Shown here one piece after another: positions 1 to 64,000 of a stretch of 64,000 nt of DNA. Numbering within the stretch: position 1 is the first letter of the stretch; every line of letters starts with the position of its first letter. The position numbers were made by a program, and so were the translations under genes. This stretch comes from Gammaproteobacteria bacterium (GTDB lineage Bacteria > Pseudomonadota > Gammaproteobacteria > Thiohalomonadales > Thiohalomonadaceae): contig QKED01000029.1 of assembly GCA_003252455.1 (NCBI GenBank), forward strand, positions 1 to 64,000, given 5' to 3'. A model generated the notes under the pieces. It was not told the DNA's origin, did not search any database, and was given only the letters and a program-made list of their open reading frames with translations.

Positions 1-31
1 CGATGTATTCCTGTGCGGCTTCGGTATCCAT
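1..31 (-). CDS. Partial reading frame cut by the left edge
   Basis: An ATG on the minus strand (start at 31) opens a frame reading MDTEAAQEYI before the window ends. It lies nine bases beyond the GTTAGAC end of the attC-like palindrome, which is how a gene typically begins in an integron cassette. Ten codons are too few to assign a function or even to be sure the frame is coding. Confidence 0.3.
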   Translation of the reverse strand, partial: MDTEAAQEYI

Positions 32-39
32 TATTTTTG

Positions 40-100
40 GTCTAACGTATTTAGGCTTTATACGCTGTGCGCCAGCATGGCGTATAAAGTCCTGTTGGAC
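40..100 (-). other. attC-like integron recombination site (candidate)
   Basis: A 61-bp imperfect palindrome. Its ends are GTCTAAC (40-46) and GTTGGAC (94-100), fitting RYYYAAC and GTTRRRY. Inside is a perfect 10-bp inverted repeat CTTTATACGC (56-65) / GCGTATAAAG (80-89), with AGG (53-55) able to pair with CCT (91-93) around a bulged T90. The core sites fit in either orientation. The minus orientation places a start codon immediately after the core, as in cassettes. No integrase gene or second attC is visible, and the spacer is less symmetrical than in textbook sites, so an ordinary inverted repeat remains possible. Confidence 0.4.
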
Positions 101-604
101 TAAGCCGCCCATCCGGTTGGCACGTGCTCTGCTATAGGGGGATTGTATTTTCAGCCTTCCTTGGTCGATGCCCCAGACGGGACATTGGAAGCCGATCTTC
201 ATCCTCTATCGGTGCATCGGGCTCGGGAGTTAGGGTCGTCAGTGACCCCAATCTAGCGCCATTACCGCTCATTGACCAGCCTCTGGCCGAGGGTGGCCCC
301 AGCCTGACGACTGTCCTGCGTCACGCTATCGGTATCGCCTCTCAGTCAGGCATCATCGTCGGCCTTCGCCTATCAACGCCCGTGCGACAAAGTCGGGGGC
401 GATGCGTCCGATGGGGTGGAGGTGCCCTTGTTGGCACTCGGTGCAGGGATGAACCTGTGTGCGTTCTCTAGCCGGACGGGGCTTGCAGCCCCGTCTGCAC
501 CCTTACCAAGCCACGCGCTAGATGGTAGACACAAACCGAACGATGAGACCCTTCAACATAAAAACAGTGGGTTACACCATAAAGAGGGTGGTGTGTATGG
601 TTCT
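101..604. other. Stretch without a convincing gene
   Basis: No frame here has both a plausible start signal and a recognisable product. The only long frame (124-471, plus) lacks a ribosome-binding site and looks random. The main structure is a perfect 8-bp stem, GACGGGGC (475-482) and GCCCCGTC (488-495) with a TTGCA loop, which resembles a REP-type palindrome rather than a terminator because no T-run follows. Confidence 0.5.
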
Positions 605-1171
605 CTAGGTACCCAAGGCCCTGGCCACCAGCCACGCCTCACCGAGGTTGCTACAGGGGGTGTAATGCAGGGGTTGGAGGTCGGGGAAGAGCCCCGGCAG
701 CTCGCCAAGCGCGAGGCGGTAGGCGGGGTTGCTCGGGCCGCCCCGGCCCGGCGGTCCGACCCAGGTCTGGTAGTAGAGCAGGCCACCGGGGGCGAGGGCG
801 GCGACGAGCGCCGCGCTGCGCTCTCGCAGGAGGAAGCGCGAGACGACGATGAGGTGGTAGCACCCTTCGCCGAGTGGCGCCTCGGCGAGGTCGCAGAGGT
901 GGGTGGTGATGGACGCGCCGAGCCCCTCGGCCTGCGCCTGACGGTCGAGGGCGGCGAGCGCCTCGGCACTGATGTCGAGCGCATCGACCCGCCAGCCGCG
1001 CCGTGCCAGCCAGAGGCTGGCGCCGCCCAGGCCGCAGGCGAGATCCAGTGCACGGCCCGCTGCGGGTAGCAACGCCGCATGGGCAACGAGGATCGCCGGG
1101 GGGGCGGCCTCGGCGCTGTCTGCCTGCTGGTAGCGGGCGTTCCAGCGTAGGGCGTCGGGGTGCTTGTCCAC
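605..1171 (-). CDS. Class I SAM-dependent methyltransferase
   Basis: A 188-residue protein with the Rossmann SAM-binding motif DLACGLGGAS near residues 43-52, followed by an acidic strand end (VDALDIS) and a post-motif APGGLLYYQTW. This is the layout of small TehB/UbiE-like methyltransferases; the substrate cannot be deduced. The start lies 3 bp after the stop of the upstream trkH, so it is probably the last gene of the trkH-trkA-trkH transcription unit. Whether it has any role in potassium uptake is unknown. Confidence 0.8.
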   Translation of the reverse strand: MDKHPDALRWNARYQQADSAEAAPPAILVAHAALLPAAGRALDLACGLGGASLWLARRGWRVDALDISAEALAALDRQAQAEGLGASITTHLCDLAEAPLGEGCYHLIVVSRFLLRERSAALVAALAPGGLLYYQTWVGPPGRGGPSNPAYRLALGELPGLFPDLQPLHYTPCSNLGEAWLVARALGT

Positions 1172-1173
1172 CG

Positions 1174-2625
1174 CTACTTACGCCAAAAATCGGGCGTAAA
1201 CAGCACCAACAGGGTGAAGATCTCCAGGCGCCCCATGAGCATGGCCAGGGAGAGCACCCACTTGGCCAGGTCGGAGAGTTCGGCGTAGTTGGAGGCGACC
1301 GCGCCGAGACCGGGGCCGAGGTTGTTGATGCAGGCGGCGACGGCGGAGAAGGCGGTGACCTGGTCGAGGCCGTCGGCCATGAGGATGAGCATAAAGAAGG
1401 TGAAGACGCCGACGTAGGTGGCGAAGAAGCCCCACACGGCATCGACCACGCGGTTGGAGAGGGGCTTGCCACCCACCTTGATGGTGATCACGGCGTTGGG
1501 GTGGATGAGGCGGCGCACCTCGCGCATCCCCTGCTTGAGCAGCAGCACCACGCGGATCACCTTCATGCCACCGCCGGTGGAGCCGGCACAGCCGCCGATG
1601 AAGCTGAGAAACAGCAGCAGCACGGGCAAAAAGGTCGGCCAGTTCTCGTAGTGCGTGGTGGTAAAGCCGGTGGTGGTGCCGATGGAGACCACCTGGAAGA
1701 TGCCGTGCAGCAGGGCGCGCTCGGCGGGGAAGAATTCGTAGAGCCAGAGCAGCAGGCAGGTGATGGAGGAGACCGCCACGAGGATGAAGAGGTAGGCCTT
1801 GAACTCGCTGTCTTCGCGGTAGATGCCGAGGTTCATGCGCCGCCAGGCGGTGTAGTGCAGGGCGAAGTTGACCCCGGAGACGAGCATGAAGACTACGGCG
1901 ATCATCTCGATCAGAGGGTAGTCGGCGAAGTAGGCCATGCTCGCGTCGTGGGTCGAGAAGCCACCGATGGCGACGGTGGAGAAGCTGTGGCCGATGGCGT
2001 CGAACAGGGTCATGCCGGCGGCCCAGTAGGCCAGGGCACAGGCGATGGTGATGGTGAGGTAGATGTACCAGAGCGCCTTGGCCGTCTCGGTGATGCGCGG
2101 GGTGAGCTTGCTGTCCTTCACCGGGCCGGGGGTCTCGGCGCGGTAGAGCTGCATGCCACCGATGCCGAGCATGGGCAGGATGGCCACCGCCAACACGATG
2201 ATACCCATGCCGCCGAGCCACTGGAGCTGCTGGCGGTAGTAGAGGATCGACTGCGGCAGGGCGTCGAGACCGACGATCACCGTGGCACCGGTGGTGGTGA
2301 GGCCGGAGAGGGACTCGAACACCGCGTCCGCCAGGTCCATCTCCAGGGCGTGGTCGTGCACGAAGGGGATGGCGCCGAAGGCGCCGAGCACGGTCCAGAA
2401 CAGCACCACCACCATGAAGCCGTCGCGCAGGCGTAGGTCCTTACGCACCCCGGCCACCGGCACCCAGATGATCATGCCGGTCACCAGGGTCACGGCGAAG
2501 GCGTAGGTAAAGGCGAACAGGGCACCGTCGGTGTACCACACCGAGACCGCCATGGGCGGCAGCATGGTGGTGCTGAAGATCATCAGCAATAGGCCGAGGA
2601 TGCGTTGAATCGCGGTGATCTGCAT
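1174..2625 (-). CDS. trkH: Trk potassium uptake protein, membrane subunit (copy 1)
   Basis: A 483-residue inner-membrane TrkH/KtrB/HKT-family channel subunit that imports K+ with the cytoplasmic NAD-binding subunit TrkA. Repeated M-P-M segments and the filter glycines are visible, for example [30 protein letters not shown] and [11 protein letters not shown]. The length is normal for the family. The protein begins [11 protein letters not shown], matching the start of the second trkH. It follows trkA by about 10 bp and precedes the methyltransferase by 3 bp, suggesting one operon. By eye it is a close paralog of the gene at 4097-5551. Confidence 0.95.
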
Positions 2626-2634
2626 GGTGTTTAC

Positions 2635-4008
2635 TTAGAAGAAGTGGAACCCGACCGAGAAGAGCTGTTCGACTTCCTTGATCCGCCCCTTGTCCACCAG
2701 GAACAGGATGACGTGGTCGCCATCCGCCACGCGGGTGTCGTGGTGCGCCACCAGTACCTCGTCACCGCGTACCAGGGCGCCGATGGTGACCCCCTTGGGC
2801 AGGGCGATCTCCTCGATGGTGCGACCGACGATGCGCGAGGTGGCGGGGTCGCCGTGGGCCACCGTCTCCATCGCCTCGGCGGCGCCGCGGCGCAGGGAGT
2901 GGACCATGGCCACGTCGCCCTGGCGCACATGCGCCAGCAGCGAGCCGATGGTGGCCTGCTGCGGCGAGATGGCGATATCGATCTCGCCGCTCTCCACCAG
3001 GTCGACATAGGCGGCACGGTTGATCAGCGCCATCACCTTGCGCGCGCCGAGGCGCTTGGCCAGCATGGCGGAGAGGATGTTGGCCTCGTCGTCGTTGGTC
3101 AGGGCGCAGAAGACGTCGGTCTGCTCGATGTTCTCGTCCTGCAGCAGCTCCTCGTCGGCGGCGTCGCCGTGCAGCACGATAGCGCGCGAGAGCTGCTCGG
3201 AGAGCAGACGGGTGCGCTGCGGGTTGTGGTCGATGAGCTTCACCTGGTAGCGCCCCTCCAGGGCCGCGGCCAGGCGCCGCCCGATGTTGCCGCCACCGGC
3301 GATCATCACCCGGCGCACGCGCTTCTCACTGCGGCGCAGCTCGCCCATCACCGCGGGGATGTCCTTCTTGGCGGCGATGAAGAAGACCTCGTCGTCCGCC
3401 TCCACCACCGTGTGGCCATCGGGGTTGATCGCCTTGCCCCGGCGGTAGATGGCCGCCACACGGGTATCCACGTTGGGCATGTGGCGGCGCAGGGTCTGCA
3501 GCTCGTGGCCCACCAGCGGACCACCGTAGTAGGCCTTCACCGCCACCAGCTGCACCTTGTCGTCGGCGAAGCCGAGCACCTGCAGGGCGCCGGGGTACTC
3601 GATGAGGTGGTAGACGTAGTCGGTCACCAGCTGCTCGGGGCTGATGATGTGGTCGATGGGCAGCGCCTCGGGCTTGAACAGGTCCGGGTAGTGCAGATAG
3701 GCCTGGGAGCGCACACGGGCGATCTTGGTCGGGGTGTGGAACAGCGAGTAGGCGATCTGACAGGCGACCATGTTGGTCTCGTCGGAGTTGGTCACGGCGA
3801 TGAGCATCTCCGCGTCCTCGGCCCCGGCGCGCAGCAGCACGTCCGGGTGCGAGGCGAGCCCCTGCACGGTGCGCAGGTCGAGGCGGTCCTGCAGGTTGCG
3901 CAGCAGGACGTCGTTGGTGTCGACCACGGTGATGTCATTGGCCTCGTTGACCAGGTGCGAGGCGAGTGAGGAGCCGACCTGACCGGCACCGAGAATGAGG
4001 ATTTTCAT
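2635..4008 (-). CDS. trkA: Trk system NAD-binding regulatory subunit TrkA
   Basis: A 457-residue peripheral subunit that gates TrkH in response to nucleotides. It has two RCK units. The first Rossmann motif is [13 protein letters not shown] (residues 7-19) and the second is [13 protein letters not shown] (about residues 238-250); each is followed by a TrkA_C domain. The length matches the family. It sits between two trkH genes on the same strand. In many gammaproteobacteria trkA follows rsmB or ntrYX; here it has been separated from that block at 22-28 kb. Confidence 0.95.
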
Positions 4009-4096
4009 CGTTGTTCTACCTCCCGGTGGCGGGTGACGGCGTGGGCGCCGATTGTAGCGCAGGGGTTGGGGTGATGCATGACTTGAGCACCTCGTG

Positions 4097-5551
4097 TCAG
4101 CGCCGCCAGAAGGCGGGCGAGAGGATCACCAGCAGGGTGAAGATCTCCAACCGCCCCATGAGCATGGCCAGGGAGAGGATCCACAGATCCAGGTCGGAGA
4201 GCGAGGAGAAGTTGGCCGCCACCTGGCCCAGTCCCGGGCCGATGTTGTTGATACACGCGGCCACGGCAGAGAAGGCGGTCACCTGGTCGAGCCCATCGGC
4301 CATGAGGATGAGCATGAACAGGGTGAAGACCCCCACGTAGGTGGCGAAGAAGCCCCACACCGAATCCACCACCCGGTTGGGCACCGGTTTGCCGCCGAGC
4401 TTGATGGTGATCACCGCGTTGGGGTGGATCAGCCGGTCCACCTCACGCAGCCCCTGCTTGAGCAGCAGCACCAGGCGGATCACCTTGATGCCGCCGCCGG
4501 TGCTCCCGGCACAGCCACCAAGGATGCCCATGAACAGCAGCAGCACCGGCACGAAGGTGGGCCAGGTGTCGAACGCCGCGCTGGTAAAGCCCGCCGTGGT
4601 ACCGATGGAGACCACCTGGAAGAAGCCCTCCAGCAGGTCACCCTGGGCGTTGGGATAGATGTGGTAGACGTAGAGCAACAGACTGGTGAGCCCCCCTACC
4701 GCCAGATAGAGGAAGAGGTAGGCCTTGAACTCACTATCCTCGAAGTAGCTACCCACGCTGCGCCGACGCCAGGCGCTGAAGTGGAGGGCGAAGTTGACCC
4801 CCGAGAGGAGCATGAAGACGATGGCCACCACCTCGACGGCGGGCTTGTCGTCGAAGTAGCCCATGCTCGCATCGTGGGTGGAGAAGCCGCCCAGCGAGAG
4901 GGTGGCGAAGCTGTGGCCGATGGCGTCGAACAGGCTCATACCGGCGGCCCAGTAGCCCAGGGCACAGGCCAGGGTCAGGGTCAGGTAGACATACCAGAGC
5001 GCCTTGGCCGTCTCGGTGATGCGCGGGGTGAGCTTGCTGTCCTTGATCGGCCCCGGCGTCTCGGCACGGTAGAGCTGCATGCCGCCCACCCCGAGCATCG
5101 GCAACACCGCCACCGCCAACACGATGATGCCCATGCCACCGAACCACTGGAGCTGTTGGCGGTAGTAGAGGATCGACTCGGGCAGGTGGTCGAGGCCGAC
5201 GATCACCGTGGCCCCGGTGGTGGTGAGGCCGGAGATGGACTCGAACACCGCATCCGCCAGGTCCATCTGCAGGGTGCTGTCCTCGACGAACGGGAGTGCC
5301 CCGAACACCCCGAGCACACTCCAAAACAGCACCACCACCATGAAACCGTCACGGATACGCATCTCGCGCCGGGTGCGCGCCACCGGCAACCAGAAGGCCA
5401 GGCCGGTGATGAGGGTGAGACCGAAGGCGTGGACAAAGGCGTCCGTGGCGCCATCCGCATACCAGAGCGAGACCAGGATCGGCGGCAGCATAGTGGTGCT
5501 GAAGACCATCAGCAGCAGCCCGAGGATGCGCTGAACGGCGGATATCTGCAT
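4097..5551 (-). CDS. trkH: Trk potassium uptake protein, membrane subunit (copy 2)
   Basis: A 484-residue TrkH paralog with the same filter segments as copy 1 ([37 protein letters not shown]). The frame is open to 5740, but the start at 5551 is preferred: it gives [11 protein letters not shown], aligned to copy 1, and has AAGGAG upstream. It is the first gene of trkH-trkA-trkH. Two similar channel subunits around one TrkA suggest either a recent duplication or paired isoforms sharing TrkA, like TrkH/TrkI in Halomonas. It could differ in affinity or ion response, which the sequence alone does not show. Confidence 0.93.
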
Positions 5552-6184
5552 AGCGACGCAAGCTCCTTTACAAGCCAGGGTGGGCCGTCTCGGGAGCGAC
5601 ACACCGGCACACGGGTACAACCCCCACCCACCAGAGCGATGAGGCCATCCTAGGGGTGCGAGCGACTGCGTGGTGCGGTGCCCCCCCTTGGCGCCGCACG
5701 GCGCAGGGGAGGTCGAATTATGGTTATGGTCCAGCCCCACCCCAGCACAGGCGCGGCTGGGGGAGAGTTGGCGGCAAAGTGTAGACCAATATCCCCCGAT
5801 GTATAGCGTGTTTTTTTACCCCCGCCAGGCCCGGCACCAGGCACCGCCACGCCCGCCGAAGCTCCCTCCCCTACCCGGCCCCAGACAACGGCGCCCTCAT
5901 TCCAACCGCACGACCCTGGATTAAGTCCCCTCCTCGCCGGCCATCCACAAAGCGCGACCCAAAACACAAAGTGGCGGGCTTTTTGCTGACTCCTGTGCAG
6001 GGTGGGACCCAGCAGCCCAAACCCCGCCCCAACACGCCCGATCGTCGTCGCCATGTGTATCGGATGCGCCAATCGTGCGTGCTATTCGCGCCAACTTGTC
6101 TGATTCGTGCCAATCGCCAGACCGCAGAGTCACATCGAGCGAGGCCGCAGACCCGCGCTGCACTACACAGGAGGACCCCCACCC
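5552..6184. other. 633-bp divergent intergenic region
   Basis: This separates leftward trkH from the rightward small gene at 6185 and should hold both promoters. An inverted repeat with arms GTGCGG and CCGCAC lies near 5673-5700. Near 6067-6118 the motif GCCAA recurs in a short imperfect direct-repeat setting. No convincing -35/-10 pair or coding frame was recognised; the listed open frames overlap on both strands and lack start signals. Confidence 0.4.
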
Positions 6185-6490
6185 ATGGTTGCAATGACAA
6201 AGGGGACTGTCGAAGAGCAGATCCTCTCCTATATCCGCCGACAAGGCGGCATGACCCTCGCTACCACGCGTAGCGCCTACCGCGAGCTGGAGTACCGCGA
6301 CGGGCGCTGGTGGCTCATCACCGGCGACTCCCGCTCCGGCCGCGAACGCCAACAGCCCTGGAGCCCGGAACAGGCCCTCGGCGCCATCACCCTGCGCGCC
6401 CGCGAGGTGCTGCACGCCTTCGAGCAGGACCAACAGATGCCCATGCAGGAGGTGTTGAGCTGGGTCGAGGCGGTCTACGGCGAGGGTTGA
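6185..6490 (+). CDS. Small conserved-type protein of unknown function
   Basis: A 101-residue, probably cytoplasmic protein beginning MVAMTKGTVEEQILSYIRR. The frame opens earlier (6107), but the start at 6185 has the strong site AGGAGGA 8 bases upstream. The sequence has helical charged segments and a central RDGRWWLIT stretch, with no signal peptide, membrane segment or known motif. Coding status is supported by the ribosome-binding site. Function not recognised. It stands alone, 87 bp before the CRISPR-like repeats. Confidence 0.6.
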   Translation: MVAMTKGTVEEQILSYIRRQGGMTLATTRSAYRELEYRDGRWWLITGDSRSGRERQQPWSPEQALGAITLRAREVLHAFEQDQQMPMQEVLSWVEAVYGEG

Positions 6491-6576
6491 GCGTTTCCCG
6501 CACAAACCGATGCCCCTCGATGGGAGCCGCAAAGCCCCCCTGCCACCCCATGGAGTGCACACCTCGGCGTGCGCGC

Positions 6577-6686
6577 GCTTAATGAGGCCGCGGCGGGGGG
6601 CCGCGGATAACCCGGCTGACGTGCTCCTTGGCGCGGGTGATCGCCACATAGCTTCAATGAGGCCGCGGCGGGGAGCCGCGGATAAC
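6577..6686. CRISPR. Two-repeat CRISPR remnant with one 39-nt spacer
   Basis: Two near-identical direct repeats, 6577-6611 (35 nt) and 6651-6686 (36 nt), differ only by one missing C and one G/A change. Each contains a 7-bp stem CCGCGGC/GCCGCGG around a 5-nt loop and ends in GGATAAC, and the second begins GCTTCAATGAGG; that is the shape of a palindromic CRISPR repeat. The 39-nt interval (6612-6650) is unique and, on the minus strand, reads through 13 codons as YVAITRAKEHVSR. No cas gene lies in the window. A dispersed palindromic repeat pair is the alternative. Confidence 0.6.
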
Positions 6687-6699
6687 GGGGGGCTCGACG

Positions 6700-6763
6700 G
6701 TAGGAGCGGGCCATGCCCGCGATGGGGTGGGCCCGAGCATCGCGCCCATGGGGACGCTCCTAC
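6700..6763. repeat. REPIN-like inverted pair of REP sequences
   Basis: GTAGGAGCG opens at 6700 and its reverse complement CGCTCCTAC closes at 6763. Each arm (6700-6723 and 6739-6763) is itself a small palindromic REP unit of the GTAGGAGCG...CGCGAT type known from Pseudomonas and relatives. The two face each other across 15 bases, which is the REPIN arrangement. Such elements are moved by RAYT transposases; none is visible here. Confidence 0.65.
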
Positions 6764-6855
6764 GATGAGCATAAGGTGGGAGTGGCTGGTACCGAAGCGC
6801 TGCCTCGGCACTCTGTCCGCCGCTTTCCGTGCGTGGGCCTAGAGTCAGATGCGGG

Positions 6856-7422
6856 CTACTTCTGCCCCTCACCCACAATAACGCTCGGGTCCATCTCACC
6901 CATGTTGGGCAGTTGGTGGGCAATGCCTTTGTGGCAGTCGATGCAGGTCTTGCCGGCGGCGAGGCCCTCTTCGTGCTGGGTGCGGCCACGGCGCCCCTGC
7001 TTGGTGTAGTCCATCGAGCCGAAGTCGTGGCAGTTGCGGCACTCGCGCGAGTCGGTGCGCTTCATCGTGCGCCAGACGTTCTGCGCCAGCTCCAGGCGGT
7101 GGGCCTCGAACTTCTCCCGTGTGTCGATGGTACCCATCATCTTGTGCCACAGCTCGTTGCTCGCCTGGATCTTGCGCACCATCTTGTGCGTCCACTCCCT
7201 GGGCACGTGGCAGTCGGGACAGGTGGCGCGCACCCCGGTGCGGTTGGCGTAGTGGATGGTGGTGCGGTACTCGGCGTAGACGTTCTCCTTCATCTCGTGG
7301 CAGGTGATGCAGAACGCCTCGTTGTTGGTCATCTCCATGGCGGCGTTGAAGCCGCCCCAGAAGAGGATGCCCGCGATAAAGCCGATGAACAGCAGGGCGA
7401 TGACGGATCGCTTGATGGCCAT
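6856..7422 (-). CDS. napC: Periplasmic nitrate reductase tetraheme c-type cytochrome NapC
   Basis: A 188-residue NapC/NirT-family quinol dehydrogenase, anchored by one N-terminal helix (about residues 5-25), which passes electrons from quinol to NapB/NapA. Four CXXCH heme sites are visible: CITCH, CPDCH, CRNCH and CIDCH. The start at 7422 (MAIKRSVIALL) is chosen because AAGGGG lies 8 bases upstream; an ATG at 7428 is too close to that site. It is the last gene of napFDAGHBC, following napB after a 17-bp gap. Confidence 0.95.
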   Translation of the reverse strand: MAIKRSVIALLFIGFIAGILFWGGFNAAMEMTNNEAFCITCHEMKENVYAEYRTTIHYANRTGVRATCPDCHVPREWTHKMVRKIQASNELWHKMMGTIDTREKFEAHRLELAQNVWRTMKRTDSRECRNCHDFGSMDYTKQGRRGRTQHEEGLAAGKTCIDCHKGIAHQLPNMGEMDPSVIVGEGQK

Positions 7423-7439
7423 GTGCATGTCCCCTTGGC

Positions 7440-7889
7440 TTAGTGGGCGGTGATCGCTTCGACCGGCTTGAAGGTGTTCTCCACCAGCGGTTTGGCGTCG
7501 ACCTGTGGGACGTGGCACTGGGTGCAGAAGTAGCGCCGTGCGGCGACATTGGCGTGCACGTCGCCATCGCGATCGCTGAAGTGGGTCTGGCTGATCTTGG
7601 TCGCCTTGGCCTGTTTGTAGTTGGCCCAGCTGTGGCAGCTCAGGCACTTGTTGAACTTGAGGTTGACCTGATAGCCGTCGATCTGGTGCGGGATGAGCGG
7701 CGGCTGCTGCACGAAGTCGCGGTCGATGGGCTCGCGGTCGGGCTGCCAGGTCTGCACCTCGGGCTCGACCGCACCACCCTCGATCGGGGTGGCACCGCGC
7801 AGTGACTGCACCTCTGCCTTGCCCAGCACGGGGAGCACGAGGCCCCCGGCGAGCACGCAGATCAGGACCGAGATCACTCTCCTCTTCAT
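7440..7889 (-). CDS. napB: Periplasmic nitrate reductase diheme cytochrome subunit NapB
   Basis: A 149-residue secreted cytochrome that transfers electrons from NapC to the NapA catalytic subunit. A Sec-type signal peptide occupies about residues 1-25, and two heme-binding CXXCH motifs are present (CLSCH, CTQCH), with the conserved PPLIPHQIDGYQ segment before the first. The length is typical. It starts 2 bp after napH ends and is followed by napC. Confidence 0.96.
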   Translation of the reverse strand: MKRRVISVLICVLAGGLVLPVLGKAEVQSLRGATPIEGGAVEPEVQTWQPDREPIDRDFVQQPPLIPHQIDGYQVNLKFNKCLSCHSWANYKQAKATKISQTHFSDRDGDVHANVAARRYFCTQCHVPQVDAKPLVENTFKPVEAITAH

Positions 7890-7891
7890 GG

Positions 7892-8776
7892 CTATTCCCC
7901 CTCCGGTCGTTTCAGGTTTTTTAGCGCTTCGCTGGCGACGGCGGTACGGCCACCGAAGGCGAAGACGTGTTGACTACAGACGTCGATACAGCGTCCGCAG
8001 TTGGTACAGTGGCCATCGAGGATGGCGACCCTCGGTCCCTCCCCCTTGAGCGCGGGGCGGATCACCTGCGGCTCGGGGCAGACCTCGAAACACTCCATGC
8101 AGTCGTTGCAGGCGGCGCGGTTGGGCGTGCCCACGCGCAGTGGCGCGACGCGCCCCAGCTCGCCGTAGAGCGCGCCGAGCGGGCAGAGGTGGCCGCACCA
8201 GCCCCGGCGCATCAGGAGCAGGTCGAACAGGCCGAGTAGCAAGAGCGCGAGCAGGCCGCCGTAGAGGCCGAAGATGAGCAGGCGCGAGGCGAGGGAGACG
8301 GGGTTGAGCCACTCCCAGGCGGGCTGACCGACGAACAGGGCGGTGAGCAGCACGGCGCCGAGCAGCCAGAGGCGACTGCTGCGCGCCAGGTGCAGGCGGC
8401 CCTTGAGGCCGAGTTTGCGATGCAGCCAGTGGGCGGCGTCGGTGACCACGTTGACCGGGCAGACCCAGCTACAGAAGACCCGCCCGCCGAGCAGGGCGTA
8501 GAGGCCGATTACCACAGCAGTGCCGATGAACGCCTCGGCCAGCGGCCACTGCCCGGCGGCGAGCAGCTGCGCCATCAGCAGTGGGTCGGTCATGGGGATG
8601 GTGTCGAGCAGCAGGCTCGATGAGAGGCTGCCCTTGATGAGCCAGACACCGGTCAGCGGGCCGAGCAGGAAGAGGCCGATGACCGAAAGCTGACTCAAAC
8701 GGCGCAGCAGGAGATAGCGGTGGGCGTGCCACCAGCCGAATTTGTGTTGAGCCTCGACGCCCGGCCAGCCCATCAC
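7892..8776 (-). CDS. napH: Quinol dehydrogenase membrane component NapH
   Basis: A 294-residue inner-membrane iron-sulfur protein that with NapG forms a quinol-oxidising branch to NapA. It shows about four membrane helices, the paired CX3CP motifs FCSWVCP and WCGHLCP, and two C-terminal ferredoxin-type clusters ([14 protein letters not shown] and [11 protein letters not shown]). The start overlaps the napG stop by four bases (ATGA), so the two are translationally coupled. Confidence 0.95.
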
Positions 8777-9618
8777 TCACCTCCCCCGCCGATGCCACGG
8801 CGTAGGGTCTCTAGTGGGTTGGCGCCAAAGGGCGTGTCGTCCGTCGTGCTGCCGGGCTCGTCGACCAGGCCGGGGCCGTAGTAGTCGTAGCCCTTGCCCT
8901 CGGGGAGGTTGAACTGGTGCTCGCGGTCGGGGGCGACCAGGGCGCCACCGGCGCGCTCCTTCTCCTCCCAGCCGAGGCGATAGTGGGCGCCCAGTTCGCC
9001 CTTGGCCAGCTGGATCGGCAGCACCTTGATCGCGGCGGTGTCGAGCACGCAGGCGTGCTCGCACTTGCCGCAGCCGGTGCAGTGGTCGGAGTGCACCGTG
9101 GGCATGAAGACGGTGTGGCGCCCGGTACGCTGGTTGTGCGACAGCTCCAGGGTGATCGCCTGGTCGATGGCCGGGCAGACGCGGTAGCAGACGTCGCAGC
9201 GCAGGCCGAGGGCGTTGAGGCAGGTCTCCTGATCGATGAGTACGGCGAGGCCCATGCGCGCGTTGTCGATCTCGGTGAGCGACGGGTCGAGCGCGCCGGT
9301 GGGGCAGGCGGGCACGCACGGAATGTCTTCGCACATCTCGCACGGGCCGCTGCGCGCGGTGAAGAAGGGCGTGCCGGGGGCGGGGCCGTCGAGCCAGTCC
9401 GCCAGCTTGAGGATGGCGTAGGGGCAGTCGCGCACGCAGAGGCCGCAGCGCACGCAGGCAGCGGTGAACTGCGCCTCGTCGAGCGCACCCGGCGGGCGCA
9501 GGGCGTGCGGCGGCAGTGCGGCCCCCTGACGGGCGATGAGCCCGAGGACGCCGCCCACCAGTCCCACCCCGAGGGCGGAACCGGCCAGCTGCTGGATGAA
9601 CTGCCGCCTGTTGCTCAA
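8773..9618 (-). CDS. napG: Ferredoxin-type protein NapG
   Basis: A 281-residue periplasmic protein with four 4Fe-4S motifs ([26 protein letters not shown], a middle CDVCYRVCP group and [11 protein letters not shown]), the NapH partner in quinol oxidation. A Tat-type leader [11 protein letters not shown] precedes a hydrophobic stretch. The start codon is TTG at 9618 with AAGGAG seven bases upstream. About 73 bp spanning this start and leader are copied twice in the repeat block just upstream, so the promoter-proximal side of the gene has been remodelled. Confidence 0.94.
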
Positions 9619-9669
9619 CTGCTACTCCTTCGATCGTTTGCCAAGCCAGGGGGCTCGGCACTGAATACT

Positions 9670-9816
9670 TTCACCACAGAGAACACAGAGAGCACAGAGG
9701 TATATCTGTGGGGTGTGCTTGCTGCTTCCGCTTGGGGTTCGCCCAGAGATTGAGTTCGAGCGGTTCACCAGACCTGTTCAAATACGCTCTGTGTTCTCTG
9801 TGTTCTCTGTGGTGAA
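9670..9816. repeat. ACAGAG-type palindromic element, copy 1
   Basis: 147 bp bounded by a perfect 14-bp inverted repeat, TTCACCACAGAGAA (9670-9683) and TTCTCTGTGGTGAA (9803-9816). The arms continue as 9-mers of the ACAGAGAGC type. There is no open frame of its own, as in a MITE-like or dispersed palindromic repeat. Confidence 0.75.
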
Positions 9817-9929
9817 CAGCACCCCATCCCCAACTCCGCTCTCGCCGAAACGTCGCAATGAACTGCCGCCTGTCGGTCAACTGCTGCTCCTTCAATCATT
9901 TGCCAGGCCTGGGCTCGGCTTTGAATATG

Positions 9930-10112
9930 TTCACCACAGAGAGCACAGAGAGCACAGAGAGCACAGAGAGCACAGAGAGCACAGAGGTGTATCTGTGGGG
10001 TGTGCTTGCTGCTTCCGCTTGGGGTTCGCCCAGAGATTGAGTTCGAGCGGTTCACCAGACCTGTTCAAATACGCTCTGTGTTCTCTGTGTTCTCTGTGTT
10101 CTCTGTGGTGAA
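9930..10112. repeat. ACAGAG-type palindromic element, copy 2 (expanded)
   Basis: 183 bp with the same ends and core as copy 1. The left arm carries three extra 9-mers and the right arm one extra, which accounts for the whole length difference and points to slippage within the arms. Confidence 0.75.
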
Positions 10113-10225
10113 CAGCAACCCATCCCCAACTCCGCTCTCGCCGAAACGTCGCAATGAACTGCCGCCTGTCGGTCAACTGCTGCTCCTTCAATCATTTGCC
10201 AGGCCTGGGCTCGGCTTTGAATATG

Positions 10226-10371
10226 TTCACCACAGAGAACACAGAGAGCACAGAGGTGTATCTGTGGGGTGTGCTTGCTGCTTCCGCTTGGGGTTCGCCC
10301 AGAGATTGAGTTCGAGCGGTTCACCAGACCCGCTCAACAATCTCTGTGTTCACTGTGCTCTCTGTGGTGAA
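10226..10371. repeat. ACAGAG-type palindromic element, copy 3
   Basis: 146 bp with the left arm of copy 1. The right arm has diverged (GTTCACTGTGCTCTCTG in place of regular 9-mers), suggesting this is the oldest or least homogenised copy. It lies nearest napA. Confidence 0.72.
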
Positions 10372-10450
10372 CAACAAACCCCGCCGCCCTACACTGCTCA
10401 CCGAAGCGTCACCGAGGCCGAGGGGGCCGCCATTCCCCCTCATCAATCCT

Positions 10451-12940
10451 CTAGGCCTTGCTCACCTTCACCGCGCACTTCTTGAAGTCGGTCTCTTTGG
10501 AGATCGGGCAGGTGGCGTCGAGGGTGAGTTTGTTGACCAGGCGACCGGCGTCGAACCAGGGGATGAAGACCAGCCCCTTGGGCGGACGGTTGCGGCCACG
10601 GGTCTCGACCTTGGCGGTGAGTTCGCCACGGCGGGTGGCGAGCTTGGCGGTCATGCCGCGGCGCAGGCCGCGCGCCTCGGCGTCGTCGGGGTGCATGAAG
10701 ACCACGGCGTCGGGGAAGGCGCGGTAGAGTTCGGGCACGCGGCGGGTCATGGAGCCAGAGTGCCAGTGCTCCAGCACGCGACCGGTGCTGAGCCAGAGGT
10801 CGTACTCTTGGTCCGGGGACTCGGCGGCGGGCTCGTAGGGCAGGGCGAAGATGACCGCGCGGCCATCCTTCTTGCCGTAGAAGCGTACCCCCTCACCGGC
10901 GGGCACGTAGGGGTCGTAGCCTTCACGGAAGCGCCACAGGGTCTCCTTGCCCTCGACCACCGGCCAGCGCATGCCGCGCGCGGCGTGGTAGTCGTCGAAC
11001 GGGGCGAGGTCGTGGGCCTTGCCGCGCCCAAAGCTGGCGTACTCCTCGAACAGCCCCTTCTGTGCGTAGTAACCGAAGGCGTGCGACTCGTCGTTCTCGA
11101 AGCCCTTGTTGAGGTCGGAGAGGGGGAACTTGTCGACCTGGCCGTTGGCGAAGAGTACGTCGTAGAGCGTCTTGCCCTTGTACTCGGGCATCTTCGCCAG
11201 CAGCTCCTCGGGCCACACCTCGTCGGTCTTGAAGTACTTGGCGAACTCCATCACCTGCCAGAGATCGGACTTGGACTCGCCGGGCGGGCTGATCTGCTGG
11301 TGCCAGAACTGGGTGCGGCGCTCGGCGTTGCCGTAGGCCCCCTCCTTCTCGACCCACATGGCGGTGGGCAGGATCAGGTCGGCGCCCATGGCGGAGACGG
11401 TCGGGTAGGGGTCGGAGACGACGATGAAGTTGGCCGGGTCGCGCCAACCGGGGAGCATCTCCTCGTTGATGTTGGGACCGGCCTGCAGGTTGTTGTTGCA
11501 CATCTGCCAGTAGCAGTTCATCTCGCGGTCGCGCAGCTTGCGCTGCATCAGCACGGCGTGGAAACCGGGCTTGTCGGGGATGGTCCCCTCGGGCAGCTTC
11601 CAGATGTGCTCGGCCTTGGCGCGGTGCTCGGGGTTCGTCACCACCATGTCGGCGGGCAGGCGGTGGGAGAAGGTGCCCACCTCGCGCGCGGTGCCACAGG
11701 CGGAGGGTTGGCCGGTGAGGGAGAAGGGGCCGTTGCCCGGCTCGGAGATCTTCCCGGTGAGCAGGTGGATGTTGTAGACGAGGTTGTTGGCCCAGGTGCC
11801 ACGGGTGTGCTGGTTGAAGCCCATGGTCCAGTAGGAGACCACCTTGACGTTGGGGTCGGCATAGAGCGCGGCCAGCTCTTCGAGGTTCTTCTTCGGTACG
11901 CCGGAGATCTCGTGCGCCTTGTCGAGGGTGTACTCGGAGACGAACTTTGCGTACTCCTCGAAGCTGATCGGCTTGGAGCCGCCCGCCTTGTCGGCGTTGG
12001 CCGCCTTCTGCTCACGCGGGTCGGTGGGGCGCAGGCCGTAGCCGATGTCGGCGTTGCCCAGGGCGAAGTTGGTATGGTTGGCGACAAAGTCCTTGTTCAC
12101 CTTGCCGTTCTGGATGATGTAGTTGGCGATGTAGTTGAGGATCGCAAGGTCGGTCTGCGGGGTGAAGACCATGCCGTTGTCGGCCAGCTCGAAGCAGCGG
12201 TGCTCGTAGGTGGAGAGCACGGCGACCTTGACGTGGGGGTTGGTCAGACGGCGGTCGGTGAGGCGGGTCCAGAGGATCGGGTGCATCTCCGCCATGTTGG
12301 AGCCCCACAGCACGAAGGCGTCGGCGTGCTCCAGATCGTCGTAACAGCCCATCGGCTCGTCGATGCCGAAGGTGCGCATGAACCCAGCTACGGCGGAGGC
12401 CATGCAGTGGCGCGCGTTGGGGTCGATGTTGTTGGTGCGCAGGCCCGCCTTGTGCAGCTTGGCGGCGGCGTAGCCCTCCCACACGGTCCACTGGCCGGAG
12501 CCGAACATGCCCACGGCGCTCGGCCCCTTCTCCTGCATCGCCGTCTTCCACTTGTCGGCCATGAGGGTGAAGGCCTCGTCCCAGGAGACCGGCTCGAACT
12601 GACCCTCTTTGTCGTACTTGCCGTTGGTCTTGCGCAGCAGCGGCTGGGTCAGGCGGTCCTTGCCATACATGATCTTGGAGAGGAAGTAGCCCTTGATGCA
12701 GTTGAGGCCACGGTTGACCGGTGCGTCCGGGTCGCCCTGAGTCGCCACCACGCGGCCATCCTTGACGCCGACCAGCACCGAGCAGCCGGTGCCGCAGAAG
12801 CGGCACGGCGCCTTGTCCCAGCGGATGTTGCTGGAGCCCGCCGCCTCGGCGCTCTGTAGCCCTGGCAGGGCGACGCCCGCAGCGGCGGCGGTGGCCACGA
12901 TGGCGTTGGTCTTAATGAACTCCCGTCGGGTCTGTTTCAT
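10451..12940 (-). CDS. napA: Periplasmic nitrate reductase catalytic subunit NapA
   Basis: An 829-residue molybdopterin oxidoreductase that reduces nitrate to nitrite in the periplasm. It has a Tat leader (TRREFIK, residues 4-10), a 4Fe-4S site (CRFCGTGC and a downstream CIKGY) and the expected molybdenum ligand Cys in [10 protein letters not shown], followed by bis-MGD binding domains. The length is normal. It is preceded by napD with a 64-bp gap and followed by the repeat block, which separates it from napG by 0.8 kb and may alter read-through to napGHBC. Confidence 0.97.
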
Positions 12941-13004
12941 CTCTCCCCCTCCTGCGCGCTATTGGCAGACTTTTGTTATGTGCGGACGTGGCGGACGCGG
13001 GCCG

Positions 13005-13250
13005 TCAGGCGGCGTCCTCGTCGGTCGAATATTCGTGATAGATCATCGCCGCCGAGAGCACCCCCGGCAGGTCGTGGAAGCCGACCATGATGTCGGCCAG
13101 GCCACGGTCGCTCTCCTCCTCGATGGTCACCACCAGGCGACCATCCTCGGTGTGGGCGTGCACCTCGACCCCCACCATCGCGTTGAGCAGCGCCTCTACC
13201 TGGGTCACCAGGGACGGGCGCGCCCGGACCACTACACCTGCGATATTCAT
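13005..13250 (-). CDS. napD: NapA chaperone NapD
   Basis: An 81-residue cytoplasmic protein of the NapD family, which binds the Tat leader of NapA and delays export until cofactor insertion. It begins MNIAGVVVRARP and shows the alternating strand/helix pattern of the ferredoxin-like fold. Its ATG overlaps the napF stop by four bases, indicating coupled translation. Confidence 0.93.
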   Translation of the reverse strand: MNIAGVVVRARPSLVTQVEALLNAMVGVEVHAHTEDGRLVVTIEEESDRGLADIMVGFHDLPGVLSAAMIYHEYSTDEDAA

Positions 13251-13732
13251 CTGGCAGTTACCTCCTGTTGTAGGGTGATCGCCCCGCTCGGGCAGGGGCC
13301 GACACAGAATCCGCAGCCGCTACAGCGCTGCGGGTCGAATTGGGGGGTGGCGACGCCACCGGCCACCAGCGGCAGGCGCAGGGCGCGCTCGATGCACGCC
13401 TCGGCGCAGCTCATGCAGACGCTGCCCCGCTTGGCGATGCAGCTCTCGGCGATGGTCAGGGTGAGTTGCCAGGGGCGCTGGGCGGCGAGGGCGTGGGGCA
13501 CACAGACGGAGACACAACGACCGCAGAAGGTGCAGCCGGAATCACTGAAGCTCACCTCGGGGAAGCCGCCGTCACCGCGCCGGATGATCCCCTCGGGGCA
13601 GCGCCGGATGCAGGCGTCGCAACGGCTACAGCGCTCGATGAAGGCCGCCTCGTCGAGCGCCCACGGCGGACGCGGGGCGCCCCCGCCCTCGGTGAGGCGT
13701 CCGCGAAGTAGGAGTCGACGTGCGAGGCGCAT
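13247..13732 (-). CDS. napF: Ferredoxin-type protein NapF
   Basis: A 161-residue cytoplasmic iron-sulfur protein with four cysteine clusters: CSRCDACIRRCP, CTFCGRCVSVC, a CMSCAEAC group and CSGCGFCVGPCP. It is thought to take part in NapA maturation. It is the first gene of the nap operon, with GGGAGGGG directly upstream of the ATG at 13732 and a perfect FNR box centred about 72 bp before the start. Confidence 0.93.
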   Translation of the reverse strand: MRLARRLLLRGRLTEGGGAPRPPWALDEAAFIERCSRCDACIRRCPEGIIRRGDGGFPEVSFSDSGCTFCGRCVSVCVPHALAAQRPWQLTLTIAESCIAKRGSVCMSCAEACIERALRLPLVAGGVATPQFDPQRCSGCGFCVGPCPSGAITLQQEVTAR

Positions 13733-13797
13733 GGCCCCTCCCTGGCGTCTGGGCGATGTGGTGGATCCAAGAATTCCACCGCACCCAGGAGGGGACC

Positions 13798-13811
13798 TTG
13801 ATGTGAATCAA
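13798..13811 (-). promoter_or_regulatory. FNR/ANR binding site for the nap operon
   Basis: TTGATGTGAATCAA is a perfect TTGAT-N4-ATCAA palindrome. It overlaps the stop codon of mtfA and lies 66 bp upstream of napF. If it acts at -41.5 the transcription start would fall near 13763, leaving a short leader before napF. The -10 is weak (AATTCT-like, near 13770-13775), as is common for FNR-activated promoters. Confidence 0.85.
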
Positions 13812-14587
13812 GTGATCTGGCGATCGAGCTGATCCCAGCGCTGGGCCGGGTCCTGGACATAAAAGTTCACCAGATGGTGGTAAACCTCGGGGAAGGCGTC
13901 GCGCAACGCCTGCGGCAACTCGAAGAAGTATTCACTGAAGACGGCAAAGCACTCGGCAGGGGACTCCAGGGCGTAGGGGTCGATGAGCATCTCCTCGTGT
14001 GCCGCCTCCTGCCGCGCCAGTTCGGCGTAGGCGGCGGACCAATCGGCCGCCCAGGCCGCCGGGTCCATCGCCCGGTGCAGTGGTGGCTGGCCATTGAGGC
14101 TGCCGTCGAGGCCGTCGAGCTTGTGCGCCATCTCGTGGATCACCACGTTATAGCCATCCAACCCGCCACTCACCGCCACATCGGACCAGGCCAGCACCAG
14201 CGGTCCGCGCAGCCACGACTCACCACTGCGCGCCTCGTGGATGCGGTGCACCACCCCGACGGCATCCTGCTCCTCGTGGTCGACCACGAAGGGGGCCGGG
14301 TAGAGGATCACCTCACGCCAGCCAGCGAGTCCCTCACGCCCGAGGTTGAGCAGTGGCAGGGCGATGAGCAGGGCGGTGGTCTGTGCCACCTCGTCACCCA
14401 CCGTGAGGCCATCCACCCCCTCCAGCCGCTTCTCGCGCAGCACCGTCTCGGCCAGCGCCACCAACGGCTCTAGCTCCGCCTCACTCAAGTAATCGAGGAT
14501 CGGCAGGGCATCGATCCGCGCACGCCACTGCGCGGCGGTGTAACGGGCGGCGTGGCGCTGACGCCACCAGGCGAGGGGGTTCCACAT
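13808..14587 (-). CDS. mtfA: MtfA-type zinc metallopeptidase
   Basis: A 259-residue cytoplasmic protein of the MtfA (Mlc titration factor A) family. The HEXXH zinc motif HEMAH is at residues 151-155, with a downstream acidic candidate third ligand in ESPAECF (about residue 212). The frame extends to 14695, but MWNPLAWWRQRH at 14587 matches family starts. In Escherichia coli MtfA binds the repressor Mlc; whether Mlc exists here is unknown. The gene end is overlapped by the nap FNR site. Confidence 0.9.
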   Translation of the reverse strand: MWNPLAWWRQRHAARYTAAQWRARIDALPILDYLSEAELEPLVALAETVLREKRLEGVDGLTVGDEVAQTTALLIALPLLNLGREGLAGWREVILYPAPFVVDHEEQDAVGVVHRIHEARSGESWLRGPLVLAWSDVAVSGGLDGYNVVIHEMAHKLDGLDGSLNGQPPLHRAMDPAAWAADWSAAYAELARQEAAHEEMLIDPYALESPAECFAVFSEYFFELPQALRDAFPEVYHHLVNFYVQDPAQRWDQLDRQIT

Positions 14588-14835
14588 GCAGGGGACTCGT
14601 TGCAGGATTGAGGGGATTGTAGGCGCCTTAGAGGTGGGGACACAGGCCACACCCCGTCGCGGCCGTGACGCCCAGCCTCGCCGAGCGGCACACACGGAGC
14701 GATGTGGGGGCGATGGGGCCGATCACGAGGCACAACGCCTACGGCCCCCCCTACCAGCGGCCGCTCGCCACTGCGCCGCTCGTCGCCGCTCGACTCGCCC
14801 CCGTATAATCCCCCCTCACCATCAGGAGCCACCCC

Positions 14836-15414
14836 TTGCCCCACAACCTCAACAGTGCCATTCACGCCCAGCACTGGCGTCCGGTTCGGCGACTGCGCCA
14901 GGGCCAGGTGCCGATCGGGCTGCGCCCGTGGCTGTTGGATCCGGGCTCACTCACCCGACGCCTACAACGCCGTTGCCCAGAGGGCGGCTTTCGCGTCGAG
15001 CTGCTCGCCCAGCACATGGCCATCCCGCTGGCCTGCGAGCGGCAGCGGCTGGGGTTGCGGTCGGGGCAGCGGGTGTTGGTGCGCGAGGTGCGTCTCTGCT
15101 GTGGCGAGCGGCCCTGGGTCTACGCCCGCTCGCTCATCCCCAGCACGGCGCTGCGTGGGCCGCTACGCCATCTGCGCCAGATCGGTGAACGCCCGCTGGG
15201 GGCGGTGCTGTTCGCCGACCCGGGGTTGCGCCGGGACGAGTTGGAGGTGGTGCGGGTCGACCCGAGGCGGGAGTTGCCCCGGGTGCTGGTGGGGCTCACC
15301 ACCTTGCGCGGGGAGTCCGAGGTGTGGGGCCGCCGCTCGCTGTTTTGGCTACGCGGGGCACCACTGATGGTGAGTGAGTACTTCCTACCCGGGCTGCCCG
15401 AGGGGCCGCAATAG
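14836..15414 (+). CDS. ubiC: Chorismate lyase
   Basis: A 192-residue cytoplasmic enzyme that splits chorismate into 4-hydroxybenzoate and pyruvate, the first step of ubiquinone synthesis. Family features include LLDPGSLTRRL, a central VREVRLCCGERPWVYARSLIP segment and the C-terminal WGRRSLFWLRG. The start is TTG at 14836 with AGGAG seven bases upstream. The usual partner ubiA is not adjacent. It converges on the next gene with only 3 bp between stops. Confidence 0.9.
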   Translation: MPHNLNSAIHAQHWRPVRRLRQGQVPIGLRPWLLDPGSLTRRLQRRCPEGGFRVELLAQHMAIPLACERQRLGLRSGQRVLVREVRLCCGERPWVYARSLIPSTALRGPLRHLRQIGERPLGAVLFADPGLRRDELEVVRVDPRRELPRVLVGLTTLRGESEVWGRRSLFWLRGAPLMVSEYFLPGLPEGPQ

Positions 15415-15417
15415 GGC

Positions 15418-15909
15418 TCAGACCGGCTCGCTGGAGGTGAGCTTGGCGACGCTGCGCTCGTTACTACCCTGTTCGGTGCGCTCGCCGTTGGTGTAGATCT
15501 CCACGCTCTTATCTACGCTCACACTACTGATGTAGTCGCGGATGCCGTCGGCGATGCGGGCGATGGACTCCACCTTGTCCATCAGAGTGGCGCCGAAGAA
15601 GAAGGCGATGAACATATAGTGCACCACGTGCACACAGTACTCACCGTTCTTACCCCGGTGCAGGTCGAAGCAGGTCTTGTAGATCTGTCGGCTGTGATCG
15701 AGCTTGGCAAACTCGATCATGTAGATGGGGCTCTCGATACCCTTGAGGGCCTTCTCGGTCTCGCGGATCACCACACCGGCCTTCTTCACCGCCTCAGTGT
15801 AGGTCTCACCCTTCACGTCAATGTGGATAGGGAAGACCACGCTCTTGGTGTCGCAGTTGATCGGCTCATCTGCCTGGTAGGGGACTACCGGGCCATGTTT
15901 GACGTACAT
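15418..15909 (-). CDS. Unrecognised 163-residue protein
   Basis: It starts at 15909 with AGGAG eight bases upstream, so coding status is good. It has no signal peptide. One hydrophobic patch (VVHYMFIAFFFGATLM) lies in the middle. The N-terminal half has a strand-helix pattern (VVFPIHIDVKGETYTEAVKKAG) that loosely recalls SIMPL-like folds, but this is only an impression. It has several cysteines and a polar tail. It is monocistronic by position. No function is assigned. Confidence 0.6.
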   Translation of the reverse strand: MYVKHGPVVPYQADEPINCDTKSVVFPIHIDVKGETYTEAVKKAGVVIRETEKALKGIESPIYMIEFAKLDHSRQIYKTCFDLHRGKNGEYCVHVVHYMFIAFFFGATLMDKVESIARIADGIRDYISSVSVDKSVEIYTNGERTEQGSNERSVAKLTSSEPV

Positions 15910-16110
15910 CCAAATAACTCCTGCGGTCGATACAAAGATCTGACTCGACCGTAAAATGTATCGCTGTAAGTGGAAATAGTAGCACTCCGTGGCTCTCTCA
16001 AGCCCAAGAGGGATTCTACCCTCCTCAATCCTGCTATTGTTGCATGGTCAAACGGGTGCCTCGACCAACGGGTGGGCGGGAGTGTGGCTTAACGCACGCA
16101 ACGGGCGTGA

Positions 16111-16740
16111 TCAGCGCCGCACAACCCGCCCGCTACGCCCGTCGCGGATCTGCGAGGGGCGCGCGTGACCCCCGGTCGGCCCCTCCAGGCGGTAATCCAC
16201 CCGCCGACCGAAGTAGCGTCGCACCTCTCCCGCCGTGCGCGCCGGGGCCGCACCACTGGGGTTGGCGCTGGTCGAGACCAGCGGCCCGCCGAGCGCCTGA
16301 CACAGCAGGGCGCTCTGCGCGTGACGGGTAATTCGCACCGCCAGGGTGTCGTGGTGACCCCGCAGCCAGGGCGGGCAGCGCCCGTGGGCGGGCAACAACC
16401 AGGTCACCGGATGGGGCCAGGCGGCGTGTAGCCGCTGGCGCAGCTTACGCGGGATCGGCGCCAGATAGCCGGCGAGTTGTGAGAGATCGGCGGCGATCAG
16501 GATCACACCCTTGTGCTCGCCCCGCCCCTTGAGGGCCAGCAGGCGACCGAAGGCGGCGGCGTTGGCCGGGTCGCAACCCAGCCCCCAGACGGCCTCAGTG
16601 GGGTAGGCGATGATGCCACCACCACGCACCACGCTCGCCGCGCGGCGCACCGGCCAAGGCAGCCGTCGCGCTGGCGGCAGGCAGTGGCCGAAGCGGTGCC
16701 ACAGGCGGCTGCGCCGCGCCGGTGGGGGCCTGTTAGGCAA
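16111..16740 (-). CDS. tsaC: Threonylcarbamoyl-AMP synthase (YrdC/Sua5 family)
   Basis: A 209-residue enzyme that makes threonylcarbamoyl-adenylate from threonine, bicarbonate and ATP for the t6A37 modification of tRNA. Family motifs are IIAYPTEAVWGLGCDP, KGVILIAAD, HPVTWLLP, LAVRIT and PLVSTSANPSG. The chosen start is a TTG at 16740 with AGGAG seven bases upstream inside the end of purE, overlapping its stop by 8 bp; this gives an N-terminus slightly longer than E. coli TsaC. A GTG at 16650 is the alternative. Confidence 0.88.
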   Translation of the reverse strand: MPNRPPPARRSRLWHRFGHCLPPARRLPWPVRRAASVVRGGGIIAYPTEAVWGLGCDPANAAAFGRLLALKGRGEHKGVILIAADLSQLAGYLAPIPRKLRQRLHAAWPHPVTWLLPAHGRCPPWLRGHHDTLAVRITRHAQSALLCQALGGPLVSTSANPSGAAPARTAGEVRRYFGRRVDYRLEGPTGGHARPSQIRDGRSGRVVRR

Positions 16741-17245
16741 GCCCCAACTCCTGCTGCACCTGTGCGTCGCGGGCGAGGATCTGCTCGGCGTTGGCGGCAC
16801 GCTCGTCGCGCAGCTTCTGTGCCAGCGCGGGGTCGCTCACGGCCATGATCTGTGCAGCCAGATAGCCGGCGTTCTTCGCCCCGGCACCACCGATGGCCAC
16901 GGTGGCCACCGGGATGCCTCCCGGCATCTGCACGGTCGAGAGCAGGGCGTCCATCCCCTTCAACGGCCCGCCGTCCATCGGCACACCGATGACCGGACGC
17001 ACGGTAATGGCGGAGACGGCACCCGCCAGATGCGCGGCGAGGCCCGCGGCGGCGATAAACACCTGACAGCCGCGCGCCTCGGCCCCCTTGACGTAGTTGT
17101 GGGTCGCCTCGGGGGTGCGATGGGCGGAGTGGATCTTCACCTCGTAGGTGATGTCGAAGGATTTCAGCACCTTGAGGGTGGCCTGCATGGTCGGCAGGTC
17201 GGAGTCGGAGCCCATCAGAATGGCGACGAAGGGGGTGGCGGACAT
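16733..17245 (-). CDS. purE: N5-carboxyaminoimidazole ribonucleotide mutase
   Basis: A 170-residue class I PurE that converts N5-CAIR to CAIR in purine synthesis. The signature GSDSDLPTM (residues 12-20) and SAHRTPE with the catalytic His are present, as is the glycine-rich [17 protein letters not shown]. Length is typical. purK, the usual partner, is not adjacent; instead the gene is inserted into the smg/yrdD/tsaC block and is coupled to tsaC. Confidence 0.95.
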
Positions 17246-17435
17246 GCGCTTCTCCTAGCTATCGGAAGGTCGGTGTGGTGTGGATGCGCCCATTAGACAC
17301 AAGCGGGCGGCGGGGTTCAACGGCGCGTTTCGCAATGGCTATGGGCGGGCACGCCGTGCCCACGCTTCGGAGTGGCTCGGGGTGTCGGCACCGGGCGATG
17401 CCCCGACCGACGGTGCCCACACGGCGCGGGCCCGC

Positions 17436-18005
17436 CTACTCGCCCTCGCGCGGCTCCAGGGGCCGACACGCCTCGGCGTCGAGGGGCTCCTGATAGGCGC
17501 AATCCGCCTCCGGGCAGAGCCGCACACACTGCCCCTTGCGCGTCCGCTGCAGGGTCATGAAGGGCCAGTGGCAGCGCGGACAGGGGTGCTCGGGCAGGGG
17601 CAGCCCCCACACCTGATAGTGGCAGGCGGGAAAGCGCGAACAGGCGTGGAACAGCGCCCCCTGGGCGTGACTACGCCGGGCGATGAGGGTGCCGCGCCCG
17701 CAGGCGGGGCAGGGCAGGCCACTGTCCCCGGGGCGCGCCGGACGCTCGCTATAACGACAGCGGGGAAAATTACTACAGCCGACGAAGCGCCCGTGACGCC
17801 CATCCACATAGATGAGGGGCTCGTCGCACATGGGACAGAGGCGCCCGACCGACTCGGGCAGGGGCCTGGGGGGGCGCGGGGGGGCGCTGGTGTAGTCACA
17901 GGCGGGCCAAGCGCTACAGCCGAAAAATCGACCGAAAGGACCGGCCCGTTCGACCAGGGCAGCGCCGCAGAGGGGGCAGCGTTTGGCGCCTGTGGGCCCG
18001 CTCAT
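17436..18005 (-). CDS. YrdD-like protein with topoisomerase-type zinc ribbons
   Basis: A 189-residue protein made of four C4 zinc-ribbon units, each opening with CPxC (CPLC, CPMC, CPAC, CPRC) and closing with a CSxxPxC-like pair. These resemble the C-terminal zinc domains of DNA topoisomerase I. There is no catalytic topoisomerase domain. E. coli yrdD lies in the same position between smg and tsaC. It likely binds nucleic acid; its exact role is unknown. Confidence 0.85.
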   Translation of the reverse strand: MSGPTGAKRCPLCGAALVERAGPFGRFFGCSAWPACDYTSAPPRPPRPLPESVGRLCPMCDEPLIYVDGRHGRFVGCSNFPRCRYSERPARPGDSGLPCPACGRGTLIARRSHAQGALFHACSRFPACHYQVWGLPLPEHPCPRCHWPFMTLQRTRKGQCVRLCPEADCAYQEPLDAEACRPLEPREGE

Positions 18006-18012
18006 GGCGGGC

Positions 18013-18489
18013 TCAGTGGAGCTGGCCGACCTGCTCGTCGAGCACCAGATCCTCCATCCAGGCGGCGGCGGCCTCGCGCCCCGGCTGGTTGAACAGCACC
18101 ATCAACACCACCCACTTGAGCTGGTCGAGGTCGACCTCGTCGCTCTCCAGGGCCATGACACGGTCGATGACCATCTCGCGGGTGGCGTGGTCGAGCACGC
18201 CCATCTGCTCCAAAAAGAGCAGGAAGCCACGGCACTCGGTGTCGAGGCGCACCATCTCTGGCTCGGCATAGATGCGCATGGGGCGGCGCCCCAGCTGGGC
18301 GTCCTCGCTGGGCGGGGCGAGGTCGCTGAGCCCCTCCAGCCAGGCCAGGGCCTTGCCGATCTCGCCGCCGTGGAACCCGGCATCGAGGAGCTCGCGCTGC
18401 AGGGATTCGCGATCCTGCTCGATACTGCCCTCGTCGTAGAGGTAGTTTTCGAAGAGATAGAGCAGGATCTCAAAGACGTCTTGCTTCAT
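18013..18489 (-). CDS. smg: Smg family protein (DUF494)
   Basis: A 158-residue acidic, largely helical cytoplasmic protein with the family opening MKQDVFEILLYLFENYL. It is located between dprA and the zinc-ribbon gene, as in other gammaproteobacteria. Its biochemical function has not been established. Confidence 0.92.
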   Translation of the reverse strand: MKQDVFEILLYLFENYLYDEGSIEQDRESLQRELLDAGFHGGEIGKALAWLEGLSDLAPPSEDAQLGRRPMRIYAEPEMVRLDTECRGFLLFLEQMGVLDHATREMVIDRVMALESDEVDLDQLKWVVLMVLFNQPGREAAAAWMEDLVLDEQVGQLH

Positions 18490-18607
18490 GCATACAACCT
18501 GGCGGGAGGATGGGGATAGGACCGTGTGTGGTGGGCGGTCCCGCGAGTGGCGGGGTCACTTCTGGCCATTTTATCGCGTTTTGGCCGATGGGTGCAGGGA
18601 TTCTGCC

Positions 18608-19723
18608 TCAATCCGACCGCTTGTGCAGGCGCATGTAACCACCGGCGGTGGCCGTCACACGCCCGTCCAGCTCCATGATCAGGAGCATGGAGGAAACCAC
18701 ATCGGGCGTCAATCCGCTGCGCTCGACCAGCCGATCCACCGGGGTCGGGGCGTCGTCGAGGGCCGCCATCAGGCACGCGTAGTCGGGGTCCTGCCCCTCT
18801 ACCGAGGCCGACGACGGCATCTCGGGCAGGCTCGGCGGCAGGGCGTCGAGCGCCTGGCGTAGCGGCAGGGCCAGCTCTTCGAGCAGGTCCTGGGCGCTCT
18901 CCACCAGTTTGGCCCCCTCGCGGATCAACCGATGACAGCCGCGCGCCAGCGGATTGTGGATGGAGCCGGGGATGGCGAACACCTCGCGCCCCTGCTCCCC
19001 CGCCTGCCGCGCGGTGATCAGCGAGCCACTGTGCAGCGCCGCCTCTACTACCAGGGTGCCGAGGGCCAGGCCGCTGATGATGCGGTTGCGCTGCGGGAAG
19101 CTATGGCGCATGGGTGGGGTGCCCGGCGGGAGTTCGGAGACCAGCGCACCGCCCGCGGCGACCAGGGCATGGGCCAGATCGCGGTGACGCGCCGGGTAGA
19201 TGCGGTCGGGGCCGGTACCGAGCACGGCGATGGTCCCCCCCTCTGCGGCCAACGCCCCCTGGTGGGCGGCGGCATCGATACCGAGCGCTAGGCCGCTGGT
19301 GATGGTGATACCGACCCGCGCCAGGCTACGGGCGAAGTCGCGTGCCGTCTCCTCGCCCAGCTTGGTCGGGTTACGGCTGCCGACCACGGCCAGTTGTGGG
19401 GTGTGCAACAGTGCCACCGAGCCCTTGACGAAGAGCAGCGGTGGGGCGTCGCGCAGCTCCGCCAGGCGTGGCGGGTACTCTGCCCCCCCGCGGATGAGCA
19501 GGTGGTGGTCGGCCCCCTCCAGCCAGGCGAGGTCACTCTCCACGGCACCCCAATCGGGGTTGCGTAGGTAGTCGCGCAGGGGCGCGGGTAGATCCTCGGG
19601 AGGGTGGCGAAAGAGGCGCGTCAGGTCGCCCTCGCGGGCCAGCAGGCGGGCGAAGGTGGTGGGACCCACACCGGGGGCGTGGAGCAGGGCGAGGTGGTGG
19701 CGGATCAAATCGGCGGTGGACAT
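18608..19723 (-). CDS. dprA: DNA processing protein DprA
   Basis: A 371-residue single-stranded-DNA binding protein that loads RecA during natural transformation. The extended Rossmann domain shows GSRNPTKLGEETA, SGLALGIDAAAHQGAL, AVLGTGPDRIYP and FPQRNRIISGLA, with a winged-helix DML1-like domain at the C-terminus (about residues 310-365). AAGGAG lies five bases before the ATG. It follows the LysM lipoprotein gene by 72 bp. Confidence 0.95.
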   Translation of the reverse strand: MSTADLIRHHLALLHAPGVGPTTFARLLAREGDLTRLFRHPPEDLPAPLRDYLRNPDWGAVESDLAWLEGADHHLLIRGGAEYPPRLAELRDAPPLLFVKGSVALLHTPQLAVVGSRNPTKLGEETARDFARSLARVGITITSGLALGIDAAAHQGALAAEGGTIAVLGTGPDRIYPARHRDLAHALVAAGGALVSELPPGTPPMRHSFPQRNRIISGLALGTLVVEAALHSGSLITARQAGEQGREVFAIPGSIHNPLARGCHRLIREGAKLVESAQDLLEELALPLRQALDALPPSLPEMPSSASVEGQDPDYACLMAALDDAPTPVDRLVERSGLTPDVVSSMLLIMELDGRVTATAGGYMRLHKRSD

Positions 19724-19795
19724 GACGACTCCTTGTCATGGTTCGGCGTCGGGCGCGGACGAGGGGCTCCCTCTCCTCGTCGGCAGGCCTGTGGA

Positions 19796-20965
19796 CTAAG
19801 GGTTGAGGACGGTATCGCCCAGGTAAATGCTACGCGTCGCCTCCATCACCAGGGCGTAGCTGACGCGGTCGAAGACGCGGAACACCATCACCAGACCGGC
19901 ACGCTCATTGGGCAGGGTGACCATGGAGTTGGTGATGCGGTCGTGCACCTGGCGACCGAGCTGGTCGACTGCAAGCACGTGTCCCGCCTCCATGCCCGCG
20001 TCACGCCCCACACTCAGCACCACCACTTGGTACTGGCCGATGTGCGAGACACCGTCCACCACGGAGATGATCTGACCCTGCACCTCCTTGTTGGGGGCGT
20101 GCGGGATGAAGTTCTGGTCGTAGCTCTCGGCATCGGCGGGGAGCAGACGGTCGCCCACCAGCACCTCGCGCTTGGAGGAGGTGAGCAGCAGGGTACTCGG
20201 GTCGCCGAAGCGCAGCACGCGGGCGTCGGCCAGGTGCAGCGCCTCGATGCCGAGCAGCTCGTTGGTCTTGGGGTCGCGATACTCCTCGCCCTCACGCACG
20301 ATGACGTAGTTGGCGATGTCGGACTGCTCGATACCGCGCACATAGGCACGGTGACCAGCACCGAGCATCAGGTGCTCGTCGGGGCTGGCAAAGACGTACG
20401 GCGCACTCTCCAACTCGCCGGCGCCAATGACGCGCGGGCGGATGAGGAAGGGACGGATCGCCTCCAGCGGGATGGTCGGGATGGCCCGCTCCAGCGCCTC
20501 GTAGCGGATCTGCGGCTGCAGCTTGACGGTGCCGTAGACATCCGCCGGCTTGGGCTTGGGCAGGTCGTCCGCCTGCGGACGGGCACGGTCGAGCTGGAAG
20601 GTGGGCACGCCGCCGACGAACACCAGGGTCAGTACGTCGCCGGGATAGATGAGGTGCGGATTGATGATCTGCGGGTTGTTCTGCCACAGCTCGGGCCAAC
20701 GCCAGGGGTCGCGCAGGAAGCGGTTACTGATGTCCCACAGGGTGTCGCCCTTGACCACCACATAGCGCTCCGGGTAATCGGGCTTGAGCAGTATCGGCTC
20801 GGGCTTCGGTGCCGCTGGCGGCGTTACCACGGGCTGCACGGCGGCGGGCGGCGGCGGCGTCTCGACCACGGTAGGCTTGACGGTTTTCTTGCTACATCCG
20901 GCGCTCAACCCCATGACCAGTAGAGCCAGGGTGACGGGAGCGATGCGGCGCAATCTCTTATCCAT
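19796..20965 (-). CDS. LysM-domain lipoprotein
   Basis: A 389-residue envelope protein. The start at 20965 gives a lipoprotein signal ending in LSAGC (Cys24). A proline-rich linker follows, then one LysM peptidoglycan-binding domain (about residues 67-117: YVVVKGDTLWDISNRF ... NPHLIYPGDVLTL). The C-terminal two thirds is conserved in LysM proteins found next to dprA in gammaproteobacteria. It is divergent from def across a 244-bp promoter region. Confidence 0.9.
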   Translation of the reverse strand: MDKRLRRIAPVTLALLVMGLSAGCSKKTVKPTVVETPPPPAAVQPVVTPPAAPKPEPILLKPDYPERYVVVKGDTLWDISNRFLRDPWRWPELWQNNPQIINPHLIYPGDVLTLVFVGGVPTFQLDRARPQADDLPKPKPADVYGTVKLQPQIRYEALERAIPTIPLEAIRPFLIRPRVIGAGELESAPYVFASPDEHLMLGAGHRAYVRGIEQSDIANYVIVREGEEYRDPKTNELLGIEALHLADARVLRFGDPSTLLLTSSKREVLVGDRLLPADAESYDQNFIPHAPNKEVQGQIISVVDGVSHIGQYQVVVLSVGRDAGMEAGHVLAVDQLGRQVHDRITNSMVTLPNERAGLVMVFRVFDRVSYALVMEATRSIYLGDTVLNP

Positions 20966-21209
20966 GGGGCGATCCCTATAGCGTTTTCGGCACGACAAAC
21001 GGCGGTCAAGGTGGGCATAATAGGTCAGAGCGCACGGTCTCGCTCGCCTCTGCCCGAGCCTTTGGCCCCCGGAGCGCAACGTAAGCCAACCCACCCCTCT
21101 GACCGTTGCGTTAATGCTGCGACGCCCGAAGGGCAAGATTTCATACTGATCATAACTTTAGCAGCAAAACCTAAAAAATTACTATAGCTTTTCGACGGAC
21201 TAGGCGCGT

Positions 21210-21713
21210 ATGGCACTTCTTAACATTCTCCACTACCCCGATCCCCGCCTGGAGACGGTGGCCAAGCCGGTTGCACAGGTGGACGACGCCCTACGGGCCC
21301 TCATCGACGACATGTTCGAGACCATGTACGAGGCCCCCGGCATCGGCCTCGCCGCGACCCAGGTCAATGTGCACCAACGTCTGGTGGTGATCGACGTCTC
21401 CGAAGAGAAGCAGCAGCCGTTGGTGCTGATCAACCCCGAGGTCCTGGCGAAGGACGGTAAGGAGGAGTACGAAGAGGGGTGCCTCTCGGTGCCCGGGGTG
21501 TATGAAAAGGTGACCCGCGCCGCCACCGTCAAGGTGCGCGCCCTCGACCGCGACGGCAACCCCTTCGAACTCGACGCCGACGGCATCTTGGCCATCTGCA
21601 TCCAGCACGAGATCGACCACCTCGACGGCAAGGTCTTCGTCGACCACCTCTCCAGCCTCAAGCGCATGCGCATCCGCAAGCGGCTGGAGAAGGCGCGCCG
21701 CCATAACCTCTGA
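21210..21713 (+). CDS. def: Peptide deformylase
   Basis: A 167-residue metalloenzyme that removes the formyl group from nascent proteins. The three family motifs are all present: [18 protein letters not shown] (Cys ligand) and QHEIDHLDG (two His ligands and catalytic Glu). The ribosome-binding site is weak. A possible -10, TACTAT, is at 21180-21185. It opens def-fmt-rsmB. Confidence 0.97.
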
Positions 21714-21739
21714 CCCCGCACGCAACCGATAAGAGCCCC

Positions 21740-22693
21740 ATGACCCACGCCCTGCCCCCCCTGCGCATCCTCTTCGCCGGTACCCCCGAGTTCGCCGCCG
21801 AGGCGCTCAAGGCGCTACTCGCCTCACGCCACCAGGTGATCGGCGTCTACACCCAGCCCGACCGCCCCGCCGGGCGTGGCCGCAAGCTGCGCGCCAGCCC
21901 GGTGAAGGAGCTGGCGCTGGGGCACGGCATCCCGGTGGAGCAGCCGCTGTCACTGAAGAACGCCGAGGCGCAGGCGACCCTGGCCGGGTATGGCGCCGAC
22001 GTCATGGTGGTGGTCGCCTATGGCCTGATCCTGCCCCAGGCGGTGCTCGACACCCCGCCCATGGGCTGCCTCAACATCCACGGCTCGCTGCTGCCGCGTT
22101 GGCGCGGTGCCGCCCCGATCCAGCGCGCCATCGAGGCGGGCGACGCCGAGAGCGGCGTGAGCATCATGCAGATGGACGCCGGGCTCGACACCGGCCCCGA
22201 GCTCTACCGCCTCACCACCCCCATCGGCGCCGACGAGACCAGCGCCATGCTCCACGACCGCCTCGCCGTCATGGGTGGTGAGGCGCTGCTCGCCACCCTC
22301 GATGGCCTCCAGGCGGGCACCCTCACCCCCAAGCCGCAGGACGACGCCCTCACCTGTTACGCCGCCAAGATGAGCAAAGAGGAGGGGGCCATCGACTGGG
22401 GCCACCCGGCCAAGATGCTCGCCCGTCAGGTCAACGCCTTCAACCCCTGGCCGGTGTGTCAGGCGCTCTACGGCGACAAGGTGCTGCGCATCTGGCAGGC
22501 CTGCCCGCTCGATGAGGGCACCACCGCCGCCCCCGGCACCGTGCTCTCAAGCACCCGCGAGGGGATCGACGTCGCCACCGGCGACGGTGTACTGCGCTTG
22601 CTTCAGGTCCAGCTGCCGGGCGGCAAGCCGCTCAAGGTGGCCGACTTCTGCAACGCCCACGACCTCAGCGGCGTCGTCCTGAGCAATGGCTAA
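21740..22693 (+). CDS. fmt: Methionyl-tRNA formyltransferase
   Basis: A 317-residue enzyme that formylates initiator Met-tRNA using 10-formyl-tetrahydrofolate. It has the N-terminal motif [14 protein letters not shown] and the active-site segment INIHGSLLP-like ([21 protein letters not shown]), then the C-terminal tRNA-binding domain (about 205-310). It overlaps rsmB by 8 bp. Confidence 0.97.
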
Positions 22694-24002
22694 GCCGCTC
22701 GCCCGACTCGCCGCCGCCCGCGCCGTGGCCGGGGTGCTCGCCCGCGGCGAGTCCTTGAGCGCCCTACTGCCGCGTGAGCTGAACCGCCTCGACCCCGAGC
22801 AGCGCCCGCTGGCGCAGGAGCTGGCCTACGGCACCCTGCGCTGGGAGCCACGCCTTACGCGCCTGCTCAAGCGGCTGATGGAGAAACCGCTCAAGCCCAA
22901 GGAGAGCGACCTCCAGGCACTCCTGCTGGTGGCCCTCTACCAGCTCGACCAGCTCGACACCCCGCCCAACATCGTAGTCAACGAGAGCGTCGAGGCGGTC
23001 GGTACCCTCGGCAAACCCTGGGCCAAGGGACTCACCAACGCCGTGCTACGCAACTTCGATCGCGAGCGAGAGGCCATCGAGCAGAAGCTCGCCGGCGACG
23101 ACCAGGCGCGCTACGCCCACCCGCAGTGGCTCATCGAGCGCCTGCGCAAGGCGTGGCCGGGGCAGTGGCAGGCGATCCTCGACGGCGGTAACGCCCGCCC
23201 CCCGTTCACCATCCGCGTGGCCGGGGAGCGTGACGCCTATCTGGCCGAGCTGGAGGAGGTCGAACTCGACGCCACACCCGGTCGCCACAGCCCCGACGCC
23301 CTCACCCTGGGCCGCCCGGTGGCGGTGGAGCGCCTACCGCGCTTCGCCCAGGGCGCCAGCAGCGTGCAGGACGAGGCGACCCAGCTGGCCGCCTGGCTGC
23401 TCGACGCCCAGCGCGGTGATCGGGTGCTCGATGCCTGCGCCGCCCCCGGTGGCAAGACCGGCCACCTCCTCGAACACACCCCTGGCCTCGACCTGGTGGC
23501 CCTCGACAGCGACCCGCAGCGGCTGGAGCGCGTGGCCGAGAACCTCGCGCGCATCGGCCACCGCGCCCAGTTGGTGGCCGCCGATGCCGCCGACCCGTCG
23601 AGCTGGTGGGATGGGCGCCCGTTCCAGCGCATCCTGCTCGACGCCCCCTGCTCCGCCACCGGCGTGATCCGCCGCCACCCGGACATCAAGCAGCTGCGCC
23701 GCCCCTCCGACATCCCCAAACTGGTCGAGACCCAGGCGGCGATCCTGCGCGCCCTGTGGCCCCTGCTCGCCCCGGGCGGTATGCTGCTCTACGCGACCTG
23801 CTCGGTCCTGCCCGAGGAGAACCACCTGCAGGTGGCCGCCTTCCTCGCCACGCAGGCCGACGCACGCGAGCGCCCCATCGAGGCCGATTGGGGCCGAGCG
23901 CTCACCCCGGGGCGGCAGATCCTCCCCGGCGAGGGGGGGATGGACGGCTTTTACTACGCCTGCCTGCAGAAAACAGGCACGGCAGTAACGACGGAGGCGT
24001 GA
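22686..24002 (+). CDS. rsmB: 16S rRNA m5C967 methyltransferase
   Basis: A 438-residue enzyme (Fmu/Sun). An N-terminal NusB-like RNA-binding domain (about 1-140) precedes the SAM domain with [15 protein letters not shown] and the catalytic [18 protein letters not shown] and [11 protein letters not shown] motifs carrying the two conserved Cys. Length is typical. It follows fmt with overlap. Confidence 0.96.
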
Positions 24003-24006
24003 GGCG

Positions 24007-24582
24007 ATGAGGGGTCTGCTCACCCGCGGGCTGGCGCTGTTGGGGCTGCTGCTCCTGCTCGCGCCTGCCGCCGTGCAGGCCAACGACCGCTTCACCGTGA
24101 CCCACGCCGAGACCCACCTCAAGGGTGGCGTCTACCTGCTCGATGCACAGATCGCCATGGAGTTCAGCCGCGACGCGGTGGAGGCGCTGAACAACGGCGT
24201 GCCCCTCACCCTGATGCTCGACATCCGCATCGACCGTCTGCGCAACTGGTGGCTCGACGCCGAACAGGCGGTGCTGGAGCAGCGCTACCAGCTCACCTAC
24301 TACGCCCTCTCCGACCAGTACCTGGTGCGCAACCTCAACACCGGCAACGTCTACAGCTACCCGAGCCTGGAGAGTGCCGCCGACGCCATCGGCAGCCTCA
24401 GCGACTTCCCCCTGCTCGACTCCAAGTTGCTGCAGGACGGTGATTCGGAGGAGCAGTTCGAGGTGCTGCTGCGCATGCGCCTCGACCTGGAGGCACTACC
24501 CCTGCCACTGCGCGTGATGGCCTATGTGCAGAAGGCGTGGCGCCTCTCCAGCGAATGGTCCGCATGGCCGCTGACCCCCTGA
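24007..24582 (+). CDS. DUF4390 family exported protein
   Basis: A 191-residue protein with a signal peptide ending near AVQA (residue 25). The mature part matches the DUF4390 type found between rsmB and ntrY in gammaproteobacteria (LTLMLDIRIDRLRNWWLDA, YPSLESAADAIGS). Its role is unknown; the context suggests a periplasmic partner of the NtrY sensor. The end overlaps the ntrY start region. Confidence 0.85.
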   Translation: MRGLLTRGLALLGLLLLLAPAAVQANDRFTVTHAETHLKGGVYLLDAQIAMEFSRDAVEALNNGVPLTLMLDIRIDRLRNWWLDAEQAVLEQRYQLTYYALSDQYLVRNLNTGNVYSYPSLESAADAIGSLSDFPLLDSKLLQDGDSEEQFEVLLRMRLDLEALPLPLRVMAYVQKAWRLSSEWSAWPLTP

Positions 24583-26738
24583 ACCCCGACGGCCTACGCG
24601 CCACCCTGCGCGAGCTGGCCTCGGGCCCGCTGCCGGTGGTACTGCTGTTCCTGCTGCTGCTCGCCTCGCTCACCCTGCTCGGCCAGGTCAACCAGAACAC
24701 CGAGCGCTTCGAGCAGATCTTCTACCCGCTGCTGATCATCAACCTGATCGCCCTGCTGCTGCTCATCACCCTGCTGCTGCGCCAGCTCGTCCACCTCTAC
24801 CGCCAGTACCGCGACCGGGTCGCCGGCTCGCGCCTCACCGTGCGCCTGCTGCTGCTCTTCACCGTGCTCAGCCTGGTGCCCGCCGCGCTGGTCTACACCT
24901 ACGCGCTGCAGTTCCTCGGGCGCGGCATCGACAGCTGGTTCGACCTACGCGTCGAGGAGGCGCTGGACAACGCCCTGGCCATGGGCCGCCTCTCCCTCGA
25001 CCAACGCCGCCGCACCCTGCTGCGCCAGACCCAGGCGCTTAGCGAGGAGCTGCGCAGCACCCCCCAGGGGCTCCTCGCCCTGGAGCTCTCCGAGCTGCGC
25101 CAGCGCCTGGGGGCCGACGAGATCACCCTGATGGGGCTCGACGGGCGGGTCGATGCCAGCAGCAGCGAGGACATCACCGACATCGTCCCCACCCTGCCCA
25201 ACACCGGCATCCTGCGCCAGCTGCGTCAGGGCCACCCCTATGCCGAGGTGGAGCCACGCGACGACAACGGACTGATCATCCGCATCGCCGTCCCCGTGCC
25301 CCCGAACACCCCCAGCGAGCCACCGCGCCTGCTGCACCTGATGGTCTCGGTCGACCACCGCTCCAGCGCCATGGCCGCGAGCATCCAGGACGCCTTCACC
25401 CAGTACCGCCGCCTGCTGTTCATGCGCGAGCCGCTCAAATACAGCTTCATCCTCTCGCTCTCGCTGGTGCTGCTGCTGAGCCTGCTCGCCTCGCTGTGGG
25501 CGGCGGTCTATGCCGCGCGGCGCCTCGCCGCCCCCATCACCGACCTGGCCGAAGGCACCCGCGCCATGGCCGCCGGTGACTACGGTCGCCAACTGCCGCT
25601 GCCGGCCAAGGACGAACTCGGCATGCTCGTGCGCTCGTTCAACGAGATGAGCCACCGCATCGCCCGCTCGCGCGACGAGGCCGAACAGTCGCAGCGCGAG
25701 GTCGAGACCCAGCGCGCCTACCTCGAAGCGGTGCTCGGCCACCTCTCCTCCGGCGTGCTCACGGTGGACGGCGACGGCGTACTGCGCACCGCCAACCCCG
25801 CCGCTGCCCTGGTGCTGGGCATGGACCTGGGGCCCTGCATGGGCAAGCCGATCGTCACCCTGGAGGATTGCCAGCACGAGCTGCACGCCTTCATCGACAC
25901 CCTGCGCGAACACCTCGACGACACCCGCGAGTGGCGCAGCGAGGTGGAGCTGTTCGTCTCCGGTCGGCGCCAGGTGCTGCTCTGCCGCGGCTCGCGCCTG
26001 CCCTCGGTGGAGGGCACCGGCAACGGCCAGATCATCGTCTTCGACGACGTCACCGCGCTCATCCAAGCGCAGCGCGACGCCGCCTGGGGCGAGGTGGCCC
26101 GGCGTCTGGCGCACGAGATCAAAAACCCGCTCACCCCCATCCAGCTCTCCGCCGAGCGCCTGCGGCACAAGATCCTGCGGCGCATCCCCGAGGAGGACGC
26201 GGGCATCCTCGATCGCGCCACCCACACCATCATCCAGCAGGTCGAGACCATGAAGGAGATGGTCAAGGCCTTCTCCGACTACGCCCACACCCCGCCGGTG
26301 GTGCTGCGCGAGGTAAAGCTGGCGGCGCTGGTGCGCGAGGTGGCCGAACTCTACCGTGGCAACCACGAACTCAAGCTGCGCCTGGAGCTGGAGCGCGGCT
26401 TGCCACCGCTGGAGGCGGACCCCGGGCGCCTGCGTCAACTGCTACACAACCTGATCAAGAACGCCCAAGAGGCGATGGAGAGGCCGCCGCTGACGCTGCA
26501 GATCCGCCTCACCGGCAACCCCGAGTCGCAGGAGCTGACCCTGGAGGATGACGGCCCCGGCTTCCCCGACCAGCTCGCCGCCACCCTGTTCGAGCCCTAC
26601 GTCACGACCAAGCCCAAGGGCACCGGCCTCGGGCTCGCCATCGTCAAGAAGATCGTCGAGGAGCACGGCGGTATCATCCGTGCCGAAAACCACGGCGGCG
26701 GCGCGCGCATCACCCTGCGCCTGCCGCTGCACCACTAG
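24555..26738 (+). CDS. ntrY: NtrY-type sensor histidine kinase
   Basis: A membrane sensor kinase of about 727 residues. Three N-terminal membrane helices are followed by a periplasmic region and a fourth helix near residue 300, then HAMP (RRLAAPITDLAEGTRAMAAGDY), PAS, HisKA with ARRLAHEIKNPLTPIQLSAERL and HATPase_c with DDGPGFPD and GTGLGLAIVKKIVEEHGG. It is paired with ntrX 19 bp downstream. Starts at 24537 (GTG), 24555 or 24564 are possible; none has a clear ribosome-binding site and all overlap the DUF4390 gene. Confidence 0.9.
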   Translation: MVRMAADPLNPDGLRATLRELASGPLPVVLLFLLLLASLTLLGQVNQNTERFEQIFYPLLIINLIALLLLITLLLRQLVHLYRQYRDRVAGSRLTVRLLLLFTVLSLVPAALVYTYALQFLGRGIDSWFDLRVEEALDNALAMGRLSLDQRRRTLLRQTQALSEELRSTPQGLLALELSELRQRLGADEITLMGLDGRVDASSSEDITDIVPTLPNTGILRQLRQGHPYAEVEPRDDNGLIIRIAVPVPPNTPSEPPRLLHLMVSVDHRSSAMAASIQDAFTQYRRLLFMREPLKYSFILSLSLVLLLSLLASLWAAVYAARRLAAPITDLAEGTRAMAAGDYGRQLPLPAKDELGMLVRSFNEMSHRIARSRDEAEQSQREVETQRAYLEAVLGHLSSGVLTVDGDGVLRTANPAAALVLGMDLGPCMGKPIVTLEDCQHELHAFIDTLREHLDDTREWRSEVELFVSGRRQVLLCRGSRLPSVEGTGNGQIIVFDDVTALIQAQRDAAWGEVARRLAHEIKNPLTPIQLSAERLRHKILRRIPEEDAGILDRATHTIIQQVETMKEMVKAFSDYAHTPPVVLREVKLAALVREVAELYRGNHELKLRLELERGLPPLEADPGRLRQLLHNLIKNAQEAMERPPLTLQIRLTGNPESQELTLEDDGPGFPDQLAATLFEPYVTTKPKGTGLGLAIVKKIVEEHGGIIRAENHGGGARITLRLPLHH

Positions 26739-26757
26739 ACCAGCAACGGGAGCCCCC

Positions 26758-28119
26758 ATGGCCAACGGCTACATCCTGATCGTCGACGACGAACCGGACA
26801 TCCGTCACCTGCTCAAGGAGATCCTCGAAGACGAGGGCTACCAGGTCGGCCTGGCAGAGAACGCCGCCGCCGCCCGTCGCGCACGCGCCGCCCGTCGCCC
26901 CGACCTGGTACTGCTCGACATCTGGATGCCCGACGAGGACGGCATCTCGCTGCTCAAGGAGTGGCACGAGGCGGGCGGCGACCCCTGCCCGGTGATCATG
27001 ATGTCCGGCCACGGCACGGTGGAGACCGCCGTCGAGGCGACCCGCCACGGCGCCTACGACTTCATCGAGAAGCCCCTCTCCCTGGCCAAGCTGCTGGTCA
27101 CCGTGCAGCGCGCCCTGGAGGCGCGCGCCCTGGCGCAGGAGAACAGCGGCCTGCGCCGACAGGTGCAGCCGGTGTTCGAGCCGGTCGGGCGCAGTGAGGT
27201 GATGCAGCGCCTGCGCGGCCAGGTGCTGCGTATCGCCGCCCACGACACCCCCGTGCTACTGGCCGGACCCGCCGGGGGCGGCAAGGGGGTCTTCGCGCGC
27301 TACATCCACCACAGCGGCCCGCGTGCGCGTGGCCCCTTCGTCGAGGTGAGCGTCGCCTCGCTGCAGGAGAACCCCGCCGCCGAACTCTTCGGCCACGAGG
27401 AGGGCGGTGTGCACTACGGCCTGCTGGAGCAGGCCAGCGGCGGCACCCTGCTGCTCGACGACGTGGCCGACCTCGACCTCTCGCTGCAGGCACGCCTGCT
27501 CGGCGCCCTGGAGAGCGGCACCTTCCTGCGCGTGGGCGGCAACAGCCCGGTGCACACCGACCTGCACCTGATCGCCGCCAGCCGCTACAACCTCGACCAA
27601 CTGGTGGGCGAGGGGCGTCTACGCAAGGAGCTCTACTACCTGCTCAACGTCTACCCGCTGCACATCCCGCCCCTGCGCGAACACGCCGAGGATGTGCCAG
27701 ACCTGCTCAACTACTACGTCGACCACTTCGTGCGCACCGACAAGCTCCCCTACCGCACCTTCTCCGTGGCGGCGCAGAACCGCCTGCGTAATCACCCTTG
27801 GCCAGGCAACGTGCGCGAGCTGAAAAACCTGGTGCAGCGCCTGCTCATCGCCTCCGCAGAGCCGGTGATCGAGATGAAAGAGGTGGAGGCGGCCCTCGGC
27901 CTCGACCTCCCCGACCTCGGCGGCGGGCCGATCCCGGTGAGCTACTCGCTGCCCCTGCGCGAGGCGCGTGAGCGCTTCGAGCAGGACTATTTCGAGCACC
28001 TGCTCAAGGAGTACAGTGGCAGCGTCAACCGCGTCGCCCAACACGCCGGCGTCGAACGCACCCACCTCTATCGCAAGCTGCGCAGCCTCGGCCTCGACCC
28101 CAAGCAGTTCAGCGACTGA
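26758..28119 (+). CDS. ntrX: NtrX-type response regulator with degenerate AAA+ domain
   Basis: A 453-residue regulator: REC domain (phospho-Asp in LVLLDIWMPD), an AAA+ sigma-54-activator-like domain and a C-terminal Fis-type helix-turn-helix (GSVNRVAQHAGVERTHLYRKL). The Walker A is altered (GPAGGGKG), Walker B reads LLLDDVADL, and the GAFTGA loop is absent: where glnG has ERGAFTGA this gene has EEGGVHYG. Contact with sigma-54 is therefore unlikely, as in other NtrX proteins. The start at 26758 has GGGAG upstream. Confidence 0.9.
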   Translation: MANGYILIVDDEPDIRHLLKEILEDEGYQVGLAENAAAARRARAARRPDLVLLDIWMPDEDGISLLKEWHEAGGDPCPVIMMSGHGTVETAVEATRHGAYDFIEKPLSLAKLLVTVQRALEARALAQENSGLRRQVQPVFEPVGRSEVMQRLRGQVLRIAAHDTPVLLAGPAGGGKGVFARYIHHSGPRARGPFVEVSVASLQENPAAELFGHEEGGVHYGLLEQASGGTLLLDDVADLDLSLQARLLGALESGTFLRVGGNSPVHTDLHLIAASRYNLDQLVGEGRLRKELYYLLNVYPLHIPPLREHAEDVPDLLNYYVDHFVRTDKLPYRTFSVAAQNRLRNHPWPGNVRELKNLVQRLLIASAEPVIEMKEVEAALGLDLPDLGGGPIPVSYSLPLREARERFEQDYFEHLLKEYSGSVNRVAQHAGVERTHLYRKLRSLGLDPKQFSD

Positions 28120-28245
28120 GCCCAAACGCGCCGTGACCTCGGTACGACGCACAGGGCCCGGTCATCTGTATCCCCCCCCGATCCGGGGCGGAGCGCCGCC
28201 CTGGCACACTGATCCGACCCACTCCACCACCAGAAGGAACCCCAG

Positions 28246-30312
28246 GTGCATCCCCTCCTCACCCGCATGCTCGCCCTGACCCTCCCCCTACTCCTCACGG
28301 CCTGTGGCGGCGGTGACGGCAGCACGACCCCCGCCACCCCCACCGCGAGCAGCGTACCGCTTCTGCGCCTCACACCGCCGGGACGCTCGCCGAGTGTGGA
28401 GTACTACGCCCGCAACGCCGACGGCAAGAGCCGCTACTTCGTCCGCAGCCAGGGGGCGGTCAACACCTTCGACGACGGCCTCCACTGGTACGGCTCGGAC
28501 CTGCGCACCCTGCAGGCGGCACAGGACCTCACCTACTTCGCCCCCGGCATGGCCCTGGTCACCACCCCCGACTACGGCATGGTGGTGTTCGACTTCACCG
28601 TGGATAGTGGCAAGGGCTATGTATGCACCGCGGGGGGGGCCTACCGCCCCGGCGACATCTGGCGCTACGACACGGTCAACCGCCGCCTCTGGGCGCTGCG
28701 CCACACCTATGACGCCAAGACCATCGACGCCTACGACGACACCTCCTCGATCCAGCTCATCTCCATCGGCATCGACGACTACTACGATCAGACCACCCAC
28801 GCCTGCAACAACACCCCGGCCTGGAGCTACTCCCCGAGCCTCACCCACACCCTGAACCTGGCCGCCCCGCACCGCTTCACCCCGAGCCTGCACCTGCTGG
28901 CCAACGGCGACGTCATCGCCACCAGCCTCTACGCGCTGGTGCGCAGCTCGAACCAGGGTCAGAGCTGGACGCCGCTGGCCATGCCCGACGCCATCAATAC
29001 CACCGGCGTCGCCATCACGCCCCTGGTGACGCGCGCCGGGACGCTCATCGCCGCCCTCCCCGACCAGGCGGCGGTGAGCCGCGACGGCGGCCTCACCTGG
29101 GCGGCCCTGCACATCGCTGGCGACGCCGGGCTGGACGAGAACATCCCCTACCTGCGTCAATCGAGCGACGACGGTGCCCTCTACACCGCCAAGACCCTGC
29201 ACAGCGCCCACCCCTATCTCTCCTACGACGAGGGGCGGACGTGGCAGAAGCTCGGCGACCTGAGCACGTTCGGCGACGACCCCGGCGATATCACCTACCT
29301 CTACCGCGATTACGCCGAGATCTACCTCGACGTCGAGCACTGGGGCGGCTTCCGTAGTGACTACACCCTGAGCCGCCTGGGCCTCTTCCCCGAGACCCAG
29401 TTCGACATCCCCTTCATCGCCGAGACCCACCGCTACGTGCGCGGCACCGCCATCCCCATCCGCGACCCGAGCACCACCCGCCCGGGCTTTCTCGGCATCT
29501 GGGACGGCCCCCATCCTGGGTTGGCGCGCTGGTACCAGGGCGATGTCGCGTGGCAGGTGGGCGCCTTCTACAACCAGCCCACCTTCATCAAACGCATGGC
29601 CAACGACGAGATCATCCTCGTCGGCGTCGACGGCATCCGCTTCTCCGCCGACGAGGGCCGCACCTGGAGTGACCCGGCGATACGTCTCATCGACCAGGTC
29701 GGCCTCAATCTCGCCTTCACCAACCTGCTGGAGCTGGGCGGTGGCACCCTGCTGATGGAGGCGCGCAACAGCGCCGACTGCGTGCAGAACCCGCACCTCG
29801 TCAGCCACGACTACGGGCGCAGCTGGAGCCTCTTCGCCAGCGCGCCCGTACCGACCGGCACCCTCAACGGCCAACCCGCCGCCGGCCAATACAACACCAT
29901 CGAACTGCGCAGCGTGGACAACGACGGCATCCTCTTCGGCTACGCCAATCGGCTGGCGTACGACTTCGCCGATGAGAAGAGCAGCTGCCACACCGAGGCG
30001 AGCTCCCCCGTGCGCTCCGACGACGGCGGTATCACCTGGCCGGTGCAACCGAGCATCAGCGTCCCCGAGCAGGCCAACAGCCAGAACAGCCTGATCGACT
30101 ACACCCTCACCCTGGACCACACCAGCGTGGTGCGCCTCTGGCGCCAAGGGGCGAGCCGCTGGGCCGAACTGGGGCCCATCACCCTGGATGGCACACCCCT
30201 CACCGACCAGGCCTTCACCTATCCCGGCAGCTTCCGCGCCACCCTCGACCCGGACGATCGCGCCTACTTCATCTATCAGGGCCGGGTGGTGCGCACCCCA
30301 CCGCTCCGCTGA
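28246..30312 (+). CDS. BNR/Asp-box repeat lipoprotein of unknown function
   Basis: A 688-residue protein with a GTG start (AGAAGGAA upstream) and a lipoprotein signal ending in LLLTAC. At least six Asp-box motifs are spread along it: [40 protein letters not shown] and SDDGGITW. This points to a multi-bladed beta-propeller of the sialidase/exo-glycosidase superfamily, but no sialidase catalytic residues could be assigned, so enzyme activity is not claimed. It is likely anchored to a membrane facing the periplasm or outside. It stands between ntrX and mutM without operon partners. Confidence 0.75.
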
Positions 30313-30367
30313 GCGGATACGACGGGCTACAATGGCCCCTCTCCACGCTGCCCGAAGGGGGCCCGCC

Positions 30368-31186
30368 ATGCCCGAACTGCCCGAGGTCGAGACCACCCGC
30401 GCCGGTATCGCCCCGCATGTGGAGGGGCACCGACTGACGGCGGTGGCGGTGCGCCAACCACGCCTGCGCTGGCCGGTGCCGGTGGCCGAGTTGGAGGGGT
30501 GCGTCGGTGCCCGCTGCCTGCGCGTGGAGCGACGCGCCAAGTACCTGCTCCTGTGCCTCGACAACGGCCAGACGCTGATCCTGCACCTGGGCATGTCCGG
30601 CTCTCTGCGCCTGGTGGCGGGGGGCGACGCCCCCGGCAAACACGACCACATCGACCTTGTACTCGACGACGGCCAGGCGCTGCGCCTGCACGACCCCCGT
30701 CGCTTCGGTGCCCTGCTGCACACCGCCACCGACCCACAGCAACACCCGCTCATCGCCGAACTCGGCCCCGAGCCCCTCTCCGCCGCCTTCGACGGCGATA
30801 CCCTGTGGCACGCCGCCCAGGGGCGCAAGATGGCGGTCAAGCCCTTCATCATGGACGGCAAACGCGTGGTGGGGGTGGGTAACATCTACGCCAATGAGGC
30901 GCTGTTCCGGGCCCGTATCGACCCCCGACGCCCCGCCGGACGCATCGCCCGCGAGCGTTATCAGCGCCTGGCCGAGGCGATCAAGGCGGTACTGGCGGAG
31001 GCGATCGCGCAGGGCGGTACCACCCTGCGCGACTTCGTCGGTGGCGACGGCAAGCCGGGCTACTTCGCCCAGCAGCTGGCGGTCTACGGTAAGGAGGGCG
31101 CGCCCTGCCCGGCCTGCACACGCCCACTCCAGCAGGTGACCCTAGGCCAGCGTTCGAGTTTTTTCTGCCCCCACTGTCAGCACTGA
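30368..31186 (+). CDS. mutM: Formamidopyrimidine-DNA glycosylase
   Basis: A 272-residue base-excision repair enzyme for 8-oxoguanine and FaPy lesions. The mature N-terminus PELPEVE with catalytic Pro2 and Glu3 fixes the start at 30368. A helix-two-turns-helix and a C-terminal C4 zinc finger (CPACTRPLQ ... FFCPHCQH) are present. Confidence 0.97.
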
Positions 31187-31270
31187 GCCTGACTTCGCGT
31201 ACACCCACAATCGACGATCGCCTACATAAATACGGCGCACATACTTACGCATTTACACCTGTTCGCCTGC

Positions 31271-31314
31271 AGCGATAGAAGATAAACGACTTGGTCTCGT
31301 TTATCTTCTATGCT
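31271..31314. other. Long perfect hairpin between mutM and the hybrid kinase
   Basis: A perfect 15-bp inverted repeat, ATAGAAGATAAACGA (31275-31289) with its complement at 31297-31311 around a 7-nt loop, extended by AGC/GCT past one bulge. No T-run follows, so it is not a standard terminator. It lies in an AT-rich leader about 135 bp upstream of the kinase start and could be a regulatory RNA structure or protein operator. Confidence 0.5.
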
Positions 31315-31448
31315 ATTTCTGGGTATCACCCATACCCATCATTACCTAACAATAGGCCACGGCAGGCACGCCATAACCACATGAAATAACAACTTATTAG
31401 CAGATGCCTGCTGCACGAGACAGAAGACAGGTATCGGGAGCACAGGCC

Positions 31449-34400
31449 ATGCCCACAGAGGAGCGCGCGTTACACGCCCAGACCCAGGTCTCCGGCATCG
31501 ATATTCGTTGGGACATCGCCCGGGGCACCTGCACCTTCGCAGGCGCACCCATGGTGATGATGTGGGTCGACACCACCCTGGCGGGCCTGTTGGCCGGTGT
31601 GCAGGCGATGGTCGGCACGCAGCGCTTCAGCCTCGCCCTGCAGAGCGAGGGACGCCTCAGTGTCGAGGCGGACTGGGCGGTGATCACCGCCTACCCGGAG
31701 TTTCACGACGGCTTCAAGGCGATCGCCCACATGGCCGCCGTGGGTGGCTGGGGGGAGTGGACCATCCTCGCGCTGGACCGCGAGCGCCAGGTGTGCCGAA
31801 TACGCGTGCACAACAGTTGGGAGGGGCGCTACCAGCAGGCGCTCGGGGTCAACTGGGGCAGCGCCATGCTGGCGGGCAAGTTGGCCGGGTACTGCAGTCG
31901 GCTGTTCGGGGTGAACTGCTGGGCCGAGCAACAACTGTTCATCGCCCGGGGCGACCCCTACGACGAGTTCCTCATCGCCCCCTCCAGCCGCTCCATCGAG
32001 CAGGAGATCGACCACCTGCTGGCCACCGACGAGGCGACCCGCGCCGATATGGCCGTGGCCCTGCATCGACTGGAGTTGGAGGTGCGCGAGCGCCGCCGCG
32101 CGGAGGTGGCACTGCGCGAGAGCGAGGCACGCTACCGCGCCCTGTTCGAGGCCTCCAACGACGCCATCTTTCTGCTCGACGGCACCGGTTTTGTCGACTG
32201 CAATGCGGCGGCACTGAAGCTGCTCGACACCCACGACCGGGCTACCATCATCGGCCACAGTCCGATGGACTTCACCCCCCCGGGGGCCTTCGGCGGGCAG
32301 CCGCCCCAGGCGGTGGCAGAGGCCTACATGCACCAGGTATTGCAGGGCCTGCCCCAGCTCTTCGAGTGGCCGGTGCTGCACCCCATGGGCCACCAGTTCA
32401 CCCTGGAGATCCACCTCAACCGGGTGGAGATCGGCGGAAAGGCGCTCGCCCTCGCCGTGTGTCGTGACATCACCGAGCGCAAGGCGGCGGAGCAGGCGCT
32501 GCGCACCAGCGAGCAGAAGTACCGCAGCATCTTCGACGACTCGGTCGCGACCATCTACGTCTTCGATACCGACAAGCGCTTCGTCAACGCCAATCAGGCG
32601 GGTATCGACATGCTCGGCTACCGCCTCGACGAGCTGCTGCAGATGCGCATGACCGATGTGGACGCCGAACCCGCTGTGGTATTACCGGTACAGACGGGGG
32701 TCCTCTCCGGCGAGCGGATCATCAACTACGAACACGACCTACGGCGCAAGGACGGTGCCATTATCACCGTGCTCAACAACTCCCGCCCCCTCACCGACGA
32801 GCATGGGCAGGTGGTGGGGGTGGTGAGCACCCTGTTCGACGTGACCGACCGCAAGCGCGCCGAGGAGGCGCAGCAGGCGGCCAATATCCGCTACCGTTCA
32901 CTGCTCGACAACCTCCCGCAGATCATCTGGCAGAAGGACCGCCAGAGCGTCTATGAGGCGTGCAACAACGCCTACGCCCACAGCTTCGGCCTCGCCCCCG
33001 AGCAGATCGTCGGCCTCACCGATTACGACCTCTACCACAAGGAGTTGGCCGAGAAGTACCGTCACGACGACCAACGTATCCTCCAACGCGGGGAGATCGA
33101 GGCGTTCGACGAGAGCTGGGTCAAGGAGGGCGAGGAGCGCTACATCCACACCACCAAGATCCCCCTGCGCAACGCCGCCGGTGAGGTGGTGAGCACCCTC
33201 GGCATCGCCGATGACGTTACCGACCGACTGCGCACCGAGCAGGCACTCCAGGAGCGCGAGGAGATCATGAGTGCGATCGTCTCCCAGGCGGGCGACGCCA
33301 TCGAGATGGTGGACATGGAGAGCCTGCGCATCATCGAATTCAACGATGCGGCGCACACCCTGCTCGGCTACAGCCGCGCCGAGTACGCACAGCTCACCGT
33401 GCTCGACATACAGGGGGTATTCGACATAGCGGCCATCGTCTCGCTCACCACAGATATCCCCAACGGCCAGTCGCAGCAGTTCGAGAATCAACACCGCTGC
33501 AAGGACGGCAGCCTCATCGACGTGCAGATCAGCCTGCGCGAGATCGCCTTGCACGGGCACCGCTACATGATCTCGGTATGGCGCGACGTGACCAAACAGA
33601 GGCGCGACGCACAGGAGCTGGAGCGCTACCGCCAGCACCTGGAGCAGTTGGTCGACGAGCGTACCGACGAACTGCGGATGGTCAACCGCCAACTACTCGA
33701 CACCCACGACGCCATGGACCGCGCCGGTATCGGCATCCACTGGGTCGACGGTGAGAGCGGGCGCCTGCTCTATGTCAACGACTACGCCGCCAAACTACTC
33801 GACTACACCCCCGCCGAGATGCTTGAACGCTGCATCTGGGACATCGACCCCAACTTCCCCGCCAGCGACTTTCGCCGCGCCGCCGATCACCTCTTCGCCA
33901 GCGACACCTTCCACCTGCAGACCCAGCAGCGTCGACGCGACGGCAGCCGGGTGCCGGTGGAGGTGACCGGCTTCGCCAGCCCGGCGCAGGATGGGCAATC
34001 ACGCCGCTTCATCTCCTTCGTCACCGACATCACCGTGCGCAAAAATGCCGAGGACGAGCTGCACCGCGCGAAGGCCGCCGCCGAGCAGGCCAATGCGGCG
34101 AAGAGCGCCTTCCTGGCCAACATGAGCCACGAGATCCGTACCCCACTCAACGCCATCACCGGCATGGCCTACCTGATCCGCCACGAGGGGCTCACCGAAC
34201 AGCAGAACCAGCAGATGCGCAAGCTGGAGACCGCCAGTGACCACCTCCTCAACACCATCAACGCGGTACTCGAACTCTCCAAGATCGAGGCGGGCAAGTT
34301 TACCCTCGACAAGTCGGAGCTGAACCTGCCGCACATCGTCACCAAGGTGATCGCCATGCTCCACGACAAGGCCAAGGCCAAGGGGCTGCAGTTACACAGT

Positions 34401-35243
34401 GAGCTGCACCCCATCCCCATGGCGCTGCTCGGTGACGCCACACGCCTGCAGCAGGCACTGCTCAACTACGTGACCAACGCGGTGAAGTTCACCGAACATG
34501 GGGGCGTGGTGGTGCGCATCCGTGAACAGACCTCGGATGCGACCTCGGTGCTGCTGCGCTTCGAGGTGGAGGATAGCGGTGTCGGCGTACCGCTAGAGGC
34601 CCAACCGCGCCTGTTCAACGCCTTCGAACAGGCCGATAACAGCCTCACCCGGCGCTACGGGGGGAGTGGGCTGGGGCTGGCCATCACACGCAAGATCGCC
34701 GAGATGATGGGCGGCGAGGCGGGGGTTGTGAGCCTACCCGACTCGGGCAGCACCTTCTGGTTCACCGCCCGCCTGACACGCGGTGAGGGGGTCGGGGCAG
34801 GCTATGCGCAGGGGGAGATGGCCCCAGAGGTGCACCTCAAGGCGGAGTTTGCCGACTGTCGGATCCTGCTCGCCGAGGATGAGCCGATCAACGCCGAGAT
34901 CACCTCCTTCCTGCTCCAGGAGCTGGGGCTCAAGGTCGACACCGCCGAGGATGGGCTGGAGGCGGTACGCCTGGCCGGTTCGCAACCCTACGACCTGCTA
35001 CTGATGGATATGCAGATGCCGGGGATGGACGGCCTGGCTGCCACCCGCGCCATCCGCGCCCTCTCTGGCTACGCCAAGACACCGATCCTCGCCTTTACGG
35101 CCAACGCCTTCTCCGAGGACCAGACGCGTTGCGAGGAGGCGGGGATGAACGCCTTCATCACCAAACCAGTGGACCCGAATCTGCTCTTCGCCACCCTGCT
35201 CCATTGGCTCAGGGCCTCGCGCCACGAGGCGTCGACGGGCTGA
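31449..35243 (+). CDS. Hybrid histidine kinase with V4R-like sensor and five PAS domains
   Basis: A 1264-residue, apparently soluble signalling protein. The N-terminal region (about 1-180) ends in a V4R-like segment ([22 protein letters not shown]). Coiled-coil linkers join PAS domains near 228-345, 353-475, 480-600, 600-720 and 755-870. Then come HisKA ([22 protein letters not shown]), HATPase_c ([18 protein letters not shown]) and a C-terminal REC domain ([20 protein letters not shown]). No transmembrane helix is evident. The start at 31449 is preferred over 31404 because GGGAG precedes it. No partner regulator is adjacent. Confidence 0.85.
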
Positions 35244-35291
35244 GCCGGGCAAGTGAGAGCTGAGGACGCCCACACCCGGCGGGCGGTCACC

Positions 35292-36656
35292 CTACTTGCC
35301 GATGCAGAAGCTGCTGAAGATTCGCCCGAGCAGCGCGTCGGAGTGGACCTGACCGGTGATCTCACCGAGCGCCTCCTGGGCCAGGCGCAGCTCCTCGGCG
35401 AGCAGCTCGGCGGCCCCGAAGCCCTGGAGCTGGGCCCGCCCCTGATCCAGGTGTTCTGCCGCTCGACGCAAGGCGTCGAGGTGGCGACGGCGGGCGGTGA
35501 AGCTCCCCTCACCGGCCCCGGTGTAGCCCATTGCCTGCTTGAGATGGTCGGTCAACAGGTCGAGGCCGCGTCGCTCCCGCGCCGAGAGGGTGAGGCGGGG
35601 GCGCCCCTGCGCGTCCGCATCGAGGGTCGGTTCTGCACCGATGAGGTCGCACTTGTTGTGCACCAGGGTCACCGGTAGATGGGCGGGGAGGCGGTCGAGG
35701 ATCGCCTGCTCGGCGGGGCTGAAACCGTGGCGCGCGTCCAGCAACAGGAGCAGGCGGTCGGCACGCTCGATGGCACCCCAGGCACGGCGCATCCCCTCCT
35801 GTTCGATGGCGTCGCCCCCCTCACGCAGGCCGGCAGTGTCGATGATGTGCAGCGGCATGCCGTCGAGGTGGATCTGCTCACGCAGCAGGTCGCGCGTGGT
35901 GCCGGGGATCTCCGTGACGATGGCGCGCTCCTCGCCCGCGAGGGCGTTGAGCAGGCTCGACTTACCGGCGTTGGGCTGCCCGGCGAGCACCAGGGTCATC
36001 CCCTCGCGCAACAATGCACCCTGGTGCGCCTGCTGCTCGACTGCACTGAGCGCTAGCTGCAGTGAATGTAAGCGCTCACTCACTTCACCCTCACCGATGA
36101 GATCGATCGCCTCATCGCTGAAGTCGAGTGCCGCCTCCACATAGACCCGCAGATCGGTCAGCCCCTCCACCAGGGCGTGCACCCGTCTGGAGAACTCCCC
36201 CTGCAGTGAACGCAGCGCGCCGCGCGCGGCCTGGGCCGAGACGGCATCGATGAGGTCGGCGATCGCCTCGGCCTGAGCCAGGTCGAGCTTACCATTCAGG
36301 AAGGCGCGCTCGGAGAACTCACCGGGGCGCGCCGGGCGGGCACCGAGGACACAGGCGGCCGCGAGGATGGCATCGAGCAGCACCGGGCCACCGTGGCCCT
36401 GCAGTTCGAGCACATCTTCACCGGTGAAGGAGCGCGGGGCGGGGAACCAGAGGGCGATCCCGGCATCGAGCAGGGTGCCATCGGCGGCGAGAAAGGGGCC
36501 GTAGTGGGCGTGGCGCGGGGCGGGGAGCCCCCCGAGCAGGGCGGTGCCGATGGCCTCGGCACCCGGCCCGGAGATGCGCACGATACCGACCCCGCCCCGC
36601 CCGGGGGCGGTGGCGATGGCGGCGATGGTATCGGCGGCAGTGGCCAAGTCGACCAT
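35292..36656 (-). CDS. mnmE: tRNA uridine-5-carboxymethylaminomethyl GTPase
   Basis: A 454-residue GTPase acting with MnmG on the wobble uridine of certain tRNAs. An N-terminal folate-binding domain ([20 protein letters not shown]), an inserted G domain ([28 protein letters not shown]) and the C-terminal catalytic FCIGK are present. It is downstream of yidC on the same strand, the common rpmH-rnpA-yidD-yidC-mnmE order. Confidence 0.97.
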
Positions 36657-36681
36657 GGCCAGGATAGTTAGCGAGTGCTTA

Positions 36682-38334
36682 CTATTCGGTGATCACCCGG
36701 CGGGTGATGTACCACTGCTGGACGATGGAGAGGGTGTTGTTGACCACCCAGTAGAGCACCAGACCGGAGGGGAACCAGAGGAAGAAGACGGTGAAGACGA
36801 CCGGCAGGATCATCATCACGCGCGCCTGGATCGGGTCGAGTGGGGTGGGGTTGAGCTTCTGCTGGATGAGCATGGAGGCACCCATCAGCAGCGGCAGGAT
36901 GAAGTAGGGGTCGGCACTGGAGAGGTCGGGCAGCCAGAGGAAGCTGACCATGCGCATCTCGACCGATTCGAGCAGGGTCCAGTAGAGGGCGATGAAGACG
37001 GGGATCTGTACCAGGATCGGCAGGCAGCCGCCGAGCGGGTTGATCTTCTCCCGCTTGTACATATCCATCATCGCCTCGTTGAGCTTCTGCTTGTCGTCGC
37101 CGTGACGCTCCTTGAGCGCCTGCAGGCGCGGCTGCAGCTTGCGGATCTGCGCCATAGACTTGTAGCTGGTCTCGGAGAGCTTGTAGAAGGCGCCCTTGAT
37201 CAGCACGGTGAGCAGGATGATGGCCATGCCCCAGCTCCCGACGATGGCGTGGATGGTCTCCAGCAGCCAGAAGAGCGGCTTGGCGATGAAGGTGAGCACG
37301 CCGTAGTCGACGGTGAGGTCGAGACCAGGGGCGATGGCGGAGAGCTCATGCTGCAGCTTCGGTCCGACGAAGAGGTTGGCGGAGGTAGAACCGCTCTGGC
37401 CCGGCGCGACACTGAACGCCTCGCCCACCATACCCAAGGTATAGAGCCCGTTCTTCACCGTGGTGTAGTAGTGGTTCTTCTCCTCCGGATTGGGGATCCA
37501 AGCGGCGAGGAAGTAGTGCTGGATCATCGCCAACCAACCACCACTGGCGCTCTTGTCGAGGGGGGACTTCTCCATCTTGTCCAGCGGGTGCTTCTGGTAC
37601 TTCTCCTCCGGGTCGTAGACCACACCACCGGTATAGGTGTAGATGAAGAAGGCACTGGCCTTGGCGGCCTCGCCCCGACGCAGCTGGCGATACATGTGCG
37701 CACTGAAGGGTTCACTGCCGCCGTTGTGCACCTCGAAGGCGACCTCGATCAGGTGGCTGCCACGGTGGAAGGTGAAGACCTTGGCGATCTCCAGGCCGCT
37801 ATCACCGCTCCAGAGCAGCCGCACCTGCAGCGCATCCTCACCCTCTGCCATGCGGTAGGTGGGTTGCTCGGCGCGGAACTGGGTATCTTCGTGATTCGGC
37901 AACTTGAGGTCGCTGCCGGTGGTGGGGATGAGGCCGGACTGAGCCACGTGCACCTTGCCCGCCTCGTCGCTCAGGATCTGGGTCGGCGTCTCCATCTCCT
38001 TCACAGAGACAGGGTATTCGAGCAGGTCGGCCACGCGAATGTCACCACCCAGGGTGTCGATCTCGGCGTAGATCCGGTCGGTGCGCACCTTGACGCGCTC
38101 ACCCCTCTTGAGTTGACCGCTCGGCTGCGGTGCGGCCTGTGCACCCTGCTGTGCCGCACCAAGGCTGGGGGCACTGGGCAGGGTATCGCCGGTGGTGGTC
38201 GGTGCGGTGCCGGGTGCACCCTGCGCCAGGGTCTGTGCCGGCGGCTTGGGGCCGTAGTCCTGTTGCCAGGCCTGGAACATCATCATCAGGGTGAAGACCA
38301 GGGCCACGTAGAGGATGGTTTTCTGCAAGTCCAT
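36682..38334 (-). CDS. yidC: Membrane protein insertase YidC
   Basis: A 550-residue inner-membrane insertase. TM1 is at residues 5-20, a large periplasmic beta domain occupies about 60-340, and the conserved C-terminal helices follow ([57 protein letters not shown]). The length matches gram-negative YidC. It follows yidD by 3 bp. Confidence 0.97.
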
Positions 38335-38337
38335 GGG

Positions 38338-38559
38338 TCAGTCTTTCTTCTCGGGAACTGGATCGATACCGCCCGGATGCCAGGGGTGACAGCGTGACAG
38401 TCGGCGCACGCTCAACCAGAGACCACGCCATACCCCGTGGGTACCGATGGCCTCCTGGGCATAGCAGGAGCAGCTGGGATAGAAACGACAATTATTGCCC
38501 AGGAACGGGCTGATGAGATATCGGTAGGCACCGATCAGCAGGATTAGCAGTCGTCGCAT
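38338..38559 (-). CDS. yidD: Membrane protein insertion efficiency factor YidD
   Basis: A 73-residue membrane-associated protein with the family signature [27 protein letters not shown] and [13 protein letters not shown]. The start at 38559 ([14 protein letters not shown]) overlaps the rnpA end by 16 bp and has GGAGGA upstream; the GTG at 38580 is the alternative. Confidence 0.93.
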
Positions 38560-38924
38560 GAATCCGCCATCCTCCTCCACACCCGCTCCAGTGCCTTGCG
38601 CAGCTCCGGGGCGCTGCTTGTGGCGATGCCGGGCTTGGCCATGACGACAATGTCGTATGCGCCGATGACGGCTTGATGAAGGCGGAAGCTCTCGCGTACC
38701 AGACGCTTGATGCGGTTACGCTGTACCGCGCGCTTGTCGCTCTTCTTGGAGATTGCCAGACCGAGGCGGGGATGTTCGAGTCCGTTGCTGGACGCCAACA
38801 GGGTCAGTGGACCGGCCCTGTAGCGCTCGGCAGCGGAGAAGACGCGCTTGAATTCAACCGGCCGCAACAGACGCACGTGGCGTGGGAAGCAGCCCGTTGT
38901 GGCGCGTGGGTGTGATGCTCTCAA
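38544..38924 (-). CDS. rnpA: Ribonuclease P protein component
   Basis: A 126-residue basic protein that aids pre-tRNA 5-prime processing by RNase P RNA. The RNR signature is [18 protein letters not shown]. The start is a TTG at 38924 that shares bases with the rpmH stop (TTGA), so translation is probably coupled to rpmH. There is no independent ribosome-binding site. Confidence 0.93.
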
Positions 38925-39055
38925 GCAGAGAGGCGGGCACGACCCTTGGCGCGACGCGAAGCGAGCACCTTGCGGCCACCCAGGGTCGCCATACGGGCGC
39001 GGAAGCCGTGGGTACGCTTACGCTTCAGATTGCTGGGCTGGAAAGTCCTCTTCAT
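38921..39055 (-). CDS. rpmH: 50S ribosomal protein L34
   Basis: A 44-residue ribosomal protein, [18 protein letters not shown] at the start and AKGRARLSA at the end, fully typical of bL34. It opens the rpmH-rnpA-yidD-yidC-mnmE unit, divergent from dnaA. Confidence 0.97.
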
Positions 39056-39195
39056 GACATTGCCGTCCGGTATTAAGTAAGTTCAGGGGACGGACCCGAG
39101 GCGTCGCCTCATGGGCCCACGAAAAAAGAGCGTAACCATACTGATTTTTCGGCAACTTGTCAACTAACCACAGGCTGAAAAACGCCGTCTCAGGG

Positions 39196-39204
39196 TGTGG
39201 ATAA
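39196..39204 (-). promoter_or_regulatory. DnaA box upstream of dnaA
   Basis: TGTGGATAA is the complement of the perfect box TTATCCACA. It is the only perfect box in the 244-bp rpmH-dnaA interval, about 95 bp before the dnaA start. This fits autoregulation of dnaA better than an origin. Confidence 0.7.
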
Positions 39205-39299
39205 CACCCCCAGAGGGGGTTAGACTGGTCGGTTCAGGCGGTTCGAGATGCCGCCTTATACCCTATAAATATCATGGTTATTGATCGAGGAAATCTAAC

Positions 39300-40691
39300 G
39301 TGCCGGAGAATCTTTGGCAGCAGTGCCTAAATCGCCTCCAAGATGAGCTCCCGGCCCAGCAGTTCAATACCTGGCTGCGCCCGCTACAGGCGGAGATCGA
39401 TGGCGACTCGTTGCTGCTCTTCGCCCCCAACCGCTTCATCCTCGACTGGGTGCGACAGCGCCACTTAGAGAACATCCAGCGTCACCTGGGTGAGCTCTCC
39501 GACGGTATGCTCAGCGCCGACCTACGTGTGGGCAAGGCGAGCCACCCACTGCCCGTGGCCACGGCAGCGACCGCATCCAAACCCAAGGCCGAGGCGCGCA
39601 AGCCGACCCCCATCAGCAGTGCAGCGACTATCCCCTCTCCCCGTCCACCGGCCAGTGGGGGCCAGCAGCGTGGTAGCAACATTAATCCAGACTTCACCTT
39701 CGATAATTTCGTTGAAGGTAAGTCCAACCAGCTCGGTCGCGCTGCCGCACTGCAGGTAGCGCTCAACCCAGGCCACGCCTATAACCCTCTGTTCATCTAC
39801 GGCGGCACCGGCCTCGGTAAGACCCACCTGATGCACGCCATCGGCAATCAGATCCAACTGCAGAGACGCGACGCTCGCATCATCTACATTCATTCGGAAA
39901 AGTTCGTCGCCGATATGGTGAAGGGGCTACAGCACAACACCATCAACGAATTCAAACGTCACTACCGCTCGGTAGATGCCCTGCTCATCGACGACATCCA
40001 GTTCTTCGCTGGCAAGGAGCGCTCTCAGGAGGAGTTCTTCCACACCTTTAATGCCCTGCTCGAAGGGCACCAACAGGTGATCCTCACCAGCGACAAGTAC
40101 CCCAAGGAGGTGGAGGGGCTGGAGGAGCGGCTCAAGTCGCGCTTCAGCTCCGGCCTCACCGTGGCCATCGAGCCCGCCGAGCTGGAGACGCGGGTCGCCA
40201 TCCTCATGCGCAAGGCGCAGCAGGCGGAGATCGACCTGCCCCACGAGGTGGCCTTCTTCATCGCCAAGCGCATCCGCTCCAACATCCGCGAACTCGAAGG
40301 GGCATTGCGTCGTGTCATCGCCAATGCCCACTTCACCGGTAGCGCCATCACCCTCGACTTCGCCAAGGAGGCGCTGAGTGACCTGCTCGCGTTACAGGCC
40401 AAACAGGTGACCATGGAGAACATCCAAAAGACCGTGGCGGAGTACTACAAGATCCGCATCAACGACCTGCTCTCCAAGCGTCGTAACCGCTCTATCGCCC
40501 GCCCACGCCAGATGGCCATGGCCCTCTCCAAAGAGTTGACCAACCACAGTCTGCCCGAGGTGGGAGAGGCCTTCGGCGGCCGTGATCACACCACGGTACT
40601 ACATGCCTGCCGCAAGATCGCCGAGCTGCGCGAGAGCGACCAGAAGATCGGTGAAGATTACGCCAACCTCATCCGTACACTTACCAGCTGA
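39300..40691 (+). CDS. dnaA: Chromosomal replication initiator DnaA
   Basis: A 463-residue AAA+ protein that opens oriC. Domain I ([25 protein letters not shown]), Walker [17 protein letters not shown], Walker [10 protein letters not shown] and the domain IV DnaA-box reader [14 protein letters not shown] are visible. The start is GTG at 39300 with GAGG upstream. It is followed by dnaN after 22 bp. Confidence 0.98.
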
Positions 40692-40713
40692 TCCTCCAGT
40701 CAGAGGTACCCTC

Positions 40714-41847
40714 ATGCGCTTCAAGATCGCCCGTGACAAACTCCTTGCCCCACTCCAGACCGTCAGCAGCGTCGTGGAACGCCGTGCCACCCTGCCGATC
40801 CTCTCCAACGTGCTGCTGCGCTTCGGTAATGACCGCCTCACCCTCACTGGCACCGACATGGAGATCGAGATGAGCGCCTGGACCGACCTACCGGGCCTGG
40901 AGGGTTTCTCTACTACCCTACCAGCGAAAAAATTCGTCGACATCTGCCGCAGCTTGCCCGACGGTGCTGAGGTGGAATTAAACTTCGAGGATGGCCGCGC
41001 CAACATTCGTAGCGGACGCAGCCGCTTCGCCCTCTCGACCTTGCCGCCAGTCAACTTCCCCAGTACCGACAACGGCGGCTTCGACGGCCTGGCCGATGGT
41101 GAGGGTGACGAGCAGTGGCACAGTTATCAACTACAGCAGAGCCAGCTCAAGCGTCTCTTCGACCGTGTGGCCTTCTCCATGGCCCACCAAGACGTCCGCT
41201 ACTTCCTCAACGGCCTGTTGTTGGAACTGGATGGTGACCAGCTCCGTAGCATCGCCACCGATGGCCATCGTCTCGCCCTCTGTCGCCTCCCCGCCAGCCA
41301 ACCCCTCGGTGATAAGCGTCAGGCGCTCATCCCGCGCAAGGCGATAACCGAGCTAGGACGCCTCCTCTCCGATAGCGAGAACCCATGTCGTCTGGCCATC
41401 TCCGACAATCACATACGGGTCGATCTCGACGGACTACGCTTTATCTCCAAACTCATCGACGGACGCTTCCCTGACTACGAACGTGCCATACCCCGTTCCA
41501 ACGACCAATTCTTCCTCGCTCAGCGTGACTCGCTTCGTCAGGCCCTACAACGTACCGCCGTACTCGCTAGCGAGAGCCAATTCGGCGTGCGTCTCAACCT
41601 CGAAGAGAACCACCTCCGTATGCAGATGCACAATGCTGATCAGGATGAGGCACTCGAGGAGTTGGAGGTCGAATACTGTGGTAACCCCATTGAGATCGGT
41701 TTCAACATCAGCTACCTCCTCGATGTAGTCAACGCCATCAAGAATGACCGGCTCAGTGTTGCCATCGCGAATTCTAATTCCAGTGCACTGATCCAGGCCG
41801 AAGGTGATGACAGTGCCATCTATGTCGTCATGCCCATGCGCCTTTAA
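40714..41847 (+). CDS. dnaN: DNA polymerase III beta sliding clamp
   Basis: A 377-residue clamp with three repeated domains. The start at 40714 (MRFKIARDKLLAPLQTVSSVVERR) matches the family; the frame opens earlier only by chance. The C-terminus ends in the typical YVVMPMRL. It is about ten residues longer than the E. coli protein, with an insertion near DGLADGEGDEQ. Probably co-transcribed with dnaA and recF. Confidence 0.97.
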   Translation: MRFKIARDKLLAPLQTVSSVVERRATLPILSNVLLRFGNDRLTLTGTDMEIEMSAWTDLPGLEGFSTTLPAKKFVDICRSLPDGAEVELNFEDGRANIRSGRSRFALSTLPPVNFPSTDNGGFDGLADGEGDEQWHSYQLQQSQLKRLFDRVAFSMAHQDVRYFLNGLLLELDGDQLRSIATDGHRLALCRLPASQPLGDKRQALIPRKAITELGRLLSDSENPCRLAISDNHIRVDLDGLRFISKLIDGRFPDYERAIPRSNDQFFLAQRDSLRQALQRTAVLASESQFGVRLNLEENHLRMQMHNADQDEALEELEVEYCGNPIEIGFNISYLLDVVNAIKNDRLSVAIANSNSSALIQAEGDDSAIYVVMPMRL

Positions 41848-41882
41848 ATAGGCACACACCCACTCGTCTCGGCAGTGTCGTC

Positions 41883-42974
41883 ATGGCGATCACCAAGCTT
41901 CATATTCAAAATCTGCGCAACATTGCCGAGGCGCAACTCACCCCATCCCACCGCCTCAATTTCATCCTCGGTGCCAATGGAAGTGGCAAGAGTTCTCTCT
42001 TGGAGGCGATCTACCTCCTATCTACTGGCGGGCGCTCCTTTCGCGCTAATCGCAACCAGCAACTCATCCACGATGGCGCTGATGAGTTGTTACTCTTCTG
42101 CGAAACTCACTATCACGGTCGCCACCGCATAGGCCTACGTCGCACCCTCAGTCACGGTAATGAGGTGCATCTTGATGGTGTCCCTATTGCCAGCAGCTCA
42201 CAGCTGGCTCAGCAACTCCCTGTTCTCCTCATCAGCCCAGAACACCATCGTCTCATCGAGGATGGCCCACCTATCCGTCGCGCATTCCTCGACTGGGGAT
42301 TGTTTCACGTGAAACCAGATTTTTTCTCTATCTGGAAGCAGTATGACCGCTGTCGTCAACAACGTAATACAGCATTGCGTACCGGCAGGGCCAAAGAGTG
42401 TCGGATCTGGCATCAGCAGATGGCAGAGAGTGGCGAGCAAATTGATCAATATCGTAAGGAACTTTGTTCACTCATCTTGCCTCAGGCGAAGACGATATTT
42501 TCTACGCTGACCGAGTCGACCATCCCTGTCTCATTTCACTATCTACGTGGCTGGCAGAGGGAGACCGACCTATTGACCACCTTAGACCATGCGCTTGAGT
42601 CTGATCTGAAGGCCGGCTATACCCAGTCTGGTCCCCAACGCGCAGACCTACAATTACGCATCCGCAATCAGCCCGTTGAACGCGAGCTGTCGCGTGGCGA
42701 GCAGAAATTGCTCGTCTATGCACTCAGACTCTCACTCCTGACTCTACTCAACGAGCATGGGATTCAGACTCACCTTTTGATCGACGACCTCGCCTCTGAG
42801 CTGGATGCCCATCATCGTACAGCACTCTTCTCACAGCTACTCCAACTACAAAAGCACCAACTCTTTATCACAAGCACCGAACCCACACTGGTCAATTCAC
42901 TTGCCAACGCTGCTACACGCGATCATGACGGCGTTGAGCTGTTTCACGTGAAACATGGGCACTTCCATACCTAG
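41883..42974 (+). CDS. recF: DNA replication and repair protein RecF
   Basis: A 363-residue SMC-like ATPase acting with RecOR at single-strand gaps. Walker A is GANGSGKSSLLEAI; the signature ELSRGEQKLLVYAL and Walker B THLLIDDLASELD follow. Two parS sites lie inside the coding sequence. Base composition is lower in GC than in most neighbours. Confidence 0.96.
   Translation: MAITKLHIQNLRNIAEAQLTPSHRLNFILGANGSGKSSLLEAIYLLSTGGRSFRANRNQQLIHDGADELLLFCETHYHGRHRIGLRRTLSHGNEVHLDGVPIASSSQLAQQLPVLLISPEHHRLIEDGPPIRRAFLDWGLFHVKPDFFSIWKQYDRCRQQRNTALRTGRAKECRIWHQQMAESGEQIDQYRKELCSLILPQAKTIFSTLTESTIPVSFHYLRGWQRETDLLTTLDHALESDLKAGYTQSGPQRADLQLRIRNQPVERELSRGEQKLLVYALRLSLLTLLNEHGIQTHLLIDDLASELDAHHRTALFSQLLQLQKHQLFITSTEPTLVNSLANAATRDHDGVELFHVKHGHFHT
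42301..42316. promoter_or_regulatory. parS-like ParB binding site 1 (inside recF)
   Basis: TGTTTCACGTGAAACC matches the 16-bp parS palindrome TGTTTCACGTGAAACA at 15 of 16 positions. Confidence 0.8.
42940..42955. promoter_or_regulatory. parS site 2 (inside recF, near its end)
   Basis: TGTTTCACGTGAAACA is a perfect parS palindrome, overlapping codons just before the recF stop. Confidence 0.9.
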
Positions 42975-43022
42975 AGAAATGTCTACGTCATACATTGATA
43001 GATGAGTAGCCGAGTGATTTTA

Positions 43023-43038
43023 TGTTTCACGTGGAACA
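43023..43038. promoter_or_regulatory. parS site 3 (recF-gyrB intergenic)
   Basis: TGTTTCACGTGGAACA is one base from the perfect palindrome; the GGAACA half is itself a common parS variant. It lies 98 bp before gyrB. Confidence 0.82.
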
Positions 43039-43105
43039 AAACGACACAGTATTAGGATGGGGCGGTCGATAGCTACAGGAGTCGGCAATGAGGTTGATGA
43101 TATAA

Positions 43106-45538
<2,433 letters not shown>

Positions 45539-45566
45539 TAGCCAAAAATAGCTGCCTCGACGAAAC

Positions 45567-45604
45567 GAAAAAGGGGGGATGCTGTTAAGCATCCCCCCTT
45601 TTTC
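45567..45604. terminator. Bidirectional terminator between gyrB and fbp
   Basis: A 17-bp perfect stem (45567-45583 and 45588-45604) with a GTTA loop, six G:C pairs in the middle and five A/T pairs at the base, giving a T-run on either strand. It lies between convergent genes. Confidence 0.92.
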
Positions 45605-45656
45605 ATCGTAAGGAGGCACTACTGAGTGCCACCCTTCTTCAAAGGAGCCAGGTCGT

Positions 45657-46691
45657 TCAGGCCGCAGAGGTCGCGTCGTGCTCGCTGTGGTAATCCACCA
45701 GGCGCTCGACCTCTTGCTTGGAACCGAGGATAACAGGTACACGCTGGTGCAGATTAGAGGGCTGGATGTCGAGAATACGATAGCGCCCGGTGGAGGCGGC
45801 ACCACCAGCCTGCTCGATAATAAAGCCCATGGGATTGGCCTCATACATGAGGCGCAACTTACCTTCGAGCCCCTTAGACTGCATCTTACTGTCGTAGGGG
45901 TACATAAAGACACCACCGCGGGTGAGGATGCGGTGCACCTCGGCGACCATGGAGGCGATCCAGCGCATGTTGAAGTCACGCCCACGCGTGCCCTCCTTAC
46001 CAGCCAGACACTCCTCGAAGTAGCGGCGTACCGGCGGCTCCCAAAAGCGCATATTAGAGGCGTTGATCGCGAATTCGCTGGTCTGCTCGGGGATAGTCAT
46101 CTTAGGGTGGGTAAGGATGAACTCACCGATATTCTGGTCGAGGGTGAAGCCATTCACACCATTACCCGTAGTTAGCACCATCATGGTAGAGGGGCCATAG
46201 AGGGCGTAGCCAGCACACACCTGCTCTGTACCACGCTGCAAGAAGTCCTCTGCAGTGGGGTTTACGCAGTTACCCTTACAACGCAGGATAGAGAAGATGG
46301 TGCCTACAGAGACATTAACGTCGGTGTTGGAAGAGCCATCGAGGGGGTCGAAGGTGAGGAGATACTTGCCCTTAGGGTAGTGGCTGGGGATAGAGTAGAC
46401 GTCCTCCATCTCCTCAGAGGCCATCGCGGCGAGGTGACCGGCCCACTCGTTGGTCTTGAGGAAGACCTCGTTGGTGATAATGTCGAGCTTCTTCTGATCT
46501 TCACCTTGCACGTTCTCGCTACCGGCCTGTCCCAGCACGCCGATCAGCTCGCCATGGTTGACCAGATTGGAGATCACCTTGCAGGCCGTGACGATGTCGT
46601 TGAGCAGGGAGGTGAAGTCGCCGGTGGCACCTGAAATGTGGCGCTGCTCCTCAATGAGAAACTGGGTAATGGTCGTGCGGTTGTTGTGCAT
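45657..46691 (-). CDS. fbp: Fructose-1,6-bisphosphatase class I
   Basis: A 344-residue enzyme that dephosphorylates fructose-1,6-bisphosphate in gluconeogenesis and, in autotrophs, the Calvin cycle. The metal-binding segment [13 protein letters not shown] and the [20 protein letters not shown] region are visible. The start at 46691 ([18 protein letters not shown]) fits the family; the open frame to 46787 is extra. It is monocistronic. Confidence 0.96.
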
Positions 46692-47050
46692 GGGGATAAC
46701 CTCGTGTGTGTCTTTGAATCCAGTGCAACCCATCACTGGGTACAAGCCACAGAGACACCGACCCCTGGCCGTGTACGAGACAGCCAATGAGAAGGAGTAG
46801 TGAGGAGGCTTGCGACAGAGAGGGCGCAGATGCTTAAGTATATCACTATTTAATGATTTACTTACAATAAATCATCAGTGAGTGTCACGGACTTTGGACT
46901 GAGATGGAGTAAAACGCAGCAGTCGTTATGGGGAGGTGGAGATACACATTAGAGGGGGTGTACGAGCCAACCAGCGAAGCAGACAACGGGAGAGTGCTAG
47001 GAGCCTACGTTGGACGCAGTGAGCAATCAACAGAGGGTCAATAAAACGGT
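46692..47050. other. 359-bp intergenic region upstream of fbp
   Basis: This should carry the fbp promoter. A small 8-bp stem, ATGATTTA (46853-46860) and TAAATCAT (46868-46875), lies in an AT-rich patch. No credible gene was found here. Confidence 0.5.
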
Positions 47051-47353
47051 TCAGAGGACCGACTCGAAGCCCTCGAACTGGGGCGGCCCCAGATAGAGAT
47101 CGCGCGAGATACCCGCCTTGGCGTGGGCTTGGCGAAATTGCTCCGAGCATGTCCAGGCCTCGAAGTCGTTACGCGAGTCCCATACCGTATGCGTAGCGAA
47201 CAGGGTGCAGTCCTCCGTACTCTCCCCCTGAAGCAGGTGGAACTCACGAAAGCCAGGCATCTCTGTCAGACGACTCTCTCGGTTGCGCCAGATCTCGATG
47301 AACGCTGTCTCACGGCCAAGGGTAATGCGAAAACGATTCATGGCAATAAACAT
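47051..47353 (-). CDS. Antibiotic biosynthesis monooxygenase (ABM) domain protein
   Basis: A 100-residue dimeric alpha/beta-barrel type protein with the ABM pattern: N-terminal RFRITLGRETAFIEIWRNRES, then PGFREFHLLQG and a WDSRNDFEAWTCSEQFRQAH segment. This resembles small HmoA/IsdG-like proteins, some of which degrade heme. Heme ligands cannot be assigned confidently. GAGGAGG lies eight bases before the ATG. It starts 3 bp after plsC ends, so it is in the same operon. Confidence 0.8.
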   Translation of the reverse strand: MFIAMNRFRITLGRETAFIEIWRNRESRLTEMPGFREFHLLQGESTEDCTLFATHTVWDSRNDFEAWTCSEQFRQAHAKAGISRDLYLGPPQFEGFESVL

Positions 47354-47356
47354 CGC

Positions 47357-48088
47357 TTACACCTCCTCAGGGGTGGGAAGTGTAGTGATCTGAAGCATAC
47401 GCCCCTCGATCCACGCCTCGACCTCTGCATTAATCTCACCTGGTTTGCGCCCCTCGGTCGACACCAAGGGGCCGATGGAGACATGCACCGTCCCCGGGTG
47501 TTTGAGCATGCTGTTGCGGCGCCAGAACTCACCGGCATTATGTGCAACCGGCACCACGGGATAGCCGCTCTTGCTCGCCAGCATCGCCCCACCGATGTTG
47601 TAGGTGCCGTGCTCCCCAGGGGCCATGCGTGTCCCCTCGGGGAAGACCACCACCCACAGACCGCGTTGCAGGCGATCCGTACCCTGCTCCACCACCTCAC
47701 GCAACGCCCTCTTACCCGCCTTACGGTCGATGGCCACGGCGGAGGCGATGGCGAGCCCCCAACCGAAGATCGGGATCTTCAACAGTTCACGCTTGAGCAC
47801 CCAGGTCTGGGCCGGGAAGATAACCTGAAAAGCGATGGTCTCCCAGGCCGATTGATGCTTGGACAAGAGGATTGCAGCACCCTCAGTGGGCAGGTGTTCC
47901 AGCCCATCCACCTCGTAACGCAGACCACAGGTGACACCCAACCACCACAGGTTGAAACGTGCCCAGAGCGCGAGAAAGCGGTTACGCCTAGGCTGTGGCA
48001 GCGTGAGCGCGAGCGGATAGAAGAGCAGCACCAGGAGCAGGGAGGCACTCTGGCCCAGATAGAAGAGCAGTGAACGTAGGGTCAGCAT
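47357..48088 (-). CDS. plsC: 1-acylglycerol-3-phosphate acyltransferase family protein
   Basis: A 243-residue membrane-associated acyltransferase with an N-terminal hydrophobic helix. The acceptor motif is SKHQSAWETI, an HX4E form rather than the usual HX4D, and the FPEGTRMAPGE motif is present. It probably acylates lysophosphatidate in phospholipid synthesis. It overlaps gmhB by 7 bp. Confidence 0.88.
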   Translation of the reverse strand: MLTLRSLLFYLGQSASLLLVLLFYPLALTLPQPRRNRFLALWARFNLWWLGVTCGLRYEVDGLEHLPTEGAAILLSKHQSAWETIAFQVIFPAQTWVLKRELLKIPIFGWGLAIASAVAIDRKAGKRALREVVEQGTDRLQRGLWVVVFPEGTRMAPGEHGTYNIGGAMLASKSGYPVVPVAHNAGEFWRRNSMLKHPGTVHVSIGPLVSTEGRKPGEINAEVEAWIEGRMLQITTLPTPEEV

Positions 48089-48630
48089 GCAGACTCCTCC
48101 TCCAGCAGGTGGTCGACCACAGCGGCGAGGTCGGCAAAGACCGGAACACCCTCCAACCCCATGCCACGCTCCAAGGTCCTCTCGCCCTTACCTGTGCGCA
48201 CGAGGATCGGCGCAGCGCCGACACAGGTAGCGGCCTGCAGGTCACGCAGGGAGTCACCGACCGCCGGTACACCATGCAGCTCCACCCCATAGTGGCTGGC
48301 AATCTGGTGGAACAGCCCCGGCTTGGGCTTACGACAGTCGCAGGCATCTTGCGGGCCGTGGGGACAGAAGGCGATGAAATCCACCTCCCCCTCTTCGACT
48401 ACGAGCCACTGGGCGAGACGGGTATGCATAGCACGTAGGGTCGCCTCGGTGTAGTAGCCACGGGCAATGCCGGATTGATTAGTGGCCACCGCCACGACCC
48501 AGCCGTCACGACAGAGGCGACCGATCGCCTCAATGGAACCTGGGATAGGGATGAACTCGTCGAGCGTCTTCACGTAGGCGTCGGAGTCCTGATTGATGAC
48601 CCCATCGCGGTCGAGAATGATCAACTTCAT
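48082..48630 (-). CDS. gmhB: D-glycero-beta-D-manno-heptose 1,7-bisphosphate 7-phosphatase
   Basis: A 182-residue HAD phosphatase of the LPS heptose pathway. Motif I is ILDRDGVINQDSDAYV; the zinc-binding CPHGPQDACDCRKPKPG loop and VGDSLRDLQAA are present, which distinguish GmhB. It overlaps the DUF815 gene by four bases. Confidence 0.94.
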   Translation of the reverse strand: MKLIILDRDGVINQDSDAYVKTLDEFIPIPGSIEAIGRLCRDGWVVAVATNQSGIARGYYTEATLRAMHTRLAQWLVVEEGEVDFIAFCPHGPQDACDCRKPKPGLFHQIASHYGVELHGVPAVGDSLRDLQAATCVGAAPILVRTGKGERTLERGMGLEGVPVFADLAAVVDHLLEEESAC

Positions 48631-49406
48631 GGACGCCCCTCACTCACCGTATGCACCCAGTGGTTGTAGAACTGTAGGGCGGTGCGCCCGCTCCGACTCC
48701 CGCGACTATCGGCAAAACGGCGTGCCTCGATATGCAACTCCCGACGATCACCGACGTAATGAGGGAAGTAACTATCGATAATGGCGAGATATGCATCGAA
48801 CGTCCCTTGATAGAACGAGACGCTTAGACCGAAGCGGTCGGCCAGAGAGATGCGCTCCTCCACGGAGTCGTTCAGGTGTAGTTCGCCGTCGTTACCGACA
48901 ATAGCCCCCACATTATCGCTACGATACTCGGGCACCAGATGACGTCGGTTACTGGTGGCGTAGACCCGGATATTCTCTGGCGGTAGCTCTATCGACCCCT
49001 CCATCACGCTCTTCAGTCCCTTATAGCCCCCCTCACCCGCCTCGAAACTGAGGTCGTCACAAAAAAGCAGAAACCGATAGGGGGCCTCACGCAGCTCGTC
49101 GACCAACTCGGGTAGCCAATCGAGTGACTCCCGGGGGAACTCCACCACACGCAGCCCCTGGGGGGCGTAGTGGTTGAGCAGTGCCTTGACGATGGAGCTC
49201 TTGCCGGTACCACGACTGCCCCAAAGGAGCACATGATTGCTCGGCTCCCCGCGCAAAAAGCGCTCGGTATTCTCGACCACCAGGCGCTTCTGCCGTTCGA
49301 TGCCGAGCAGGTGTTCAAGGCGCATCGGGTCGAGGGCGGTGACCGGCTTGAGGCGCTGGCTATGGCGGCGCCACACCGCCGCCGAGTACTGGGTCCAATC
49401 GACCAT
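48627..49406 (-). CDS. DUF815 family P-loop ATPase
   Basis: A 259-residue cytoplasmic AAA-type ATPase with Walker A GSRGTGKSSIVKAL, Walker B RFLLFCDDLSF and the sensor YATSNRRHLVPE. The family is conserved in proteobacteria but has no settled function. It lies between the MazG-like gene and gmhB in one operon. Confidence 0.88.
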   Translation of the reverse strand: MVDWTQYSAAVWRRHSQRLKPVTALDPMRLEHLLGIERQKRLVVENTERFLRGEPSNHVLLWGSRGTGKSSIVKALLNHYAPQGLRVVEFPRESLDWLPELVDELREAPYRFLLFCDDLSFEAGEGGYKGLKSVMEGSIELPPENIRVYATSNRRHLVPEYRSDNVGAIVGNDGELHLNDSVEERISLADRFGLSVSFYQGTFDAYLAIIDSYFPHYVGDRRELHIEARRFADSRGSRSGRTALQFYNHWVHTVSEGRP

Positions 49407-49433
49407 GCACTCTCCTATTAGGGCCTGATGGCC

Positions 49434-49787
49434 CTAGTCACGAAACTCACTGACGCGGATACGCCCGTTCACCATCTTCGCCTCACGCTGCATAATCTTG
49501 TCCATCTTCTGCCAAAAGGCGGCGTTCAGGTCAAAATCGGCGGCGATGGCCGTACCCATGATGAGGATAAAAAGGTCCGCACACTCCTCAGCGAGTTGCT
49601 CAACCGGCTTACCCTTGGTGATCGCGGCGCCGATCTCGCCCAGCTCTTCTGCCATCAAGGCCATGCGATAGGTGAGCTCCTCACCGCCGGTATTCTTGAA
49701 GTCGTGCTTATTATGGAACGCCTGCACCGCCGCGAGCATGGCGGCATAGGAGTCCTTGGTGTGGTCGTCGAAGTGCCTCTCGCTCAT
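49434..49787 (-). CDS. MazG-like nucleotide pyrophosphohydrolase
   Basis: A 117-residue all-helical protein with the metal-binding pattern MAEELGEIGAAI ... EECADLFILIMGTAIA typical of MazG/dUTPase-superfamily NTP pyrophosphohydrolases. The preferred nucleotide is unknown. The start at 49787 (MSERHFDDHTKD) lies 4 bp after the glyS stop. Confidence 0.85.
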   Translation of the reverse strand: MSERHFDDHTKDSYAAMLAAVQAFHNKHDFKNTGGEELTYRMALMAEELGEIGAAITKGKPVEQLAEECADLFILIMGTAIAADFDLNAAFWQKMDKIMQREAKMVNGRIRVSEFRD

Positions 49788-49791
49788 GGCA

Positions 49792-51882
49792 TCAGGACTG
49801 GAGACGACTGAGGTCGGCGGTGACCAGGAAGAGATCGGCCAGACGGCGCAGTAGGGCGAGGCGGTTGCCACGCACGGCGGGATCGTCGGCCATCACCATC
49901 ACCGCGTCGAAGAAGGCATCCACCGGCTCGCGTAGGGCGGCGAGGCGTGTGAGGCTGCCTTGGTAGTCACGGGCGGCGAAGAGCGGGGCCAGCACCTCAC
50001 TCATCTCCATCACGCGGGTATTGAGGGCCTGCTCGGACACCTCAGTAAGTAAAGACTCACTCACGCTAGCGGGCAGGTTTTCACCAGCCTCTTCGGCCTT
50101 ACGCAGGATATTATGGATGCGCTTATTGGCAGCGGCCAGGGCCTGTGCCTCCGGCAATGCGCGGAAGGCGGTAACGGCACGGATGCGTGAATCGAAGTCC
50201 GCCGGCGTGGTGGGGCGACGGGCGTGCACCGCATCGAAGGTATCGGCAGCCACGTCCAGGTCGCTGTAGTAGGCACGCAGACGCTCCAACATGAAGTCGA
50301 ACAGCTGCTCAGCGACACCTACCACCAGCTCCACACCGGCACTGCGGTACTGCTCGACAGCGACCACGATGAGCTCCAGAAGGTCGAGATCGAGACCCTT
50401 CTCGATGAGGCTACGCAGCACGCCGAGTGAGGCTCGACGCAGGGCAAAGGGGTCCTTGTCGCCCGTAGGCGGCTGGCCGATGCCGAAGATGCCCACCAGG
50501 GTATCGAGGCGATCGGCAATGGCCACCGCCTGACCGGTGTGGCTGGCGGGTAGCTCGTCACCGGCGAAGCGCGGCATGTAGTGCTGGTCGATGGCCAGGG
50601 CCACACTCTCGGGCTCACCGTCATGGCGCGCATAATAGGTCCCCATGATGCCTTGAAGTTCGGGGAACTCCCCGACCATGGCGCTCATCAGGTCACATTT
50701 GCACAGAAGTCCTGCGCGCTCCGCCTCATCTGGATTGCCGCCGATGCGCTCGGCAATGACCCGTGCTAGTCGGCTGATGCGCACCGATTTGTCATAAAGA
50801 GTCCCGAGCTTCTGCTGGAAGACCACGCTCTGCAAACTCTCCAGGCGGTCGGCCAGACGGCCCTTGCGGTCTTGCGTCCAGAAGAAATCGGCATCAGAGA
50901 GACGAGGACGGATGACGCGCTCGTTGCCCTCGCGCACCCGCTCTGGTTCTCGACTCTCGATGTTGCTGATGGTGATGAAGTGGGGCATGAGCTTGCCCTC
51001 GGCATCGACCACGTGGAAGTACTTCTGGTGCCCTTTCATGGCGGAGATGAGCGCCTCGGCGGGCACCTCCAGGAAGCGCTCCTCGAAGTTACCGAGCAGG
51101 GCGTTGGGCCACTCCACCAGCGCCGTCACCTCGTCGAGTAGCGCCGCGTCGATGACTGCAGTGCCGCCCACCTCGGCGGCCACCTCCATCACCTGGGCGC
51201 GGATCGCCTCACGGCGCGCGGTGAAATCAGGCATGACGTGCGCACTACTCTCCAAAAGCGGTGCGTAGCCAACCGGTTCGGCGACGATCAGCCCCTCGGG
51301 GTGATGGAAACGATGACCCCGTGTAACCCGACCCGACCGCACACTGAGTAGCTCGCAGTCGATCACCTGCTCTCCGAAGAGCAGCACCAGCCAGTGCACC
51401 GGACGTACGAATTCGGCCTCCAGGTCGCCCCAGCGCATGCGCTTGGGGATCGGCAGTCGATCGAGGGCCTGGGCAAGGATGCCCGGTACCAGCTGCACGG
51501 TGGGGCTACCGGCCTGCTGCTGACGGAAGATGAGCCAAGCGCCCTTGGGGGTCTCTAGCGTCTCACACCCCTCCAGGGAGTCCAGACCACAGGAGCGGGC
51601 GAAGCCGAGGGCGGCCTTGGTCGGCTTACCGTCGGTGTCGTACACGGCGCTCAGGGCAGGGCCACGACGCTCTACCTGCTTGTCCTGCTGGGCGGTGGCC
51701 AGCCCCTCGATCAGTACGGCGAGACGGCGCGGGGTGGCGTAAGGGGTGACGGTACCATGGGCCAGCTCGGCCTTGGCCAGGCCCTCGACGATAGCGGTGG
51801 TAAACACCTCTGAGAGACGCTTTAAGGCCTTCGGCGGCAGCTCTTCGGTGCCGACCTCGATCAGCAGGTCCTGGGTGCTCAT
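49792..51882 (-). CDS. glyS: Glycyl-tRNA synthetase beta subunit
   Basis: A 696-residue subunit of the alpha2-beta2 bacterial enzyme, beginning [19 protein letters not shown] as in the family and ending with a C-terminal DALR-like anticodon-binding region ([22 protein letters not shown]). It overlaps glyQ by four bases. Confidence 0.97.
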
Positions 51883-52832
51883 GCCTGCCCCTCCTGAGAT
51901 GAGTGAGTACTTGCCAACATGGGGAAACCCAGCGCCTCGCGGCGGTCATAGTAGGCCTGGGCCACGGCGCGGGCCAGGGTACGCACACGAAGGATGAAGC
52001 GCTGACGCTCAGTCACCGAGATGGCATGACGGGCATCGAGCAGATTGAAGGTGTGCGAGGCCTTCATCACCTGCTCGTAAGCGGGTAGCGGCAGCCCCGC
52101 CTCGATGAGTTTGTGGCTCTGCTTCTCGCACTGGTCGAAGTAGCCGAACAGGTACTCCACATCGGCGTGCTCGAAGTTATAGGCGGACTGCTCCACCTCG
52201 TTCTGATGAAACACGTCGCCGTAGGTGACCACACCGTTGGGACCACGGGTCCAGATCAGGTCATAGACGCTGTCGACCCCTTGCAGGTACATCGCGATGC
52301 GCTCCAGACCGTAGGTGATCTCGCCGCTGATGGGACGACACTCCAGGCCACCGACCTGCTGGAAGTAGGTGAACTGAGTCACCTCCATACCGTTGAGCCA
52401 CACCTCCCAACCCAGGCCCCAGGCGCCGAGGGTAGGGGATTCCCAGTTGTCCTCGACAAAGCGGATGTCGTGCACCAGCGGGTCGATGCCGAGCATCTTC
52501 AGTGAACCCAGGTAAAGATCCTGAATGTTCAAAGGAGATGGCTTCAAGATCACCTGAAATTGGTAGTAGTGCTGTAGGCGGTTAGGGTTTTCGCCATAGC
52601 GCCCGTCGGTGGGACGGCGGGAGGGCTGCACATAGGCGGTGTTCCACGGCTCCGGGCCGATGGCGCGCAGAAAGGTAGCGGAGTGAAAGGTACCGGCACC
52701 CACCTCCATGTCGTAAGGCTGGAGGAGCACACAGCCCTGGGCGGCCCAGTACTGCTGCAGGGCGAGGATCATCCCCTGGAAGGTGGTGATGTCCACGGCG
52801 TCGGTGGCAATGAGGTGGCTATCCCCGGTCAT
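51879..52832 (-). CDS. glyQ: Glycyl-tRNA synthetase alpha subunit
   Basis: A 317-residue catalytic subunit with [41 protein letters not shown] and the [25 protein letters not shown] segment. The start at 52832 follows AGGAC; the open frame to 52979 lacks homology. It is the first gene of a leftward operon (glyQ-glyS-mazG-like-DUF815-gmhB-plsC-ABM) whose upstream region is the candidate oriC. Confidence 0.97.
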
Positions 52833-53278
52833 GATGTCCTGTCCGATCGGATATGAGTGAAAAAAGGGGTTGATTATAGCCCGGAGGAGAGATGGTAGGA
52901 ACCGCTGTGGGCCTTCGCCTTTCAGGGCAATGACATCTTGTCTCAGTGCTAGAGAGCAGAGGTCAGCGTGGCTGAACACGCGGCGTTCTAGCTTGATGCA
53001 TCCATCTGCAAGAGGCGGGGCCCTCCTCTCTTCATCGGAGACATCGACATTACGACCCTCCGCTCTACGAGTGGATTCGATCAGGCGAAGCGATCATTGA
53101 TCTAAGGAGAGATAAATTCTTTTTAGTTTATTGTAATGAGGCTGATAACGATCTGTGCATATTTGTTTTATCAGAATGATTTTATTATGTTTTTTAATGT
53201 TATTAAGTGACCTGAAAGGGGCTGTGTCTGGTTGTGGATAGACGGTTCATGAAAGATCGCTGTGGGTGGGGTGGCTAG

Positions 53279-53287
53279 TTATCCACA
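53279..53287 (+). promoter_or_regulatory. DnaA box
   Basis: Perfect TTATCCACA within the candidate oriC. Confidence 0.85.
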
Positions 53288-53465
53288 ACAGGTGACGGGT
53301 TTGTTTCACAGTGATGTTGACAGAGTGATCCACCGTACATACTGATAATATTTATTTATGGATAGATAAATATTTCATGACAGGATGACAGGAATGTACT
53401 CAATCAATTATTAAAAAACTGAACGATCTTTTTGATTTGTAATGATAATTAGAATGAGATAAAAA

Positions 53466-53474
53466 TGTGGATAA
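53466..53474 (-). promoter_or_regulatory. DnaA box
   Basis: Perfect TGTGGATAA (minus-strand TTATCCACA), adjacent to the AT-rich segment at 53340-53520. Confidence 0.85.
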
Positions 53475-53600
53475 AAATCGTATCTTGTTGTATTTATTGA
53501 TTTTAGTATGTAGATAATCGGTGCATGGTGTACTGAGTAGCGGCATGTGTGAGCTGTGAGTAAGTTGTTGTTAAAACAAGCATGTGGGCAAGTCGCCTAT

Positions 53601-53609
53601 TTATCCACA
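53601..53609 (+). promoter_or_regulatory. DnaA box
   Basis: Perfect TTATCCACA followed directly by two GATC sites. Confidence 0.85.
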
Positions 53610-53846
53610 GGATCTGATCCCCTGGATCCGGGTGGTTGTGCACGAAATCGTCCCCACAGGGTGATATCTGCCCCATGGCCGTGCCCCGTGAGTGCAATGG
53701 TCACTCTCTATGCTCTATGTCGAGGCCGCATCTAGCCCGACCATGGTTACGATCGTGATGTTGTTGTAGAGCGTTGTGGCTGTGGGGGTGTGGCGGATGG
53801 GGTAAAATTGCACGATTACCCATCGCAACTCGAAGGCAGAGTGTTC

Positions 53847-54890
53847 GTGGAACGACAGATCAAGGCGGTTGCCCTCATCTCTGGTGGCTTGGATTCGATG
53901 CTTGCCGTGCGTGTAATGCAGGAGCAAGGCATCCATGTGGAGGGGATCAACTTCTTCACCGGCTTCTGTGTCGAGGGACACACCCACGCCATCCGCAAGC
54001 GTGACCAGAAGAAGCCCAAGCGCAATAACGCCCTCTGGGTGGCGGAGATGCTCGGTATCAAGCTGCATATCATCGACATCGTCGATGAGTACAAAGATGT
54101 GTTGCTACACCCCAAGCACGGCTATGGGGCCAATATGAACCCTTGCCTCGACTGCAAGATCTTCATGGTGAAGAAGGCCCTGGAGTGGATGGAGAAGAAC
54201 GGCTTCGATTTCATCATCACCGGTGAGGTGGTGGGCCAACGACCCATGTCGCAGCGCTCCGATACCATGCCAGTCGTGGCCAACCAGTCCGGTGCCATGG
54301 ATCGCCTGGTACGCCCCCTGTGCGGTCGTAACCTCCCGGCTACCCTGCCTGAGCGGGAGGGGTGGATCCGACGCGAAGGGCTCTACGACTTCTCGGGCCG
54401 CTCGCGAAAACCGCAGATGGCCCTGGCGCGCCAATACGGTTTCACCGATTGGGCCTCCCCCGCAGGGGGTTGTTGCTTCCTCACCGACGAGGCCTACTCG
54501 CACAAGCTCGTCGACCTCTGGCAGAGCCGCTCCAGCCGTGACTACGACCTGGACGACATCCTGCTGCTCAAGGTGGGTCGGCATGTGCGCCCGGCGCCGC
54601 ACTTCAAGCTCATCGTCGGGCGTGAAGAGGGGGAGAACAACTTCCTGGAGGGGTACCGCAAGGAGTTCATCCACCTGCGCTGTGAGAGCCACCTCGGTCC
54701 TTTGGTACTCATCGATGGTGACCCCAACGTCGAAGAGATGCGCCTCGCTGCCGCCATCGCTGCGCGCTACAGTCAGGGACGAATGGCAGATAGCGTAGAA
54801 GTGAGTGTTCACTATCGAGATGGCCGTGAAGAGCGCCTCACGGTCGCCCCGCTGGACCCGACCCAGATGCCCCCGGAGTGGATGTTATGA
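53847..54890 (+). CDS. PP-loop thiouridylase-like protein with NFACT-R-like C-terminus
   Basis: About 347 residues. The N-terminal PP-loop ATP-binding motif is SGGLDS (12-17), as in tRNA thiolation enzymes (MnmA/ThiI/TtuA types). A CLDC pair (Cys100, Cys103) and a GGCCF pair (Cys209-210) could handle sulfur. The C-terminal part (about 240-330, LKVGRHVRPAPHFKLIVGREEGENN) resembles the NFACT-R RNA-binding domain. GTG at 53847 is chosen with GAAGG upstream and a possible -10 TAAAAT at 53803-53808; GTG at 53790 or 53841 are alternatives. It overlaps tusA, pointing to sulfur transfer to RNA. Confidence 0.75.
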   Translation: MERQIKAVALISGGLDSMLAVRVMQEQGIHVEGINFFTGFCVEGHTHAIRKRDQKKPKRNNALWVAEMLGIKLHIIDIVDEYKDVLLHPKHGYGANMNPCLDCKIFMVKKALEWMEKNGFDFIITGEVVGQRPMSQRSDTMPVVANQSGAMDRLVRPLCGRNLPATLPEREGWIRREGLYDFSGRSRKPQMALARQYGFTDWASPAGGCCFLTDEAYSHKLVDLWQSRSSRDYDLDDILLLKVGRHVRPAPHFKLIVGREEGENNFLEGYRKEFIHLRCESHLGPLVLIDGDPNVEEMRLAAAIAARYSQGRMADSVEVSVHYRDGREERLTVAPLDPTQMPPEWML

Positions 54891-55120
54891 GTGAGACCCT
54901 CGACGCCCGCCGCCTGCTCTGTCCGCTACCGGTCATTCGCACCCAGGATAAGGTCGTGACCTTAAGTCCGGGCGCCCGGCTCACCGTCATCGCTACCGAC
55001 CCGGGGGTGCTCAACGACATCCCCGCCTGGTGCCGCATCAATGGCCACAGGGTGCTCGCCACCCGGCAGGAGGGGCGTGAGATCGAGATCGACATCGAGG
55101 TGGGTGGCGATGAGTCATAG
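54887..55120 (+). CDS. TusA-family sulfur carrier protein
   Basis: A 77-residue SirA/TusA-like protein with the sulfur-carrying Cys in LDARRLLCPLPVIRTQ. Its ATG overlaps the stop of the PP-loop gene by four bases, and its end overlaps the CDF gene by 11 bp. TusA proteins relay persulfide sulfur to thiolation or sulfur-oxidation enzymes; the tight coupling suggests it feeds the PP-loop protein. Confidence 0.9.
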   Translation: MSETLDARRLLCPLPVIRTQDKVVTLSPGARLTVIATDPGVLNDIPAWCRINGHRVLATRQEGREIEIDIEVGGDES

Positions 55121-56303
55121 TCACGCCCACGGCACCGAGTCGGACATCCACCCGCGCGACAAGCGCTATCAGGAGGTGCGCAAGGTGACCCTGGTGGGGG
55201 GCGTGATCAACCTCCTCCTCTCGGTGTTCAAGGTCACCGTGGGCTACCTCGGTAACTCACAATCCCTTATTGCCGACGGGATACACTCCCTCTCCGACCT
55301 CCTCAGTGACGCCATGGTCATCTATGCCGCCAAGCACGGCTCCAAGGCGGCGGACGATGACCACCCCTACGGCCACGGGCGCATCGAGACCGCCTTCACC
55401 GTGGCCCTCGGGCTGGTGCTGATGCTGGTGGCGGTAGGGTTGGCCTGGGACGCCAGCATCCGCCTCTTTCACCCCGAGACGCTACTTCATCCAGCCACCA
55501 TCACCCTCTGGATCGCCCTCCTCTCGGTCATCTCCAAGGAGCTGCTCTACCACTACACCGTGCGCGTGGCACGGCTCATCCGCTCCAAGCTCCTGGAGGC
55601 CAACGCCTGGCACCACCGTTCCGATGCCATCTCATCGGTGGTGGTGATCGTCGGTATCGGTGGCACTATCGCCGGGCTGCCCTATCTCGATGCCATTGCT
55701 GCCGTCGCCGTGGCGCTGATGATCGCCAAGATCGGCTGGGAGCTGGCATGGGAGAGCGTGCACGAGCTGATCGACACCGGTCTCGAACACGAGCGGGTCG
55801 ATGCCATTCGCGAGGCGATCCGTGATTTCGACGGCGTCGAGGACCAGCACATGCTGCGCACCCGACGCATGGGCGGCGAGGCGCTGGCCGATGTGCACAT
55901 CCTGGTGGACTCCACCTTGAGTGTCTCCGAGGGGCACTTCATTAGTGAGACGTTGAGGCGTAGACTGATCCGCCAATTCGACGAGTTGCGCGACGTACTG
56001 GTACACATCGACCCGGAAGATGACGAGAAGTACCAGCTCAACGTCAAGCTTCCGAGCCGCAAGCAGTTGTTGCGCGAACTGGAGCCGGCCTGGTCACACC
56101 TGCCGCAGATGGCCGAGCGCCTGCAGCTGACCCTGCACTACCTCAAGGGCAATCTGGTGGTTGAGGTGCTGCTGCCGCTCAAGTGCCATACCGGCGCTGA
56201 GCAGGCCCATGCCCTGCAACTGGCACTGGACGAGGTCGCCGCCGGGCACAAATCCGTCGAATCGATCTGTGTTCGATATGGTGATGCACTAAAGGGGTGC
56301 TGA
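55110..56303 (+). CDS. Cation diffusion facilitator family metal exporter
   Basis: A 397-residue inner-membrane protein of the CDF family (FieF/MMT type). It has a His-rich N-terminus (MSHSHAHG), six helices and the metal-site motifs DGIHSLSDLLSD and HHRSDAISS. The C-terminal cytoplasmic extension is long, with an extra ferredoxin-like segment after residue 300 (LPQMAERLQLTLHYLKGNLVVEVLLP). Likely exports Zn, Fe or Mn. It is third in an overlapping operon. Confidence 0.9.
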   Translation: MSHSHAHGTESDIHPRDKRYQEVRKVTLVGGVINLLLSVFKVTVGYLGNSQSLIADGIHSLSDLLSDAMVIYAAKHGSKAADDDHPYGHGRIETAFTVALGLVLMLVAVGLAWDASIRLFHPETLLHPATITLWIALLSVISKELLYHYTVRVARLIRSKLLEANAWHHRSDAISSVVVIVGIGGTIAGLPYLDAIAAVAVALMIAKIGWELAWESVHELIDTGLEHERVDAIREAIRDFDGVEDQHMLRTRRMGGEALADVHILVDSTLSVSEGHFISETLRRRLIRQFDELRDVLVHIDPEDDEKYQLNVKLPSRKQLLRELEPAWSHLPQMAERLQLTLHYLKGNLVVEVLLPLKCHTGAEQAHALQLALDEVAAGHKSVESICVRYGDALKGC

Positions 56304-56315
56304 GCCAATTTTAGG

Positions 56316-56330
56316 GCACCATGTTGGTGC
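56316..56330. promoter_or_regulatory. NtrC binding site upstream of glnA
   Basis: GCACC-N5-GGTGC (GCACCATGTTGGTGC) is a perfect NtrC-type palindrome about 90-105 bp before the predicted start point. A weaker relative, TGCACC-N5-GGATCA, is at 56344-56360. Confidence 0.75.
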
Positions 56331-56394
56331 GTTGTCGTGGGTTTGCACCAGAGCGGATCAGTCTAACCCACTGAAAATCATTTGCTCTTATTAA

Positions 56395-56410
56395 TGGCAT
56401 AAGAAATGCA
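56395..56410 (+). promoter_or_regulatory. Sigma-54 promoter for glnA
   Basis: TGGCATAAGAAATGCA has the invariant GG and GC doublets at the right spacing (12 bases from G to G) for -24/-12 recognition. It lies 68 bp before the glnA start, downstream of the NtrC sites. Confidence 0.7.
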
Positions 56411-56477
56411 ACCCAAAGGGCCGAGCTTTTCTTGTGCATATTGCTAGCACAATCAACCGTCAACCTGTTCGGAGGCT

Positions 56478-57890
56478 ATGATGTCTGGAGAGAACGTTCT
56501 GAAGATGATCAAGGAAAACGGCGTCAAGTTCGTCGATTTCCGTTTTACTGATACCCGTGGCAAGCAGCAGCACGTCACCTACCCCGCCAAGCACATCGAT
56601 GAAGGCACCTTCACCGACGGCAAGATGTTCGACGGTTCCTCTATCTCCGGCTGGAAGGGCATCAACGAGTCCGACATGATCCTCATGCCCGACCCGTCCA
56701 CCGCCGTGATGGACCCCTTCAGCGACGAGCCGCAGCTGATCATCTCCTGCGACATCATCGAGCCCTCCGACATGACCGGTTACGACCGCGACCCGCGCTC
56801 CGTTGCCCGCCGTGCCGAGGAGTACCTGAAGTCCACCGGTATCGGTGACAAGGCCCTGTTCGGTCCCGAGCCCGAGTTCTTCATCTTCGACGACATCCGT
56901 TGGGGCTCCGACATGAGCGGCTCCTTCGTCAAGATCGACTCCGAAGAGGCCGATTGGAACTCCGAGAAGGTCTACGCCGACGGCAACATGGGTCACCGCC
57001 CCGGCGTCAAGGGTGGCTACTTCCCGGTTCCCCCGGTCGACAGCCTGCACGACATCCGTGCCGCCATGTGCCTGGCCATGGAGGAGATGGGTCTCGATGT
57101 CGAGGTGCACCACCACGAAGTGGCCACCGCTGGCCAGTGCGAGATCGGCGTCGGTGCCAACACCCTGGTGGCCAAGGCCGACGAGGTGCAGATCCTCAAG
57201 TACTGCGTGCACAACGTTGCCCACAGCTACGGCAAGACCGCGACCTTCATGCCCAAGCCGATGGTCGGTGACAACGGTTCCGGTATGCACGTGCACATGT
57301 CCATTGCCAAGGACGGTGTGAACACCTTCGCCGGCAACGAGTACGGTGGCCTCTCCGAGACCGCCCTGTACTACATCGGCGGTATCATCAAGCACGCCCG
57401 TGCCCTGAACGCCTTCTGCAACCCCGGCACCAATAGCTACAAGCGTCTGGTCCCCGGCTTCGAGGCACCTGTGATGCTGGCCTACTCCGCCCGCAACCGC
57501 TCCGCCTCCATCCGTATCCCCTACGTCAGCAACCCCAAGGGTCGTCGTATCGAGGTGCGTTTTGGTGACCCCATCGCCAACCCCTACCTGATGTTCTCCG
57601 CCTACCTGATGGCCGGTCTGGACGGTATCATGAACAAGATCCACCCTGGCGATGCCATGGATAAGGATCTGTACGACCTGCCCGCCGAAGAGGCCGCCAC
57701 CATCCCGACCGTGTGCCACAGCCTGGATATGGCCCTGGACGCCCTGAACGCCGACCGTGAGTTCCTCACCGCCGGTGGTGTGTTCTCCAACGACATGATC
57801 GACGCCTACATCGCCCTGAAGATGGAAGACGTCACCCGCATGCGTATGACCACCCACCCGATCGAGTTCGACATGTACTACAGCGTCTAA
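56478..57890 (+). CDS. glnA: Glutamine synthetase type I
   Basis: A 470-residue enzyme making glutamine from glutamate and ammonia. [17 protein letters not shown], the catalytic GMHVHMSI and the ATP-binding [11 protein letters not shown] region are present. The adenylylation Tyr sits in [10 protein letters not shown], so GlnE-type control is expected. GGAGG precedes the ATG. It is preceded by a sigma-54 promoter and NtrC sites and followed by a terminator. Confidence 0.98.
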
Positions 57891-57913
57891 TCCACGCGCG
57901 TCGGTCGTTCGAG

Positions 57914-57945
57914 AGAAACGCCCCTTACGGGGCGTTTCTTTTTTT
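57914..57945 (+). terminator. glnA terminator
   Basis: An 11-bp stem AGAAACGCCCC / GGGGCGTTTCT with a TTAC loop, followed by a run of T. Confidence 0.93.
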
Positions 57946-57989
57946 CGGCGAGGCGTATGATGGTGGCTCCCCTACCCTTGGAGGTCGCC

Positions 57990-58520
57990 ATGGCGCTACG
58001 TTCGAGACCCCTGCTCCTTCCCCTGCTGTTGATCCTCTCTACCCTTGCCCAGGCTGAGATGGGCTACCGACGCGTACTCCCCGACGGCAGCGTCGAATTC
58101 AGCGACCAGCCCAGTGAAGGGGCCGCCGTCATCCCGCTCACCGGGGTACAGACCTACAGCCCGCCACCCCTGCCCCAGCGCTCGCCCGTGCGCGATGCAT
58201 CCCCGGTCACACAGGGACCGGCGGTGACCTATACCCGCCTGGAGATCGTCTCGCCCAAGGAGGCCGAGACGCTACGTATCAACGACCTCAACCTGGCCCT
58301 GCAGGTGGCGGTGGAGCCGGCCCTGGTCGAAGGGGATATGCTCATCGTCGAGCTGGATGGCAAAGAGGCGATGCGTGGTCGGGCCACCCAGTTCGTGCTG
58401 TCCAATGTCCCGCGCGGCAGCCACACCCTGCGGGTACGCTTGATCGGGCACGATGGCAAGGAGCAGTTGGCCACCCCGGCACGGGTGGTCTACACCAAGC
58501 AGTTCTCGCAACTCCACTGA
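57990..58520 (+). CDS. DUF4124-like exported protein
   Basis: A 176-residue protein with a signal peptide ending near TLAQA. The mature N-terminus YRRVLPDGSVEFSDQPSEG is typical of DUF4124, and the C-terminal half looks like a beta-sandwich (LNLALQVAVEPALVEGDMLIVELDG). Start 57990 has GGAGG upstream. The position between glnA and glnL is conserved in many gammaproteobacteria; function unknown. Confidence 0.8.
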   Translation: MALRSRPLLLPLLLILSTLAQAEMGYRRVLPDGSVEFSDQPSEGAAVIPLTGVQTYSPPPLPQRSPVRDASPVTQGPAVTYTRLEIVSPKEAETLRINDLNLALQVAVEPALVEGDMLIVELDGKEAMRGRATQFVLSNVPRGSHTLRVRLIGHDGKEQLATPARVVYTKQFSQLH

Positions 58521-58537
58521 TCGAGGGCGACTCGACT

Positions 58538-58573
58538 AAAAGGGGGGCACCAAAAAAGTGCGCGCCCCTTTTT
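58538..58573 (+). terminator. Terminator after the DUF4124 gene
   Basis: An imperfect stem: AAAAGGGG (58538-58545) with CCCCTTTT (58565-58572) plus inner CAC/GTG pairs around an A-rich loop, ending in a T-run. Confidence 0.65.
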
Positions 58574-58647
58574 GGTACTTTGCTTGAAAGCGCCTGGATG
58601 CGCGCTATCTGATTGTATCTGTGTGGCCGCGGGCACTAATCGAGTCA

Positions 58648-58663
58648 TGGCCTGGATTTTGCA
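58648..58663 (+). promoter_or_regulatory. Candidate sigma-54 promoter for glnLG
   Basis: TGGCCTGGATTTTGCA has GG and GC doublets at -24/-12 spacing and a perfect TTGCA -12 element, 68 bp before the glnL start. Confidence 0.65.
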
Positions 58664-58730
58664 AAACAGGCAGACACATTTGCCCGCTCCTGCCCTGAAC
58701 TGGGGCAGATTGCCACCCATTCGAGCCTCC

Positions 58731-59807
58731 ATGAACGTCTTACAGCGCATCCTGGAAAATCTGCACACGGTTGTCATCCTGCTCGACGGCAAACTGCGCA
58801 TCAACTACATCAATCCTGCAGGGGAGCACCTCTTCGCACACAGTGCACGCCACCTCACCGGTACCCCGTTGAGTGCGGTGATCGACGATGTACGCCTCAT
58901 CGAGATGCTCGGTCACGCACACAGGAGCGGCCACCCCTTCACCGAGCGCGAGCTCACCCTCAGCCTGCCGCGCAACGACAGCCCGACGGTGGACCTCACG
59001 GCTATCCCGATCAGCGAGCCCGGTGCGCCGACCGCCCTGCTGGTGGAGATGAACCAGATCGACCGCCACCTGCGTATCAACCGCGAGGAGGCGCTGCTGG
59101 CCCAGAGCCACGCCTCGCGTGCCCTGGTACGCGGTCTGGCCCACGAGATCAAGAATCCACTCGGTGGGCTGCGCGGGGCCGCGCAGTTGCTGGAGCGCGA
59201 GCTGGACGACCCGGAGCTGCGCGAGTACACCGGCATCATCATCAGTGAAGCGGACCGCATGCAGAGCCTGATGAACCGCATGCTCGGCCCCAACTCACGG
59301 CCCAACAAGGTGCCGCTCAACATCCATCAGGTGCTGGAGCGGGTCCACCGCCTGGTGGCCGCGGAGTTGCACAGTGGCATCCGCATCGTCTGCGACTACG
59401 ACCCCAGCGTGCCCGAGCTGGAGGGGGATCGCGACATGTTGATCCAGGCGATCCTCAACCTAGTGCGCAACGCCGCCCAGGCCCTGGGCGAGAGCGGCAC
59501 CATTACCCTACGCACGCGTACCCTGCGCCAGTTCACCATCGGTCCGACGCGCTACAAGCTGGTGGCGCGCGTCGACGTGCAGGACGACGGCCCCGGCATC
59601 CCCGAGGAGATGATCGAGAACATCTTCTTGCCCATGGTCACCGGTCGCCCCGATGGTACCGGCCTTGGCCTGCCTCTGGCGCAGTCGCTGATCAACCTGC
59701 ACGACGGGTTGATCGAGTGCGAACGCAAGGGGGATCTCACCCTGTTTACCGTACTTCTACCGCTGGCACTGAATCGCCCGGCGGAGTCGCCCAAGCCAAG
59801 GAGATAG
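58731..59807 (+). CDS. glnL: Nitrogen regulation sensor kinase NtrB (GlnL)
   Basis: A 358-residue cytoplasmic kinase/phosphatase that phosphorylates NtrC under PII control. A PAS domain (about 5-115) is followed by HisKA with LVRGLAHEIKNPLGGLRGAAQLL and HATPase_c with DDGPGIPEEM and GTGLGLPLAQSL. The start at 58731 (MNVLQRILENLHTVV) matches the family; the ribosome-binding site is weak. It is followed by glnG after 7 bp. Confidence 0.95.
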   Translation: MNVLQRILENLHTVVILLDGKLRINYINPAGEHLFAHSARHLTGTPLSAVIDDVRLIEMLGHAHRSGHPFTERELTLSLPRNDSPTVDLTAIPISEPGAPTALLVEMNQIDRHLRINREEALLAQSHASRALVRGLAHEIKNPLGGLRGAAQLLERELDDPELREYTGIIISEADRMQSLMNRMLGPNSRPNKVPLNIHQVLERVHRLVAAELHSGIRIVCDYDPSVPELEGDRDMLIQAILNLVRNAAQALGESGTITLRTRTLRQFTIGPTRYKLVARVDVQDDGPGIPEEMIENIFLPMVTGRPDGTGLGLPLAQSLINLHDGLIECERKGDLTLFTVLLPLALNRPAESPKPRR

Positions 59808-59814
59808 CAGCGCC

Positions 59815-61227
<1,413 letters not shown>

Positions 61228-61246
61228 GCGCATCGCCTAAGGGCAG

Positions 61247-61285
61247 AAAAAAGGGCGAGGGGGCTATGCCCCCTCGCCCTTTTTT
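61247..61285. terminator. Bidirectional terminator between glnG and the SulP gene
   Basis: An 18-bp perfect stem (61247-61264 and 61268-61285) with a TAT loop, six A/T pairs at the base and a GC-rich top. It serves convergent genes. Confidence 0.93.
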
Positions 61286-61314
61286 GCGCCCCCCTGTACC
61301 GGGTCGTGGCGCCT

Positions 61315-64000
61315 TCAGCGCTCCAGCTCGAAGGGCCAGTCACGTAGACCGCCGGTGAGGCTGAAGGCCTCGAAGCCGGCGCTGCGAAGCAGGTAGACCG
61401 CCGCCGCGCTACGTTTGCCGGTGCGACAGTAGACGATGTAGGCCCCCTCGTTGGGTAGCTGGCCGAGGGCGTTACGCAACAGGTCGAGCGGCAGGTGACG
61501 GGCGCCAGCCAAGCGTGCCGCCTGATACTCCATCTCGAAGCGGCAGTCGATCCAGCTCGCCCCGCCCTGCTCCACCCACTGGCGCGCCTCTTGGGCGTTG
61601 ATCTCGTAGACCAGGCTCGGGCGTACCAGCTGCTCGAAATCCGCCTTGGTCAGCACCTGCAGCAGACCACCGGTGAGCATACGCACGGTGGCGCTACGGT
61701 GGATGTTCTGCAGCAGGGCGTCTTCGCCGAACGACTGACCTGGGCGCAGGTGGGCGAGGAAGTGGGTCTGTTGGGTGAAGGGGTCGGTGCGCAGCACCTC
61801 CGCCTCGCCCTCCTCCAGTAGGTAGTAGGCGTCGCCCGGGTCACCCTGGCGGATCACCACCTCTCCGGCCTCGACCTTGCGGGGCTGCAGTTTGGTGTAG
61901 GCGGCCTCCAGGTTCTCCGCCGGTAGGTGGCGGAAGGCGCTCACCTCTAGGGGTGTGTTGGGGTCGATGGCCACCAGCTGCTCACCCTGGCCGAGGGCCT
62001 GGTCGAGGCTGTCGCCATCGAGCAGTAGGTAGTGGGCGTCACTCATCACGTGGACGGAGAGCCACTCATCGCTGGCCACCAGGGGCACCAGCACCCCCTC
62101 GTCGACCTCGGCGGTGAAGAGCTGGCCGTCGACCCGGTCGCTCCCCTTCCAGCCACGCAGGATCTCCAGCTCGCCGTCGAACAGCACCAGATAGTCACGC
62201 AGCCCCTCGTGTTTGGCCACCAAGGTGGTGCCGGGGCGAGCTAGACGCAGGCGTTGGCCCGCGATGAGGCCGCGTAGACGCTCGGCGCTCATGCGGTTGA
62301 GCAGGCGCCCGCTGCCGAGGTAGTCGCAGATGGCGTTGAGCAGCTCCTCGTTGTCGGCCAGGGTGATGCTGCGCTGCTGGCGCGAGACGACGGGGGGCAG
62401 GCTGCGTAGCGGTGACTCCGGCGTCACACTGGCCCGTGGCGGCGTGGCGGCCTGCTGCACCTCGCTGTAGGGCATGAAGACCTTCTTCATCGGGTGTGGC
62501 TCTTCGGCGCGGATGATGCGCTCTCGACCGATCACGTCGAGCAGGCCGGAGTCCTCCAGCAGGCGGTCGACCCCCTCGCGGGTGAGGTAGAGGTAGAGCT
62601 CGCTGCCGCGGTCGCGACGGCGCTTGGCCTCGGCGGCGATCATCGCCACGCCGGGCATGTCCATGTAGGTGACGTGGTCGGTGCGCAACAGCAGCAGGCC
62701 CGATTCGCCCTCCTCCTCGACGATGGCGCCAAGGCGGTTCTCGACGAAGTTGACCGAGCCGAAGAAGAGGTTGCCGTCGATGGTCACCACCGAGGCGCGG
62801 CGCCCATCCTGGGCGTACTGCTGGGTCACCTTGATGTTTGGCATGGAGGCGAACCAGAGGTAGACCACCAGCGACATGATCACCCCGGCGAAGACGCCGC
62901 TATTGAGACCGAAGCCGAGGGCGACGATGAAGGTGATGAAGAAGATGGCCGCCTCCTGGCGCGCCTTGAGCATGCGCTTCACCTCTTTCATGTCGATGAG
63001 CCCGAGACCCACCAAGATCAGCGCCCCGGCCACGGCCGGCATCGGCAGATAGACGATGACCGGCGCCCCGGCGAAGACCACCACGGCGAGGATCACCGAG
63101 GCGTAGACCGCCGCCAGTGGGGTCTTGGCCCCGGCGTCGTAGTGCGCGGCGGAGCGGTTGAACGAGCCCGAACCGGCAAAGCTGGAGAAGAAGGGGGCGA
63201 CGATGTTGGAGAGCCCCTGGCCGACGATCTCCTGATTGGTGTCGATGGTCTGGCCCGACTTCATCGCCAGTGAGCGGGAGATGACGATGGTCTGCATCAG
63301 GCTCAAGAAGGCGATGGCGAAGGCGCTGGTGAGCAGCTCCTTGAGCACGTACATGCTCTCCAGGCTGAAGTGCGGGGCGGAGAGTGGCAGCAGGTCGAGC
63401 TGCAGCCGCCCGAGCAGTTCGATGCCGGTGGTGGCCGGGCCGTAGTAGGCGTTGAGCCCATAACTGAAGAGGGAGCCGAGCAGCACCGCCAGCACCAGCG
63501 CGTAGCGGCGCCAGAGGCGCTTCAGCAGCAGGCCGCTGCCCACGGTCACCACCCCCACCGCCAGGGCGTAGGGGTTGGCACGGGTGAGGTCGTGGCCCAC
63601 CTGCCAGAGCTTGACGAAGAAGGGTTCGTAGAGGTTCGACAACACGCCGAAGAAGGCCGGTAGGGCGGAGACGATGATCACCAAGCCCACTGCCAGCACG
63701 ATGCCGGAGATGACCGTCTGCGAGATGAAGTCGAGTACGCTACCGATGCGTAGCAGCCCTACCAGCAGCTCGATCACCCCGGCCATCAGCGTCAGCGCCA
63801 GTACGAAGCCGATGTAGTCGCTGGTGCCGACGCTGGCGAAGGGCGCCACCGAGGCGGCGATGAGCACACAGACCGCCGTATTCGGCCCCGACAGCGTGTG
63901 GTACGACGAGCCCCACAGGGAGGCGACCACCACCGGGATGATGCTGGTATAGATGCCGTACTCCGGTGGCATCCCGGCCAGGGTAGCCAGGGCGATGGAC
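61315..64000 (-). CDS. SulP anion permease fused to STAS, cNMP-binding and rhodanese domains (partial)
   Basis: Cut by the right edge; numbering is from the Met at 63972, with the frame still open upstream. Membrane helices occupy 1-375 (SulP opening LAGMPPEYGIYTSII). A STAS domain (380-490), a degenerate cNMP-like barrel (545-665), a better cNMP domain (680-785, FGEDALLQNIHRSATVRM) and a rhodanese domain (788-882) follow. The rhodanese loop CRTGKRSA keeps the catalytic Cys849. Likely imports sulfate or another anion; the soluble tail suggests gating by a nucleotide and persulfide chemistry. The full N-terminus is not visible. Confidence 0.88.
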   Translation of the reverse strand, partial: SIALATLAGMPPEYGIYTSIIPVVVASLWGSSYHTLSGPNTAVCVLIAASVAPFASVGTSDYIGFVLALTLMAGVIELLVGLLRIGSVLDFISQTVISGIVLAVGLVIIVSALPAFFGVLSNLYEPFFVKLWQVGHDLTRANPYALAVGVVTVGSGLLLKRLWRRYALVLAVLLGSLFSYGLNAYYGPATTGIELLGRLQLDLLPLSAPHFSLESMYVLKELLTSAFAIAFLSLMQTIVISRSLAMKSGQTIDTNQEIVGQGLSNIVAPFFSSFAGSGSFNRSAAHYDAGAKTPLAAVYASVILAVVVFAGAPVIVYLPMPAVAGALILVGLGLIDMKEVKRMLKARQEAAIFFITFIVALGFGLNSGVFAGVIMSLVVYLWFASMPNIKVTQQYAQDGRRASVVTIDGNLFFGSVNFVENRLGAIVEEEGESGLLLLRTDHVTYMDMPGVAMIAAEAKRRRDRGSELYLYLTREGVDRLLEDSGLLDVIGRERIIRAEEPHPMKKVFMPYSEVQQAATPPRASVTPESPLRSLPPVVSRQQRSITLADNEELLNAICDYLGSGRLLNRMSAERLRGLIAGQRLRLARPGTTLVAKHEGLRDYLVLFDGELEILRGWKGSDRVDGQLFTAEVDEGVLVPLVASDEWLSVHVMSDAHYLLLDGDSLDQALGQGEQLVAIDPNTPLEVSAFRHLPAENLEAAYTKLQPRKVEAGEVVIRQGDPGDAYYLLEEGEAEVLRTDPFTQQTHFLAHLRPGQSFGEDALLQNIHRSATVRMLTGGLLQVLTKADFEQLVRPSLVYEINAQEARQWVEQGGASWIDCRFEMEYQAARLAGARHLPLDLLRNALGQLPNEGAYIVYCRTGKRSAAAVYLLRSAGFEAFSLTGGLRDWPFELER

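Follow-up and report, generated by a model that had tools for sequence, protein, structure and literature searches.

A lone CRISPR unit of type I-G kind, probably the stump of a lost array, in a gammaproteobacterial genome

Introduction

Type I-G, formerly designated I-U, is a rare kind of CRISPR system. Its Csb2 protein cleaves the 36-nt repeat 4 nt beyond the hairpin, thus generating an 8-nt handle, and the PAM reported for the system is TTN (PMC9638904). In CreTA modules, for their part, the repeats are strongly degenerate, the first one most so, and a co-resident Cascade is required (PMC9458426).

Here we describe a unit of two repeats and a single spacer from a gammaproteobacterial genome of 4.58 Mb (99.7% complete, 118 contigs). 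The unit occupies positions 6577-6686 of the window, i.e., the whole stretch of 64,000 nt that was analysed and to which all coordinates refer, and it is read on the minus strand. Its repeat is of type I-G kind, and the unit itself is probably what remains of a larger array.

Anatomy of the Unit and Family of Its Repeat

On the minus strand, an intact leader-side repeat of 36 nt (6651-6686; GTTATCCGCGGCTCCCCGCCGCGGCCTCATTGAAGC) is followed by a 39-nt spacer (6612-6650; TATGTGGCGATCACCCGCGCCAAGGAGCACGTCAGCCGG) and by a terminal, leader-distal repeat of 35 nt (6577-6611), which bears out the two repeats around a 39-nt interval described in the first-pass annotation. In the leader-side copy, a 7-bp stem (CCGCGGC/GCCGCGG) is followed by CCTC and by the 8-nt handle ATTGAAGC, a layout identical to that published for I-G Csb2 (PMC9638904). 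The terminal copy preserves the hairpin portion with a single loop change, and its damage is found chiefly in the final 8 nt, where the handle has lost one G (ATTAAGC). Allowing three mismatches at most, the window contains exactly two occurrences of the 28-nt core common to both repeats vs. none in 100 shuffled sequences. Furthermore, a genome-wide search of the 4.58 Mb returned this unit and this repeat as sole copies, and the unit is therefore not a dispersed repeat.

The Rfam family CRISPR-DR16 (RF01330) recognizes the leader-side repeat with 35.3 bits, barely over the gathering score of 35, and the terminal repeat with 25.1 bits, under that score. A relaxed pattern of the repeat retrieved 50 stretches from a public genome set, almost all of them in Proteobacteria and many corresponding to long arrays. 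In five of these loci (L013, L031, L032, L044, and L049) the proteins adjacent to the array match PADLOC models for Cas3g, Cas8g, Cas7g, Cas5-6g or Cas4-Cas1g. Since close relatives of the repeat thus form arrays beside cas3g, cas8g, cas7g, cas5-6g, and cas4-cas1g in other Proteobacteria, the repeat of the window is assigned to the type I-G kind. The length of the spacer fits this assignment, as spacers in the related arrays are mostly of 35-39 nt, with a mode of 36-37 nt and 76 measured spacers of exactly 39 nt. The unit, in sum, has the 36-nt repeat with the I-G hairpin and the ATTGAAGC handle, together with a spacer within the range of about 35-39 nt; it lacks a leader ahead of the first repeat, and no I-G cas genes were found in the genome. 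The latter result means that no working I-G system can be claimed; the assignment as a remnant array stands. The earlier reading as a CRISPR remnant is in this way sharpened to a particular subtype.

Polarity, Flanks, and Neighborhood

In I-G arrays the first repeat is perfect and the last one is frequently damaged in its final bases (e.g., L015, L032, L041, and L043). The polarity of the window unit is the same, an intact first repeat and a damaged last one. Units with one spacer in which the first repeat is intact and the second altered were also found in locus L011 and in Thiococcus pfennigii (L056), so that one-spacer stumps are not unique to this genome. Lone I-G-type repeats with no second good copy in their own stretch were observed as well (L014, L022, and L037), and these might be solitary repeat units.

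At the expected position of a leader, on the upstream side of the first repeat, the sequence runs straight into a linker and a REP-like palindrome (6687-6764, no strand assigned) that abuts the repeat and belongs to an element dispersed in the genome with 56 matches. Many I-G arrays have a GGGCT-like leader end just upstream of their first repeat, according to a comparison of array starts. The region 6400-6900 contains no promoter-like site, and the left flank of the unit is unique in the genome.

REP-like palindromes (GTAGGAGCGGGCCATGCCCGCGAT...) occur at 6700-6764 and in L073-L077, several of them as tandem rows with a period of 73-80 nt. Beside the nap cluster, at 9675-10255, a 296-bp unit is present twice (95% matches) with tandem runs of the 9-bp CACAGAGAG/CTCTGTGTT, and between 1174 and 5740 a TrkA-like ORF lies between two TrkH-like potassium transporter ORFs that, judged by eye, are similar to each other.

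Source of the Spacer

Read on the minus strand from its first base, the spacer is open as YVAITRAKEHVSR, which corresponds to motif VI of SF1 helicases, just as had been proposed at first reading. In the collection searched, 29 of 32 bases match, in frame, the traI gene of many Serratia marcescens plasmids, the nearest plasmid match; one of these plasmids, which was examined, is typed as conjugative and MOBF. The base-reversed spacer, searched as a control in the same collection, gave only matches with E=6.

The initial suggestion that the spacer derives from a plasmid or phage helicase or relaxase is therefore supported in kind and unproven in detail: the last 7 bases of the spacer do not align to traI, a match over its full length was not obtained, and upstream of the Serratia match stands the triplet GCC instead of TTN. 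Weaker matches (query 6613-6651) were obtained in helicases from phages and from other plasmids. A phage source was discarded, the best phage matches having E values of 0.2 or worse, and a pattern of the helicase motif had no match in IMG/VR. Self-targeting through a strong match to the coding motif was likewise discarded, as a degenerate pattern of the motif matches the spacer alone in its own genome. A pattern for TraI with the motif found no other match in 369 genomes of the class, from which it follows that this pattern was probably too strict.

Motif VI is conserved across many SF1 helicases, and for this reason the spacer could derive from some other mobile helicase. From the in-frame similarity, we consider that the spacer was probably taken from a TraI-like conjugative relaxase-helicase or from a related mobile SF1 helicase.

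An Orphan Unit in Its Genome

That no cas genes lie nearby had been noted at the outset, and correctly: the sole cas1 detected in the genome is of type I-E and sits on another contig (C93), together with cas3, cse1, cse2, and a cas7 of the CT1975 family. This type I-E system (G000:C93; L006:1-11231) includes, next to these genes, an array of 33 repeats with a 61-nt period and of a different kind, 29 nt long with the core CGGTTCATCCCCGCGGATGCGGGGAACAC. The possibility that this resident system serves the window unit was rejected on account of the unrelated repeat.

The genome-wide search for the repeat and for cas genes yielded no other repeat copy and only the I-E set. Csb1 was found neither in the host genome, by a search that does detect this protein in a different genome of the class, nor in 19 genomes of the same family. 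The Csb2 search of the host genome gave no match either, a weak negative given that no control genome gave a match. No member of the RAMP family was found, on which ground use of the unit by a type III system was rejected, and no second cas1 was detected. In the absence of I-G Csb1 or Csb2, of a type III RAMP protein, of a second cas1, and of any further repeat copy in these searches, we regard the array as an orphan. Given the 118 contigs of the assembly, a missing I-G plasmid is possible.

Moreover, the repeat was found neither in the 19 further genomes examined from the order nor in 55 relatives, which also means that the interval is not a sequence conserved among them. Its absence from the rest of the order makes it likely that the I-G system, or the array, arrived horizontally.

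Origin and Possible Roles of the Unit

Taken together, these data argue well for the unit being a stump from the leader-distal end of a type I-G array that has lost its cas genes, its leader, and its other units. The lineage, or the donor of this DNA, would formerly have carried a I-G system that acquired a spacer from the helicase portion of a TraI-like conjugative relaxase or from a related mobile SF1 helicase. With the subsequent loss of cas genes, leader, and every other unit, only the oldest one would have stayed in place, with napC on one side and a small ORF on the other, and it is now bordered by the REP element. This loss is not directly seen, because no relative is known with a longer array or a cas operon at the locus. 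Transcription of the unit and cleavage by Csb2 would yield a crRNA of about 75 nt, formed by the 8-nt handle, the 39-nt guide, and a 28-nt hairpin tail. As no protein able to process or use such a crRNA was detected in the genome, the unit is probably silent at present, yet its preserved hairpins could alternatively indicate that it is younger or still in use.

Indeed, since all the parts of one crRNA survive, use in trans is possible: a working mini-array would supply its single crRNA against conjugative plasmids whenever a I-G system, for instance on a plasmid, is present. The intact handle, spacer, and 3′ hairpin are consistent with such a role, as are the confinement of the damage to that segment of the last repeat which cleavage would remove and the existence of other one-spacer I-G units (L011 and L056). 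Against it speak the genome with no I-G protein detected by the Csb1 and Csb2 searches (the latter uncontrolled), the missing leader and promoter-like site, and a repeat seen in 0/19 of the other genomes of the order, all of which make this function unlikely.

A horizontal history of another kind would be that the two-repeat unit came ready-made, by transfer or recombination from a bearer of I-G, into a lineage that never had the cas genes. The distribution of the repeat and the lack of Csb1 in the 19 genomes of the family that were searched agree with this, and the unit does join a dispersed REP element; on the other hand, its edges bear no sign of a mobile element and its left flank is unique, so that we hold this course of events to be improbable. 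Rather doubtful, too, is the broader idea that I-G units with a single spacer and a changed terminal repeat (the window, L011, and L056) recur in unrelated Proteobacteria and are kept as stand-alone guides, anti-plasmid or regulatory, that use I-G proteins in trans.

Very little speaks for a regulatory guide similar to CreTA or CreR, in which a crRNA-like RNA from ectopic repeats steers Cascade to a cellular promoter. A single guide between two repeats outside any array, the second repeat being changed, recalls such elements, but in these the repeats have degenerated and the genome encodes a cognate Cascade. The window unit has an intact first repeat, its genome yielded no matching Cascade (neither I-G Csb1 nor, in an uncontrolled search, Csb2), and its spacer is similar to a foreign gene. 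A stand-alone role, either in trans or CreTA-like, is no more than a possibility. Finally, a REP-type intergenic palindrome that occurs twice by chance, as the adjoining REP element might suggest, is refuted to a near certainty by a repeat that differs from the REP sequence, is found nowhere else in the genome, and matches CRISPR-DR16 and real arrays, some of them beside I-G cas proteins.

The stump of a lost I-G array therefore remains our preferred reading. The unit would constitute a record of the past contact of this lineage with a I-G system and probably also with a conjugative element, in an order whose other examined genomes carry no such repeat, and it illustrates an array shrunk to a stump that holds one complete crRNA unit. 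Alone, the find changes little.

Comparison With Known Systems

With type I-G arrays such as that of Thioalkalivibrio sulfidiphilus (L032), the window unit shares the 36-nt repeat, its stem, CCTC, and terminal ATTGAAGC included, as well as the spacer length and the polarity with a damaged last repeat. It differs from them in its single spacer, in the absence of leader and cas genes, and in its loop (TCCCC/CCCCC), which is unlike the loops seen in I-G arrays.

CreTA and other ectopic CRISPR repeats also enclose one guide between two repeats outside an array; the window unit, by contrast, shows no degeneration of its first repeat, its genome yielded no Cascade to match, and the spacer is similar to a foreign gene. 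Viral solitary repeat units (Racr) and virus-borne mini-arrays are, like this one, minimal repeat units with no cas genes. The window unit has two repeats and a spacer, is chromosomal, and lies beside nap genes and not in a phage; the repeat pattern had no match in IMG/VR.

The unit resembles orphan or isolated CRISPR arrays, which have no cognate cas genes and reside in a genome with another CRISPR type. It is smaller than most of them, its repeat can be assigned to a subtype, and its spacer has a plausible source. It is, in this sense, an ordinary and well-preserved relic of a known kind.
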